Shown here: positions 1 through 53,171 of the stretch, piece by piece
Layout: each line of letters opens with the position of its first letter
Position numbering within the stretch: position 1 is the stretch's first letter
Assembly: GCA_017656165.1 (NCBI GenBank)
Contig: JACDOL010000007.1
Span: 1-53,171, forward strand
Origin: Desulfotomaculum sp.
Lineage (GTDB): Bacteria > Bacillota > Desulfotomaculia > Desulfotomaculales > Desulfohalotomaculaceae
Direction of reading: 5' to 3'
DNA length: 53,171 nucleotides
Translations under genes and position numbers: made by a program
Notes under the pieces: model-generated
The model's input: the letters and a program-made list of their open reading frames with translations, nothing else
What the model was told of the DNA's origin: nothing
The model's database searches: none

Positions 1-60
1 TCATTAATTAATCACTCTCTGCATCCATCACTCGCTGTTCAGTTTTCAAGGATCAAAATT
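1..60 (-). other. Leader of an rRNA operon lying beyond the left edge
   Basis: Read on the minus strand this segment contains CCTTGAAAACTGAACA, a string typical of the leader or spacer just before 16S or 23S rRNA genes in Firmicutes. Two consensus promoters lie directly upstream (77-105 and 155-183) and no reading frame follows. The rRNA gene itself is not in the window, so this is inference from the leader motif and promoter strength. Confidence 0.6.
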
Positions 61-76
61 GTCGCTTCGAGATGAA

Positions 77-105
77 ATGTTATCACATATTACAACTTGT
101 GTCAA
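77..105 (-). promoter_or_regulatory. SigA promoter P2 of the putative rRNA operon
   Basis: On the minus strand TTGACA (105-100) and TAACAT (82-77) are separated by 17 bp. It lies 78 bp downstream of a second promoter of the same quality. Tandem near-consensus promoters are usual for rRNA operons. Confidence 0.75.
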
Positions 106-154
106 GATATTTTTGCTGTATTTTATCCAGATATGCCGTTTAGGCACGGAATAG

Positions 155-183
155 ATAGTAACACAGGATTTATTGTCTGTCAA
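155..183 (-). promoter_or_regulatory. SigA promoter P1 of the putative rRNA operon
   Basis: On the minus strand TTGACA (183-178) and TACTAT (160-155) are separated by 17 bp. It follows the hairpin downstream of lysS and points out of the left edge of the window. Confidence 0.75.
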
Positions 184-208
184 CATAATAAGTAATATAA
201 AGCATAAA

Positions 209-267
209 ATTATCCCTCTTATGTGACAGTATACGCTTTTTCAAACTGTCTGCACAAGAGGGATAAT
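209..267 (-). terminator. Long hairpin after lysS, likely terminator
   Basis: ATTATCCCTCTT (209-220) pairs with AAGAGGGATAAT (256-267). An inner stem GACAGT/ACTGTC extends the structure. It starts 4 bases after the lysS stop codon and is followed on the minus strand by TTTATG. It probably ends the greA-lysS transcript and insulates the promoters downstream. Confidence 0.65.
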
Positions 268-271
268 ATAA

Positions 272-1753
<1,482 letters not shown>

Positions 1754-2227
1754 TTATAAAATATCTACAATTTCATATTTAAGCACACCCGCCGGCACTT
1801 CTACATCTACAATATCACCTTTTTTATGCCCTAAAATGGCCTTACCCACAGGAGATTCGTTAGATATCTTGTTGTTATCTGGATCTGCTTCCACTGAACC
1901 AACAATAGTATACTTAACTTCGTCGCCAAATTCCAGGTCCTTTAATAAAACCGTGGAACCAAGTGACACTGTATCCTTGTCCAGTTTATCGTCTTCTATA
2001 ACTTTTGCATTACGCAGCATCTTTTCAAGGGTAATTATGCGGCCTTCAATAAAAGCCTGCTCATTCTTTGCGTCTTCATATTCTGAGTTTTCACTAATAT
2101 CTCCAAATTCAATAGCTTGTTTTATCCTCTGCGCTACTTCTCTCCGCTTAACGGTTTTTAAATTCTCCAATTCTTCTTCTAATTTTTTAAGACCCGCATT
2201 GGTCAAAATAGTTTCTTTTTCTTTCAT
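1754..2227 (-). CDS. greA: Transcription elongation factor GreA
   Basis: GreA enters the RNA polymerase secondary channel and stimulates cleavage of backtracked transcripts. The protein of about 157 residues has the family layout: an N-terminal antiparallel coiled coil (about 1-75, with acidic residues at the tip in the [15 protein letters not shown] stretch) and a C-terminal FKBP-like domain ending in a conserved EIVDIL-type strand. ATG at 2227 is preceded directly by a GTG (2230); AGGAG lies 7-10 bases upstream, so either could serve. It is first in an operon with lysS. A perfect consensus promoter lies at 2402-2430, leaving a leader of about 165 bases that holds a hairpin and a possible small ORF. 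Confidence 0.96.
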
Positions 2228-2261
2228 CACATATCTGCTCCTATCTCTATATATTTAATAT

Positions 2262-2378
2262 TTAAAATTGTAATTTTATTATCATCAATATATGTGTTTT
2301 ATTTTTATTGTATTCACGGCAAAAAACCCCATAGTACGCCGAAAGCACTGCACAAGGATTACTCCCTGCAGTGCTCAC
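2262..2378 (-). CDS. Possible 38-codon leader ORF before greA
   Basis: This GTG-initiated frame lies between the greA promoter and greA. GGAGG sits 4 bases before the GTG. It codes for 38 residues beginning MSTAGSNPCAVLSAYYGVFC and ends 35 bases before greA. Its first codons coincide with the 9-bp inverted repeat at 2344-2375, so the structure may be an RNA element rather than a gene. I do not recognise the peptide. Conservation of the amino acid sequence would decide; without that this is a weak call. Confidence 0.3.
   Translation of the reverse strand: MSTAGSNPCAVLSAYYGVFCREYNKNKTHILMIIKLQF
2344..2375 (-). repeat. Inverted repeat in the greA leader
   Basis: AGCACTGCA (2344-2352) pairs perfectly with TGCAGTGCT (2367-2375) around a 14-base loop. 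It lies about 20 bases after the predicted transcription start. On the minus strand a GGGGTTTTTT stretch follows 14 bases later, so the structure could attenuate transcription. Confidence 0.55.
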
Positions 2379-2401
2379 TTTTCCTCCCGGTTGTCTATGA
2401 C

Positions 2402-2430
2402 ATTATAAATAGAGAGGGGGGGTTTGTCAA
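2402..2430 (-). promoter_or_regulatory. Consensus SigA promoter of greA-lysS
   Basis: On the minus strand TTGACA (2430-2425) and TATAAT (2407-2402) match the SigA consensus exactly with 17-bp spacing. Confidence 0.85.
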
Positions 2431-2468
2431 GATTATCAAATAAAGTAATTTTTGCTTTTTAGTACTTT

Positions 2469-3545
2469 TTAAGAAGCTCGTTTATTAGCCATTAACTTTA
2501 TTCTTTGTATTTCTTCAATAGAAAGGGCCCTTTCAAAACTGCGAAAACCAGCCAGTTTAAACCCGTGTTTCTTAGCTAAGGCATTAATTTCATCTACCTT
2601 CTTTACAGTTAAATTTCTGCCCAAAGAGTAGCTTTCATACCGCCCTTCCAGAGCCAATATCATTGTTTCTGCCATGCATGCATATGCCGTTCCCCGTGGA
2701 AATCCAAAATCCAGGTTAAACTCCACATTACCCGGAACTTCCACAACACCACCCTCTATGACTAATACATCCTTTCGCTCCTCGGCCACTCGTTTAGAAA
2801 CATCCCTGGGCCTAGCGACATCACAAACCACTGCCCCGCTCGGCAGGTCTTCCGGCTGTATAATGGTATCAACACAGCTGGTAACCGTAATTACAATATC
2901 CGCTCGGCGGACAGCTTTCTTAATATCAGATGTAACTTTACAAGCTAACCCGGTTTCATAAAGAATTTTAGAGGCCAATGAATTTAAGCGCCCCACATCC
3001 CTTCCCACCAGGGTCAGCTTTCTTACATCTCTAGCCATTATTATAGAACACACCTGGCCAATTGAACCAGTGGCACCCACCACCACCAGGTGACAGTCAG
3101 AAAGTTTTTTTCCCATTACATTAGCAGCTTTTTTTGTCCCTTCAATGGCGGTAGCCACCGTGTAGCTATTTCCGGTGGTTACAGGAATATTTAGATTTTT
3201 AGCAACAGTTATACCAGCATCACCCACTACAGAAGTAAAGGCACCCAACCCCACAATGCCGGCACCAAGTTTTTCTGCCACTCTGCCCGCTTGAATTATT
3301 TTTTTCAGCACTGTTTTCTGGGGTAAGGATAACATTTGTTTAGCGGTAAGGGGACAGGAAATAAACCACCCTTCTGCTTCTTTATTTTGCAGAGATTTAA
3401 TACCTGTTATATGGGAAGCAGCAAAGGAGGGCATTAGCCTTAATGCCTTTTCTACTACAGTATTAGGCATATACTTAGTAAAACTGAACTTTCTTGCCAC
3501 ATCTGAAACATCCAGAGGATGTATAATAAAGGCAAAACGTTCCAT
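2469..3545 (-). CDS. Acyl-ACP-reductase-like NAD(P)-binding dehydrogenase (COG5322 type)
   Basis: The 358-residue protein aligns by eye along its length with cyanobacterial long-chain acyl-ACP reductase (AAR). Shared stretches are GLGAFTSVVGDAG, TTGNSYTVATAI, the Rossmann loop VVGATGSIG (about 157-165) and a C-terminal TAYACMAETMILALEG block. Cys290 matches the position of the AAR cysteine that carries the acyl group. AAR reduces fatty acyl-ACP to aldehyde; the substrate here is unknown, and automated annotation may call such proteins shikimate or amino-acid dehydrogenases. GGAGG precedes the ATG. It lies 37 bases after an HTH regulator and probably shares its operon. The pair separates dusB from greA. 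Confidence 0.72.
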   Translation of the reverse strand: MERFAFIIHPLDVSDVARKFSFTKYMPNTVVEKALRLMPSFAASHITGIKSLQNKEAEGWFISCPLTAKQMLSLPQKTVLKKIIQAGRVAEKLGAGIVGLGAFTSVVGDAGITVAKNLNIPVTTGNSYTVATAIEGTKKAANVMGKKLSDCHLVVVGATGSIGQVCSIIMARDVRKLTLVGRDVGRLNSLASKILYETGLACKVTSDIKKAVRRADIVITVTSCVDTIIQPEDLPSGAVVCDVARPRDVSKRVAEERKDVLVIEGGVVEVPGNVEFNLDFGFPRGTAYACMAETMILALEGRYESYSLGRNLTVKKVDEINALAKKHGFKLAGFRSFERALSIEEIQRIKLMANKRAS

Positions 3546-3582
3546 ATAAAAAAACCCCCTCCATACCTTTATAATATACCTT

Positions 3583-4110
3583 TTAATCCCGCTTGATGGA
3601 TCTAACCATCTCCACTATAACTTCCGGTTCAACATATTTATCCTCCTTTATTGGTGATTCACCTAAATCAACACCAATAACTCCTTTGTCCAAAACAGCT
3701 TCCACCAGCTTAATCCGCTTGTTTGATCCAATAACAATCACCTGGTCGCAAGCGTGAACCTTGGCGATTACATCCATTACTGTATTAAATAGTTCTAAAC
3801 CCGAACTATTTTTAACAAAGTCCCATCTCTCTTTCTCAGTAAGCAGATACACCAGGTCGACGCCTTCATTAATAAGAATTGACTGCAGTTCTTCCTTGTT
3901 GGCAATAGGGAAACCAATTACAGCAATTTTATCCCCCTTGCGTATTTCTCCCAGGCTTTCCAAGCGGGAAACAAAGGTTCTATCTATGCCTAAGCGGGCA
4001 GCCACTTCCGCTTGAGACAGGCCTGATTCACGCAGCTTGATAGCTTTATTTATCGTCTGGTAAATTTTTTGTATGCTGATTATCTTGTTTCCAATCCGTA
4101 CAAGATCCAT
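3583..4110 (-). CDS. HTH (XRE-like) transcriptional regulator with a Rossmann-like C-terminal half
   Basis: A small cytoplasmic DNA-binding protein of about 175 residues. A helix-turn-helix lies near residues 28-53 (SGLSQAEVAARLGIDRTFVS). The C-terminal half alternates beta strands and helices (KIAVIGF, VIVIGSN) like a nucleotide- or metabolite-binding domain. I chose ATG 4110 because GGGG lies 7 bases upstream; the upstream ATG at 4125 has a poorer SD. It is first in a two-gene unit with the AAR-like dehydrogenase, which it may control in response to a bound ligand (inference). I do not know a characterised orthologue. Confidence 0.75.
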   Translation of the reverse strand: MDLVRIGNKIISIQKIYQTINKAIKLRESGLSQAEVAARLGIDRTFVSRLESLGEIRKGDKIAVIGFPIANKEELQSILINEGVDLVYLLTEKERWDFVKNSSGLELFNTVMDVIAKVHACDQVIVIGSNKRIKLVEAVLDKGVIGVDLGESPIKEDKYVEPEVIVEMVRSIKRD

Positions 4111-4190
4111 ATCTCTACCCCACAATAATAAATAATATCCAGGGAATCGTTAAAATATGTGCACAAAATTGTATACATATACTTAATATT

Positions 4191-4219
4191 ATATTAACAA
4201 ATATTACCTGCTTATTCAA
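4191..4219 (-). promoter_or_regulatory. Possible SigA promoter of the HTH-dehydrogenase pair
   Basis: On the minus strand TTGAAT (4219-4214) and TAATAT (4196-4191) have 17-bp spacing in AT-rich DNA. The match is moderate. Confidence 0.4.
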
Positions 4220-4272
4220 TATCTTAACATTTTGCCAACGCATTCAATTAAACTACTGTAACTTCGTCATCG

Positions 4273-4309
4273 CCAAGGTATCAACCGGAGAAAACGATAG
4301 CCGGCAAAT
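4273..4309 (+). repeat. Interspersed intergenic repeat, copy 1
   Basis: Contains CAAGGTATCAACCGGAGAAA followed by ACGATAGCCGGCAAAT. It matches in reverse complement the copy at 17625-17663 over almost its whole length. It lies just beyond the dusB terminator. Confidence 0.6.
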
Positions 4310-4310
4310 C

Positions 4311-4344
4311 AAAAAACCCACCATTTTATTAATGGCAGGTTTTA
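4311..4344 (-). terminator. Terminator after dusB
   Basis: On the minus strand ACCTGCCATT pairs with AATGGTGGGT (two wobble pairs) around a 5-base loop, followed by TTTTTT. It overlaps the dusB stop codon. Confidence 0.8.
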
Positions 4345-5301
4345 GATGGCAGACAAAAGAACCTCTTTTAGTTCCTGCTGAGTTTTAGCTTGGTTGATGC
4401 GCTGGCGCAGGCGGGCTGCTCCACGCATTCCCTTTGTGTACCATGCAGCATGCTTGCGCATTTCTGCCACTCCAATATTTTCTCCCTTGTCAAGAACAAT
4501 TAAATCAAGATGCCGAAGAGCCGTTTTTATTCTCTCCTCTGGTGTAGGGACAGGAAGCAGTTCACCGGTTTCTAGATAATGAACAGTTTGTTTAAATATC
4601 CACGGGTTGCCCATGGCTGCTCTGCCAATCATCACTGCATCACAACCCGTTTCTTCCATCATCCGCTTAGCATCCTGCGGCCTCCATATGTCACCGTTGC
4701 CTATCACCGGAACTTGAACCGTTTCTTTTACCTGCCGGATAATTTCCCAGTCCGCTTCACCGCTGTAAAACTGATCCCTGGTGCGCCCGTGGACTGTAAC
4801 TGCTGAAGCTCCAGCATTAACAACCCTCTGGGCCAATTCCAAAGCATTAACGCTATTTTCATCCCAGCCCTTTCTCATTTTGACAGTTACCGGAACATCA
4901 ACACTCTCTACCACAGCTTTAACAACTTTTTCAGCCAGGTCGGGGTCCTTCATCAATGCACAGCCTTCATTGTTCTTAACTATTTTGGGTGCCGGGCAGC
5001 CCATATTAATATCAATTATGTCAGCCCCCCGCTTTTCAATTATTTCAGCTGCCTGAGACATAAATTCAGGACTAGATCCAAATATCTGTACAGCCAGCGG
5101 TCCTGGTTCCCCTTTGAAGTCAGCCATATGAAGGGTTTTTTTATTCTGGTATATTAACGCCTGGTCACTTATCATTTCTGTAAAAACCAGCCCGCAGCCT
5201 GCTTCCCTGGCCAGGGCCCGGAAAGCCCTGTCTGTTACTCCCGCCATAGGAGCAGATATAACTCTATTGGCCAACTTTACTGAACCAATGCGCATTCCCA
5301 T
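4342..5301 (-). CDS. dusB: tRNA-dihydrouridine synthase (DusB family)
   Basis: An FMN- and NADPH-dependent enzyme that reduces specific uridines of tRNA to dihydrouridine. About 319 residues, the usual length. The TIM barrel starts with the APMAGVTDRAFR motif (about 18-29). MGCPAPKIVKNNEGCALMKD (around 98-117) holds the catalytic cysteine, and the C-terminal helical domain follows. ATG 5301 overlaps the coaX stop in a TGATG arrangement, so the genes are probably translationally coupled; ATG 5295 is an alternative with AAGGG better spaced. The DusB subfamily assignment rests on overall similarity. Confidence 0.94.
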   Translation of the reverse strand: MGMRIGSVKLANRVISAPMAGVTDRAFRALAREAGCGLVFTEMISDQALIYQNKKTLHMADFKGEPGPLAVQIFGSSPEFMSQAAEIIEKRGADIIDINMGCPAPKIVKNNEGCALMKDPDLAEKVVKAVVESVDVPVTVKMRKGWDENSVNALELAQRVVNAGASAVTVHGRTRDQFYSGEADWEIIRQVKETVQVPVIGNGDIWRPQDAKRMMEETGCDAVMIGRAAMGNPWIFKQTVHYLETGELLPVPTPEERIKTALRHLDLIVLDKGENIGVAEMRKHAAWYTKGMRGAARLRQRINQAKTQQELKEVLLSAI

Positions 5302-6065
5302 CAACCCTTATTCCGCTGGTATATTAAACGAAGCCCAATTAATGTTAAAAAGGGTTCTACATTTTCTATTGTTTTTGTCTCCCCGGCTATTAATTCAGCC
5401 AATCCCCCGGTTGCAATTACTTTACCACCGCCAAGCTCTTGTTTTATTCTTCTAACAATTTCATCCACCAGGCCGGCATACCCAAAAACTATACCTGACT
5501 GCATGCCGTGAATGGTATTTTTTCCCAAAACAGATGGCGGTCGTTTAATTTCTACCCGGGGCAGTTTGGCTGCATGGGCAAATAATGCCTCTGTGGATAT
5601 GCCGATGCCGGGGGCAATTACACCACCAACATATTCCCCTTTTTTATTAACAGCACAGAAAGTTGTAGCTGTACCAAAATCAACAATTATCAGCGGTCCA
5701 CCATACAAATAATAACCGGCAACGGCATTGACAATACGATCTGCTCCAACCTCCCGCGGGTTGTCCATTTTGATTGGCATGCCCGTTTTAACACCTGGGC
5801 CCACTACCATTGGTGAAACTTTGAAATATCTTTTGCTCATTCTTTCCAAACTGTGCATCATCGGTGGAACTACTGATGATATTACAACGGCCTTAACTTT
5901 ATTTATTTCTAAACCGGCATGCTGGAAAAGATTATGCAGCAGCATGCCGTATTCATCAGCAGTACGGTTGCAGTCGGTGGATATTCGCCAGTGAGCAGCT
6001 AAATTATCCCCTTCAAAAACTCCCAGTACTGTATTTGTATTCCCAACATCAAATACCAGTATCAC
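5301..6065 (-). CDS. coaX: Type III pantothenate kinase
   Basis: Phosphorylates pantothenate, the first committed step of coenzyme A synthesis; the type III enzyme is not feedback-inhibited by CoA. The 254 residues show the ASKHA-fold N-terminal phosphate loop DVGNTNT (6-12), [12 protein letters not shown] (about 106-117) and the second nucleotide loop DFGTATTF (about 128-135). It starts with GTG; GGGGG lies 8 bases upstream. It overlaps dusB and fits with the panBCD genes in the same window, which supply its substrate. Confidence 0.96.
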
Positions 6066-6180
6066 GGCTTATTCCCCCATTTGTTCAATCTAACATAGAA
6101 GAATTTTACCAAACCGGGAAGCCCGGTGCAACTGACAACCGCATGAGAAGATTTCGAATAAAAAATGTCCGGTTTTAAGA

Positions 6181-6762
6181 CTATATATTTTTGCTGTTTT
6201 CAGCACCAATTGCTGGTAAGCGCCTGGCCACAAGCATGGCCAGAACTGCCGCCGCCAGGGCTTTAAAAACATCCAGTATCATAAATACAGCCATCCCTTT
6301 CAGCAGCATACCAATCGATATTGCCTGGCCCAGATAAAAGTTGCTCATTAAGTAAAGATACGGCAGACCGCAGAGATATATTACAGCCATTCCAGCCAGC
6401 ATTGCCAGGCAGTAAGTCATCAACCCTGCATTTTCTCTTTTAACAATCAGACCGCTTACATATGCTGCCGGAATGTACCCCAGCAGGAAACCAAAAGTTG
6501 GTTTTAATACATAGGTAATACCGCCAAAGGGCTCGGTGGCAAAGACAGGCAGCCCGGCCAAGCCCATTAATATGTACACCATGGCACTCCATGCCCCCAG
6601 GCGTGCTCCCAGGATGCCGCCGGCAAGCACCACTATAAGCGGCAGCAGGCTGAAAGGAACTGTACCAAATACTATCGGGTAAAATCTAAATACTACAGAT
6701 ACTACAGCCATAAAAGATGCCATGATACCGACCAAAGTCATGTCCTTAGTTTTAAATTTCAC
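6181..6762 (-). CDS. bioY: Biotin transporter BioY (ECF S component)
   Basis: A membrane protein of 193 residues with about six hydrophobic segments and the BioY signature region around GGITYVLKPTFGFLLGYIPAAY (about 78-99). It binds biotin and works with an energising ECF module encoded elsewhere. It starts with GTG; AAAGGGGG lies 8 bases upstream. A BirA operator lies at 6782-6815, immediately before it, so BirA-biotin should repress it. The gene follows birA in the same direction. Confidence 0.95.
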   Translation of the reverse strand: MKFKTKDMTLVGIMASFMAVVSVVFRFYPIVFGTVPFSLLPLIVVLAGGILGARLGAWSAMVYILMGLAGLPVFATEPFGGITYVLKPTFGFLLGYIPAAYVSGLIVKRENAGLMTYCLAMLAGMAVIYLCGLPYLYLMSNFYLGQAISIGMLLKGMAVFMILDVFKALAAAVLAMLVARRLPAIGAENSKNI

Positions 6763-6781
6763 TGAAAAATCCCCCTTTGTT

Positions 6782-6815
6782 ATTGTTAACTATTTCTTTA
6801 TTTGTGGTTAACCAT
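6782..6815 (-). promoter_or_regulatory. BirA operator before bioY
   Basis: ATTGTTAAC and GTTAACCAT form a dyad with 16 bases between the GTTAAC cores. This fits the Gram-positive BirA site layout and resembles the better site at 7857-7888. It lies 20-53 bases upstream of the bioY start. Confidence 0.7.
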
Positions 6816-6870
6816 TAAATTAAAAAAAGCCCGGGGGGAAGAAACTTAATTAAGCAGCTTGATTAATTTT

Positions 6871-7842
6871 TTACAGCCTTAATGAAACATCCCCCGATGA
6901 AAACGGAATTATTTTCCCGTCATCCAGCCTTAAGAGCAGTTCCCCGTTTTCATTCACCCCATCAATCCAACCAGTATAGCTTTTTCTTATAGTATCTACC
7001 CTGGCCGGGCAGTTCTTCGACACACACAGCTGACGCCACAATTCCAAAATGGGCTGAAAACCCTGTTTTTGCCATATTTCATAGAGCTGTTCCAGTTCCT
7101 CAAGCAGGTTCTGCAGCAGCTTCAGCCGGGATACAGCAGTACCTTTTACCTGGTGTATAGATGTAGTTTTGTGTTTTATATCATCGGGCCAGTCACTACT
7201 GGTAGAATTTACATTGATGCCTATCCCCAGCACCACATACTTTACCCGGTCAATTTCCGCCCCCATTTCCACCAGTATCCCGGACAGTTTTCGTCCCTCC
7301 ACCAGCAAATCATTGGGCCATTTAATACCAGGCTCCAGCTGACAAGTGTGCTCTACTGCTCTAGCCGCCGCCACTGCTGACATCATACTGACCTGGGGTA
7401 TTTCTGCCGGGTTTATTTCCGGCCGCAGTATAACAGACATTAGTATATCCTTGCCATAGGCAGAATGCCACCGGCGGCCCAGTCTCCCTTTTCCACTAGT
7501 CTGCTGCTCAGTTATTACTAATGTTCCTTCTTTGGCGCCATTTCTGGCCAGCTCTTTGGCAGCGTCATTGGTGGAATCCACCCGGTATCGATGTATTATT
7601 TTTTTACCTATGAACTTGGTTTTCAATCCTTCAGCAATTTCCTGGGGGTACAGCAGATCCGGAACTGTTATCAGCCGGTAACCCCTGCGGGGCTGGGTTT
7701 CAATTTCATAACCCTGCTGTTTTAAAGTCCTGATGTGTTTCCATACCGCGGTACGGGACACGTTTAACCGGCGGCAGATATCCTCCCCGGATACCCACTG
7801 ATCCTTCTGCTTCTTTAGTATATTTAGTATTTTGTCCTTCAT
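6871..7842 (-). CDS. birA: Bifunctional biotin--[acetyl-CoA carboxylase] ligase / biotin operon repressor
   Basis: Joins biotin to carboxylase carrier proteins via biotinyl-5'-AMP and, when biotin is in excess, binds DNA as a repressor. The 323 residues carry an N-terminal winged HTH (about 15-60, WVSGEDICRRLNVSRTAVWK). The ligase core includes TSGKGRLGRRWHS (about 115-127), the adenylate-binding loop, and KWPNDLLVEGRKLSGIL (around 178-194). A C-terminal SH3-like domain follows. The ATG has AGGTGG upstream, and a near-perfect BirA operator ends 15 bases before it, suggesting autoregulation. bioY lies next downstream. Confidence 0.96.
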   Translation of the reverse strand: MKDKILNILKKQKDQWVSGEDICRRLNVSRTAVWKHIRTLKQQGYEIETQPRRGYRLITVPDLLYPQEIAEGLKTKFIGKKIIHRYRVDSTNDAAKELARNGAKEGTLVITEQQTSGKGRLGRRWHSAYGKDILMSVILRPEINPAEIPQVSMMSAVAAARAVEHTCQLEPGIKWPNDLLVEGRKLSGILVEMGAEIDRVKYVVLGIGINVNSTSSDWPDDIKHKTTSIHQVKGTAVSRLKLLQNLLEELEQLYEIWQKQGFQPILELWRQLCVSKNCPARVDTIRKSYTGWIDGVNENGELLLRLDDGKIIPFSSGDVSLRL

Positions 7843-7856
7843 CTTTTATTCCACCT

Positions 7857-7888
7857 TTGTTAACCAGCGTTATGTACCAGGTTAACAT
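7857..7888 (-). promoter_or_regulatory. BirA operator before birA
   Basis: TTGTTAACC, 14 bases, then GGTTAACAT: an almost perfect dyad with the half-site and spacing known for Firmicute BirA. One arm overlaps the birA ribosome-binding region, so bound BirA would block its own expression. Confidence 0.85.
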
Positions 7889-7941
7889 CATTGTTAAAAT
7901 TATGGTGCAGGTAACCCTGCAGCCATTCCTACTTAATAATT

Positions 7942-8787
7942 CTATTTAATCTCTTCAACATCTAAGCTGATATCAAGGGATGAAACAGAGTGCGTCAGGG
8001 CACCTATTGATATAAGGTCTACTCCACTTTTAGCCACTGCCACCACATTCTCTTCATTTATTCCACCGGAAGCTTCAACCAGGGCCCGGCCGTTTACCAA
8101 CTCAACTGCTTCTCTCATTAGAGAAGGTTCCATGTTGTCAAGCATAATAATATCTGCATTGGCCTCAAGAGCTTCTTGAACTCCCACCAGATCCTGGACC
8201 TCTACTTCTATTTTTACTGTATGGGGTGTACTGCGGCGAACCAAATTTACTGCCTTGGTTATACCCCCGGCTATCTTAATATGATTATCTTTAATTAAAA
8301 CGGCATCATAAAGCCCGAACCGGTGATTGTGGCCTCCACCTACCCGGACAGCATACTTTTCCAGCATTCTGATACCGGGGGTTGTTTTTCTGGTGTCAAC
8401 GATCCTAACTGGGTACATGGAAATTATTTCTACTAAGCTGCTGGTTTTAGTAGCAATCCCTGACATACGCTGTAGGAAGTTCAAAGCTAATCTTTCCCCG
8501 CTGAGTACCGCCCGGGCTTTTCCCTTAATCTCTGCCAGCACCGTTTTTGGTTCCACTTTAGTACCGTCTTCAATTTTATGTATAAAAACAATTCCAGGAT
8601 CCAGTTTTGTAAATACCCTTTCTGCCACCTTCATTCCAGCAATAACCCCGGTACCTTTGGCCTGAATAAAGGCAGTGGTAACAGCATCTTCCGGAACTAT
8701 ACTGTTGGTAGTTATATCTCCAGTTCCTATATCTTCAATTAAACATTGTTCTATTAATTTATCTAAAAGCAACGGGTTTATTTCCAT
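7942..8787 (-). CDS. nadC: Quinolinate phosphoribosyltransferase (nicotinate-nucleotide pyrophosphorylase, carboxylating)
   Basis: Converts quinolinate and PRPP to nicotinate mononucleotide, the last step of the de novo branch encoded here by nadA-nadB-nadC. About 281 residues. Visible family motifs are GERLALNFLQRMSGIAT (PRPP site), VDTRKTTPG, the RVGGGHNHRFGLYDAVLIKDNH block, and the C-terminal EASGGI. ATG 8787 is preferred: AGGAG lies 8 bases upstream, and the longer frame from 8829 would overlap nadB by 31 bases. It lies 11 bases after nadB. Confidence 0.96.
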   Translation of the reverse strand: MEINPLLLDKLIEQCLIEDIGTGDITTNSIVPEDAVTTAFIQAKGTGVIAGMKVAERVFTKLDPGIVFIHKIEDGTKVEPKTVLAEIKGKARAVLSGERLALNFLQRMSGIATKTSSLVEIISMYPVRIVDTRKTTPGIRMLEKYAVRVGGGHNHRFGLYDAVLIKDNHIKIAGGITKAVNLVRRSTPHTVKIEVEVQDLVGVQEALEANADIIMLDNMEPSLMREAVELVNGRALVEASGGINEENVVAVAKSGVDLISIGALTHSVSSLDISLDVEEIK

Positions 8788-8798
8788 GCAGTTCTCTC

Positions 8799-10382
8799 CT
8801 AACGCCTGATGATAATATGTTTTTGCCACCGGGACATGGTTTCAGGAAAGTCAAGTCTAAAATGCCCGCCCCTGCTTTCTGTACGCATCATAGCAGCTTC
8901 GGCAATTAACCTGCCTACTTCCAGCATATTGCGCACCTCCATCTCCCGTGGGCCGCGGCAGCGGTGCTTTTGCAGCCAGCTGTTTTTATCAAAAAATGCC
9001 AGGGCTTGAGTAAGCCTTTGTGTGGTACGAAGCGGCCCCACATTTTCACTCATTGTATGTTTAAGCTCCTTTTTAATACAAGTAAAGCTGCCCGCTGGTT
9101 CAAACAGCTCTTGGCAGGAAAAATGGGGGTGTTCTTCCGGGGCAGATAACTTAATGTAATTTCTTACCTTGTCCACTATTCGATTACCAAAAACCAACCC
9201 ATCCAGAAGCGAATTACTGGCCAGGCGGTTAGCACCATGAACACCCTGGCAGGCAGTTTCCCCACAGGCATATAAACCATATACGGATGTTTCACCATGG
9301 CAATTTGTCTTCACTCCGCCCATTAAATAATGGGCAGCAGGTGCAACCGGTATTAATTCCCGGGTGATATCCAAGCCGTAACGGGCACAGGTGGCCGTAA
9401 TGGTTGGAAACCGCTTTTTTATGGTTTCCCTGGGCAGGCAGGTTAAATCCAGGTAAACACAATCTTCTCCCGTTTTAGCCATTTCATATAAAATGGCCCG
9501 GGAAACAACATCCCTGGGAGCCAGCTCAGCCATACCATGGTACCGGGGCATGAATCTCTCACCTCTGCTGTTGCGCAGCTGTGCCCCCTCACCTCGGACT
9601 GCTTCCGAAATTAGGAACCGGGGAGCTTCAGGCAGTACCAAGGTTGTGGGGTGAAACTGAACAAACTCCATGTCCATAACTTCTGCCCCGGCCCGGTAAG
9701 CAAAAGCTATACCGTCACCAGTAGCCACTTCCGGGTTGGTAGTATATTGATACAGCTGCCCGGCACCACCACTGGCCAAAACTACTGCCTTGCTCCAAAA
9801 CACAACGCATTGCCCGGTATTTTCATCAAATGCCAGTGCACCATAGCATATATTATCATCAACCAGCAGGTCTATTACAAAGTACTGTTCTAGAAGTTCT
9901 ACCTTATCCTGTACCTTTATTTGGGCGGCTAGGGCACGCATAATTTCTGCCCCAGTAGCATCACCATGGGCATGAAGAATACGTTTTTTACTGTGGGCCC
10001 CTTCTTGGGTCATGGCCAGCTCTTTTCCACAGCGGTCAAAATTTGCACCTATGTTAATAAGTTCTTTTACCCTTGCAGGACCCTCGTTAACTAATATTTT
10101 AACCGCATTGAAATCACATAAACCCGCTCCTGCTAAAATTGTATCCTTGTAATGCAGGTCTGGAGAATCTGTTTCCCCAAGGGCAGCAGCAATCCCGCCC
10201 TGGGCACGCCCGGAATTAGTGTCATCAATTGTACCCTTGGTAAGCACAGTTGGTTTTAAACCTATTTCAGCAGCTTTCCAGGCTGTGTACAGCCCGGCAA
10301 TACCGCCACCAATAATTAATAATTCTGTTTCATAATACGGCAGCTGCCGGCTGTCAAAATTAATTAAATAACGCCCTTCCAC
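8799..10382 (-). CDS. nadB: L-aspartate oxidase
   Basis: FAD enzyme that oxidises aspartate to iminoaspartate, which NadA condenses with dihydroxyacetone phosphate. In an anaerobe fumarate is the likely electron acceptor (known of the family). About 527 residues. The Rossmann GGGIAGLYTAW loop is N-terminal; SGRAQGGIAAAL, HGDATGAEIM, QFHPTTL and GGVKTNCHGET are the family motifs. I place the start at GTG 10382, where GGAGG lies 6 bases upstream; the first GTG (10400) overlaps the nadA stop and has no SD. Middle gene of nadABC. Confidence 0.95.
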   Translation of the reverse strand: MEGRYLINFDSRQLPYYETELLIIGGGIAGLYTAWKAAEIGLKPTVLTKGTIDDTNSGRAQGGIAAALGETDSPDLHYKDTILAGAGLCDFNAVKILVNEGPARVKELINIGANFDRCGKELAMTQEGAHSKKRILHAHGDATGAEIMRALAAQIKVQDKVELLEQYFVIDLLVDDNICYGALAFDENTGQCVVFWSKAVVLASGGAGQLYQYTTNPEVATGDGIAFAYRAGAEVMDMEFVQFHPTTLVLPEAPRFLISEAVRGEGAQLRNSRGERFMPRYHGMAELAPRDVVSRAILYEMAKTGEDCVYLDLTCLPRETIKKRFPTITATCARYGLDITRELIPVAPAAHYLMGGVKTNCHGETSVYGLYACGETACQGVHGANRLASNSLLDGLVFGNRIVDKVRNYIKLSAPEEHPHFSCQELFEPAGSFTCIKKELKHTMSENVGPLRTTQRLTQALAFFDKNSWLQKHRCRGPREMEVRNMLEVGRLIAEAAMMRTESRGGHFRLDFPETMSRWQKHIIIRR

Positions 10383-10399
10383 CTTTAACCTCCGTAACA

Positions 10400-11326
10400 C
10401 TATTTAACGTCCAGCATTCTCTGCAGGCACTTCAGAGCTCTTTCTCTTACTTCTGCCGGTACTGTCACCTGAGGGTTCATATTTTCCAGTGCTTCTTTTA
10501 ACTTAGGTAATATAGTGTATTTCATATCCCTGCAGACCAGTTTTTCCTTTTCCAGGATATAAAATTTCTTTCCAGGATTTTGTTTCTTAAGCTGGTGCAG
10601 AATCCCTTCCTCAGTCCCAACAATAAATTCCTTGGCATTGCTTTCCTTCGCATAACGTAAAAGCCCCGATGTGCTTGACACAAAATCAGCCATATCTACA
10701 ACTTCCGGGCGGCATTCAGGGTGTACTATCAATTCTGCTTGGGGATGTTCTTCTTTAGCTCTTATTACGTCTTCTACTTTTACTTCATCGTGCACCGGGC
10801 AGTATCCTTCCCACAAAACCAGTTCCCGCTTGGCCTGCTTGGCAGCGTAATGACCAAGGTTTTTATCCGGAACAAATAAAATATCTTTATCTTCAGGTAT
10901 AGATTTAACAATTTTAACCGCATTGGCAGAGGTACAGCAAATATCACTTTCCGCCTTAACTTCTGCCGAAGAATTCACATAAGTAACCACAACTGGATTT
11001 GTTAATTCCTTTTTCCGGGCTTTAAGCGCTTCTACTGTAACCATATCAGCCATGGCACAGCCGGATTCTTTAACAGGAAGAAGCACTGTTTTGTCCGGGG
11101 ACAAAATAGCGGCACTTTCTGCCATAAAGTGCACACCACAAAATACAATTACATCTGCACTTGTACCAGCGGCCTTGCGAGCTAGTTCAAGGGAGTCACC
11201 CACATAATCTGCAATTTCTTGTATTTCAGGCTTTTGATAATAATGTGCTAGTATTACCGCATTGCGCTTCTTTTTTAAAGACCTAATATCTTCCCAGATT
11301 TTATGCACATTTTCATCCCAATGCAT
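10400..11326 (-). CDS. nadA: Quinolinate synthase A
   Basis: A [4Fe-4S] enzyme that makes quinolinate from iminoaspartate and dihydroxyacetone phosphate. The 308 residues include NAVILAHYYQKPEIQEIADY near the N terminus. The expected cluster cysteines are visible in FCGVHFMAES, CCTSANA and the C-terminal LVCRDMKYT segment. A GAGGGG sequence precedes the ATG. First of nadABC, starting about 90 bases after panD; the two pathways may share a transcript. Confidence 0.96.
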   Translation of the reverse strand: MHWDENVHKIWEDIRSLKKKRNAVILAHYYQKPEIQEIADYVGDSLELARKAAGTSADVIVFCGVHFMAESAAILSPDKTVLLPVKESGCAMADMVTVEALKARKKELTNPVVVTYVNSSAEVKAESDICCTSANAVKIVKSIPEDKDILFVPDKNLGHYAAKQAKRELVLWEGYCPVHDEVKVEDVIRAKEEHPQAELIVHPECRPEVVDMADFVSSTSGLLRYAKESNAKEFIVGTEEGILHQLKKQNPGKKFYILEKEKLVCRDMKYTILPKLKEALENMNPQVTVPAEVRERALKCLQRMLDVK

Positions 11327-11415
11327 AAAGCCAGCCCCTCTGTTAATTAATCTTAATTAGTTGGCATTACATATATTGAAATTTTAGTACCAAATTGTAT
11401 AAATTGTCAATATTT

Positions 11416-11799
11416 TTATCCGCTTTGCCCGGGGTGTTCTTCCTGGCGGATTTCAGTTATTTTGTTGTTGTCGTCTACCATCACTACCAGCGGCCTAAAT
11501 TGCTCGGCCTGTGTTCTCTCCATCATGGCATAAGAAATTATTATTACCTTGTCCCCCGGTTGAGCCAGCCTGGCGGCAGCTCCGTTTAAGCACACCACCC
11601 CAGAATTTGGCTCACCGGGAATAACATAAGTTTCTAAACGGCTGCCATTATTTAAATTAACAACCTGAACTTTTTCATAAACCAATATGTCAGCAGCTTT
11701 TAATAATTCCTTATCGATGGTTATACTGCCCATGTAATTTAAATTGGCCTCCGTCACTGCTGCCCTGTGAATTTTGCTCTTAAATACTGTCAGATACAT
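11416..11799 (-). CDS. panD: Aspartate 1-decarboxylase
   Basis: Pyruvoyl-dependent decarboxylase that makes beta-alanine for pantothenate. The precursor of 127 residues carries the self-cleavage site in YMGSITID (Gly-Ser at about 24-25), followed by the double-psi barrel. ATG 11799 is chosen because homologues start with [13 protein letters not shown] and GGAGG lies 9 bases upstream. It overlaps the 3' end of panC by 20 bases, indicating translational coupling. Confidence 0.96.
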
Positions 11800-12652
11800 C
11801 TTTCTGCGCCTCCAGTATAATGTTATCGATGAGACGTGCCCGGCCAAATTTAACAGCAACAGCTAAAAGGGCTCTGCCCTCAATTTTATCTATGAATTTT
11901 AAGTCAGGATAAGAGTATATCTCAACATAATCTAGTTCGGCCAGCGGCTCATTGTTAATTTTCTCCTTTACCTGGCGGCATATTTCTACCGCATCGATGT
12001 GCCCCTTCTTAACCTGCTGCTCCGCCAGCTTAAGACTCTGATATAAAACTACAGCCGCCTTTCTTTGTTCCGAAGTCAAGTACACATTCCTTGAACTCAT
12101 GGCCAGACCGTCACTTTCTCTTACAATGGGAACAGGTATAATCTCCACATCCATATTTAAATCTTCTACCATTCTTTTTATAACCAATACCTGCTGGGCA
12201 TCTTTTAAGCCAAAATAAGCTTTGTCCGGCTTAACAATGTTGAACAGCTTGGTCACCACTGTGGCCACCCCAGTAAAGTGCCCGGGGCGCTTCAAGCCGC
12301 ACAGTTTATTTGTCAGGCTTTCCCCCACCGATACAGTGGTATCAAAGCCCTCTGGATACATTTCGCCATCAGCAGGGGAAAATATGGCATCTACTCCCAC
12401 TTCTTCTGCCATTGCGGCATCACGCTGCAGATCCCTGGGGTATGAAGCAAAGTCCTCCTTAGGCCCAAACTGCAGCGGGTTGACATAAACACTGGTAATT
12501 ACCACATCACACTGCTGTACTGCCTTTTCCATCAGCGCCAGGTGCCCCTGGTGAAAATAACCCATGGTGGGAACAAGACCGACTATTTTGCCGCTTTCTT
12601 TAGCCCTGGCAGTAAACTCTTTCATTTCCTTAACATTTTTTATTATCCGCAA
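11780..12652 (-). CDS. panC: Pantothenate synthetase (pantoate--beta-alanine ligase)
   Basis: Condenses pantoate with beta-alanine using ATP. The 290 residues show the nucleotidyltransferase motifs [15 protein letters not shown] (about 27-41), [11 protein letters not shown], and the later MSSRNVYL loop corresponding to KMSKS. The start codon is TTG, with GAGGTGG 7 bases upstream and no better ATG in phase. It lies between panB (17 bases upstream) and panD (overlapping). Confidence 0.96.
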
Positions 12653-12669
12653 GGTTCGGCCACCTCATT

Positions 12670-13503
12670 TTAATACAGCTTCTTTAACTCATCATCAGGC
12701 ATAGAAAAGGTGTGTTCTTCAGAAGGAAACTTCCGTTCCTTTACTTCATCCCGGTAAGTTTCCAGTGCCTTCATAATCTCATCATGCAGGTTAGCGTAGC
12801 GTTTTACAAACTTAGGTTTAAATTGATTATTTATTCCCAGCAGGTCGTGAATTACCAGCACCTGACCATCACAATTTACCCCTGCACCAATGCCAATTGT
12901 GGGAATTTTTAATTCTTCTGTAACTTGTTTAGCCAGCTCTGCCGGGATGCATTCCAGCACCAGGGCAAACACGCCGGCCTCCTGCAGCGCCCGGGCGTCT
13001 TCCATCAGCATCCTGGCTGCATCGGCAGTTTTACCCTGTACCCGGTAGCCTCCCATCTGGTGAACTGACTGCGGAGTCAAGCCCAGGTGTCCCATTACGG
13101 GAATACCAGCCTCTGTCAGCTTCTTCACCTTATCAACAACCTGGCGGCCTCCCTCAATTTTGACTGCCTTGGCTCCCCCTTCCTGCAGCAGGCGGGCAGC
13201 ATTGCGCATAGTTTCCTCTTCTGAAATATGGTAAGACATAAACGGCATATCAGCAATCACCAGCGACCGCTTAACCCCCCGAGTAACAGCTTTAACATGA
13301 TGCAGTATATCATCCATGGTCACCGGCACAGTGGTATCATAGCCCAAAACAACGTTGCCCAGTGAATCTCCAACTAAAATTAAATCAATTCCGGCACTGT
13401 CCACTAGTACAGCTGTGGAATAATCATAAGCAGTAAGCATAGTTATAGGCTGTTTTTCCTGTTTCATTTTTAGTAAGTCCACTGTAGTAACGGGTTTAGT
13501 CAT
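12670..13503 (-). CDS. panB: Ketopantoate hydroxymethyltransferase
   Basis: Transfers a hydroxymethyl group from 5,10-methylene-THF to alpha-ketoisovalerate. About 277 residues forming a TIM barrel, with ITMLTAYDYSTA, GDSLGNVVLGYDTTVPVT (metal and substrate region), KIEGG and MGHLGLTPQSV. ATG 13503 has GGAGGG 8 bases upstream and overlaps the last 8 bases of the preceding reductase gene, so the two should be co-translated. Confidence 0.97.
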   Translation of the reverse strand: MTKPVTTVDLLKMKQEKQPITMLTAYDYSTAVLVDSAGIDLILVGDSLGNVVLGYDTTVPVTMDDILHHVKAVTRGVKRSLVIADMPFMSYHISEEETMRNAARLLQEGGAKAVKIEGGRQVVDKVKKLTEAGIPVMGHLGLTPQSVHQMGGYRVQGKTADAARMLMEDARALQEAGVFALVLECIPAELAKQVTEELKIPTIGIGAGVNCDGQVLVIHDLLGINNQFKPKFVKRYANLHDEIMKALETYRDEVKERKFPSEEHTFSMPDDELKKLY

Positions 13504-14380
13504 TATCAATTCCCTCCAGTATGTTAATTAATTTTTGAGAAACCTCTTCACTTATAGAGCCTTTTTTGAGGGCGATATCAACTGTCATTTCTCCCAGTGC
13601 TTTGTAAACCTTCTGCTTGACTGGTTCCAAGGCATCCAGGGCCTTTAAGTGTTTCTTCAAGGTAACGGTATCACCCCGTTCCACTGGGCCAGTCAGCGCC
13701 CTGGTGGCACCCTGGTTTTTAATATTATTTATTGTACCCTGGATTAACGGCAGTAGTGCTTCCACCGCCTGTTTTTTCTCCATACCCAACCTGGTAAGCA
13801 TATCAACAGCCAGGTGTATGATAGTTACTATGTAGTTAGATGCCACCACCGCTGCAGCATGATACATTGGCTTATCTTCTGCAGAAATAGTTACACCCCT
13901 TCCCTGCAGGTCTTCCAGCACCGGCTGAAGGCTTTTCAGTGCCTCTGGTTCTCCTTCCAAGGCAAAATATGAACCGGGCAAATTAGCTATGGCGGTTTCT
14001 ATATCGGCAAAAGACTGCAGGGGGTGAAAAGCAGCCACAGCTGCACCCTTCTCCCTGGCAGCAGCAAGTACCAGTGAAGAAAGTGAACCGCTGGTATGGG
14101 CAACCACCTGGCCGTGCTTAAAACCCCCGGCTGAAGCTATATTATCAGCTGTACTTTTTATTTCCCGATCGGGGGTAGTGATAAATACAAGTTCTGCCCC
14201 GCTGGTAACCTGTACTGGATCATCTGTATATTTTACTTTTAAGCGCTGTCCCAGCTTCCGAGCCGAACTTTTACTCCGGCTGGCAACACCAGCAACCGGG
14301 TAGCCAGCCTTTTTGAGAGCAGCTGCCAGTGCCGAACCAACTTTTCCAGCTCCTATAACAGCCACAGCAGGCTTGGTCAT
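13496..14380 (-). CDS. Rossmann-fold / DUF2520 oxidoreductase, likely ketopantoate reductase
   Basis: 294 residues. An N-terminal NAD(P)-binding loop VIGAGKVGSALAAAL (8-22) is followed by a C-terminal all-helical DUF2520-type domain with FHPLQSF and HAAAVVASNY. The layout resembles ketopantoate reductases. It is first in the pan operon, overlaps panB, and no panE or ilvC lies in the window, so the missing reduction of ketopantoate is its obvious candidate role (inference). A distinct ketopantoate reductase named PanG has been described; I cannot confirm orthology. GGAGGT precedes the ATG, and a terminator and leader lie upstream. Confidence 0.85.
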   Translation of the reverse strand: MTKPAVAVIGAGKVGSALAAALKKAGYPVAGVASRSKSSARKLGQRLKVKYTDDPVQVTSGAELVFITTPDREIKSTADNIASAGGFKHGQVVAHTSGSLSSLVLAAAREKGAAVAAFHPLQSFADIETAIANLPGSYFALEGEPEALKSLQPVLEDLQGRGVTISAEDKPMYHAAAVVASNYIVTIIHLAVDMLTRLGMEKKQAVEALLPLIQGTINNIKNQGATRALTGPVERGDTVTLKKHLKALDALEPVKQKVYKALGEMTVDIALKKGSISEEVSQKLINILEGIDND

Positions 14381-14400
14381 TAAAATAACACCTCCAAAAA

Positions 14401-14436
14401 AACAAAAAACGACCCCGGCGAACCCGAAAGGTCGTT
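14401..14436 (-). terminator. Terminator in the pan operon leader
   Basis: On the minus strand AACGACC and GGTCGTT pair, with TTTTTTG after the second arm. It lies 20 bases before the first pan gene and downstream of the promoter at 14571-14599, so it is an attenuator rather than an end-of-operon terminator. Confidence 0.75.
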
Positions 14437-14564
14437 ATATCATCTATTCCTCCGTCTCGGTCCATCCGGTTCCAAGCGGGCTTGCTTTAATTTATGCACT
14501 TTCTGTATCATATATACTCCAGCCAAGCAGAGGTGTAGTTCGAATGAGCGATACCACCCTCCAA
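14437..14564 (-). promoter_or_regulatory. Structured 5' leader of the pan operon
   Basis: About 130 transcribed bases between the promoter and the attenuator hairpin, with no convincing ORF. Short complementary segments occur, for example GGTG/CACC near the 5' end and CAAG/CTTG in the middle. A structured RNA called the pan motif is known upstream of pan genes in Firmicutes; this could be one, but I cannot verify the consensus by eye. Confidence 0.45.
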
Positions 14565-14570
14565 GAGCTA

Positions 14571-14599
14571 ATTTTAGCACACCCAATGCAAGCAGGCAA
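14571..14599 (-). promoter_or_regulatory. SigA promoter of the pan operon
   Basis: On the minus strand TTGCCT (14599-14594) and TAAAAT (14576-14571) have 17-bp spacing. It is followed by the leader and attenuator. Confidence 0.65.
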
Positions 14600-14629
14600 T
14601 TGAAAACATTAAGTAAGAAATATTTAGAA

Positions 14630-14662
14630 AAATAAAAAAACCGGTAAATGCCTTGGCCAGTT
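14630..14662 (-). terminator. Probable terminator after the macrodomain gene
   Basis: On the minus strand AACTGG pairs with CCGGTT around a 12-base loop, followed by TTTTTTATTTTT. It overlaps the interspersed repeat copy at 14640-14672. Confidence 0.55.
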
Positions 14663-14672
14663 GTTATCCACA
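14640..14672 (-). repeat. Interspersed intergenic repeat, copy 2, with a DnaA box
   Basis: CCGGTAAAT, then AGTTGTTATCCACA. The same two blocks occur in the same order at 42540-42569. The final nine bases, TTATCCACA, are a perfect DnaA box. Confidence 0.55.
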
Positions 14673-14702
14673 TTTCCTAGACTAATAAAAAACAGGTCTA
14701 GT

Positions 14703-15224
14703 CTATGGCTGCAGTTCTCTTTCCACCGCCTCTTGGTAACAATTATAGGTTTTTTCATCAAAGCAAACCATTATAACTTTTTGAATCTTATGGTTATTTT
14801 CTAAGAAATATTTAATTTCCCTTACTGCAATCCCAGCCGCACGTTCTACCGGGAAGCGGTAAGCACCAGTGCTAATAGAGGGAAAGGCGATGGTCTTTAT
14901 GTTGTTCTGTACTGCCAGTTCCAAGCTCTTTCTGTAGCAGCTGGCAAGAAGTTTATCTTCATTGCTGCTGCCTCCCCGCCATATAGGCCCCACAGTGTGG
15001 ATGACCCACCGGGCCGGAAGATTGTAACCCCTGGTTATTTTTGCCTCGCCGGTGGCACAGCCGTTCAGCTTTTTGCACTCTTCTAAAAGCCCGGGACCTG
15101 CAGCCCGGTGAATAGCCCCGTCTACTCCCCCACCACCAAGCAGGGTGTTGTTGGCAGCATTAACTACAGCATCAACATTTTGTTTTGTTATATCTCCCTT
15201 TATAACTTCTATTCTGTCAAACAC
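14703..15224 (-). CDS. Macrodomain protein, likely O-acetyl-ADP-ribose deacetylase
   Basis: About 173 residues forming a single macrodomain, which binds ADP-ribose and, in the bacterial YmdB/MacroD-like branch, hydrolyses O-acetyl-ADP-ribose or removes ADP-ribose from proteins. Family motifs are [32 protein letters not shown] and the phosphate loop [18 protein letters not shown] place the start at GTG 15224, where GGAGG lies 7 bases upstream; the longer frame from 15290 runs into a repeat and lacks an SD. It stands between the fol and pan operons without an obvious pathway link. Confidence 0.92.
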
Positions 15225-15280
15225 CTTCACCCCTCCTTTTTTAAAACCTTCGATCTTACCAGCGATAAGATATTTGCACT

Positions 15281-15316
15281 CCAAAAACACGCCAGCACAT
15301 TACTTGAACGAACTCC
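15281..15316 (+). repeat. Interspersed intergenic repeat, copy 3
   Basis: AAAAACACGCCAGCACAT followed by TACTTGAACGAAC. It matches the core of the copies at 17484, 47199 and 48349. It lies just after the folK stop codon. Confidence 0.5.
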
Positions 15317-15320
15317 CCAG

Positions 15321-15809
15321 CTATTTAGTTTCCAGTTTATATATTTCCTGCACTTTTTTCAGTTCACCGGCCAGTTCGGCTGCTGTTTTCCCCCCAGGCA
15401 TCTTTAAAGTGGGATTTATATCCGCCAGGGGCACCATTACAAAAGCCCGTTCAGTCATCCTGGGATGCGGAAGGGTCAGTTCTGGGGTATTAATCTCTAG
15501 GTCATCAAATATAAGCAGGTCCAGGTCAATTGTCCGCGGGCCCCAGCGGATGGTTCTTCTGCGCATTAAACTTTCTTCAATCTGCTGCATTTTGTTCAGC
15601 AGCTGATGGGCATTCAGTTCCGTTTCCACTTTAGCGGCAGTATTTAAAAACCAGTCCTGGTTCTGGTAGCCTACCGGGGCAGTGCGGTAAAGGGGAGCGG
15701 TCTTCAAAACTTTAACTGCCGGGGGAGAATGCAGCAGTTCCAGCGCCCTGGCAATAGTTTGTTTAACGTTTCCAATGTTTCCACCAATGCCTATATAAGC
15801 TTCAGCCAC
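15321..15809 (-). CDS. folK: 6-hydroxymethyl-7,8-dihydropterin pyrophosphokinase
   Basis: Activates the pterin by transferring pyrophosphate from ATP, just before the FolP step. The 162 residues include the N-terminal IGIGGNIGN, the TAPLYRTAPVGYQNQDWFLN stretch, and the signature RWGPRTIDLDLLIFDD with the metal-binding aspartates. The start is GTG; AGGAG lies 9 bases upstream inside the folB tail, and the gap to folB is 6 bases. Confidence 0.97.
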   Translation of the reverse strand: MAEAYIGIGGNIGNVKQTIARALELLHSPPAVKVLKTAPLYRTAPVGYQNQDWFLNTAAKVETELNAHQLLNKMQQIEESLMRRRTIRWGPRTIDLDLLIFDDLEINTPELTLPHPRMTERAFVMVPLADINPTLKMPGGKTAAELAGELKKVQEIYKLETK

Positions 15810-15815
15810 AGGTGC

Positions 15816-16187
15816 TTACTCCTTTAACTGCTCTCTCTTACGGGTAATTTCCACTGCCATGTAATCAAATATCCCTGGTATGGGTGCATTTGGCTTTTTT
15901 ACCCGCACATTAATTTGTTCTACAGGATAATTATCTAGTATCTCCCGGGCTATCTTCTCCGCCAGGGCCTCTAAAAGGTTATACTTTTTCAGGGTCACTA
16001 TTTCATGCACCAGCTTGTAAACATTTAAATAGTTTACCGATGTATCAAGATCATCTGTTTCCCCTGCTGGTTTAAGGTTTAAAAACAGTTCCAGGTCAAC
16101 CACAAATTCCTGTCCCAGCACCTGTTCTTCCGGCAGAACACCGTGATAACCGTAAAAGATTAAATTTTTCATTATGATCTTATCCAT
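15816..16187 (-). CDS. folB: Dihydroneopterin aldolase
   Basis: Cleaves dihydroneopterin to hydroxymethyldihydropterin and glycolaldehyde. About 123 residues. YGYHGVLPEEQVLGQEFVVD is the family's N-terminal signature, and a lysine in VRVKKPNAPIPG is the expected catalytic region. ATG 16187 is chosen: AGGAGG lies 7 bases upstream. It overlaps the folP stop by 8 bases, so folP, folB and folK form one coupled operon. Confidence 0.96.
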   Translation of the reverse strand: MDKIIMKNLIFYGYHGVLPEEQVLGQEFVVDLELFLNLKPAGETDDLDTSVNYLNVYKLVHEIVTLKKYNLLEALAEKIAREILDNYPVEQINVRVKKPNAPIPGIFDYMAVEITRKREQLKE

Positions 16188-17373
16188 GTATATTCCTCCT
16201 GGCCATAGCATCGGTCATGCGGCATACCCTTATCATTTCTTTTACATCATGAACCCGTACTATATCAGCACCTTTTGCTATACCAAAGGCCACGGTGGCA
16301 GCAGTACCCTCTACCCGCTGGTCCACCGGCAGATCCAAGGTTTTTCCTATCATTGATTTGCGGCTGGTTCCTAGAAGCACAGGATAACCCAGGACCTTTA
16401 GTTCCTGCAGCCTATTCATTACTTCTAGATTCTGCTGGTATGTCTTACCAAATCCTATCCCTGGATCAACAATAATTTTATCCCTCGCAACTCCTGCTTG
16501 TACCGCCTGTTCAGCAGCCCTTTCAAGAAAAGTTAAAATGTCAGCCATTAAATCGTCATATTCTGTATTCTCACGGTTGTGCATTAAAATAACCGGTACA
16601 TTATACCTGGCAGCCACTTTAAACATTTGTGAATCTGCCTGCCCTGCCCAAACATCATTAATAATGTGGGCCCCTGCTTCCAGTGCCTGCCTGGCTACTT
16701 CTGCCTTGGTAGTGTCCACTGATATAGGAACATCAATTTTTTTGACCAGCTTTTCCAGCACTGGGATCACCCTTCTTAACTCTTCCTCCAGCGGAACGGG
16801 CTGGTGGCCGGGCCTGGTAGATTCCCCGCCAACATCAATAATATCAGCACCTTCTTCCACCATTTTATGAGCCTGTTCTAAAGCCCTGTCTTCGGTATTA
16901 TATTTCCCGCCATCCGAAAAAGAGTCGGGAGTAAGGTTTAAAATGCCCATTACCAGGGTCCGCTTCCCCAATTCCAATGCTTTTCCCCGGCATTCCATAA
17001 CTCTAGGCCGGTAAGGCTCAAGGTTGGCAAGGGTCTGTTCAATTTTTTCCGCCAGTTCTTTGAGCCCAAAAGGCTGTATTTTTAATTTGCTGCACACTTT
17101 ATAATACTGGGATTCAGTACCCATCAACAGCATGTCTGTTCTTTCTACCGAGTGGTTTATTGTTCCTCTGGCCACTGCCCCCTCTCCACCATTGGCAAGC
17201 ATTTCTTGTTTTAAAATATTGGCTTGAGTGGGGGTAATATTTTTTAATTTTAAAACGCGGAAAACAGCCTTACCAGCCATATGTTTAACCCCCCAGGAAT
17301 CGCAGCCTATGGCTTCCAGCTCTTTTTCCGCCTCTAATCTGTCATTTATCTCCACACAGCGAATGGACTTCAT
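16180..17373 (-). CDS. folP: Dihydropteroate synthase, with N-terminal extension
   Basis: Condenses activated hydroxymethyldihydropterin with p-aminobenzoate. The catalytic TIM barrel begins about residue 135 with VMGILNLTPDSFSDGGKY, then IIDVGGESTRPGHQPV, and ends with a GTSRKSMIG loop and RVHDV. An extra N-terminal domain of about 130 residues precedes it; I recall similar extensions in clostridial FolP proteins but do not know their role. GAGGTG lies 7 bases before the ATG. First gene of folP-folB-folK. Confidence 0.96.
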   Translation of the reverse strand: MKSIRCVEINDRLEAEKELEAIGCDSWGVKHMAGKAVFRVLKLKNITPTQANILKQEMLANGGEGAVARGTINHSVERTDMLLMGTESQYYKVCSKLKIQPFGLKELAEKIEQTLANLEPYRPRVMECRGKALELGKRTLVMGILNLTPDSFSDGGKYNTEDRALEQAHKMVEEGADIIDVGGESTRPGHQPVPLEEELRRVIPVLEKLVKKIDVPISVDTTKAEVARQALEAGAHIINDVWAGQADSQMFKVAARYNVPVILMHNRENTEYDDLMADILTFLERAAEQAVQAGVARDKIIVDPGIGFGKTYQQNLEVMNRLQELKVLGYPVLLGTSRKSMIGKTLDLPVDQRVEGTAATVAFGIAKGADIVRVHDVKEMIRVCRMTDAMARRNIHG

Positions 17374-17405
17374 TCATTTCACCTCTTTAAAAAATGTATA
17401 ACAAT

Positions 17406-17435
17406 AGTATATAGTTTCTAAATATCGATTATCAA
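17406..17435 (-). promoter_or_regulatory. Possible SigA promoter of the fol operon
   Basis: On the minus strand TTGATA (17435-17430) and TATACT (17411-17406) have 18-bp spacing, directly after the terminator at 17436-17466. Confidence 0.5.
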
Positions 17436-17466
17436 GAAAAACAACCCCCGGGTTTTTCCCCAGGGG
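17436..17466 (-). terminator. Terminator between the flx and fol operons
   Basis: On the minus strand CCCCTGGG pairs with CCCGGGGG around GAAAAA, followed by TTGTTTTTC. It is a second stop signal for read-through from flxA. Confidence 0.75.
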
Positions 17467-17483
17467 CTGATATGTTGGCACTG

Positions 17484-17580
17484 TCAAGGTATTTAACTAC
17501 GAAAACACACCGCCGCACATACTTAAGCAAACTTTTCAGCCTCTGGGCGCCTGCGTAACTAGCTTTGCTCAAACATACTC
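17484..17580 (+). repeat. Interspersed intergenic repeat, copy 4 (long form)
   Basis: CAAGGTATTTAACTACGAAA leads into ACACACCGCCGCACATACTT and then a GC-rich tail with CTCTGGGCGCCTGCG. The tail resembles that of the copy at 48349-48440. It fills much of the gap between flxA and folP. Confidence 0.55.
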
Positions 17581-17624
17581 GGCGCTTTTCCTCCGGCTGA
17601 TGGGTTCAATAAATTTAATTTCTA

Positions 17625-17663
17625 CATTTGCCGGCTATCTGTTTTCTCCGGTAAACACCTTGG
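17625..17663 (-). repeat. Interspersed intergenic repeat, copy 5
   Basis: ATTTGCCGGCTATC, GTTTTCTCCGGT and ACCTTGG occur in this order. The copy at 4273-4309 has the same blocks in reverse complement with one single-base spacer difference. The rest of the 17374-17718 gap holds the other elements listed and no gene. Confidence 0.6.
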
Positions 17664-17687
17664 AATTATAATTTCCTGATTGTATAG

Positions 17688-17719
17688 AAATAAGAGGGCT
17701 TAGAACAGCCCTCTTATTT
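17688..17719 (-). terminator. Terminator after flxA, copy 1
   Basis: On the minus strand AAATAAGAGGGCT and AGCCCTCTTATTT form a perfect 13-bp stem with a 6-base loop. It begins 5 bases after the flxA stop and lies just outside the duplicated block; the other copy has no such hairpin. Confidence 0.8.
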
Positions 17720-17724
17720 AACCC

Positions 17725-18570
17725 TTAGTATTCATTAGGCAGCTTTTTCAGTTCGGCCAGGGTAAATACCGGGCCGTCCTTGCATACAAACTTGCTGCCT
17801 ATATTACAGCGTCCACACATTCCCAATCCGCACTTCATCCGCATTTCCAAGCTCATAATAATTTGTTCCGGGGTAAAGCCCAGCTCCTCCAGCACCGGTT
17901 GGGTAAATTTAATCATAACCGGGGGACCGCAGATAATGCACGCAGAATTCTCTGCGCTGGGGGCCACTTCTTTGGTCACCGCGGGAACAAAACCAGTGCG
18001 CCCTTCCCAGCCTTCCACCGGCCGGTCAATGGTGGTTATCATGTTGATGTCATCACGCTTCTCCCATTCCTTTATCTCATCTTTATACAGCAGTAAGCCG
18101 GGATTCCTAGCACCATATATCACTGTCAGTTCCCCGTAATCCCCACGGCGGGCTGGATCAAGCAGGTACTGGATGGTGGACCGCAGTGTTGTAAAGGCAA
18201 ATCCACCACCAATTATTACTATGTCTTTACCTTTTAAATCCTCCAGCGGGTACCAGTTGCCCAGCGGCCCCCGTACTCCTACTATGCTTCCTTCTTCCAA
18301 CAGGTGAAGGGCAGTGGACACTACACCCACCTTTGCCACTGAAAATTTCAATATCCCCGGTTCGTTAGGAGCTGAAGCTATACCAAAGGGGGCTTCACCC
18401 TTGCCGTATACCATTACTTCCGCAAACTGACCGGGCAGGTACTTGAATTTCTCTTCGTCTTCTTTGTTTACAAACTCCAGGGTAAAGGTATGGATCAGTT
18501 TGTCTTCTGTTTCCGTAAAGTTCTTTACCAGTCTCATCGGTATTGGTACATACGGGTTGTTATTGTTCAT
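17725..18570 (-). CDS. flxA: FlxA, NAD(P)H-oxidising FAD/[2Fe-2S] subunit (copy 1)
   Basis: 281 residues of the ferredoxin-NADP reductase superfamily (PyrK/AsrB-like). The FAD domain covers about 1-100, with GQFAEVMVYG. The NAD(P) domain covers about 105-225, with IIGGGFAFTTLRS and CIICGPPVM. A C-terminal [2Fe-2S] site uses Cys247, Cys252, Cys255 and Cys263. In the Flx-Hdr complex this subunit takes hydride from NAD(P)H and passes electrons to FlxB/C/D and HdrA. Last gene of the operon, 3 bases after flxB. It could also be read as a sulfite-reductase-type subunit, but context favours Flx. Confidence 0.9.
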   Translation of the reverse strand: MNNNNPYVPIPMRLVKNFTETEDKLIHTFTLEFVNKEDEEKFKYLPGQFAEVMVYGKGEAPFGIASAPNEPGILKFSVAKVGVVSTALHLLEEGSIVGVRGPLGNWYPLEDLKGKDIVIIGGGFAFTTLRSTIQYLLDPARRGDYGELTVIYGARNPGLLLYKDEIKEWEKRDDINMITTIDRPVEGWEGRTGFVPAVTKEVAPSAENSACIICGPPVMIKFTQPVLEELGFTPEQIIMSLEMRMKCGLGMCGRCNIGSKFVCKDGPVFTLAELKKLPNEY

Positions 18571-18573
18571 ACG

Positions 18574-19593
18574 CTAACTAACCTCGCTTCCGGTGTCCTG
18601 TGCTTTAATTTCCGCCAGTACTTGCCGGATGTCCAAGTTCACAGGGCAGTTTTTGATGCACCGGCCACAGCCTACACAGGCAGTAGCATTGTACCTCTCT
18701 ACAAAATATTTAAACTTGTGCATCAGACGCTGTCTCCAGCGCTCTTTGCCGCTGGGGCGCGGGTTGTGCCCGGAACCGTGCAGGGTAAACAGCGGGAACA
18801 TGCAGGAGTCCCAGTTCCTTACACGGCAGCCGTTCTTATCCTTGGCCTCGTCTGCTATGTCAAAACAGTGGCAGGTCGGGCACAGGTATGTGCATGCCGC
18901 ACATCCCAGGCATTTTTCATGCAGCCTGTCCCAGTAAGGGTGTTCGAACATACCGTCCAGTTTTTCTTTCAGACCGGTTATGTCCACCTCACTGGTTGCC
19001 TGAGCTTGTTTTTTAATTCCCTCAGCCTCAGCCTTCTCTTCTTCCCCGGCCTCCGGCAGGTTCAGCTTGGATAGAAATTCTTTCCCCTGGTCGGTCACTG
19101 CCTCTGCCAGGTATTTTTCTCCCAGGTCAATTAAAAGTACATCTGAACCATCTGTGTTAAAAGGTCCACCACCCACCGAAGTGCAGAAGCAGGTGCTCTC
19201 AGGTTCACTGCATCCCAGGCTTACTATGATGGTGTTTTTCCGCCGGGTGGTGTAGTACACGTCTTCATACTGGTCATTATGAAATACGTTGTCTAACAGT
19301 ATCATTGATTTAGCATCGCAGGGACGTATACCAAAAGCCACTGTCTTGGTTTTATCAATCTTGTCCTCCATCCTTAACCCTTCGTCACTCAACTGGTAGC
19401 TGAATAACTCCTCGGATTGAGGGAAAAGGATTTCTTTTGCTGGCTTCTTGGTTGCAGCTCCCAGTGCGGCCTCAGCACCCTCTTCTATTACTTCTAAAAG
19501 TACGTTCCCGTCCTTTTCTACAGGTGCATAGACCCGGTATTCTTTTGCCAGGTTTTCCAGCAGTCCGGCTATTTCCCTCTTATTGATGATCAA
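18574..19593 (-). CDS. flxB: FlxB, 4Fe-4S electron-transfer subunit (copy 1)
   Basis: 339 residues resembling the AsrA/hydrogenase B-type ferredoxin subunits. Two [4Fe-4S] motifs are visible: Cys228, 231, 234 and 238, and Cys306, 309, 312 and 316. Further cysteines (CHC after the first motif, CFC around 136-138) may bind additional centres. The start codon is TTG, with GAGGTG 7 bases upstream; no in-frame ATG is better placed. It sits between flxC and flxA with gaps of 11 and 3 bases. It should relay electrons from FlxA. Confidence 0.88.
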   Translation of the reverse strand: MIINKREIAGLLENLAKEYRVYAPVEKDGNVLLEVIEEGAEAALGAATKKPAKEILFPQSEELFSYQLSDEGLRMEDKIDKTKTVAFGIRPCDAKSMILLDNVFHNDQYEDVYYTTRRKNTIIVSLGCSEPESTCFCTSVGGGPFNTDGSDVLLIDLGEKYLAEAVTDQGKEFLSKLNLPEAGEEEKAEAEGIKKQAQATSEVDITGLKEKLDGMFEHPYWDRLHEKCLGCAACTYLCPTCHCFDIADEAKDKNGCRVRNWDSCMFPLFTLHGSGHNPRPSGKERWRQRLMHKFKYFVERYNATACVGCGRCIKNCPVNLDIRQVLAEIKAQDTGSEVS

Positions 19594-19604
19594 CCTTTTT
19601 CACC

Positions 19605-20558
19605 TCATTCCTTCATCAAGAACGGTTGTGGATCGTCTGTATTAAAATCGTTTAATACCGGCTTATCATTGGGATTTAAGCCTGCCTCGTAGTCAAACAT
19701 TTCTTTAACGTCTTTTACTCCCTTGCGGGTTAACAGGGACAGTTTGATTCCCATGGGGCAGGCCCTCTCACAGGCACCACAGTCAGCACAGCGCCCCAGC
19801 TGGTGGAATACCCGTACCCCCTGGAAAATCAGGTTGTCTTTAACGCTGTAAGCACGCTTGCTTATCCACTGGGGAGTAGAACTGTCCACAAAACATGTCT
19901 CACAATAGCACATCGGGCAGGCATTACGGCAGGCGTAGCACCGTATGCATTTTGACATTTCTTTTGCTAAAAACTCTGCCCGTTCTTCAGCACCCAGTGC
20001 TTCAAATTCTTCTATTTCTTTAAAGTTTGCTTCCCTGGCAGGCACTTCCTCGCCCACCAGCTCGTCATATATTGCCGGGTTGCCGTATGCACAGCGGGCA
20101 CAAGTGTCGTAAAGCAGTTCTTCTTTCTTGACTTTTTCTTCAAAGCCTTTGCCTCTCAGCACCACTTCTTCACCTTTTACTTCTGCCTCTAAAATTTCTT
20201 TACCTCCAACCAGCTCCCCGGCCTTCTGCCGGTCTATCATTCCCCGGCAGGGCACTCCAATAATGTACAGCTTCTCGCGATCAATTTGGTTTTCTTTCAT
20301 CAGCGCCACTATTGAGCGCACGTCACAACCCTTGGCTACCACCGCCACCTTTTCTTCCCGGTTCCTCAGGTAATTAGCCAGGTTGTTTTCACAATACTCG
20401 TCCCAAACCAGCCTTTCTGCTTCTTCTGCTGTCCTGGCAAAGTAAGGTGTGCTGCGGAGAGGCAGGCTTCCCTTGGCAAAACCCACCACCAGGTCCACTT
20501 TCTTTTCTTCCAGTAATTTTTTGGCGGTGTCTTTTATTACATTAGTTATATTTTGCAT
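19605..20558 (-). CDS. flxC: FlxC, 4Fe-4S subunit (copy 1)
   Basis: 317 residues. The N-terminal half resembles the FrhB/FdhB-like coenzyme F420 hydrogenase beta family (AVVAKGCDVRSIVALMKENQ). Two C-terminal [4Fe-4S] motifs use Cys204, 207, 210 and 214, and Cys257, 260, 263 and 267. Between them lie extra cysteines in MCYCETC, and upstream a CARC pair. It begins 10 bases after flxD, and its SD (GAGGTG) overlaps the flxD stop codon. Role: electron relay inside the Flx module. Confidence 0.88.
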   Translation of the reverse strand: MQNITNVIKDTAKKLLEEKKVDLVVGFAKGSLPLRSTPYFARTAEEAERLVWDEYCENNLANYLRNREEKVAVVAKGCDVRSIVALMKENQIDREKLYIIGVPCRGMIDRQKAGELVGGKEILEAEVKGEEVVLRGKGFEEKVKKEELLYDTCARCAYGNPAIYDELVGEEVPAREANFKEIEEFEALGAEERAEFLAKEMSKCIRCYACRNACPMCYCETCFVDSSTPQWISKRAYSVKDNLIFQGVRVFHQLGRCADCGACERACPMGIKLSLLTRKGVKDVKEMFDYEAGLNPNDKPVLNDFNTDDPQPFLMKE

Positions 20559-20568
20559 CCGCTACACC

Positions 20569-20988
20569 TCAATCCGCTTTTTTAAATACCCCTTTGGGGG
20601 GACCTAGTTTTTTCACTCTTTCACTTACCTTGGTTGCTACATCGGCAAACCTAGCACCTTCAGCTGCTGATACCCAGGTGAAGTTCACCCGGTCTTCTTC
20701 TACTCCCATGTAGTTTAGAAGGCTTTTCAGCAGGGCAAACTTCCTGCGGGCTACGTAATTGCCACTAACATAGTGGCAGTCGCCGGGGTGTCACCCAGAG
20801 GTAAGTATTCCATCAGCACCGTTTCTTAAAGCTGAAAAGATGAATAACGGGTTTATCCTTCCAGAGCACGGTACTCTCACAACGCGGAGGTTGGTCGGGT
20901 ATTGGAGCCTTCCAATACCCGCCAGGTCCGCGCCAGCATAACTACACCAGTTGCATAGAAACGCCGCGATCTTTGGTTCGTATGCCAT
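20569..20988 (-). CDS. flxD: FlxD/MvhD selenoprotein with Sec encoded by TGA at codon 66 (copy 1)
   Basis: The frame starts at ATG 20988 (AGGAGGT upstream) and meets TGA at 20793-20791. Read through, it gives a full-length MvhD-like protein of 139 residues ending in TGA at 20571-20569. The TGA falls in the conserved G-x-HPGDCHY motif where relatives have Cys, so it should be selenocysteine (Sec66). Other cysteines are 12, 15, 41 and 71. MvhD carries a [2Fe-2S] cluster and connects the electron donor to HdrA. A hairpin at 20760-20778 lies about 20 nt after the TGA, as a bacterial SECIS must. Without Sec insertion only 65 residues would be made. Confidence 0.88.
20760..20778 (-). promoter_or_regulatory. 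Candidate bacterial SECIS element in flxD (copy 1)
   Basis: On the minus strand TGCCACTA and TAGTGGCA form a perfect 8-bp stem around TGT. The loop begins 20 bases after the in-frame TGA, within the range known for bacterial SECIS elements, and contains the G expected in the apical loop. The sequence also codes for protein, so pairing is additional to the codon constraint. Confidence 0.7.
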
Positions 20989-21004
20989 ATGCTAACCTCC
21001 TGTC

Positions 21005-24000
21005 TTAAAGCGCACTCAGCATGGCCATTATTTGCTCGTCGGTGCAACCTTTTACGTTAATGGCTCCGCACCGGCAGGATGATGCACATGCACCGCATCC
21101 CTTACACAGAGCTTCGTTGACCACAGCCGCTTTTTCTTCCGGGTCTACTTTTATCGCTTTAGCCGGACACACAGCTTCACAGGTTCCGCAGGCCGCGCAT
21201 TTCTTCTTGTCTACCACTGCGCTCTTGCCTTCAACTGTGATATGTTCCTTGGCCAGCACCGTTGACGCACGGCCCGCCGCTGCCTTGGCCTGGGCAATGT
21301 TCTCTTCCAGGTTCTTGGGCCCATGAGCCAGACCGCACATGAATACACCTTCGGTGCTGAAGTCCACTGGACGCAGTTTTAAGTGGGCTTCCAGGAAAAA
21401 TTTATCCTCGTTTAACGGTACTTTGAAGAACTTGGACAGTTTTTCGTTGTTTTCTACCGGCGGTACTATGGCCGATGCCAGGCCGACAGTGTCAGTGTAT
21501 ATTTCCACTTTCTCGCCCAACACGTGGTCGGTTACCGTCACTTTTAAACCGCTGCCGGCGTTTTCTACTACCGGTTTGTTGTCTGTACTGTACCGGATGA
21601 AGATTACGCCCTTCTGGCGGGCTTCAGTGTACAGGTCCTCGTAAAAACCGTAAGTCCTTATGTCCCGGTACAGAATGTATACTTGGGCTTCCGGCCGGCG
21701 CTCCTTAATCTTTAAGGCCAGTTTAATGGACTTGGTACAGCAAATTCGGCTGCAGTACGGCCGTTCTTTATCCCGGGAGCCAACACACTGGATCAGGACA
21801 ACGTTGTTTACTTTGTCCAGGTTGCCCTGTACTATTTCGTTTTCCAGTTCCAGCAGCGTTTTTACCCGGTGGTTCTCCCCGTACAGGTATTCATTGGGCT
21901 TGTATTCTTCTGCACCGGTGGCTATTATGGTTACACCGTGCTGTATTTCTTCTCCACCAGACAGCCTGGTGGTGAAGTTCCCTACAAATCCATGCACTTC
22001 CGCCACTTCTTGGCCGGTGTACACTTTTATCTTCTCGTTTGCTTTTACCTGTTCAATCAGTTCTTTAAGCCAGGCCTGTACTTCTTCTCCTTTTAACCCG
22101 TAGTGCAGGCGGCGGGCTAAGCCTCCCAGTTCCTCTTCTTTTTCCACCAGGTATACCTGGTAGCCTTGGGCTGCCAGGTTCAGGGCATTGGTCATCCCAG
22201 CTGCACCGCCACCTATTACCAGCACATCATGGTTCATTTCCAGTTTTACTGGATTTACCGGCTGGGCCAGGGCTACCTTGTTTACTGCCATCTTAACAAG
22301 GTCTTTGGCTTTCTCGGTGGCTTTCTCAGGCTCGTTCATGTGTACCCAGGAACACTGGTCCCGGATATTGGTCAGTTCAAACAGGTGCGGGTTTAATCCT
22401 GCTTCTTTTAGTGTCTCCTGGAACATTGGCTCGTGGGTACGTGGGCTGCAGGATGCCACTACCACCCTGTTCAGGTTGTATTCTTTAATGGCCTCTTTAA
22501 TTTGAGCTGCAGAGTCCTGGGAGCAGGCATACATCTTGTCTGTGGCCAGCACTACTCCCGGCAGATCCCTGGCGTATTCTACAACACTCTTCACGTCTAC
22601 TACGCCGCCAATGTTGATACCGCAGTGACATACAAATACGCCTGTCCGGATAATTTCCCCGGTCACATCTTTTTCAGCCGGATATTCTTTTGCTTTGGTC
22701 AGGGTCCCTTTGGCTTCTGCCAGCAGTGCCTGGGCTTCCCCTGCCGCAGCACTGGCCTGCATTACTGTCTCCGGTATGTCCCGCGGCCCGGAAAAGGCTC
22801 CTGCCACATAAATACCCGACTTGTTGGTGTTTACCCCGCTTAAAGGCGCTGCCTCACAGAAGTTGTACTTGTTCAGTTCCAGTCCCAGCTTCTTCGCCAG
22901 TTCCACCGCCTCGCCCCTGGGCTCTAAGCCCACGGACAGTACTACCATGTCAAATTCTTCATAGCAGATGCTGCCGTCTTCCTGGGCATAGCGTATCTTT
23001 ACTGCCCCGCCTTCTCCTTCTCTTACTTCGTATACCCGGTTCCTGATGAATCTTACACCGTGTTCATCCTGGGCCCGGTTGTAGTATTTTTCAAATTCTT
23101 TACCGTAGGTCCGCATATCCATAAAGAATATGGCGGTGTCCAGTTCCTCTTCGCTGTGCTCTTTTGCTATTACCGCTTCCTTGATCGCATACATGCAGCA
23201 CACCGATGAGCAGTACCCGTGATCGTTTTTGCAGTTCCGGGAACCTACACACTGGATCCACGCTATCTTCTTCGGTTCTTTCTGATCCGATGGGCGTATT
23301 AAATGCCCACCAAAGGGACCGGAAGCAGATAGTATCCTCTCAAATTCCAAACTGGTTACCACATTGGGCACCCTGCCGTACCCGTAATATTCCAGCTTGG
23401 AAGCATCATAGGCGTCAAAACCAGGCATCAGGATAACTGCTCCTACTTCTATCTCGTTAATCTCGTCTTCCATTTCGTGGTTGATTGCTCCGGCTTGACA
23501 AACTTTCAAGCATTTACCGCAGGCCTTGGGATTTTTAAATTTTAAACATTTTTCCTTATCAATGGCATACGCATTGGGAAAAGCCTGGGCATACTGCTTG
23601 TAGATCGCCTTCCGTTTGCTTAAGCCCTGGTTAAATTCATCGTCCACTTTAACAGGACATTCTTCTGCACAGGACCCGCAGCCGGTACACTTGGTTGGAT
23701 CCACATAACGGGCCCGCGTTTTTATTGTCGCCTTGTAATTCCCCGGTTCCCCTTTTAGATCCACCAGCTCGCTGTTGGTCATTACATTGATGTTTAAGTG
23801 CCGGCCGCAGTCAACCAGTTTTGGAGACAATATACACATGGAGCAGTCATTGGTGGGAAAGGTTTTATCCAGCGCCGGCATTACCCCGCCTATGGCCGGG
23901 CTGCTCTCCACCAGGTGTACATAATATCCTGATTCTGCCAGGTCCAACGATGCCTGTATACCTGCTATACCAGCTCCTACTACCAGTACGCTTCCTACTT

Positions 24001-24013
24001 TCTTTGTACTCAT
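21005..24013 (-). CDS. hdrA: HdrA, large double-FAD iron-sulfur subunit (copy 1)
   Basis: 1002 residues, an extended HdrA with two FAD modules: GAGIAG at 13-18 and GGGAAG at 601-606. Cysteines 57, 60 and 69 form the N-terminal HdrA motif. [4Fe-4S] motifs sit at 109-119 and 156-172, and a 2x[4Fe-4S] ferredoxin domain at 939-949 and 970-980. HdrA is the known flavin bifurcation site in heterodisulfide reductase complexes. This copy has only a weak upstream SD (GAGGA, 15 bases away) and is preceded by a three-codon frame, ATG CAC ATA TGA, that overlaps its ATG. Confidence 0.95.
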   Translation of the reverse strand: MSTKKVGSVLVVGAGIAGIQASLDLAESGYYVHLVESSPAIGGVMPALDKTFPTNDCSMCILSPKLVDCGRHLNINVMTNSELVDLKGEPGNYKATIKTRARYVDPTKCTGCGSCAEECPVKVDDEFNQGLSKRKAIYKQYAQAFPNAYAIDKEKCLKFKNPKACGKCLKVCQAGAINHEMEDEINEIEVGAVILMPGFDAYDASKLEYYGYGRVPNVVTSLEFERILSASGPFGGHLIRPSDQKEPKKIAWIQCVGSRNCKNDHGYCSSVCCMYAIKEAVIAKEHSEEELDTAIFFMDMRTYGKEFEKYYNRAQDEHGVRFIRNRVYEVREGEGGAVKIRYAQEDGSICYEEFDMVVLSVGLEPRGEAVELAKKLGLELNKYNFCEAAPLSGVNTNKSGIYVAGAFSGPRDIPETVMQASAAAGEAQALLAEAKGTLTKAKEYPAEKDVTGEIIRTGVFVCHCGINIGGVVDVKSVVEYARDLPGVVLATDKMYACSQDSAAQIKEAIKEYNLNRVVVASCSPRTHEPMFQETLKEAGLNPHLFELTNIRDQCSWVHMNEPEKATEKAKDLVKMAVNKVALAQPVNPVKLEMNHDVLVIGGGAAGMTNALNLAAQGYQVYLVEKEEELGGLARRLHYGLKGEEVQAWLKELIEQVKANEKIKVYTGQEVAEVHGFVGNFTTRLSGGEEIQHGVTIIATGAEEYKPNEYLYGENHRVKTLLELENEIVQGNLDKVNNVVLIQCVGSRDKERPYCSRICCTKSIKLALKIKERRPEAQVYILYRDIRTYGFYEDLYTEARQKGVIFIRYSTDNKPVVENAGSGLKVTVTDHVLGEKVEIYTDTVGLASAIVPPVENNEKLSKFFKVPLNEDKFFLEAHLKLRPVDFSTEGVFMCGLAHGPKNLEENIAQAKAAAGRASTVLAKEHITVEGKSAVVDKKKCAACGTCEAVCPAKAIKVDPEEKAAVVNEALCKGCGACASSCRCGAINVKGCTDEQIMAMLSAL

Positions 24014-24101
24014 ATGTGCATCACAACCGTCCTCTCGTTTTTTAGTATAACTAGAACGGGTAAGCCCTCTATCCCATCACAGCAGGACAAGCGGCTAGTA
24101 C

Positions 24102-24134
24102 TGCAAGCCGTGAACCACTGGTTCACGGCTTGCA
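24102..24134 (-). terminator. Perfect 16-bp hairpin between the HdrD-like gene and hdrA copy 1
   Basis: TGCAAGCCGTGAACCA and TGGTTCACGGCTTGCA are perfect complements separated by one base. On the minus strand no T-run follows, so it may be a processing or stability hairpin rather than a full terminator; on the plus strand TTTAAAT follows. The remaining sequence of the 24014-24194 gap shows no gene. Confidence 0.55.
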
Positions 24135-24194
24135 TTTAAATATTAAGTATTATAATGTTTCCAGGTTTATGCTGCCGCGCTATGCATGCAGCAC

Positions 24195-25442
24195 TTATTC
24201 TTCAGCATCCTCTTTCTTTCCTTTATAACCGGCACACTTTTCAATCACCAGGGCATTGGCCACCAGCGGAGAAATGTGGGTCATATTTTTCTTCATCCCA
24301 AAGTATTCTTTGTTGATGTCTGTAAACTGGTCCATGCAGTTGTGGCATGGTATAGCTACTACTTCTGCTCCCACAGCTTCTATCTGTTCGGCTTTGCGTT
24401 TACCCTTTTTAATCCGCTGTTCCTTGTATTCCGGCATAGCCAAAGCCCCGCCGCCAGCGCCACAGCAGTAGTTGTATTTTTTATTAGGATTCATATCTCG
24501 GAAGTCTTCACAAATACTTTCCATTACGAAGCGGTGAGCCTCATATACTCCTTCCTTACGCACCAGGTTGCAGGGATCATGAACAGTGGCTGGCTCTGGG
24601 TTCTTGGTTTTATCAACCACAATTTTTCCTTCTTTAATCCAGTCAGCATAAACTTCCACTACACTTCTGATGGGAAACTCCGGTCCATCCCAAAATGTCT
24701 TGTAACCCCAGCGAACTGACCTGAAAGCATGACCGCACTCGGTAACTACCAGTGACTTGGCTTTTAAGCGTACAGTTTCTTCCAGCATAGGTTTAGTTAT
24801 AGTCCAGAAATCATGGTTATTGCCGGTAAACAGGGCCAGGTTAGTTGCATCCCACTTCCGGCTGCTTAATGTAAAATTAGCACCGGCATAGTAGAATACC
24901 TTTAAAATTTCCTGCAGTTCATGGGGATAGTATTTAATTTCCCGGGCGTTCATACCAAACAGAAAGTCCGCATTTTCAACATCAATAGGTATCCTGTAAT
25001 TAGGGTCTCCCAGTTCTTCCTGCAGTTCTTCTTCAATCCATTCCAGGGTTTCTTCATAGTCTTCCTGGCTAACATTCATCTGGTTGCCAGATGTGATGGT
25101 TTCATCCACCACTTTCTGCATAAAACCAGGCAGCGGCAGGCCAAACTGGCCGCGGATTGTCCTGGTTAATGCAGCAATATTTACACCCATAGGGCATTCC
25201 ACAGTACAGCGCTCACACATGGTACAGTACCATACAAAGGGGTCATTCAGCACTTCATCTCTCAGTCCCAGCACAACTTTACGCAGAAACTTGCGGGGGT
25301 CATTATTGGGGTGCACGTCAGAATATACACAGCCGGCAGTGCACATCCCACAGGTAAGGCATTTCTTTAAATCTACATCTTTTAGTTTGCTTGCCACTTC
25401 ATCAGTAAAGGTAGGGTCAAATTTCGCAGCATTAATAGCCAT
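24195..25442 (-). CDS. HdrD/DsrK-like iron-sulfur protein with CCG domain
   Basis: 415 residues. Two N-terminal [4Fe-4S] motifs use Cys28, 31, 34 and 38, and Cys73, 76, 79 and 83. The C-terminal cysteine-rich (CCG) region has HDPCNL, CCGAGGG and CHNCMDQ, the type that binds the noncubane cluster reducing disulfides in HdrB/HdrD. It combines HdrC-like and HdrB-like parts, as in HdrD or DsrK. GGGAGG lies 7 bases before the ATG. It is a single-copy gene placed exactly between two identical hdrA-flx blocks, so it is a candidate partner of both. Its physiological substrate is not evident. Confidence 0.85.
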   Translation of the reverse strand: MAINAAKFDPTFTDEVASKLKDVDLKKCLTCGMCTAGCVYSDVHPNNDPRKFLRKVVLGLRDEVLNDPFVWYCTMCERCTVECPMGVNIAALTRTIRGQFGLPLPGFMQKVVDETITSGNQMNVSQEDYEETLEWIEEELQEELGDPNYRIPIDVENADFLFGMNAREIKYYPHELQEILKVFYYAGANFTLSSRKWDATNLALFTGNNHDFWTITKPMLEETVRLKAKSLVVTECGHAFRSVRWGYKTFWDGPEFPIRSVVEVYADWIKEGKIVVDKTKNPEPATVHDPCNLVRKEGVYEAHRFVMESICEDFRDMNPNKKYNYCCGAGGGALAMPEYKEQRIKKGKRKAEQIEAVGAEVVAIPCHNCMDQFTDINKEYFGMKKNMTHISPLVANALVIEKCAGYKGKKEDAEE

Positions 25443-25530
25443 TGTTTTTCCTCCCTTTTAGCCTGCATTACGCCTTGGATTGTCTCCGCCCCGGACAACC
25501 CAATTATTTAAGGCTGTAAATTAATAACCC

Positions 25531-26376
25531 TTAGTATTCATTAGGCAGCTTTTTCAGTTCGGCCAGGGTAAATACCGGGCCGTCCTTGCATACAAACTTG
25601 CTGCCTATATTACAGCGTCCACACATTCCCAATCCGCACTTCATCCGCATTTCCAAGCTCATAATAATTTGTTCCGGGGTAAAGCCCAGCTCCTCCAGCA
25701 CCGGTTGGGTAAATTTAATCATAACCGGGGGACCGCAGATAATGCACGCAGAATTCTCTGCGCTGGGGGCCACTTCTTTGGTCACCGCGGGAACAAAACC
25801 AGTGCGCCCTTCCCAGCCTTCCACCGGCCGGTCAATGGTGGTTATCATGTTGATGTCATCACGCTTCTCCCATTCCTTTATCTCATCTTTATACAGCAGT
25901 AAGCCGGGATTCCTAGCACCATATATCACTGTCAGTTCCCCGTAATCCCCACGGCGGGCTGGATCAAGCAGGTACTGGATGGTGGACCGCAGTGTTGTAA
26001 AGGCAAATCCACCACCAATTATTACTATGTCTTTACCTTTTAAATCCTCCAGCGGGTACCAGTTGCCCAGCGGCCCCCGTACTCCTACTATGCTTCCTTC
26101 TTCCAACAGGTGAAGGGCAGTGGACACTACACCCACCTTTGCCACTGAAAATTTCAATATCCCCGGTTCGTTAGGAGCTGAAGCTATACCAAAGGGGGCT
26201 TCACCCTTGCCGTATACCATTACTTCCGCAAACTGACCGGGCAGGTACTTGAATTTCTCTTCGTCTTCTTTGTTTACAAACTCCAGGGTAAAGGTATGGA
26301 TCAGTTTGTCTTCTGTTTCCGTAAAGTTCTTTACCAGTCTCATCGGTATTGGTACATACGGGTTGTTATTGTTCAT
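25531..26376 (-). CDS. flxA: FlxA, NAD(P)H-oxidising FAD/[2Fe-2S] subunit (copy 2)
   Basis: Same 281-residue protein as the gene at 17725-18570, with the FAD and NAD(P) folds and the Cys247/252/255/263 cluster site. The difference is downstream: after the stop there is no hairpin, and the HdrD-like gene begins 88 bases later. This copy is therefore probably cotranscribed with that gene. Confidence 0.9.
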   Translation of the reverse strand: MNNNNPYVPIPMRLVKNFTETEDKLIHTFTLEFVNKEDEEKFKYLPGQFAEVMVYGKGEAPFGIASAPNEPGILKFSVAKVGVVSTALHLLEEGSIVGVRGPLGNWYPLEDLKGKDIVIIGGGFAFTTLRSTIQYLLDPARRGDYGELTVIYGARNPGLLLYKDEIKEWEKRDDINMITTIDRPVEGWEGRTGFVPAVTKEVAPSAENSACIICGPPVMIKFTQPVLEELGFTPEQIIMSLEMRMKCGLGMCGRCNIGSKFVCKDGPVFTLAELKKLPNEY

Positions 26377-26379
26377 ACG

Positions 26380-27399
26380 CTAACTAACCTCGCTTCCGGT
26401 GTCCTGTGCTTTAATTTCCGCCAGTACTTGCCGGATGTCCAAGTTCACAGGGCAGTTTTTGATGCACCGGCCACAGCCTACACAGGCAGTAGCATTGTAC
26501 CTCTCTACAAAATATTTAAACTTGTGCATCAGACGCTGTCTCCAGCGCTCTTTGCCGCTGGGGCGCGGGTTGTGCCCGGAACCGTGCAGGGTAAACAGCG
26601 GGAACATGCAGGAGTCCCAGTTCCTTACACGGCAGCCGTTCTTATCCTTGGCCTCGTCTGCTATGTCAAAACAGTGGCAGGTCGGGCACAGGTATGTGCA
26701 TGCCGCACATCCCAGGCATTTTTCATGCAGCCTGTCCCAGTAAGGGTGTTCGAACATACCGTCCAGTTTTTCTTTCAGACCGGTTATGTCCACCTCACTG
26801 GTTGCCTGAGCTTGTTTTTTAATTCCCTCAGCCTCAGCCTTCTCTTCTTCCCCGGCCTCCGGCAGGTTCAGCTTGGATAGAAATTCTTTCCCCTGGTCGG
26901 TCACTGCCTCTGCCAGGTATTTTTCTCCCAGGTCAATTAAAAGTACATCTGAACCATCTGTGTTAAAAGGTCCACCACCCACCGAAGTGCAGAAGCAGGT
27001 GCTCTCAGGTTCACTGCATCCCAGGCTTACTATGATGGTGTTTTTCCGCCGGGTGGTGTAGTACACGTCTTCATACTGGTCATTATGAAATACGTTGTCT
27101 AACAGTATCATTGATTTAGCATCGCAGGGACGTATACCAAAAGCCACTGTCTTGGTTTTATCAATCTTGTCCTCCATCCTTAACCCTTCGTCACTCAACT
27201 GGTAGCTGAATAACTCCTCGGATTGAGGGAAAAGGATTTCTTTTGCTGGCTTCTTGGTTGCAGCTCCCAGTGCGGCCTCAGCACCCTCTTCTATTACTTC
27301 TAAAAGTACGTTCCCGTCCTTTTCTACAGGTGCATAGACCCGGTATTCTTTTGCCAGGTTTTCCAGCAGTCCGGCTATTTCCCTCTTATTGATGATCAA
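26380..27399 (-). CDS. flxB: FlxB, 4Fe-4S electron-transfer subunit (copy 2)
   Basis: Identical 339-residue protein to that at 18574-19593, including the TTG start and both [4Fe-4S] motifs (from Cys228 and from Cys306). No silent differences were found in the stretches I compared, and the incidental frames on the other strand also match in length and sequence. Located between flxC and flxA as in copy 1. Confidence 0.88.
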   Translation of the reverse strand: MIINKREIAGLLENLAKEYRVYAPVEKDGNVLLEVIEEGAEAALGAATKKPAKEILFPQSEELFSYQLSDEGLRMEDKIDKTKTVAFGIRPCDAKSMILLDNVFHNDQYEDVYYTTRRKNTIIVSLGCSEPESTCFCTSVGGGPFNTDGSDVLLIDLGEKYLAEAVTDQGKEFLSKLNLPEAGEEEKAEAEGIKKQAQATSEVDITGLKEKLDGMFEHPYWDRLHEKCLGCAACTYLCPTCHCFDIADEAKDKNGCRVRNWDSCMFPLFTLHGSGHNPRPSGKERWRQRLMHKFKYFVERYNATACVGCGRCIKNCPVNLDIRQVLAEIKAQDTGSEVS

Positions 27400-27410
27400 C
27401 CTTTTTCACC

Positions 27411-28364
27411 TCATTCCTTCATCAAGAACGGTTGTGGATCGTCTGTATTAAAATCGTTTAATACCGGCTTATCATTGGGATTTAAGCCTGCCTCGTAGTC
27501 AAACATTTCTTTAACGTCTTTTACTCCCTTGCGGGTTAACAGGGACAGTTTGATTCCCATGGGGCAGGCCCTCTCACAGGCACCACAGTCAGCACAGCGC
27601 CCCAGCTGGTGGAATACCCGTACCCCCTGGAAAATCAGGTTGTCTTTAACGCTGTAAGCACGCTTGCTTATCCACTGGGGAGTAGAACTGTCCACAAAAC
27701 ATGTCTCACAATAGCACATCGGGCAGGCATTACGGCAGGCGTAGCACCGTATGCATTTTGACATTTCTTTTGCTAAAAACTCTGCCCGTTCTTCAGCACC
27801 CAGTGCTTCAAATTCTTCTATTTCTTTAAAGTTTGCTTCCCTGGCAGGCACTTCCTCGCCCACCAGCTCGTCATATATTGCCGGGTTGCCGTATGCACAG
27901 CGGGCACAAGTGTCGTAAAGCAGTTCTTCTTTCTTGACTTTTTCTTCAAAGCCTTTGCCTCTCAGCACCACTTCTTCACCTTTTACTTCTGCCTCTAAAA
28001 TTTCTTTACCTCCAACCAGCTCCCCGGCCTTCTGCCGGTCTATCATTCCCCGGCAGGGCACTCCAATAATGTACAGCTTCTCGCGATCAATTTGGTTTTC
28101 TTTCATCAGCGCCACTATTGAGCGCACGTCACAACCCTTGGCTACCACCGCCACCTTTTCTTCCCGGTTCCTCAGGTAATTAGCCAGGTTGTTTTCACAA
28201 TACTCGTCCCAAACCAGCCTTTCTGCTTCTTCTGCTGTCCTGGCAAAGTAAGGTGTGCTGCGGAGAGGCAGGCTTCCCTTGGCAAAACCCACCACCAGGT
28301 CCACTTTCTTTTCTTCCAGTAATTTTTTGGCGGTGTCTTTTATTACATTAGTTATATTTTGCAT
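27411..28364 (-). CDS. flxC: FlxC, 4Fe-4S subunit (copy 2)
   Basis: Identical 317-residue protein to that at 19605-20558, with cluster motifs starting at Cys204 and Cys257 and the MCYCETC insert. SD and spacing to flxD and flxB are also the same. Nothing in the coding sequence distinguishes the copies. Confidence 0.88.
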   Translation of the reverse strand: MQNITNVIKDTAKKLLEEKKVDLVVGFAKGSLPLRSTPYFARTAEEAERLVWDEYCENNLANYLRNREEKVAVVAKGCDVRSIVALMKENQIDREKLYIIGVPCRGMIDRQKAGELVGGKEILEAEVKGEEVVLRGKGFEEKVKKEELLYDTCARCAYGNPAIYDELVGEEVPAREANFKEIEEFEALGAEERAEFLAKEMSKCIRCYACRNACPMCYCETCFVDSSTPQWISKRAYSVKDNLIFQGVRVFHQLGRCADCGACERACPMGIKLSLLTRKGVKDVKEMFDYEAGLNPNDKPVLNDFNTDDPQPFLMKE

Positions 28365-28374
28365 CCGCTACACC

Positions 28375-28794
28375 TCAATCCGCTTTTTTAAATACCCCTT
28401 TGGGGGGACCTAGTTTTTTCACTCTTTCACTTACCTTGGTTGCTACATCGGCAAACCTAGCACCTTCAGCTGCTGATACCCAGGTGAAGTTCACCCGGTC
28501 TTCTTCTACTCCCATGTAGTTTAGAAGGCTTTTCAGCAGGGCAAACTTCCTGCGGGCTACGTAATTGCCACTAACATAGTGGCAGTCGCCGGGGTGTCAC
28601 CCAGAGGTAAGTATTCCATCAGCACCGTTTCTTAAAGCTGAAAAGATGAATAACGGGTTTATCCTTCCAGAGCACGGTACTCTCACAACGCGGAGGTTGG
28701 TCGGGTATTGGAGCCTTCCAATACCCGCCAGGTCCGCGCCAGCATAACTACACCAGTTGCATAGAAACGCCGCGATCTTTGGTTCGTATGCCAT
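28375..28794 (-). CDS. flxD: FlxD/MvhD selenoprotein with Sec encoded by TGA at codon 66 (copy 2)
   Basis: Identical to the gene at 20569-20988. ATG at 28794, in-frame TGA at 28599-28597, full-length end at 28377-28375. Preservation of the open frame after TGA, with sensible MvhD sequence over 73 further codons, argues against a nonsense mutation. Both copies keep the TGA, so there is no Cys-containing backup in this window and the complex should depend on selenium. Confidence 0.88.
28566..28584 (-). promoter_or_regulatory. Candidate bacterial SECIS element in flxD (copy 2)
   Basis: Same 8-bp stem and TGT loop as at 20760-20778, again about 20 bases after the in-frame TGA. Confidence 0.7.
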
Positions 28795-28810
28795 ATGCTA
28801 ACCTCCTGTC

Positions 28811-31800
28811 TTAAAGCGCACTCAGCATGGCCATTATTTGCTCGTCGGTGCAACCTTTTACGTTAATGGCTCCGCACCGGCAGGATGATGCACATGCACC
28901 GCATCCCTTACACAGAGCTTCGTTGACCACAGCCGCTTTTTCTTCCGGGTCTACTTTTATCGCTTTAGCCGGACACACAGCTTCACAGGTTCCGCAGGCC
29001 GCGCATTTCTTCTTGTCTACCACTGCGCTCTTGCCTTCAACTGTGATATGTTCCTTGGCCAGCACCGTTGACGCACGGCCCGCCGCTGCCTTGGCCTGGG
29101 CAATGTTCTCTTCCAGGTTCTTGGGCCCATGAGCCAGACCGCACATGAATACACCTTCGGTGCTGAAGTCCACTGGACGCAGTTTTAAGTGGGCTTCCAG
29201 GAAAAATTTATCCTCGTTTAACGGTACTTTGAAGAACTTGGACAGTTTTTCGTTGTTTTCTACCGGCGGTACTATGGCCGATGCCAGGCCGACAGTGTCA
29301 GTGTATATTTCCACTTTCTCGCCCAACACGTGGTCGGTTACCGTCACTTTTAAACCGCTGCCGGCGTTTTCTACTACCGGTTTGTTGTCTGTACTGTACC
29401 GGATGAAGATTACGCCCTTCTGGCGGGCTTCAGTGTACAGGTCCTCGTAAAAACCGTAAGTCCTTATGTCCCGGTACAGAATGTATACTTGGGCTTCCGG
29501 CCGGCGCTCCTTAATCTTTAAGGCCAGTTTAATGGACTTGGTACAGCAAATTCGGCTGCAGTACGGCCGTTCTTTATCCCGGGAGCCAACACACTGGATC
29601 AGGACAACGTTGTTTACTTTGTCCAGGTTGCCCTGTACTATTTCGTTTTCCAGTTCCAGCAGCGTTTTTACCCGGTGGTTCTCCCCGTACAGGTATTCAT
29701 TGGGCTTGTATTCTTCTGCACCGGTGGCTATTATGGTTACACCGTGCTGTATTTCTTCTCCACCAGACAGCCTGGTGGTGAAGTTCCCTACAAATCCATG
29801 CACTTCCGCCACTTCTTGGCCGGTGTACACTTTTATCTTCTCGTTTGCTTTTACCTGTTCAATCAGTTCTTTAAGCCAGGCCTGTACTTCTTCTCCTTTT
29901 AACCCGTAGTGCAGGCGGCGGGCTAAGCCTCCCAGTTCCTCTTCTTTTTCCACCAGGTATACCTGGTAGCCTTGGGCTGCCAGGTTCAGGGCATTGGTCA
30001 TCCCAGCTGCACCGCCACCTATTACCAGCACATCATGGTTCATTTCCAGTTTTACTGGATTTACCGGCTGGGCCAGGGCTACCTTGTTTACTGCCATCTT
30101 AACAAGGTCTTTGGCTTTCTCGGTGGCTTTCTCAGGCTCGTTCATGTGTACCCAGGAACACTGGTCCCGGATATTGGTCAGTTCAAACAGGTGCGGGTTT
30201 AATCCTGCTTCTTTTAGTGTCTCCTGGAACATTGGCTCGTGGGTACGTGGGCTGCAGGATGCCACTACCACCCTGTTCAGGTTGTATTCTTTAATGGCCT
30301 CTTTAATTTGAGCTGCAGAGTCCTGGGAGCAGGCATACATCTTGTCTGTGGCCAGCACTACTCCCGGCAGATCCCTGGCGTATTCTACAACACTCTTCAC
30401 GTCTACTACGCCGCCAATGTTGATACCGCAGTGACATACAAATACGCCTGTCCGGATAATTTCCCCGGTCACATCTTTTTCAGCCGGATATTCTTTTGCT
30501 TTGGTCAGGGTCCCTTTGGCTTCTGCCAGCAGTGCCTGGGCTTCCCCTGCCGCAGCACTGGCCTGCATTACTGTCTCCGGTATGTCCCGCGGCCCGGAAA
30601 AGGCTCCTGCCACATAAATACCCGACTTGTTGGTGTTTACCCCGCTTAAAGGCGCTGCCTCACAGAAGTTGTACTTGTTCAGTTCCAGTCCCAGCTTCTT
30701 CGCCAGTTCCACCGCCTCGCCCCTGGGCTCTAAGCCCACGGACAGTACTACCATGTCAAATTCTTCATAGCAGATGCTGCCGTCTTCCTGGGCATAGCGT
30801 ATCTTTACTGCCCCGCCTTCTCCTTCTCTTACTTCGTATACCCGGTTCCTGATGAATCTTACACCGTGTTCATCCTGGGCCCGGTTGTAGTATTTTTCAA
30901 ATTCTTTACCGTAGGTCCGCATATCCATAAAGAATATGGCGGTGTCCAGTTCCTCTTCGCTGTGCTCTTTTGCTATTACCGCTTCCTTGATCGCATACAT
31001 GCAGCACACCGATGAGCAGTACCCGTGATCGTTTTTGCAGTTCCGGGAACCTACACACTGGATCCACGCTATCTTCTTCGGTTCTTTCTGATCCGATGGG
31101 CGTATTAAATGCCCACCAAAGGGACCGGAAGCAGATAGTATCCTCTCAAATTCCAAACTGGTTACCACATTGGGCACCCTGCCGTACCCGTAATATTCCA
31201 GCTTGGAAGCATCATAGGCGTCAAAACCAGGCATCAGGATAACTGCTCCTACTTCTATCTCGTTAATCTCGTCTTCCATTTCGTGGTTGATTGCTCCGGC
31301 TTGACAAACTTTCAAGCATTTACCGCAGGCCTTGGGATTTTTAAATTTTAAACATTTTTCCTTATCAATGGCATACGCATTGGGAAAAGCCTGGGCATAC
31401 TGCTTGTAGATCGCCTTCCGTTTGCTTAAGCCCTGGTTAAATTCATCGTCCACTTTAACAGGACATTCTTCTGCACAGGACCCGCAGCCGGTACACTTGG
31501 TTGGATCCACATAACGGGCCCGCGTTTTTATTGTCGCCTTGTAATTCCCCGGTTCCCCTTTTAGATCCACCAGCTCGCTGTTGGTCATTACATTGATGTT
31601 TAAGTGCCGGCCGCAGTCAACCAGTTTTGGAGACAATATACACATGGAGCAGTCATTGGTGGGAAAGGTTTTATCCAGCGCCGGCATTACCCCGCCTATG
31701 GCCGGGCTGCTCTCCACCAGGTGTACATAATATCCTGATTCTGCCAGGTCCAACGATGCCTGTATACCTGCTATACCAGCTCCTACTACCAGTACGCTTC

Positions 31801-31819
31801 CTACTTTCTTTGTACTCAT
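28811..31819 (-). CDS. hdrA: HdrA, large double-FAD iron-sulfur subunit (copy 2)
   Basis: Identical 1002-residue protein to that at 21005-24013. Its translation signal differs: AGGAGG lies 6 bases before the ATG, an optimal SD, while copy 1 has an 11-12-base insertion at the equivalent place. Sequence upstream is otherwise unrelated between copies apart from a GGA-CGGT remnant. First gene of the operon, read from the promoter at 32063-32091 through a leader of about 235 bases. Confidence 0.95.
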   Translation of the reverse strand: MSTKKVGSVLVVGAGIAGIQASLDLAESGYYVHLVESSPAIGGVMPALDKTFPTNDCSMCILSPKLVDCGRHLNINVMTNSELVDLKGEPGNYKATIKTRARYVDPTKCTGCGSCAEECPVKVDDEFNQGLSKRKAIYKQYAQAFPNAYAIDKEKCLKFKNPKACGKCLKVCQAGAINHEMEDEINEIEVGAVILMPGFDAYDASKLEYYGYGRVPNVVTSLEFERILSASGPFGGHLIRPSDQKEPKKIAWIQCVGSRNCKNDHGYCSSVCCMYAIKEAVIAKEHSEEELDTAIFFMDMRTYGKEFEKYYNRAQDEHGVRFIRNRVYEVREGEGGAVKIRYAQEDGSICYEEFDMVVLSVGLEPRGEAVELAKKLGLELNKYNFCEAAPLSGVNTNKSGIYVAGAFSGPRDIPETVMQASAAAGEAQALLAEAKGTLTKAKEYPAEKDVTGEIIRTGVFVCHCGINIGGVVDVKSVVEYARDLPGVVLATDKMYACSQDSAAQIKEAIKEYNLNRVVVASCSPRTHEPMFQETLKEAGLNPHLFELTNIRDQCSWVHMNEPEKATEKAKDLVKMAVNKVALAQPVNPVKLEMNHDVLVIGGGAAGMTNALNLAAQGYQVYLVEKEEELGGLARRLHYGLKGEEVQAWLKELIEQVKANEKIKVYTGQEVAEVHGFVGNFTTRLSGGEEIQHGVTIIATGAEEYKPNEYLYGENHRVKTLLELENEIVQGNLDKVNNVVLIQCVGSRDKERPYCSRICCTKSIKLALKIKERRPEAQVYILYRDIRTYGFYEDLYTEARQKGVIFIRYSTDNKPVVENAGSGLKVTVTDHVLGEKVEIYTDTVGLASAIVPPVENNEKLSKFFKVPLNEDKFFLEAHLKLRPVDFSTEGVFMCGLAHGPKNLEENIAQAKAAAGRASTVLAKEHITVEGKSAVVDKKKCAACGTCEAVCPAKAIKVDPEEKAAVVNEALCKGCGACASSCRCGAINVKGCTDEQIMAMLSAL

Positions 31820-31820
31820 A

Positions 31821-32062
31821 CCGTTCCTCCTAATATCAACATGTTAAAAAGGTAATATATATTGTAATAATTACTTATAACTAATTAATTATAAAAAAAC
31901 ACATTAATGGTTAGTTAATTTTTAATGTTTCGAATTCACCTCCAAATTTTAAATATTTTGTAACTTTAAACTACACCACTCGATTGGTCCAAAACACTAT
32001 TTTAGTTTTTGCGGCTTTAGTACATTGATGTAAAAATTATAGAAAAAATTTTTTATACTGCT
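31821..32062 (-). promoter_or_regulatory. Long AT-rich leader of the hdrA-flx operon
   Basis: About 240 transcribed bases precede hdrA copy 2. They include an orphan GGAGGTG (near 31940) with no ATG, GTG or TTG frame of useful length. CATTAA pairs with TTAATG about 14 bases later and is followed by TGTTTTTTT. The T-run after a weak stem hints at attenuation. I see no gene in it. Confidence 0.35.
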
Positions 32063-32091
32063 AGTATAATATTTTCAAATTTATGCGTCAA
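32063..32091 (-). promoter_or_regulatory. SigA promoter of the hdrA-flx operon
   Basis: On the minus strand TTGACG (32091-32086) and TATACT (32068-32063) have 17-bp spacing. No equivalent promoter precedes hdrA copy 1 in the 181-base gap there. Confidence 0.75.
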
Positions 32092-32210
32092 TTCTTTATA
32101 ATTAGGCCCAGCACTGCGCAGTATATGCAATATATTAATACGTTGTTAAGGATAAAAATACCTTCTTAGGCAAATAAAATAACAGCGAAATTGTGTGAAA
32201 ATATTGTCGA

Positions 32211-32245
32211 AAAAGGCAGGCTTTTATCAAAAGCCTGCCTTTTTT
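32211..32245 (-). terminator. Terminator after fhs
   Basis: AAAAGGCAGGCTTTT and AAAAGCCTGCCTTTT are perfect 15-base complements with a 3-base loop. T-runs on both strands make it bidirectional in principle. It separates fhs from the hdrA-flx promoter. Confidence 0.9.
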
Positions 32246-32265
32246 CACCGTTACAATTGTTTTTA

Positions 32266-33969
32266 TTAAAATAAGCCAACTGTTCGACCTTTTTCGTCAA
32301 TGTCCACCTTGTGGGCTGCCGGGCGGGAACCCAACCCCGGCATAGTACGCATTTCCCCGGCCAGCGGGTATAAAAAGCCAGCACCCACTGAGGCCCTAAT
32401 ATCCCTGATTGGGAAAATATAATCCTTGGGAACTCCTTTCTTTGCCGGGTCATGAGAAATGGACAGGTGGGTCTTGGCCATGCAGATAGGGAGGCGGCCC
32501 AATCCCATTTCCTCGAATTTTTGAATTTTCTTCTCTGCCAGCGGTTCATAATTAACACCGGAAGCATTGTACACCTTAGTGGCCAGTATTTCAATTTTTT
32601 CCTTAATGCTTAGTTCATCAGGGTAAAGGAATTTAAAGTCCGTGGGCTGCTCACAAGCCTCAACCACTGCCTTGGCCAGTTCCACGGCACCTTCCCCACC
32701 ATCACGCCACACGGTAATAGGGTAAGCCCCCATTGCACCTGCTTCCTCTGCCTTCTGCCGGACCAGCTCCACCTCAGCATCAGTATCAGTGGTAAAGCGG
32801 TTGATTGCCACTACCGCCGGCACACCAAAGCTGCGGACTATGTTTATCATATGAGCCAGGTTAGCACAACCCTTCTCCAGTGCCGGCAGGTTTTCTCTTG
32901 TCAATTCTTCGGGCAGAGGCTTTCCAGCTACTACATTGCCCAGCCCCCCGTGCATTTTTAGCGCTCTAATGGTACAGGTAATTACAACGCAGTTGGGACG
33001 GAGCCCGGATTGACGGCACTTAATATTCATAAATTTTTCCATTCCCAGATCGGCACCAAAGCCGCTTTCAGTAACCACATAATCACTGCACTTTAGTGCA
33101 ATGCGGTCAGCAAGAACAGAGTTATTGCCGTGGGCAATATTAGCAAATGGACCAGCATGCATGATGCAGGGCTGTCCTTCCAGTGTCTGGATCAGATTGG
33201 GCTTTAGCGCCTCTTTCATAATAACTGTCATGGCTCCAGCCGCCTTGAGATCCTCTGCGGTAACCGGTTTCCCGTCATAAGTATAAGCCACCACAATCCG
33301 CCCAAAACGTTTTCTAAGATCCTGCAGGTCTTCAGCAAGAGCTAAGATAGCCATAACTTCTGATGCAACAGCCATGTCAAAGCTGGTCTGACGGGGGTAT
33401 CCGTTCATGGCACCACCTAAACCTATAACTATATCTCTTAAGGCACGGTCGTTAATATCAACAACCCGGTTCCACATTACAGTTAACGGGTCTATATTCA
33501 GCGGGTTCTTTAATAATATAGAAGTATCGATCATAGCTGCCAGAAGGTTATTGGCAGCAGCAACGGCATGAATATCCCCTGTAAAGTGAATATTTATGTC
33601 TTCCATTGGTACTACCTGGGAATAACCTCCACCGGCAGCACCACCCTTAATGCCAAAAACCGGGCCCATTGAAGGCTGCCGCAGTGTAGCAGTAACATTC
33701 TTCCCAATTTTTCCTAACCCCTGGGTCAGCCCAATAGTAGTTACTGTTTTTCCTTCCCCTAAAGGGGTGGGTGTAATGGCAGTGACATCAATCAGCTTGC
33801 CCTGGGGACGGTCTGCAAACTTTTCCAATACCTCCAGCTTAATTTTCGCCTTGTACCTGCCGTAAGTATCGATATCGTCTTCCGTTAAGCCCATTTTTTC
33901 AGCAATTTCTATGATCGGTTTCATATTGTGGGCCTGGGCAATTTCTAAGTCGCTGGGAACATGCTTCAT
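32266..33969 (-). CDS. fhs: Formate--tetrahydrofolate ligase
   Basis: ATP-dependent activation of formate to 10-formyl-THF, the second methyl-branch step of the Wood-Ljungdahl pathway. About 567 residues, close to the family's 556-560. The ATP loop PTPLGEGKTVTTIG is near residue 65, with GIKGGAAGGGYSQV and the C-terminal IRDIRASVGAGFLYPLAGEM. ATG 33969 is preferred: GAGG lies 8 bases upstream; the in-frame GTG 9 bases earlier overlaps the SD. It is a single transcription unit between its promoter and a strong terminator, next to the Hdr/Flx genes. Confidence 0.97.
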   Translation of the reverse strand: MKHVPSDLEIAQAHNMKPIIEIAEKMGLTEDDIDTYGRYKAKIKLEVLEKFADRPQGKLIDVTAITPTPLGEGKTVTTIGLTQGLGKIGKNVTATLRQPSMGPVFGIKGGAAGGGYSQVVPMEDINIHFTGDIHAVAAANNLLAAMIDTSILLKNPLNIDPLTVMWNRVVDINDRALRDIVIGLGGAMNGYPRQTSFDMAVASEVMAILALAEDLQDLRKRFGRIVVAYTYDGKPVTAEDLKAAGAMTVIMKEALKPNLIQTLEGQPCIMHAGPFANIAHGNNSVLADRIALKCSDYVVTESGFGADLGMEKFMNIKCRQSGLRPNCVVITCTIRALKMHGGLGNVVAGKPLPEELTRENLPALEKGCANLAHMINIVRSFGVPAVVAINRFTTDTDAEVELVRQKAEEAGAMGAYPITVWRDGGEGAVELAKAVVEACEQPTDFKFLYPDELSIKEKIEILATKVYNASGVNYEPLAEKKIQKFEEMGLGRLPICMAKTHLSISHDPAKKGVPKDYIFPIRDIRASVGAGFLYPLAGEMRTMPGLGSRPAAHKVDIDEKGRTVGLF

Positions 33970-34022
33970 TTGTAACACCTCTTATTGTATTTTTTTAAAA
34001 GCACTCATATTAGCAATGCATC

Positions 34023-34051
34023 ATTTTATCATAGTAAAAAGTAAAAAGCAA
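34023..34051 (-). promoter_or_regulatory. SigA promoter of fhs
   Basis: On the minus strand TTGCTT (34051-34046) and TAAAAT (34028-34023) have 17-bp spacing, with an extended -10 TG one base upstream. Confidence 0.65.
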
Positions 34052-34065
34052 AATGAAAAATAAAT

Positions 34066-34098
34066 AAATTTCTCCAGCTGTTGCTGCCGGAGAAATTT
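34066..34098 (-). terminator. Terminator after ndk
   Basis: AAATTTCTCC and GGAGAAATTT pair around a partly paired loop (GC/GC), followed on the minus strand by TATTTATTTTT. Confidence 0.8.
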
Positions 34099-34105
34099 AT
34101 GGTTA

Positions 34106-34555
34106 TTATTCATAAATCCAGCTGTCTAAGGTGCGGGAATAAGTTAACAGCTCTTCAGGCTTAAAAAATAAATTTATTTCCCGCTCTGCACTTTCCGGTG
34201 AATCTGATCCATGTATAATATTCCTGCCAACGTCAACACCATAAGTGCCGCGTATAGATCCCGGTTCCGCCTGAAGGGGATTTGTTGCCCCCATCATTTT
34301 ACGAGCTGCAGCAATTACTTCTTTCCCTTCCCATACCATAGCTACAACTGGGGAAGATGTAATGTAATCTACCAGCGGGCCAAAAAACGGTTTACCCTTA
34401 TGCTCACCGTAATGGGATTCTGCCAGTTCTCTAGTTATCTGCATCATCTTCATGCCCACAAGTTGAAAGCCTTTTTTTTCAAAGCGGGATATTATTTCTC
34501 CAATCAGCCCCCTCTGCACGGCATCAGGTTTAATCATAATGAACGTTCGTTCCAT
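34106..34555 (-). CDS. ndk: Nucleoside diphosphate kinase
   Basis: Balances nucleoside triphosphate pools by a phosphohistidine ping-pong mechanism. The 149 residues start [16 protein letters not shown], a family hallmark. The catalytic His115 lies in [14 protein letters not shown] lies 8 bases before the ATG. It follows ftsH with a hairpin between (34608-34640) and ends at its own terminator. Confidence 0.98.
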
Positions 34556-34607
34556 TTTATTAGCCCCCCTAACTAAAACTTCAATATAACAATTATTTTA
34601 TTTAGAC

Positions 34608-34640
34608 GACCGGAGGCACTGTCCCCGGCTGCCTCCGGCC
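34608..34640 (-). terminator. Hairpin after ftsH
   Basis: GACCGGAGGCA and TGCCTCCGGCC pair over 11 positions with an 11-base loop. The minus-strand tail (GTCTAAATAAAAT) is short of T, so termination may be partial, allowing read-through into ndk. Confidence 0.6.
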
Positions 34641-34645
34641 AAATT

Positions 34646-36475
34646 CTAAAGACCCTGGTTTGCTTCCAACCCGTGTGCTTCCATCAACTGCTTAAACTCA
34701 TCTGCTTCTATGGTCTCTTTTTCCATTAGTTCCTTTGCTATATCATGCAGGGCATCAATGTATTTTTCCAGCAGTTTTTTAGCCGTTTCATAGCTTCCAT
34801 CTATAATTCGTCTCACTTCTTGGTCAATGGCGGAAGCTATTTCTTCACTGTAATTGCGATCGCGGGCAATGTCCCTTCCCAGGAATACCGCTTCCTGCTT
34901 TCGTCCCAGTGTCAGCGGACCCAACCTGTCGCTCATACCATATTCCATTATCATCTTCCTTGCCAATTCGGTAGCCCGCTCCAGGTCGTTTTGGGCACCG
35001 GTGCTAATCTCTTTAAGGACGACATCTTCTGCCACCCGGCCGCCCAGCAGCATAGTGATCTGGTCATTAAGCATCGACCTGGTCATGTAATAACGGTCTT
35101 CCTTGGGCAGTAGAAGCGTATAGCCTCCAGCTCTTCCCCTTGGGATAATAGATACTTTATGCACTGGATCAGTATTGGGGAGTAAATACCCCACCAGGGC
35201 ATGTCCAGCCTCGTGGTATGATACCAGTCTTTTTTCTTTTTCACTAATAACCTTGGATTTCTTCTCCGGACCGGCTATAACACGTTCGATACTATCTTCC
35301 AGTTCTTTTTGACCGATTTTCTTTTTATTCCGTCTTGCTGACAGCAGTGCTGCTTCGTTTACCAGGTTAGCCAAATCAGCCCCAGTAAAACCGGGTGTCC
35401 GGCGGGCTATAATACCAAGGTCAACATCATCCTCCAGCGGCTTACCCCTGGTATGCACTTTTAAAATAGCCTCACGGCCGGCCACATCTGGTACGTCCAC
35501 CACAACCTGGCGGTCAAAGCGCCCCGGTCTTAACAATGCCGGGTCTAAAATGTCCGGCCTGTTGGTGGCTGCAATTATAATAATTCCCTCGTTAGACTCA
35601 AAGCCATCCATTTCCACAAGCAGCTGGTTTAACGTTTGTTCACGTTCGTCATGGCCTCCGCCCAAGCCAGCCCCGCGCTGCCTACCTACCGCATCAATTT
35701 CATCGATAAACACAATACATGGTGCATTCTTTTTAGCTTGATCAAAAAGATCACGAACCCTGGATGCACCTACACCTACAAACATTTCTACAAAGTCTGA
35801 ACCGCTGATGGTAAAAAAGGGAACACCAGCCTCCCCTGCCACAGCCTTTGCCAGCAGGGTTTTACCAGTACCAGGGGGGCCAAAAAGCAGTACACCCTTG
35901 GGTATTCTAGCACCTATCTCATTAAATTTCTTGGGATCTTTTAAAAACTCCACAACTTCAGCCAGTTCCGCTTTTTCTTCATCTGCTCCAGCCACATCGT
36001 CAAAGGTAACCTTTGGTTTTTCTTCGCTGTGCAGCCTGGCTTTGCTTTTTCCAAAAGACATTACTTTGTTCCCGCCGCCCTGGGTCTGCTGCATTAAAAA
36101 GAAGAATAAAAACACAAATAGCAGAATGGGCAGCAGGGAAGTAAGCACTCCCACCCACCAGCCGGGTTTTTCCGGCGGTCTTACCTCCAAGTTAATGCGT
36201 TTTTCCCTTACCAGCTGTACTAAACCTTCATCCGGCCAAATTCCTTTGGAAACAAACTGCTTATTATTCTTTTTTAAGTGACCCGATATATTGTTGGTGT
36301 TATCTTCAATTTGAAAAACAATATCTTTTACCCTGTTCTGCTCGATGCTGGATACAAGCTCGTCATAGCGCAGTGTCAAGACGTCATCCTGTACCGGTGA
36401 TGTATACTGAATTAAAGCTATGATTACCAGAACTATTAGCAGGTAAATCATAAGGTTTTTAATAACCTTATTCAA
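34646..36475 (-). CDS. ftsH: ATP-dependent zinc metalloprotease FtsH
   Basis: Membrane-anchored AAA+ protease that degrades misassembled membrane proteins and regulators. About 609 residues. A transmembrane helix near the N terminus, an extracytoplasmic domain, and a second helix (about 110-130) precede the AAA module: Walker A GPPGTGKT near 200, Walker B FIDEID, and the second region of homology [19 protein letters not shown]. The zinc site is HEAGH. The start is TTG 36475, with GGGGAG 8 bases upstream; TTG 36478 is possible. It follows tilS by about 100 bases, the common Firmicute order, but without hpt between them. Confidence 0.96.
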
Positions 36476-36578
36476 CAATGCCACTCCCCTCAAAGCTTAG
36501 GCTAGTCAACAATAAGGGTATTTTACCATGTTTTTCAGCCATTTTCAATTTATCCCCTTTAACAGGTTTTATACATAT

Positions 36579-37982
36579 TCAGCCTAGATCCTCCACTTTT
36601 AAATGTAAAATTTTTTCAGTATTCTCGGTTACTTTCCAGTATTCCCCAACCCGCAGCCCGCTTACCCATATTATATCCTCACAGCTGCATATCAAGGGGG
36701 TAGAATCCCTTATTTCCCGGGGTACTTTCTGGTCGATAAAAAATTTTTTCAGCTTTACCTTTCCTCCTGCCCCCTGGGGAGCGAAAGTATCACCAGAGCG
36801 GCGTTTTCTGGCGATAAGTTTTTTCCCGGTCTTGCCGTAATCAAGTACCGCCTCATTAGGGGGCAGCCCGGCAGGATCACCGCTAAACTCCCTGGAAGGA
36901 ATTATTTGGGCCGTTATTACCTTGTTTATTTCTTTTAGTATTGTTTTTCCTGGGACCTGCAGCTGGTAGCAGTAGGGAGGGACTGATATTTCGCTGCTCT
37001 GAGATTCTATATATATTTTTGAATATGAGACTCTGCATCTACAGCCATGGGGCAGTTCTGCTATTCCTAATTTAATATTTTTGCTCAATTTAATAACTGA
37101 CTCCACGTGGTAATAAGATAAGCCTTTTTGCTCTCCCGTAAGCTTCATCCAGGCTCGTCTAATTATTCTACGCCGAAGGGCCAGGTGAAGCCTATTAAAC
37201 TGGACCAGATTTAATTCTACCTTCTCCCCGTTATATTCTTTTGCCAGGGATGGCCAGATCTCACTCACCTGCTTCTCAATATAATCGTCTTCCTCCCGGC
37301 AGAGTTCAGCTAAGCGTCCCAGTGCACTAACAATTTCGGGGTTATAATTTTCTTCCAGTATATTCATCAACTGCATCCGTACCCTGTTTCTAAGGTAGAT
37401 TATCTTTCTGTTTGAACTGTCGGTACGGTATTTTAAATTATTTTCTTGGCAGTACTGCTCAATTTCCTTTCGCCTAATACCCAAAAGCGGTCGTATATAG
37501 CGATTATCTCGCACCGGGATTATACCGGCCAATCCACCGGGACCTGAACCTCTTATGAGGTTAAGAAGCACTGTCTCTGCCTGGTCGTCAGCATGATGGG
37601 CTAAAGCAATACGATCAGCATTTATTTTATCTGCTACCTTATCTAAAAATTTATACCGTACTTCCCTTGCCGCCACCTGGCTGGACAGTTTATACCGCTT
37701 CTGGTATTCCGGTACATTCCTCTGCTCAATTGTATATGAAAGTCCCCATGCCTCACATAAAAATTTCACAAAATCAGCATCTTCCCGGGATTCTTTCCCA
37801 CGAAACATATGATCTAAATGGGCTACATGCAGTGAAATATTTAATTTTTCCTGTAATGTATATAGAATATGCAGCAGCGAAACTGAATCTGCTCCTCCGG
37901 AAACGGCCACCACCACCAGATCCCCACTATTTATCATTTTATGATTTTGAATATAATTTAACACTTGATTAATTACAGCCAT
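36579..37982 (-). CDS. tilS: tRNA(Ile)-lysidine synthase
   Basis: Modifies the C34 wobble base of the AUA-reading tRNA-Ile to lysidine; essential for decoding AUA. About 467 residues. The PP-loop SGGADSVSLLH lies near residue 30, with HLDHMFRGKESREDADFV and AHHADDQAETVLLNLIRGSG downstream. The C-terminal TilS domain contains ARKRRSGDTFAPQGAGG. ATG 37982 is preferred, with AAGGTG just upstream, over the frame's first start at 38012. Precedes ftsH. Confidence 0.96.
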   Translation of the reverse strand: MAVINQVLNYIQNHKMINSGDLVVVAVSGGADSVSLLHILYTLQEKLNISLHVAHLDHMFRGKESREDADFVKFLCEAWGLSYTIEQRNVPEYQKRYKLSSQVAAREVRYKFLDKVADKINADRIALAHHADDQAETVLLNLIRGSGPGGLAGIIPVRDNRYIRPLLGIRRKEIEQYCQENNLKYRTDSSNRKIIYLRNRVRMQLMNILEENYNPEIVSALGRLAELCREEDDYIEKQVSEIWPSLAKEYNGEKVELNLVQFNRLHLALRRRIIRRAWMKLTGEQKGLSYYHVESVIKLSKNIKLGIAELPHGCRCRVSYSKIYIESQSSEISVPPYCYQLQVPGKTILKEINKVITAQIIPSREFSGDPAGLPPNEAVLDYGKTGKKLIARKRRSGDTFAPQGAGGKVKLKKFFIDQKVPREIRDSTPLICSCEDIIWVSGLRVGEYWKVTENTEKILHLKVEDLG

Positions 37983-38071
37983 ATCATCACCTTGTGTTCT
38001 GCCAAATGGCAACAGTAGCTATTTTTCAACATTAATAAAAGATTTCCTTCTGCTGATTTTAAGGAATTTAG

Positions 38072-38112
38072 CGTACTTAAATCTGCCGACCATCGTTTTC
38101 TCCGGTATTCCT
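38072..38112 (-). repeat. Interspersed intergenic repeat, copy 6
   Basis: ATCTGCCGACCATC then GTTTTCTCCGGT, the same order as in the copy at 17625-17663. It lies just after the spoIIE terminator, in the spoIIE-tilS gap (37983-38144). Confidence 0.55.
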
Positions 38113-38116
38113 AAAC

Positions 38117-38146
38117 AAAAAGTAAAAAGCGGCCTTTGAAGCCGCT
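38117..38146 (-). terminator. Terminator after spoIIE
   Basis: On the minus strand AGCGGC and GCCGCT pair around TTCAAAG, followed by TTTTTACTTTTTG. The stem overlaps the spoIIE stop codon. Confidence 0.85.
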
Positions 38147-40613
38147 ATAGTTGACTGCTTTCCAGCTTGGCTACCAGCACCGTCATATCATCGGATATTT
38201 TTTCTTTGCCCCCTACCGTTGTTTCAATTATCTGCAAAATAACTTCTGCTATTTCCTGCGGTCTCAGTGCAGCTAAATCCTGCAGGATACCCTTAAACCA
38301 TTCCTCTTTATCTGCTGTCCCCTGGTAGGCATCCAGCACTCCATCGGTAACCATCACCAGTATATCTCCTTCTTCCAAGTTCCTTGTTTGCGCTGTGACT
38401 TCAATATTCTCAATAATTCCCACCGGCAGTGAATTATCTTTTATTATAGATACCTTGTCTTTTCTTATTAAAAAGGTAGGTGCAGCACAAGTTTTAATAA
38501 AATCAGTCCTGCCATTATACAGATCTACTACCGCCAGGTCAATTGTGGCAAAACTTTCATTGGGAGAACGCAGAACCAAGATGGAATTAACCGTTTTTAC
38601 AGCCATATCTTTTTCAAAACCAGTTGCCAAAAGTTTTTCCAGCAGGTTTATTGTTGCCTGGCTTTCCTGCAGCGCCTTATGCCCCGCCCCCATACCGTCG
38701 GAAATTACCAGTGCATACTTACCGTTCCTCAACTGCATAGTTTTTAAAGCATCCCCTGACACACCACTGCCCCCACGGCCCAAACCAGCGCTGCCCACTG
38801 ACAGCATATAATTTAAAGACGAATAGAGTACAAATGTGCACTCTTCCTGCTTTTGCTCTAACATACAGCCCGAATTTGCCGGCATCATCTTATGACCAGT
38901 GGCAGCAGATACTACCGGAGCCACTTTATTGTGACATTCCATTTCTCCCCCGCAGGCCTGGCGGGTGATCCCTACTTCCAGGCCGCCATCATTATGATAG
39001 AAGGTGAATACATCTTCAACAAGGATTCCTTCTCTCTTCATCCGTTTAATAATTGATTCTTCAAGCTCCCCTGTAAACTCTACATCCTTTTCAATTTGAT
39101 TGCACATATTTTTAAGAACCTCTGAAACACCCTGCAGCTGTTCTGAAACAAGCTGCCTGCTGTTCAGCAGCTTGTTCTGCCAGTAATTATTTAGTTTAAA
39201 GGTGTCGTATAGGCAGCTCACTGTTATAACCATTTCTTTTAACCGAGCACACCGCTTCTTCATCTCTTCAGGCAGATCATCAATGCTTAACTTGCCATAT
39301 GTTTCAATAACAGCAAGCAGATCCAGTACCTGCTGGTATGTACGGTAAAATTCTCTTTCCCAGCAGGTACGATACAGGGCACACCCGTCACAGACCTTTT
39401 GTCCAACCTGGATGAATAACTGTTCTAATCCCTGCTCTTCCTGAGAATGCTCCACTGTTGAAGAAACCTGTTTAAAACTGTGAGCCAATTCATTAAAAAC
39501 ATTACTCCAATCCCTCATCCGTCCAGCTGTTATTTCCTTTATTCTAGCTTGAGAAACGGTTGGACGGGTTAATTTTATCCCCCGGGGAGCAGGCAGCAGC
39601 CTTTTTACAGCCTCAATCCATGAAGCAGGCATCAAGCAGAAAATTATTGTGGCTAAAGCTGTTTCTAACATTACTTCCAGTATACTTCCATAATGGGTTA
39701 TATATATAGAGAGAAGTATATTTCCCAGGAAGAAACCCATACAAACACCAATTCGACCAAAACTTCTAAAAAGGCCCGCCATTAGACCTGAAAAGGAGTA
39801 AGCCCCAACTATAACCGGGGTTACCACATAAGAAAGGCCGGGTATTACACCAACAACCGCACCTGCCGAAGCTCCAAGCCCGGCTCCTCCTAACAATGCC
39901 GACAGCAGAACTACAAACTTACTTATTACCCCCCGCAGTGTTACCATTTGGTAACCAATCTCACCCGTTCCAGCCACTATACCGCCAAAAAGCAGCAGTA
40001 TACAGAAAACAGCTTCCCCACTGACACGTCCAGGAACAGTCTGCTGCCATAAAGGTGGAAGGGCATGAAGAAAAGCAATGGTTAATATACAGGCAAAAAC
40101 TGCTTCAAACAGAACGCTGATATAGCTGTAAAGAACCCCGCCGCTGTAAGCAACAATAGAACACTTTATCACCAGAACAGTAACCAGCACCGCGCCTGGC
40201 ACTATGTACCATTCACGCTGCTGCAGGGAAGGTATAAAACGAAGCAGCAGGTAGACTGCAAGCAGGGTTAAAACGTTGGCAGCCAGCGAAAACCCGCTGG
40301 TAACGCTGAACATCCCAACACCAGCAAAAAACAGAACTATAATATTTTTAGCTTTCGTTACCCTTGCTGCCGCCGCTGTCAAAGCTGCCCCAAAGGGCAT
40401 TAATTCGCCCAGCAATACCGCCCTGCCAAGAAAAAAAGCAGTTAAATATAAAAGAAGCCACCGCCCGGTAAAGACTTGTCCAATTTTAGACCAAGGAATA
40501 GAGAGTTGAGCAATGGGATTTTTTTGCCTTAAACTTTTCTTACCTGTACCGCCTGAGTCCCTTGCGGTTTTACCGGACCGGTAGTAGGGATAAATGTCAA
40601 AGTCATTATACAC
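38145..40613 (-). CDS. spoIIE: Stage II sporulation protein E, membrane PP2C-type phosphatase
   Basis: Dephosphorylates SpoIIAA to release SigF in the forespore and takes part in asymmetric septation. About 822 residues. Roughly ten hydrophobic segments fill about residues 50-345, followed by a linker region with a CDGCALYRTCW cysteine motif, then the phosphatase domain. The last contains ALVISDGMGAGHKA and MVTDGVLDAY, whose aspartates bind the metals. I favour GTG 40613, 8 bases after GGGAG; the GTG at 40622 overlaps the SD. A SigA-type promoter at 40659-40686 fits the known early-sporulation control. Confidence 0.95.
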   Translation of the reverse strand: MYNDFDIYPYYRSGKTARDSGGTGKKSLRQKNPIAQLSIPWSKIGQVFTGRWLLLYLTAFFLGRAVLLGELMPFGAALTAAAARVTKAKNIIVLFFAGVGMFSVTSGFSLAANVLTLLAVYLLLRFIPSLQQREWYIVPGAVLVTVLVIKCSIVAYSGGVLYSYISVLFEAVFACILTIAFLHALPPLWQQTVPGRVSGEAVFCILLLFGGIVAGTGEIGYQMVTLRGVISKFVVLLSALLGGAGLGASAGAVVGVIPGLSYVVTPVIVGAYSFSGLMAGLFRSFGRIGVCMGFFLGNILLSIYITHYGSILEVMLETALATIIFCLMPASWIEAVKRLLPAPRGIKLTRPTVSQARIKEITAGRMRDWSNVFNELAHSFKQVSSTVEHSQEEQGLEQLFIQVGQKVCDGCALYRTCWEREFYRTYQQVLDLLAVIETYGKLSIDDLPEEMKKRCARLKEMVITVSCLYDTFKLNNYWQNKLLNSRQLVSEQLQGVSEVLKNMCNQIEKDVEFTGELEESIIKRMKREGILVEDVFTFYHNDGGLEVGITRQACGGEMECHNKVAPVVSAATGHKMMPANSGCMLEQKQEECTFVLYSSLNYMLSVGSAGLGRGGSGVSGDALKTMQLRNGKYALVISDGMGAGHKALQESQATINLLEKLLATGFEKDMAVKTVNSILVLRSPNESFATIDLAVVDLYNGRTDFIKTCAAPTFLIRKDKVSIIKDNSLPVGIIENIEVTAQTRNLEEGDILVMVTDGVLDAYQGTADKEEWFKGILQDLAALRPQEIAEVILQIIETTVGGKEKISDDMTVLVAKLESSQL

Positions 40614-40658
40614 CAATTCCACTCCCTTAAACTATAACGTTGGATTATGGAACATTAT

Positions 40659-40686
40659 AGTATAAGGGTCAGGAAATATATGTCAA
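40659..40686 (-). promoter_or_regulatory. SigA-type promoter of spoIIE
   Basis: On the minus strand TTGACA (40686-40681) and TATACT (40664-40659) have 16-bp spacing. I did not find a convincing Spo0A box beside it. Confidence 0.6.
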
Positions 40687-40688
40687 TA

Positions 40689-41594
40689 TTAGTAGGTAAT
40701 ACCATATTTTCTTTCGACATCTCCTGCAGCCCGGAGAGCCAAACCCCATAGAATGTCCGCTTCACTGACCAAAAAATAATCAAAGCCCAAGTTTTTAAGC
40801 ACCAGCTGAATTATTTTAACTCCTGCCGGAATTATATCTGCCCTTTCCGGCTGCAGTCCTGGCATTTTACGCCTTTCTTCCAGGGTAGCTGCTTCCAGTT
40901 TCTGCAGCAGTTCGTCAACATTCTGCCTTTTTACTTTAAAACCATGCACCTTACGGGGGTCGTATGTTTCTAATTCCTGTACCATGGCTGCTATGGTAGT
41001 AGCAGTACCTCCAACAGCCACCAGCTGACTGTTGATATGCTTATCCACCTTGGCTAGTACAGGTTTTAATAATTCCAAGATTTCATAATCACTATGACCG
41101 CCTTCGGTCATTCTTACCGCCCCAGCATTTATGCTGGCATATTGTACTCTTCCCGCTTCAAACCAGGAAAATTCCGTACTCCCTCCACCAACATCAACTA
41201 CCATTACCTCTTCTTTACTGCCTTCTATCCCAGCCATGACTCCTTGATAGCTCAATTCAGCCTCCATTTCTCCGGGTAAAATCTCTATTTTTATACCTGT
41301 ATGCTCTTTTACCAACTCCAAAAAAGTTTCTTTATTACCCGCATCTCGAACTGCACTGGTGGCCGCCGCTTTAACATTCTTCACTCCATATTCTCCAGCA
41401 GTGCTTACAAACTGTTTTACTGCTTCTAATGTTCGTTCCATTGCTGCTGGCTGAAGGCACCCCTCGTTGATCCCTTCGCCCAGGCGGGTTGTTTTTAACC
41501 CGGTAAACAAAACCTTTATCTTTTGTTCTTCATCAACACTGGCAATCAGCAGCCTGGTAGAATTTGTACCCACATCTATGGCCGCCACTTTCAT
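40689..41594 (-). CDS. ppx: Ppx/GppA family phosphatase (exopolyphosphatase)
   Basis: An ASKHA-fold hydrolase of polyphosphate or pppGpp; the sequence does not separate the two. The 301 residues are the short form lacking the C-terminal HD-like domain. Motifs: AIDVGTNSTRLLI (5-17), ATSAVRDAGN, the VVDVGGGSTEF phosphate loop around 136-146, and AVGGTATTIAAM near 195. GGGGTG precedes the ATG. It lies between divIC and spoIIE; a hairpin at 41658-41682 separates it from divIC. Confidence 0.93.
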   Translation of the reverse strand: MKVAAIDVGTNSTRLLIASVDEEQKIKVLFTGLKTTRLGEGINEGCLQPAAMERTLEAVKQFVSTAGEYGVKNVKAAATSAVRDAGNKETFLELVKEHTGIKIEILPGEMEAELSYQGVMAGIEGSKEEVMVVDVGGGSTEFSWFEAGRVQYASINAGAVRMTEGGHSDYEILELLKPVLAKVDKHINSQLVAVGGTATTIAAMVQELETYDPRKVHGFKVKRQNVDELLQKLEAATLEERRKMPGLQPERADIIPAGVKIIQLVLKNLGFDYFLVSEADILWGLALRAAGDVERKYGITY

Positions 41595-41657
41595 AATCCA
41601 TCACCCCAACAGTATTTTTCAGCTAACTTATATTATCATGCCTAAATAAATATACAA

Positions 41658-41682
41658 AGGGCACAGTTTAAACCTGCGCCCT
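41658..41682 (-). terminator. Terminator after divIC
   Basis: AGGGCACAG and CTGCGCCCT pair around GTTTAAA-type loop sequence (one G-T pair on the minus strand), followed by TTTGTATATTT. Confidence 0.65.
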
Positions 41683-41685
41683 AAT

Positions 41686-42093
41686 TTAGTCCTTTATATT
41701 GTGGTCTCTTATTTTATACCCTTCTTTTTCACCCTGCTCTTCCACAGGAACAATTAGGCTTTCCCCTGGCTTTACCAGCCCCAGTTTCTCCCTGGCCACA
41801 TGCTCAATATATTCCTTTGATTCCATAGATTTAAGCATTTTATGCAGTTCCTCGTTGCGGTTTTGCAGAATTTCAATTTCCTGCTCAAGTTCTGTTACAC
41901 TGTGCCTCATGGCATTTAATTTATTTATTTCACCGCTTAAGGAAATAACCAAATACCCAAATACCAATGCAAATACCAGGATGGGGAATTTTACCCTCAG
42001 CCTGCTCTTCCGCCGTGGTGCTGCTGTATATTTTATTTTTCCAGCTTTATTAAATGCAGTGGTTTTTCTCCGCCCATTATTAGAAGAAATCAA
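41686..42093 (-). CDS. divIC: Septum formation initiator DivIC/FtsB
   Basis: A bitopic division protein acting with DivIB/FtsQ and FtsL. The 135 residues have a basic cytoplasmic N terminus (1-34), one transmembrane helix (about 35-53), and then a coiled coil (about 55-92) ending in the family's YIEHVAREKLGLVKPGE block. The start codon is TTG; AGGGGG lies 7 bases upstream, inside the preceding gene's stop region. It begins 2 bases after the small HTH gene. Confidence 0.92.
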   Translation of the reverse strand: MISSNNGRRKTTAFNKAGKIKYTAAPRRKSRLRVKFPILVFALVFGYLVISLSGEINKLNAMRHSVTELEQEIEILQNRNEELHKMLKSMESKEYIEHVAREKLGLVKPGESLIVPVEEQGEKEGYKIRDHNIKD

Positions 42094-42095
42094 TA

Positions 42096-42326
42096 TTATA
42101 CCCCCTCATCTTCATCCGGCCCAAACAAACTTAAAGAATCCCCTGGTATAACAATTACAACTTGATATCCTTTGCTTTTGGCACGGTTGTAAAGGGTGGC
42201 CACAGTACTGGCAGAAAGGTTAAGTCTTTTAGCAATTCGCTCATTGCTGTAACCCATTTCTTTTAACGTAACCACCTGTTTTTCCCTAAAACTTAATTTT
42301 TCAGCACCTCTAATTTCAATTTGCAT
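42096..42326 (-). CDS. Small HTH DNA-binding protein (sigma-70 region 4 / LuxR-like)
   Basis: 76 residues, mostly one helix-turn-helix: LSFREKQVVTLKEMGYSNERIAKRLNLSASTVATLYNRAK (about 11-50) resembles sigma region 4 or the LuxR C-terminal domain. A short acidic tail follows (GPDEDEGV). AGGAG lies 8 bases before the ATG. It is cotranscribed with divIC (2-base gap), so it may be a regulator linked to division or sporulation (inference). I do not recognise a named orthologue. The DnaA-box cluster lies just upstream. Confidence 0.8.
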   Translation of the reverse strand: MQIEIRGAEKLSFREKQVVTLKEMGYSNERIAKRLNLSASTVATLYNRAKSKGYQVVIVIPGDSLSLFGPDEDEGV

Positions 42327-42376
42327 TTAAGCCGCTCCTGTCAGTGACTGTCGAATTATACACTGTTGTCCACTAG

Positions 42377-42569
42377 TTATCCACCGGTTTATCCACAGAT
42401 TGTGTATAAACTTATTACATTTTATGTACATCATTACTACATAAATAATTAAATTCCTTCCTAGCAGTTTATAATTTAAAAAATTATCCACAACGGCACT
42501 CGAACCGTAAAGTTTATCCACAATAAAAAATCGTTTTCTCCGGTAAATCACTGCTAGTTGTTATCCACA
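42377..42569. promoter_or_regulatory. DnaA-box cluster
   Basis: Four perfect TTATCCACA boxes on the plus strand (42389, 42484, 42514, 42561), TTATCCACC at 42377 and TTATACACA on the minus strand at 42409-42401, all within 193 bp. A given 9-mer is expected about once per 130 kb counting both strands. The region is AT-rich, non-coding, and precedes the HTH-divIC genes. No dnaA or dnaN is present, so it looks like a DnaA-titration or control site rather than oriC. Confidence 0.75.
42525..42569 (-). repeat. Interspersed intergenic repeat, copy 7, overlapping a DnaA box
   Basis: ATCGTTTTCTCCGGTAAAT then AGTTGTTATCCACA. It joins the left block shared with copies 1, 5 and 6 to the right block shared with copy 2, which is how I linked them into one family. 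Confidence 0.55.
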
Positions 42570-42599
42570 AATCTAAAAAAGCATAATTGTCTATGCAAT

Positions 42600-42625
42600 A
42601 AAAAATAAAAAACCCCTTACAGGGG
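42600..42625 (-). terminator. Terminator after the holin-like gene
   Basis: On the minus strand CCCCT and AGGGG pair around GTA, followed by TTTTTTATTTTTT. It closes the yabP-yabQ-holin-like operon. Confidence 0.8.
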
Positions 42626-42638
42626 CAGCAGGACATTT

Positions 42639-42917
42639 TTATTGTCTTCTTCTCTGCAAGCTGTTTTTTACAGTTGAGTGGCTACCTATGGCCAATACAG
42701 CCAAAACCAAACCGGCCAAAAAGCCGTTCAAGCTTCTTTCAATAAGGACAAAACCTAATATCATACCTATTAAAATCAAAACCAAAGGCAGGTAATTGTT
42801 TTTTATTACAGAGGTAGTTTTTGCTACCCAACCCAGGGACCAGATGACAATCATTATCTCAAGCCACGGATCATCCATTGAAGCTTTAATCAGCTCAATA
42901 ATGCTGGTATCAGGCAC
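42639..42917 (-). CDS. Holin-like small membrane protein
   Basis: 92 residues. The layout (short N-terminal stretch, a first hydrophobic helix about 18-35, polar KTTSVIKNNY, a tightly packed helix pair about 43-78, and a basic C-terminal tail) is that of phage holins of the clostridial/A118 type. It starts with GTG behind GGGGTG. It is the last gene of yabP-yabQ and has no endolysin or phage genes nearby, so it is a domesticated or misnamed holin-like protein. A role in sporulation is suggested only by the operon. Confidence 0.65.
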   Translation of the reverse strand: MPDTSIIELIKASMDDPWLEIMIVIWSLGWVAKTTSVIKNNYLPLVLILIGMILGFVLIERSLNGFLAGLVLAVLAIGSHSTVKNSLQRRRQ

Positions 42918-42939
42918 ACAATCACCCCGTTTATAAAAA

Positions 42940-43464
42940 TTATTTTTTCTTAAATCTCAGATTATCAACAATATGTTTTATTTTATTTTTAAGAACTCTT
43001 TTAAAAAAAGGTCTTACTTTCATCCACATTTTAACTACAATTTTACTTATCAGACCCAGCGGAACTGTAAACACCAGTACCACTTTTCGAAATGGTAAAC
43101 AAAAAAAACGCCATAAAAACATTAATAACCGACTTGCTAAATTAAGTGTTTTTTTGAATATATTTATCAGCTTGTAAATTAAGGGAACAATATACCCGCT
43201 GCACCACTTAAGATAAATTACCGCACCTAAAGACAGGCCAATAAATACATATAACCTAACTTCTCCCCAGTTGCCCATAAGCAAAATTACAAATACCAGC
43301 GGGGTAAGGATTAACCAAAAAAGCAAATCTCCCAGCATTACTCCCCATTTTTTCAGCTTGAAAAGTTTCACCAAAACACGGTACAGGTCATACAAAAAAC
43401 CAGCCAGCATCCCAACAACAATGATAATAAAAAAAGAATATACCTGTTCTTCAAGCGGTACCAG
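42940..43464 (-). CDS. yabQ: Spore cortex biosynthesis membrane protein YabQ
   Basis: A sporulation membrane protein needed for the spore cortex in Bacillus. With the proposed start it has 174 residues. Hydrophobic helices lie near 10-30, 43-62 and 68-88, with a conserved GFLYDLYRV near residue 21-29 and a basic tail. The first ATG (43410) would remove the first helix. The frame is open back to a TAG directly before CTG 43464; GGGG lies 8 bases upstream of that CTG, and the extra residues LVPLEEQVYSFF align with the N terminus of B. subtilis YabQ. I infer initiation at CTG. Confidence 0.82.
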   Translation of the reverse strand: MVPLEEQVYSFFIIIVVGMLAGFLYDLYRVLVKLFKLKKWGVMLGDLLFWLILTPLVFVILLMGNWGEVRLYVFIGLSLGAVIYLKWCSGYIVPLIYKLINIFKKTLNLASRLLMFLWRFFCLPFRKVVLVFTVPLGLISKIVVKMWMKVRPFFKRVLKNKIKHIVDNLRFKKK

Positions 43465-43486
43465 CTATTACACCCCTTCCGCCGCG

Positions 43487-43771
43487 CTATTTTAAAAGCC
43501 TGCTCAGAAGCCCTTTAGTTTTACCCTTCCCCCCAGCGCCGGACTTTCCTTCAATGTATTCAATACAGTCTATGTATCCTTCCACTGTCAGGTCACCTTC
43601 GTCTAGGTTTAGCTGTGTAATATGTAAATTATCACCCTTAATAGCTAAGTAACCCATGTTTGTATCCAGTGTTATCTCCTGCTCATCAAAAGCATCTACC
43701 TGCTTAACGCCCTTTAATGACAATTTTTTTCTATCCTTCATTTCCAGCAAGTGCTTTTCATACCCTTCCAA
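43487..43771 (-). CDS. yabP: Sporulation protein YabP
   Basis: 94 residues homologous to B. subtilis YabP, a sporulation protein encoded upstream of yabQ. Shared features are KLSLKGVKQVDAFDE, then a beta-rich core, and a C-terminal GLLSRLLK similar to GFFSKLFK. The start is TTG 43771, 8 bases after GGGGG; GTG 43795 or ATG 43786 would lengthen it but lack SDs. First gene of the yabP-yabQ-holin-like operon; a weak SigE-like promoter lies upstream. Confidence 0.9.
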   Translation of the reverse strand: MEGYEKHLLEMKDRKKLSLKGVKQVDAFDEQEITLDTNMGYLAIKGDNLHITQLNLDEGDLTVEGYIDCIEYIEGKSGAGGKGKTKGLLSRLLK

Positions 43772-43812
43772 AATTAACACCCCCATTTCAACCACATCAC
43801 ATTCATGTTAAT

Positions 43813-43840
43813 ATTTATTCCAACGATAACTAATTATGAC
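43813..43840 (-). promoter_or_regulatory. Possible SigE promoter of yabP
   Basis: On the minus strand GTCATAA (43840-43834) and GAATAAAT (43820-43813), 13 bases apart, resemble a mother-cell SigE promoter. Both boxes have mismatches; the call leans on yabP being SigE-controlled in Bacillus. Confidence 0.3.
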
Positions 43841-43857
43841 AGAAAAACCTAATAAAA

Positions 43858-43895
43858 AACCTTCGGTCTTGGCTGCGGCAAAACTTATGCCTTCT
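43858..43895 (+). repeat. Interspersed intergenic repeat, copy 8 (tail only)
   Basis: CTTCGGTCTTGGCTGCGGCA then AAACTTATGCCTTCT. It resembles the distal part of the copy at 47199-47275 (GGCTGCGTCAAACCTTATAC). It follows the spoIID-like terminator. Confidence 0.4.
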
Positions 43896-43901
43896 AATAT
43901 G

Positions 43902-43935
43902 CAAATAAAAGCGCGGCACCTTTTAAGGGTGCCGC
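43902..43935 (-). terminator. Terminator after the SpoIID-like gene
   Basis: GCGGCACC and GGTGCCGC pair perfectly with a 7-base loop, followed on the minus strand by GCTTTTATTT. Confidence 0.85.
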
Positions 43936-43941
43936 TGCCAT

Positions 43942-44877
43942 TTACTTCCACAGTTTTTCTATAGTAACATTTTTATAATAAAATTTTATAATGTCCTCAG
44001 GAGATCTGCCTTCTTTAGCCATTTTATAGGCGCCCCACTGGCAGAGTCCTACACCATGTCCAAATCCACTCCCGTTTATCACAAGATTATTACCTTCAAC
44101 ACTTATTTTTTTAATTAACGTTGAACGCATTTTTTCACTGCCCAGTGACAGCCGAAGTTCCGGCCCGCTAACCGTAATGTTTCCTAACTTTACTTTTATC
44201 GCTCTACCTGAAGGTCCCCTTTCCACAATTTCTGCGGAAGTAATGTTCCCCGGGTCTCTTCCAATTCTTCTTTTTATAGCTTCTCTTACTTCACTAACCG
44301 GGATTACTGTCTGCCAATTTTTATTTTCAGCTGTTGTCACTTCAAGACATCCATCTTTTATACCCGGTTTAAGGTAAGGAGTTTTACTCTCTGTCCAGTT
44401 TAAACCTTCCCTAGCACCTGCTGTTTTCCCACCACAGCATGCCGAAAACCAGCCTTTGGCATACTCATCTTTGTACATTATAACTTCTCCCCTGGTTTTC
44501 TGAACCGCTTTTTTTACCTGTTCATTTATTAAAGAGGGATTATAAGCCTGAAATTCTTCTACACTGGTAGAGACATCCGTACCGTGCAGTTTTTTTACTT
44601 TACCACTTTTTATACTATCCATGGTAAAAGTACGAGCAACAATAGCCTGAGCAGCAAGCGCATTCTCAGGCCAGTTAGGTTCCATTTCCCCCGCCACTAC
44701 CCCGGCTAAGTATTCTTCCAGTTTGATTTTTTTCTTTTCCCCGGTCTCATTAATATACAGTGTTACTGCAGGTTCTTCTTTAAACTCCGGCGGTTTTTTC
44801 GCCGGGCCTGCACAGGCACTGAAAAACACCACCAGGGCTAACAGCAGTCCAGGTACTATTATTTTATTCAGCTTCAA
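43942..44877 (-). CDS. SpoIID/LytB-domain lipoprotein
   Basis: About 311 residues. An N-terminal signal ends in a lipobox (VVFFSAC, Cys about 22 in this start), predicting an anchored extracytoplasmic lipoprotein. The rest is a SpoIID-type domain: EYLAGVVAGEMEPNWPENALAAQAIVARTF, FSACCGGKTA and GSGFGHGVGLCQWGAYKMA. SpoIID is a lytic transglycosylase in engulfment; true SpoIID has a membrane anchor rather than a lipobox, so this is a paralogue or lineage variant. I take TTG 44877 (GGGGTG upstream) rather than GTG 44886, which overlaps the SD. Confidence 0.88.
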   Translation of the reverse strand: MKLNKIIVPGLLLALVVFFSACAGPAKKPPEFKEEPAVTLYINETGEKKKIKLEEYLAGVVAGEMEPNWPENALAAQAIVARTFTMDSIKSGKVKKLHGTDVSTSVEEFQAYNPSLINEQVKKAVQKTRGEVIMYKDEYAKGWFSACCGGKTAGAREGLNWTESKTPYLKPGIKDGCLEVTTAENKNWQTVIPVSEVREAIKRRIGRDPGNITSAEIVERGPSGRAIKVKLGNITVSGPELRLSLGSEKMRSTLIKKISVEGNNLVINGSGFGHGVGLCQWGAYKMAKEGRSPEDIIKFYYKNVTIEKLWK

Positions 44878-44933
44878 CTTAATCACCCCACTGTTTATTT
44901 ATGTTAGTTTTCACAGTGGGAGATTAAATTATG

Positions 44934-45206
44934 TTACAACAAGTCTTCCGGGGGATAATTTACTTCTTCCAGCACTTCATACAGTGTTACTGCCTCCCGG
45001 GCCGGAACAGTTTCTTTTACTGTCAAAATTTTTATTTTTAACGTTTTTCTACCCATTTCAATTTCCAAGACATCCCCGGGCTTTACACTGCTGCCAGCCT
45101 TTGCCACCCGGTTATTTAATTTAACTTTTCCGCTTTCACATACTTCCTTGGCCACCGGCCTTCGTTTAATTATCCGGGAAACTTTTAAAAATTTATCTAA
45201 CCTCAC
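44934..45206 (-). CDS. rqcP: RNA-binding S4-domain protein RqcP (YabO)
   Basis: 90 residues, nearly all S4 domain: RLDKFLKVSRIIKRRPVAKEVCESGKV at the N terminus, then VKPGDVLEIEMG. RqcP works with RqcH in ribosome-associated quality control by stabilising alanine tailing on stalled 50S subunits. GTG 45206 has AGGTG 9 bases upstream; the earlier GTG 45218 is part of that SD. It follows hup, as in Bacillus, with a terminator between them. The distinction from Hsp15 rests on gene order. Confidence 0.9.
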   Translation of the reverse strand: MRLDKFLKVSRIIKRRPVAKEVCESGKVKLNNRVAKAGSSVKPGDVLEIEMGRKTLKIKILTVKETVPAREAVTLYEVLEEVNYPPEDLL

Positions 45207-45231
45207 TATAAAGCACACCTACCAGCACAAA

Positions 45232-45266
45232 AAATAACCAGACCATTTAAATGGCCTGATTATTTT
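45232..45266 (-). terminator. Terminator after hup
   Basis: On the minus strand AAATAATCAGGCCATT pairs with AATGGTCTGGTTATTT (wobbles included), followed by TTT. It lies 3 bases after the hup stop and partly insulates rqcP. Confidence 0.75.
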
Positions 45267-45268
45267 TG

Positions 45269-45544
45269 TTACTTAGCTACCATTTCTTTCAGTGCTTTTC
45301 CTGCTTTGAACACAGGTACTTTTGTTGCAGGAATAATTATTTCTTCACCGGTCTGCGGGTTCCGTCCTTTGCGTTCCTTGCGCTCGCTGACGTCAAAAGT
45401 ACCAAATCCAATCAATTGAACTTTATCCCCTGCTGCCAGGGTCTCGGAAATAGTTTCAAAAAGCGCATTAACTGCTTTCTCAGCATCCTTTTTAGTTAAC
45501 TCTGTTTTTTCTGCTACACTGGAAACAAGTTCAGCCTTGTTCAC
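45269..45544 (-). CDS. hup: DNA-binding protein HU
   Basis: A histone-like dimer that bends DNA and organises the nucleoid. The 91 residues match the family throughout: [20 protein letters not shown] at the start, [21 protein letters not shown] in the DNA-binding arm, then [13 protein letters not shown]. The start is GTG; GAGGAGG lies 7 bases upstream. It lies between mazG and rqcP, 116 bases after mazG. Confidence 0.98.
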
Positions 45545-45660
45545 AAAAAATCCTCCTCTACTTATTCTTTTTTGGCATTGTTAACCTTTCGATAAATCAT
45601 TGACATTTCCTGCCTCTAACGCCAATTTTTCTTTTACTTAACTTTATCTTTTCCATATTT

Positions 45661-47139
45661 TTATTTTTCCAAACATTTTGCTTCATTCCATAAGATTTCC
45701 ATTTCTTCAAGCGTCATCTTAGATAAGTCTTTTCCCATATCGCTGCATTTTTTTTCAATATATTGAAACCGGCGGAGGAACTTTTCACTGGTACTTGTCA
45801 GTGCTCCTTCTGCATCAACTTTTAGCAGCCGGGCCAAGTTCACCACTGCAAATAACAAGTCTCCCAACTCCATACTTATTTTTTGTTCATTTCCAGTTTC
45901 GGCAGCTTGGCATACTTCATTTAATTCTTCTTCTACTTTCTGCACGGCCCCTTTATAGTCGGGCCAGTCAAAACCTACCCGGGCAGCCTTGGCTTGAAGT
46001 TTAGCTGCTCTAACTAATGCCGGGAGAGCCCTGGAAACACCGGAGAGTATAGAATTTTGAAGCTGCTGATGTTCTTTTTCTGCCGCTTTTATTTTATCCC
46101 AGTTAACCAGTACTTCATCACTGTCCTTGACCTGCACATCTCCAAAAACATGAGGGTGGCGGCGAATCATTTTTTCAGTGATAGCTTGTACAACATCATT
46201 AATATCAAATTTATTATTTTCAGATGCTATTTGGGCATGAAAAACTATCTGCAACAGTAAGTCTCCCAATTCATCACAAATTTTATACGCATCGTTAGTA
46301 CCCAGCGCCTCCAAAACTTCATAAGTTTCCTCAACTAAATACTGCTTGAGTGTTTCATGGGTCTGTTCCTTATCCCAGGGACAGCCGTTGTCCCCCCTTA
46401 AATCGGCCATTACATTTACTAGAGGATCCAGGGGATAGCTGCATCTATTCAGGTTAGAAGCATCTTTCTGGGGCGGTATAAATACAGTGGTAAGGTGATC
46501 AATCCAGTCTAACCTGTCCAGCTGGTATAAAGGTATATCTACAATTTTTTCTTCTCCCGGTACCCCTGCGGCACGAATTACTTTAATGGGACAGCCATCA
46601 TCATAATATTCCATCAGTGTCAGCTTTACCTCACTGGCAACCATTTTTGAATATACCTGTGTAATTACCACAGCTTTACTGGGATCCGGCTTCTGCTGGC
46701 CTAATGAAAGCCCGTCCAATACCTCAAGACCATTGTTCGGGTCGTAATTTATTCTCCCAAATACAGCATCTAAAAAGCTGGCTGCGGGAAGCAGTTCTAC
46801 ACTCAGCCCCCTTTTTTCAGCACCATCCAAAATCAACTGTACAGTTTCTTCGGCTACCAGGGGATGTCCAGGGACAGCATATAGAACGGGACGATGCTCT
46901 GCTTCAATAAGAACTTGATCTGCAATACGACGGTAAAGCTCCTGAAAGTCTTCAGCTTCTTCATAATACCTGTCAAATGATTGATAAACAATGCCCTCCT
47001 TCTCCAACCAAGAAACTACCGGGTGAACTTTTGTACGCAATAGTACCCTGGAAGAAGTTTTTAATGCCTCTAATACGCCAACAGTTAATGCTTCTTTGGA
47101 GCCGGGTCCCAAACCAGCAATGGTAATATGTTTGTTCAT
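45661..47139 (-). CDS. mazG: Tetrapyrrole-methylase-like / MazG nucleotide pyrophosphohydrolase fusion (YabN)
   Basis: 492 residues. An N-terminal domain of the tetrapyrrole (corrin/porphyrin) methylase family covers about 1-225, with ITIAGLGPGSKEALT and VPGHPLVAEETV. Two MazG repeats follow (about 245-360 and 380-480), with GCPWDKEQTH, EETYEVLEAL and CDELGDLLLQIVFHA carrying the metal-binding acids. MazG removes pyrophosphate from aberrant NTPs. The fusion is the B. subtilis YabN type; the role of the methylase-like part is unclear. GAGGTGGG precedes the ATG. Confidence 0.95.
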   Translation of the reverse strand: MNKHITIAGLGPGSKEALTVGVLEALKTSSRVLLRTKVHPVVSWLEKEGIVYQSFDRYYEEAEDFQELYRRIADQVLIEAEHRPVLYAVPGHPLVAEETVQLILDGAEKRGLSVELLPAASFLDAVFGRINYDPNNGLEVLDGLSLGQQKPDPSKAVVITQVYSKMVASEVKLTLMEYYDDGCPIKVIRAAGVPGEEKIVDIPLYQLDRLDWIDHLTTVFIPPQKDASNLNRCSYPLDPLVNVMADLRGDNGCPWDKEQTHETLKQYLVEETYEVLEALGTNDAYKICDELGDLLLQIVFHAQIASENNKFDINDVVQAITEKMIRRHPHVFGDVQVKDSDEVLVNWDKIKAAEKEHQQLQNSILSGVSRALPALVRAAKLQAKAARVGFDWPDYKGAVQKVEEELNEVCQAAETGNEQKISMELGDLLFAVVNLARLLKVDAEGALTSTSEKFLRRFQYIEKKCSDMGKDLSKMTLEEMEILWNEAKCLEK

Positions 47140-47198
47140 TAATACCCACCTCGGTTTGCTTAAATTTCATATGTCTGCTGAAAAAATTCAGTCTTATG

Positions 47199-47275
47199 AC
47201 CAAAGTATTTCCACCCCGAAAACACGCCGGCACATATAGGAACGAATTTGGCTGCGTCAAACCTTATACTTCTTA
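47199..47275 (+). repeat. Interspersed intergenic repeat, copy 9
   Basis: CCAAAGTATTTCCACCCCGA continues to AAACACGCCGGCACATATAG and a GGCTGCGTCAAACC tail. It is the best long match to copy 4 in order of blocks. It lies after the spoVT terminator and before mazG. Confidence 0.6.
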
Positions 47276-47326
47276 ACAGGGAAACAAAAGCAGCAGGAGT
47301 TAGCCCGAAAAAACTTAAATTGATCA

Positions 47327-47361
47327 ATAAATAAGGAGGCCAACCGGCCTCCTTATTTATT
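47327..47361 (-). terminator. Terminator after spoVT
   Basis: AATAAATAAGGAGGCC and GGCCTCCTTATTTATT are perfect 16-base complements with a 3-base loop. The stem overlaps the spoVT stop codon. Confidence 0.85.
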
Positions 47362-47917
47362 GTTCCATTTGTTTTGCTAAAAAACCTGCTGCTGTTTCAG
47401 CTAATTTTAACTCCAATTCACCCATTTTTACACCGCTTTCCTTGGAAGCTAATATCACAGCTCCAATAGGGTCTCCTTCCGCTATTATAGGAGCAATAAC
47501 CTGGCAGCTGTACTTTACATTACTATCATCAATAATGGATCCATCCTTGGCGTTGGGATCATTTTCCGGGTCGTTAATTATAATGGCCTTCCTGTCTTCC
47601 ATCACCTTTTCTACCAGCGGTCCAATTGGCTTATTTAACAGTTCTTTCTTCGGAACACCCGAAACAGCTATAATAACATCTCTATCAGCAATACATGCTA
47701 TATGTCCTAATGTCTCGTGCAGGGAGTCAGCATATTCTTTAGCAAAATCACCTAATTCACCAATGGGAGAGTACTTTTTGAGAATAACTTCGCCTTCCCT
47801 ATCAACAAAGATTTCTAAAGGATCACCTTCCCGTATCCTTAAGGTTCTCCGTATTTCTTTTGGTATAACAACTCTTCCCAAGTCATCTATGCGACGCACT
47901 ATGCCCGTTGCTTTCAT
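47357..47917 (-). CDS. spoVT: Stage V sporulation protein T
   Basis: A forespore transcription regulator of SigG-dependent genes. The 186 residues show an N-terminal AbrB swapped-hairpin DNA-binding domain (MKATGIVRRIDDLGRVVIPK, to about 50) and a C-terminal GAF-like domain (about 60-180). AGGAGGGAAGG precedes the ATG. It stands alone with a SigG-like promoter upstream and a strong terminator. The order mfd-prsA-spoVT-mazG matches other spore-formers. Confidence 0.97.
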   Translation of the reverse strand: MKATGIVRRIDDLGRVVIPKEIRRTLRIREGDPLEIFVDREGEVILKKYSPIGELGDFAKEYADSLHETLGHIACIADRDVIIAVSGVPKKELLNKPIGPLVEKVMEDRKAIIINDPENDPNAKDGSIIDDSNVKYSCQVIAPIIAEGDPIGAVILASKESGVKMGELELKLAETAAGFLAKQMEQ

Positions 47918-47970
47918 GAAGTTTCCTTCCCTCCTTTTTCTGCTTATCTACGCGAAATAACTTTCTGTGA

Positions 47971-48000
47971 TAGTATATAACAGGAGGTTTGCATTTATTC
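47971..48000 (-). promoter_or_regulatory. Possible SigG/SigF promoter of spoVT
   Basis: On the minus strand GAATA (48000-47996) and TATACTA (47977-47971) have 18-bp spacing, close to the SigG pattern (GNATR, CATNNTA). In Bacillus spoVT is SigG-dependent. TATACT could also serve SigA, but no TTGACA-like box is placed for it. Confidence 0.5.
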
Positions 48001-48348
48001 ATATTTTACCAATACTAGAAAAATTAATTTCGGCTTTTTGGAGTTTATCTATATTTTTGCCGAACTTTCTGTTACAGGTTAATAATATTTCTTTTCTTTA
48101 TGCAATGTTTATTATGTTCGCCTGCCTAACAATAACTTTTATTTACAGATGTAAAGCCCGTATTCCCCCCTTCTCGTCACCTTTTTAAAACAACATTTGC
48201 CACAACGGCAATATTAATTTTCCAACTCTATAGCTTGCTGGTAGTATTCCCTGAGTTGCTCATAAATAATCTGCTTTACAAGCTTAGTAATTTTTTGTCA
48301 TTCATAGGTTGCCAATTAACAACTTAAAGTATTCATTCCAGGAAGAAC
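48001..48348. other. Intergenic sequence without a supported gene
   Basis: The 577-base gap between prsA and spoVT holds a repeat, a terminator and the spoVT promoter; this remaining stretch is AT-rich. On the minus strand a 25-codon open stretch ending LREYYQQAIELEN (stop near 48217) lacks a usable start codon and could be a gene remnant. A hydrophobic 73-codon frame on the plus strand lacks a credible start. I see nothing else. Confidence 0.4.
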
Positions 48349-48440
48349 AAAATACTTCGGTCTTATCACACCGGCACATATACCGGAACAAGCTCCTCGG
48401 CCTCCGAGCGCCTGCTCAGCTCGCCGCTTCGCTCCTCAAA
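48349..48440 (+). repeat. Interspersed intergenic repeat, copy 10 (long form)
   Basis: AAAATACTTCGGTCTTATCA then CACCGGCACATATACC and a GC-rich tail (CTCGGCCTCCGAGCGCCTGC). The tail matches copy 4's CTCTGGGCGCCTGCG. It lies after the prsA terminator. Confidence 0.55.
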
Positions 48441-48460
48441 TAATTTTCTAAACAAAATCA

Positions 48461-48488
48461 AAACCACAGGATAGTTTTCCCGTGGTTT
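48461..48488 (-). terminator. Terminator after prsA
   Basis: AAACCACAGG and CGTGGTTT-type arms pair on the minus strand (AAACCACGGG with CCTGTGGTTT), followed by TGATTTTG. Confidence 0.75.
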
Positions 48489-48494
48489 ATAGAT

Positions 48495-49493
48495 TTAAAA
48501 TTTAACATTTTTCTTAATATCAGACTTTTCTTTTACATCTTCAATATAGCTGCGGTAGTATTCGAGCTTTGCTTCCCTGGTCAGCTTTTGTATTATATAA
48601 TCTTTAACTTCCTTAAAAGGCTTAACCTCTTGCGGTATAACTTCTTCCAGTTTAATAATATGGTACCCATATTGACTTCTTACCGGTTGTTTAGTATATT
48701 CTCCTTCATTTAATGATTGTGCCGCTGCAGCGTAATTTTGGTCTGTCATTCCCTGCTCGGGAGAAAAGGTATACAACCCACCTGTGTTTTTTGAACCAGG
48801 ATCTTCAGATTTCTGCTTGGCCAGTTCTGCAAAATCAGCTCCCTGGTCTAATTGCGCAATTACCTGCTGGGCCAGCTTCTTTGCCTCTTCATCACTTCGT
48901 TTAACAGGTATATCTGCCCGGTCTTCTTCATTGACTAGGAAAAGAATATGACGGGTTTTTAGTTTCTCCGGCACTGTAAATTGGTCTTTATTTTGCTGGT
49001 AATAATTCTCTGCCTGGCCAACAGCAGCTTCTTTAACATCTGCTGTCACTTTATTATATAAATTTTGCGCAGCCAGTTCGTTTAATATGATTTGTTGTAG
49101 TTCCTTTTCACTAATTTTATTATCTTTTAAAGCCTTTTTATACTCCTCTTTTGTTTGATAAGACTCCTTAATTTCATTTAATTTTTTATCAACATCCTCT
49201 TTAGTTGGACTTACTCCCTCTTTTTTAGCCTGCTGGCGGATTAAAACTTCTTCAATCATATTATCCAGCACTCGTTTTTTAATATTGTTTTCCAGTTCTT
49301 TACCTTGCTGGGACTCAAAATCTATTCCCTGCTCTTTAAAATTGTTCTTTATCTCCTCAACCCGCTTATTGTATTCCTGTAAAGCAATCTTTTCCCCGTT
49401 TACCACTGCCGCAGTGTTGTTTTGGCCGCACCCCGAAACGGCAAATACAAGTACTAGAATTGCTATCAGAGGCAGTATTTTTTTTAGTTTCAT
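48495..49493 (-). CDS. prsA: PrsA-type foldase lipoprotein (parvulin peptidyl-prolyl isomerase)
   Basis: Extracytoplasmic chaperone-isomerase that helps exported proteins fold. The 332 residues start with a lipoprotein signal ending VFAVSGC (Cys22). A SurA_N-like helical domain with many charged residues (about 30-160) precedes the PpiC/parvulin domain (about 175-285: TRHILFLVNEED, ADFAELAKQKSEDPGSKNTGG, and a C-terminal SQYGYHIIKLEE). It starts 22 bases after mfd with GGGAG before the ATG, and ends at a terminator. The symbol is by family; a more specific orthology is not claimed. Confidence 0.9.
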   Translation of the reverse strand: MKLKKILPLIAILVLVFAVSGCGQNNTAAVVNGEKIALQEYNKRVEEIKNNFKEQGIDFESQQGKELENNIKKRVLDNMIEEVLIRQQAKKEGVSPTKEDVDKKLNEIKESYQTKEEYKKALKDNKISEKELQQIILNELAAQNLYNKVTADVKEAAVGQAENYYQQNKDQFTVPEKLKTRHILFLVNEEDRADIPVKRSDEEAKKLAQQVIAQLDQGADFAELAKQKSEDPGSKNTGGLYTFSPEQGMTDQNYAAAAQSLNEGEYTKQPVRSQYGYHIIKLEEVIPQEVKPFKEVKDYIIQKLTREAKLEYYRSYIEDVKEKSDIKKNVKF

Positions 49494-49515
49494 ATGAATC
49501 TCCCTTCTAGCTGTA

Positions 49516-52500
49516 CTAAGCCAGCTGTTCTACAAAATTAAACAAATCTTCAAGCTGCCTGACATTAAATTGAACTAATTCCCTGGTTTTTAATGTAATT
49601 TCAAATTCTTCGCTGCTGTTATTAAATTTAATCTTACTTTTATATTTCTGCCCCAGTTCAACCAGTTTTTCTGCACTAACCGGAGGGTCGTGAGCAAAAA
49701 CAAGTTTTATCATTTTTCTTTGATAGGAAATGGTTTTTATTTTTAATTTTCTGCCAACAATTTTAAGCTTGGCCACCAGAAGCAGGCGCTGTACAGCTTC
49801 CGGCAGGTCACCGTAGCGGTCAATTAGCTCTTCTTCTAAATCCTTCACCTGCTCGTATTCGGTAAACTGGGCAATCCGCCGGTATAATTCAACTTTTTGG
49901 GAAGGGTCTTTAATATATTCATCCGGCAGATAAGCATTCACAGGTAGTTCTACGGCAGTTTCCACAACTTCTTCCTTCTGTTCACCTTTTGCTTCCCTAA
50001 TGGCATTCTCCAGCATTTTACAGTACAAATCAAAACCAACTTCGGCAATATGGCCGCTCTGTTCAGCACCCAATATGTTACCTGCTCCTCTTATTTCCAG
50101 GTCACGCATTGCGATCTTGTAACCTGATCCAAGTTCAGTAAATTCCCTGATGGCGGCCAATCTTTTCTCCGCCTCTTCGGTTAAGACTTTATCCCGGCGG
50201 AATGTAAAGTAAGCATAGGCAAGGCGGTTAGACCTTCCCACTCTACCTCTAAGCTGGTACAGCTGAGCCAATCCAAACCTGTCAGCTTCCTTTACAATTA
50301 AAGTATTTACGTTTGGAATATCCAACCCTGTTTCAATAATAGTAGTACATACAAGTACATCATAATTACCAGCCACAAATTCTAACATTACCCTCTCCAG
50401 CTCATCTTCCTTCATTTGCCCGTGGGCCACCACTAACCTTGCTTCCGGCACCAGGCTGCTCAACCACTCAGCTACATTATCTAAATCTGCCACCCTATTA
50501 TGAACAAAAAACACCTGCCCCCCCCGGTTAATTTCCCTGCGTATGGCCTCCCTAATAATTATGGGCTCTTCTTCCAGCACATATGTTTGTACTGGAAACC
50601 GTTCCTCCGGGGGAGTTTCTAATAAACTAGTATCTCGTACTCCCACCAAGGACATATGAAGTGTTCTGGGAATTGGGGTGGCTGTAAGTGTTAATACATC
50701 AACAGTTGTCCGCAGCTGTTTAAGCCTTTCTTTATGAGCTACACCGAAACGCTGCTCCTCATCTATAACCACAAGACCAAGGTCTTTAAATTTTACATCA
50801 GGCTGTACTAACCGGTGAGTCCCGATTACTATATCAACTGTACCTTCTTCCAGCCCCTTTAATACCAGTCTCTGTTCTTTGGGTGTCCTAAATCGTGACA
50901 GCATCTCTACACATACCGGGAAATTAGAAAACCTCTCTTTAAAAGTGTTATAGTGCTGCTGGGCTAAAATAGTTGTGGGCACAAGCACCGCCACCTGTTT
51001 ACCATCATTAACAGCTTTAAAAGCAGCCCTAAGTGCAACCTCAGTTTTTCCATACCCCACATCACCACAAAGAAGCCTATCCATGGGGCGTGGTTTTTCC
51101 ATATCTCTTTTAACGTCTTCTATGGCCTTTAGCTGGTCTTTAGTTTCTTCATAGGGAAAGGCCATTTCAAATTCCTTCTGCCATACAGTATCCTCACTAA
51201 AGGCATGCCCTTTAGCAGTCTGGCGTTCAGCATATAATTTAATTAAATCCTTGGCTATTTCTTTAACTGCTTGCTTTACTTTATTTTTTGTTCTAGACCA
51301 TTCATTGCTTCCCAGTTTAGAAAGTTTGGGTACAGTTCCCTCACTGCTACTGTAACGCTGGAGCAAACCTACCTGGTCGGTTGGTACGTAAACCTTATCA
51401 TCCCCGGCGTATTTTACCAGTAAGTAATCCCTCTTTACCCCGCCAACTTCCAGGGTTGTTATCCCCATGTAGCGGCCTATACCATGATTAACATGGACAA
51501 CATAATCATTTACCTTCAAATCTTCAAAAGGTGACAAGCGGTCACCAGTTTTTACCCTGCGCTTTCTAGCTTTTTTGCGCTGCCCAAATATCTCTTTTTC
51601 TGTTATTACCACCAGCCGGGCCGCCGGCAGTTCAAAACCGCTGGATAGATGTCCCTCTGATATTACCACATTGCCGGGAACAGCTTCATTTTTCAACCTG
51701 GACATGTAAAAAGCATCAACTTTGTTTTCTCTTAATATTTCCAGCAGGCCCTGGGCCCTTTCCCGGCTGCCCATCAGAAGTACCACAGCATTTTTTCTTT
51801 TCCAATGTTTGATGTCGTCAACAAGGGCATTAATGTTTCCCAAAAACGGGTGCATTGTTTTAGTAGTGAAGTTTACAATATTTTCAGGTTCTAGAAACTT
51901 CGGGCTGCGCGGCAAAAATGAAAAAGATATGCTCTGCTGCCTTAACAGGGCAGCTAAAAACTGCCGCCATTCAAGGTAAATGTTATACTGGGATGGTAAA
52001 ACCTTTCCCCTGGCTAATAGTTCCGTGTGGGTTTCCCCTCTTTCTTTCTGTATAACTTCTATCACTTCTTTTACCCGGAAGGGATCATCAACAAGCGTCA
52101 CTGCCTTCTCCGACAGATAATCCATTATACTTACTGGACGGGGGTAAAAGTAAGGAATCAGCTGTTCTAAGCCGTCAAAATAGACAGGCCTTTCCATTTT
52201 GCTCAACCAGGACTGCACCTGGGCAGCCAGTTGGTGCTGTGCTTCAAGAGGAGCATTCTTGTTTAAACTTTTTAACTGTGATTGATATTCTGCCTGCAGC
52301 TTTTCCCGCCCTAAAAGCCAGTTCTTTTCGTTAATTACAATTTCCCTGGCCGGGGGGATTTCTATCTCTTTCAATTCTTCCTCCGATCGCTGGGACCCAG
52401 CATCAAAGGTGCGAATTGAATCTATTTCATCATCCCAAAGTTCAATTCGAACTGGCCTGTTAGTAATTAAAGAATAAATATCAATTATACCGCCCCGGAC

Positions 52501-53049
52501 AGAAAACTGACCCTTATTTTGAACCAAATCTACACGTTCATAACCCTGCATAATAAGAAACTTCTGCAGCTCTTCAAGGTCAATAGTTTGGCCAACCTTT
52601 AATTTTCTTCTCTGGGAAGTAAAAATTTCCGGCGGGGACAGTCTTCGCAGTACAGCCTCAGCCGGAGCTACTACTACCAGGGGCTTACCTTTTACCAGCT
52701 CATTTAAAACCCGCAACCGTTGGACTATGACGTCATTGCTGTGGGAAAAGACTTCCAGCGGCATAGCCTGCCAGACAGGAAATGTAACAACTTCCCTGTC
52801 AGGCATCAGTGCCTGCAGGTCATCAACCAGGATACTTGCTTCATTTTCTCCCGGTGCAATTACCAGGGAAGGACCCGTCCTGGCAGAAATTATACCTGCC
52901 ATCATTAAGGCCCTCTGGGAACCGGCTAAGCCAAAAGTTACCTGCCGGTTATAACCCTTATTTAGGCCGGCAATTAAGCTTTGAAATTCAGCTGTACCTG
53001 TTAAAGGTTTTAATAATCCTGTTAATTGCTGCAGGTCTTTTTTTCCCAT
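49516..53049 (-). CDS. mfd: Transcription-repair coupling factor Mfd
   Basis: DNA translocase that removes stalled RNA polymerase at lesions and recruits UvrA. About 1177 residues, standard length. A UvrB-like N-terminal region is followed by the RNA-polymerase-interaction segment (DYVVHVNHGIGRY ... KVYVPTDQ, about 500-560). The helicase core has Walker A CGDVGYGKTEVALRAA, the DEEQ box (VVIDEEQRFGV), and the TRG/motif VI QLRGRVGRS. A C-terminal UvrA-binding-like domain ends the protein. The start is ATG 53049 (GTG 53052 directly before it). No SD lies at normal distance; a hairpin and T-run abut the start. Confidence 0.96.
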   Translation of the reverse strand: MGKKDLQQLTGLLKPLTGTAEFQSLIAGLNKGYNRQVTFGLAGSQRALMMAGIISARTGPSLVIAPGENEASILVDDLQALMPDREVVTFPVWQAMPLEVFSHSNDVIVQRLRVLNELVKGKPLVVVAPAEAVLRRLSPPEIFTSQRRKLKVGQTIDLEELQKFLIMQGYERVDLVQNKGQFSVRGGIIDIYSLITNRPVRIELWDDEIDSIRTFDAGSQRSEEELKEIEIPPAREIVINEKNWLLGREKLQAEYQSQLKSLNKNAPLEAQHQLAAQVQSWLSKMERPVYFDGLEQLIPYFYPRPVSIMDYLSEKAVTLVDDPFRVKEVIEVIQKERGETHTELLARGKVLPSQYNIYLEWRQFLAALLRQQSISFSFLPRSPKFLEPENIVNFTTKTMHPFLGNINALVDDIKHWKRKNAVVLLMGSRERAQGLLEILRENKVDAFYMSRLKNEAVPGNVVISEGHLSSGFELPAARLVVITEKEIFGQRKKARKRRVKTGDRLSPFEDLKVNDYVVHVNHGIGRYMGITTLEVGGVKRDYLLVKYAGDDKVYVPTDQVGLLQRYSSSEGTVPKLSKLGSNEWSRTKNKVKQAVKEIAKDLIKLYAERQTAKGHAFSEDTVWQKEFEMAFPYEETKDQLKAIEDVKRDMEKPRPMDRLLCGDVGYGKTEVALRAAFKAVNDGKQVAVLVPTTILAQQHYNTFKERFSNFPVCVEMLSRFRTPKEQRLVLKGLEEGTVDIVIGTHRLVQPDVKFKDLGLVVIDEEQRFGVAHKERLKQLRTTVDVLTLTATPIPRTLHMSLVGVRDTSLLETPPEERFPVQTYVLEEEPIIIREAIRREINRGGQVFFVHNRVADLDNVAEWLSSLVPEARLVVAHGQMKEDELERVMLEFVAGNYDVLVCTTIIETGLDIPNVNTLIVKEADRFGLAQLYQLRGRVGRSNRLAYAYFTFRRDKVLTEEAEKRLAAIREFTELGSGYKIAMRDLEIRGAGNILGAEQSGHIAEVGFDLYCKMLENAIREAKGEQKEEVVETAVELPVNAYLPDEYIKDPSQKVELYRRIAQFTEYEQVKDLEEELIDRYGDLPEAVQRLLLVAKLKIVGRKLKIKTISYQRKMIKLVFAHDPPVSAEKLVELGQKYKSKIKFNNSSEEFEITLKTRELVQFNVRQLEDLFNFVEQLA

Positions 53050-53080
53050 CACAAAAAGAGCTTTAGCCCATTGCTAAAGC
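53050..53080 (-). terminator. Attenuator-like hairpin abutting the mfd start
   Basis: GCTTTAGC and GCTAAAGC form a perfect 8-bp stem around 5 bases; on the minus strand TCTTTTTGTG follows and the GTG/ATG of mfd lies in the end of the T-run. GGAG, the only SD-like sequence, is upstream of the hairpin. Confidence 0.65.
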
Positions 53081-53127
53081 CCTGCCACTCTCCTTTTTTA
53101 AAATACCAATATTTAGATGTGAGTTTA

Positions 53128-53156
53128 ATTATATATTACCCAATTATCTTAGTCAA
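53128..53156 (-). promoter_or_regulatory. SigA promoter of mfd-prsA
   Basis: On the minus strand TTGACT (53156-53151) and TATAAT (53133-53128) have 17-bp spacing, leaving a leader of about 70 bases before mfd. Confidence 0.8.
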
Positions 53157-53171
53157 GATAATGTTTATATA

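Follow-up and report, generated by a model that had tools for sequence, protein, structure and literature searches.

Why should DnaA boxes gather densely outside the replication origin, in front of a small helix-turn-helix (HTH) gene and the division gene divIC? We use "the window" for the whole 53,171-nucleotide stretch of Desulfotomaculum sp. DNA that was analyzed. The first-pass annotation of the window had marked six boxes at 42377-42569 (four TTATCCACA, TTATCCACC and TTATACACA) and read them as a cluster that titrates DnaA. All six were recovered: TTATCCACA occurs four times on the plus strand (42389-42397, 42484-42492, 42514-42522 and 42561-42569), TTATACACA lies at 42401-42409 on the minus strand, and TTATCCACC lies at 42377-42385. 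In the window, we also counted seven copies of TTATNCACA against 2.65 expected from shuffling. The genome is a 2.29 Mb draft in 169 contigs, and the genome-wide count that the annotation had called for gave 39 copies of TTATCCACA (roughly one in every 59 kb) and 20 of a reversed control pattern. The earlier expectation of roughly one perfect box per 130 kb was about twofold too low, which does not alter the verdict on the cluster. Four of the 39 perfect boxes fall inside 181 bp, far denser than chance (approximate probability 1.6e-7; 0 cases in 400,000 simulations), and in the genome-wide count perfect boxes group together only once more, at C9:40316-40657, beside tsaD.

The boxes lie in the gap at 42327-42638, which, as had been claimed, precedes the small HTH gene and divIC. 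On one side, the gap is flanked by a holin-like gene that follows yabP-yabQ (Pfam YabP 5e-22, YabQ 8e-22), and on the other by the 76-aa HTH gene, divIC, ppx, and two genes that we take from their sequence to be spoIIE and tilS. The surrounding features are as follows:

42639..42917, minus strand: preceding gene, a 92-aa holin-like membrane protein (Pfam Phage_holin_5_2, 1e-7)
42613..42625, minus strand: terminator-like hairpin of the preceding gene, CCCCTGTAAGGGG then a T-run, seen in the sequence
42335..42339, minus strand: putative ribosome-binding site AGGAG of the HTH gene, seen in the sequence
42096..42326, minus strand: HTH gene, 76 aa, a sigma-70 region 4/LuxR-type single helix-turn-helix protein (Pfam Sigma70_r4_2 5e-9, GerE 6e-8)
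41686..42093, minus strand: divIC (septum formation initiator), immediately following the HTH gene (Pfam DivIC 1e-16)

Among the relatives compared, only two of the same genus have the 92-aa holin-like gene between yabQ and the cluster.

Neither dnaA nor dnaN adjoins the cluster, as would be expected of an oriC. The dnaA gene of the draft genome is on another short contig and has its own upstream boxes, TTATTCACA and TTATACACA. In relatives that carry both genes on one contig, dnaA is 64-187 kb from the HTH gene, which supports the origin proximity of the region; judged by the relatives, the earlier suggestion of an origin-proximal neighborhood holds. The gap resembles the DnaA-box clusters and DnaA-regulated promoters of B. 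subtilis in having several TTATCCACA boxes that are dense, outside oriC and origin-proximal.

The core of the cluster has a further order. Read in the sense of the HTH gene, it comprises eight units, including phased units at 42356-42374 and 42411-42441 that lie beyond the six boxes marked earlier:

42356..42441, minus strand: phased array, proposed operator, with an 11-bp period and a footprint kept in five family members
42433-42441, minus strand: unit 1, TGTAGTAAT
42422-42430, minus strand: unit 2, TGTACATAA
42411-42419, minus strand: unit 3, TGTAATAAG
42400-42408, minus strand: unit 4, TATACACAA
42389-42397, minus strand: unit 5, TGTGGATAA
42377-42385, minus strand: unit 6, GGTGGATAA
42366-42374, minus strand: unit 7, AGTGGACAA
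42356-42364, minus strand: unit 8, AGTGTATAA

The units at 42433, 42422, 42411, 42400 and 42389 follow each other at exact 11-bp steps; those at 42377, 42366 and 42356 come after steps of 12, 11 and 10 bp, so these last three are off the 11-bp register, and they have lost the leading T. Of the four perfect boxes, a single one belongs to the array. An alignment of the five-member family gave a sharp footprint that begins at a GMAGGATTT motif and ends with the last boxes; the sequence on either side is poorly conserved. Judged from its sequence, the core at 42356-42441 is an instance of an operator-like array that is conserved in front of the HTH gene. DnaA-trio elements were considered and rejected, since the period is 11 bp rather than 3 bp, although TAG/TAA occurs in TGTAGTAA.

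We then compared about 80 relatives (80 HTH loci from many Firmicutes lineages), with 70 non-redundant promoters for the period and promoter counts; the relatives share ancestry, so these counts and the p-values below overstate independence. In the 70 promoters, 200 pairs of TGT were spaced at 11 bp against 4.9 expected (z=85), compared with 2 pairs at 10 bp and 9 at 12 bp, and TGT recurred at 22, 33 and 44 bp as well. The unit consensus is W-TGT-V-S-W-N-A, in which TGT is 98-99% fixed, a figure that is partly built in because the units were located through their TGT. At least three units were present within 170 bp of 75 of the 80 HTH genes. At four inspected loci (L080, L086, L092 and L125), the array is further upstream of the HTH gene; at L086, a short tandem satellite (ccttggggtaa/cttgggataag) occupies about the last 150 bp before the HTH start, between the array and the start codon. 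A role of the leader array at the RNA level is unlikely, given the helical period and given that leaders lengthened by insertions keep the array far from the start codon.

The array tracks the HTH gene. When 112 relatives were searched genome-wide with an exact three-unit, 11-bp pattern, the matches were mostly just upstream of the HTH gene, and the same pattern at a 10-bp period, used as a negative control, gave almost no matches. The HTH gene is followed by divIC at 76 of the 80 loci, and no array precedes divIC in three genomes that lack the HTH gene. One metagenome contig, L146, has the HTH gene with a seven-unit array and no divIC behind it. There (L146:2500-2764), the genes behind the HTH gene are PhoU/Pit-like and on the opposite strand, a natural split of the array from divIC.

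The array also starts at the -10 element of a conserved promoter motif, which in the window reads:

42453..42458, minus strand: sigma-H-type -35 element AGGAAT (family pattern AGGAWW-N12-RNNGAAW)
42434..42440, minus strand: sigma-H-type -10 element GTAGTAA, 12 bp after the -35 element, with one mismatch to RNNGAAW and overlapping the first array unit

The AGGAWW..RNNGAA pattern was found in 41 of the 70 non-redundant promoters against 2.3 expected from shuffling, mostly with a spacer of 12. It matches the sigma-H consensus, RNAGGAWWW/RNNGAATWW (PMC8510167). The family thus has both elements with about 12 bp between the core motifs, and the promoter ahead of the HTH gene is, as predicted from these motifs, of the sigma-H type, the window copy having one mismatch at -10. 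From the -10 element, the array extends over the predicted transcription start into the leader.

The HTH protein itself is well conserved, with 80% column identity on average among 13 orthologues and more than 350 loci in GTDB genomes. No NCBIfam equivalog scored above its cut-off. AlphaFold predicted an HTH of three helices with two short flanking strands (pLDDT 82); in a structure comparison, the nearest matches to this model were NarL/GerE DNA-binding domains, none of them below E 0.001. One may speculate that the terminal strands aid head-to-tail contacts. Among open-licence papers, we found nothing that ties divIC to DnaA boxes or to the HTH protein.

As in a helix-phased operator, same-direction repeats lie about one helical turn apart and are linked to a single-domain HTH gene. 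We consider it somewhat probable that the cluster core is the operator of the neighboring 76-aa HTH protein, which would repress its own gene by binding head to tail. Since the core is a strict 11-bp array that follows the HTH gene, it is more likely to be the control switch of that gene, possibly shared with DnaA, than a DnaA sponge. HTH monomers would bind TTGT-type units every 11 bp, head to tail and one per helical turn, and their cooperative binding would extend from the -10 element into the leader; because the array starts at -10 and covers the transcription start and the leader, a filled array would block the sigma-H-type promoter. Cooperative autorepression would then set the level of the HTH protein, and that of DivIC as well if the two genes are co-transcribed, and DnaA may bind some of the units too. 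The array is conserved, exact in period and linked, like the promoter motif, to the HTH gene; we infer the HTH protein to be the binder, with a repressive effect, and divIC to belong to the same transcript. The resemblance to DnaA boxes would arise because the unit family TTGTnnAYAA overlaps the DnaA box (TTATCCACA; TGTGGATAA on the other strand).

The main rival, less probable but a real contender, is control by DnaA, which would bind the array and regulate the HTH-divIC operon, thereby coupling the state of replication initiation to a division gene, comparable to its repression or activation of promoters in B. subtilis. DnaA is a transcription factor at several B. subtilis promoters (PMC4447404), the cluster contains perfect consensus boxes and is origin-proximal in relatives, and 9-bp boxes separated by 2 bp would likewise give an 11-bp step. 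Linkage of the array to the HTH gene is equally expected here, as DnaA could instead regulate that gene; the absence of the array where the HTH gene is absent was nevertheless counted against DnaA control. The composition of the units also speaks against it: 162 of 288 (56%) are not DnaA-like when at most one mismatch is allowed, and in 16 of 68 promoters the array lacks DnaA-like units altogether. We also observed a strong orientation bias in the HTH promoters: box-like units in the forward direction were TTGTNCACA (TTGT) 46 times and TTATNCACA (TTAT) 0 times, whereas those in the reverse direction were TTAT 52 times and TTGT 13 times (p=1.4e-19). No such bias was present at the dnaA promoters of the relatives (p=1.0). 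The bias fits a putative head-to-tail unit in which the TTGT half is fixed and the second half is variable. Boxes of the conserved array, as distinct from the three isolated boxes described below, therefore do not follow DnaA specificity irrespective of strand, as those of a DnaA-box cluster would. Spacing differs too, with a strict peak at 11 bp in the HTH promoters versus 12 bp at dnaA promoters. However, the DnaA-like units are concentrated at the 3' end of the array, forward then reverse, and the 3' half, whose boxes are 12 bp apart in the window family, shares the '+ 12 - 12 -' layout of the dnaA promoters of the same genomes; this resemblance keeps DnaA control a serious rival. In the dnaA upstream regions L188-L214, an element of the form '+ box, 12 bp, - box, 12 bp, - box' is common in the order and is often followed by TTTGTTGAT.

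DnaA control also draws on perfect boxes gained in the genus outside the array:

42484..42492, plus strand: isolated perfect TTATCCACA box (TGTGGATAA in the HTH sense), 95 bp upstream of the perfect box of the array, with a G002 box at equal distance
42514..42522, plus strand: isolated perfect TTATCCACA box, another 30 bp upstream (29 bp in G002)
42561..42569, plus strand: isolated perfect TTATCCACA box, with no positional counterpart found in relatives

Counterparts of two of these boxes occur in G002, and G001 and G004 have one isolated box each, all in the same orientation; none was found in G003. As far as this comparison of sequences goes, the three isolated boxes (42484, 42514 and 42561) are genus-level additions, and they could be true DnaA boxes.

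A broader proposal, which we regard as improbable, is that a conserved clostridial HTH protein recognizes sequences overlapping the DnaA box. It and DnaA would then use common sites at a sigma-H promoter before divIC, and perhaps also at oriC, which would link replication initiation, sporulation entry and septum formation in several Firmicutes classes. Also improbable is a mixed switch, in which DnaA would take the 3' units and the isolated boxes while the TGTAGTNAA units at the 5' end go to the HTH protein, the two competing or cooperating at one promoter. In its favor are the positional gradient of unit types and, in the window genus, additional perfect boxes that lie beyond the array and share one orientation, but all units share one register and a fixed TGT, suggesting a single reader.

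The cluster is real, non-random, conserved and located in the HTH-divIC promoter region; the titration reading of the first-pass annotation fared less well. Although box density and the origin-proximal position in relatives speak for a simple titration cluster of the B. subtilis type, unlinked to the adjacent genes, we consider it very unlikely, as conservation sets in abruptly at the -35 element and tracks the HTH promoter, the isolated boxes that would titrate best are lineage-specific, and a better candidate for the role lies at tsaD.

At that gene (gcp is the tsaD orthologue), or at a comFC-like gene, a tandem element composed of TGTGGATAATGTGGATAA then TGTTAATAA or similar is found in many relatives, including those that lack the HTH gene; across the order, it is often CTGTGGATAATGTGGATAAGTCTGTTAATAACC. 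In the draft genome, a tandem DnaA-box element with spacings of 9 then 12 bp lies just downstream of tsaD (L004:4317-4345 = G000:C9:40316-40345). In B. subtilis, a strong DnaA-binding region with 10 sites (Kd 0.15 uM) lies downstream of gcp (PMC4447404). We suggest that the tsaD- and comFC-adjacent elements are better candidates for DnaA clusters outside oriC.

Several known systems are comparable in part. The low-affinity DnaA sites of E. coli oriC are separated by 2-bp gaps. They are closely spaced and fill progressively and cooperatively (PMC4451416); unlike in those arrays, no dnaA adjoins the array described here, and many of its units lack CACA. Compared with B. subtilis DnaA-box clusters, the array is an 11-bp directional TGT array of mostly non-DnaA units that tracks an HTH gene. 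Apl of phage 186 and related recombination directionality factors bind direct repeats 10-11 bp apart with high cooperativity and repress the promoters that these overlap (PMC7498355). The HTH protein is likewise a small DNA-binding protein with repeats about one turn apart overlapping a promoter, its binding here being proposed; unlike Apl, a phage excisionase, it is a chromosomal sigma-region-4/NarL-like HTH protein encoded before divIC. BldC of Streptomyces, with 68 aa, forms cooperative multimers on direct repeats (PMC5859096) and is similar in its very small size and its direct repeats, again with binding proposed for our protein. In contrast to BldC, which is MerR-like and controls developmental entry, the HTH protein has the exact array essentially only at its own gene.

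For these genomes, a cluster of TTATCCACA should not be called a DnaA cluster from its box count alone. Overall, our analyses point to a highly conserved, previously uncharacterized pair of a proposed regulator and its operator before a division gene, found in Desulfotomaculum-group bacteria, Moorella, Carboxydothermus, Thermincola, Symbiobacteriaceae and others, whose code would be TTGT repeated at 11-bp intervals under a sigma-H-type promoter.
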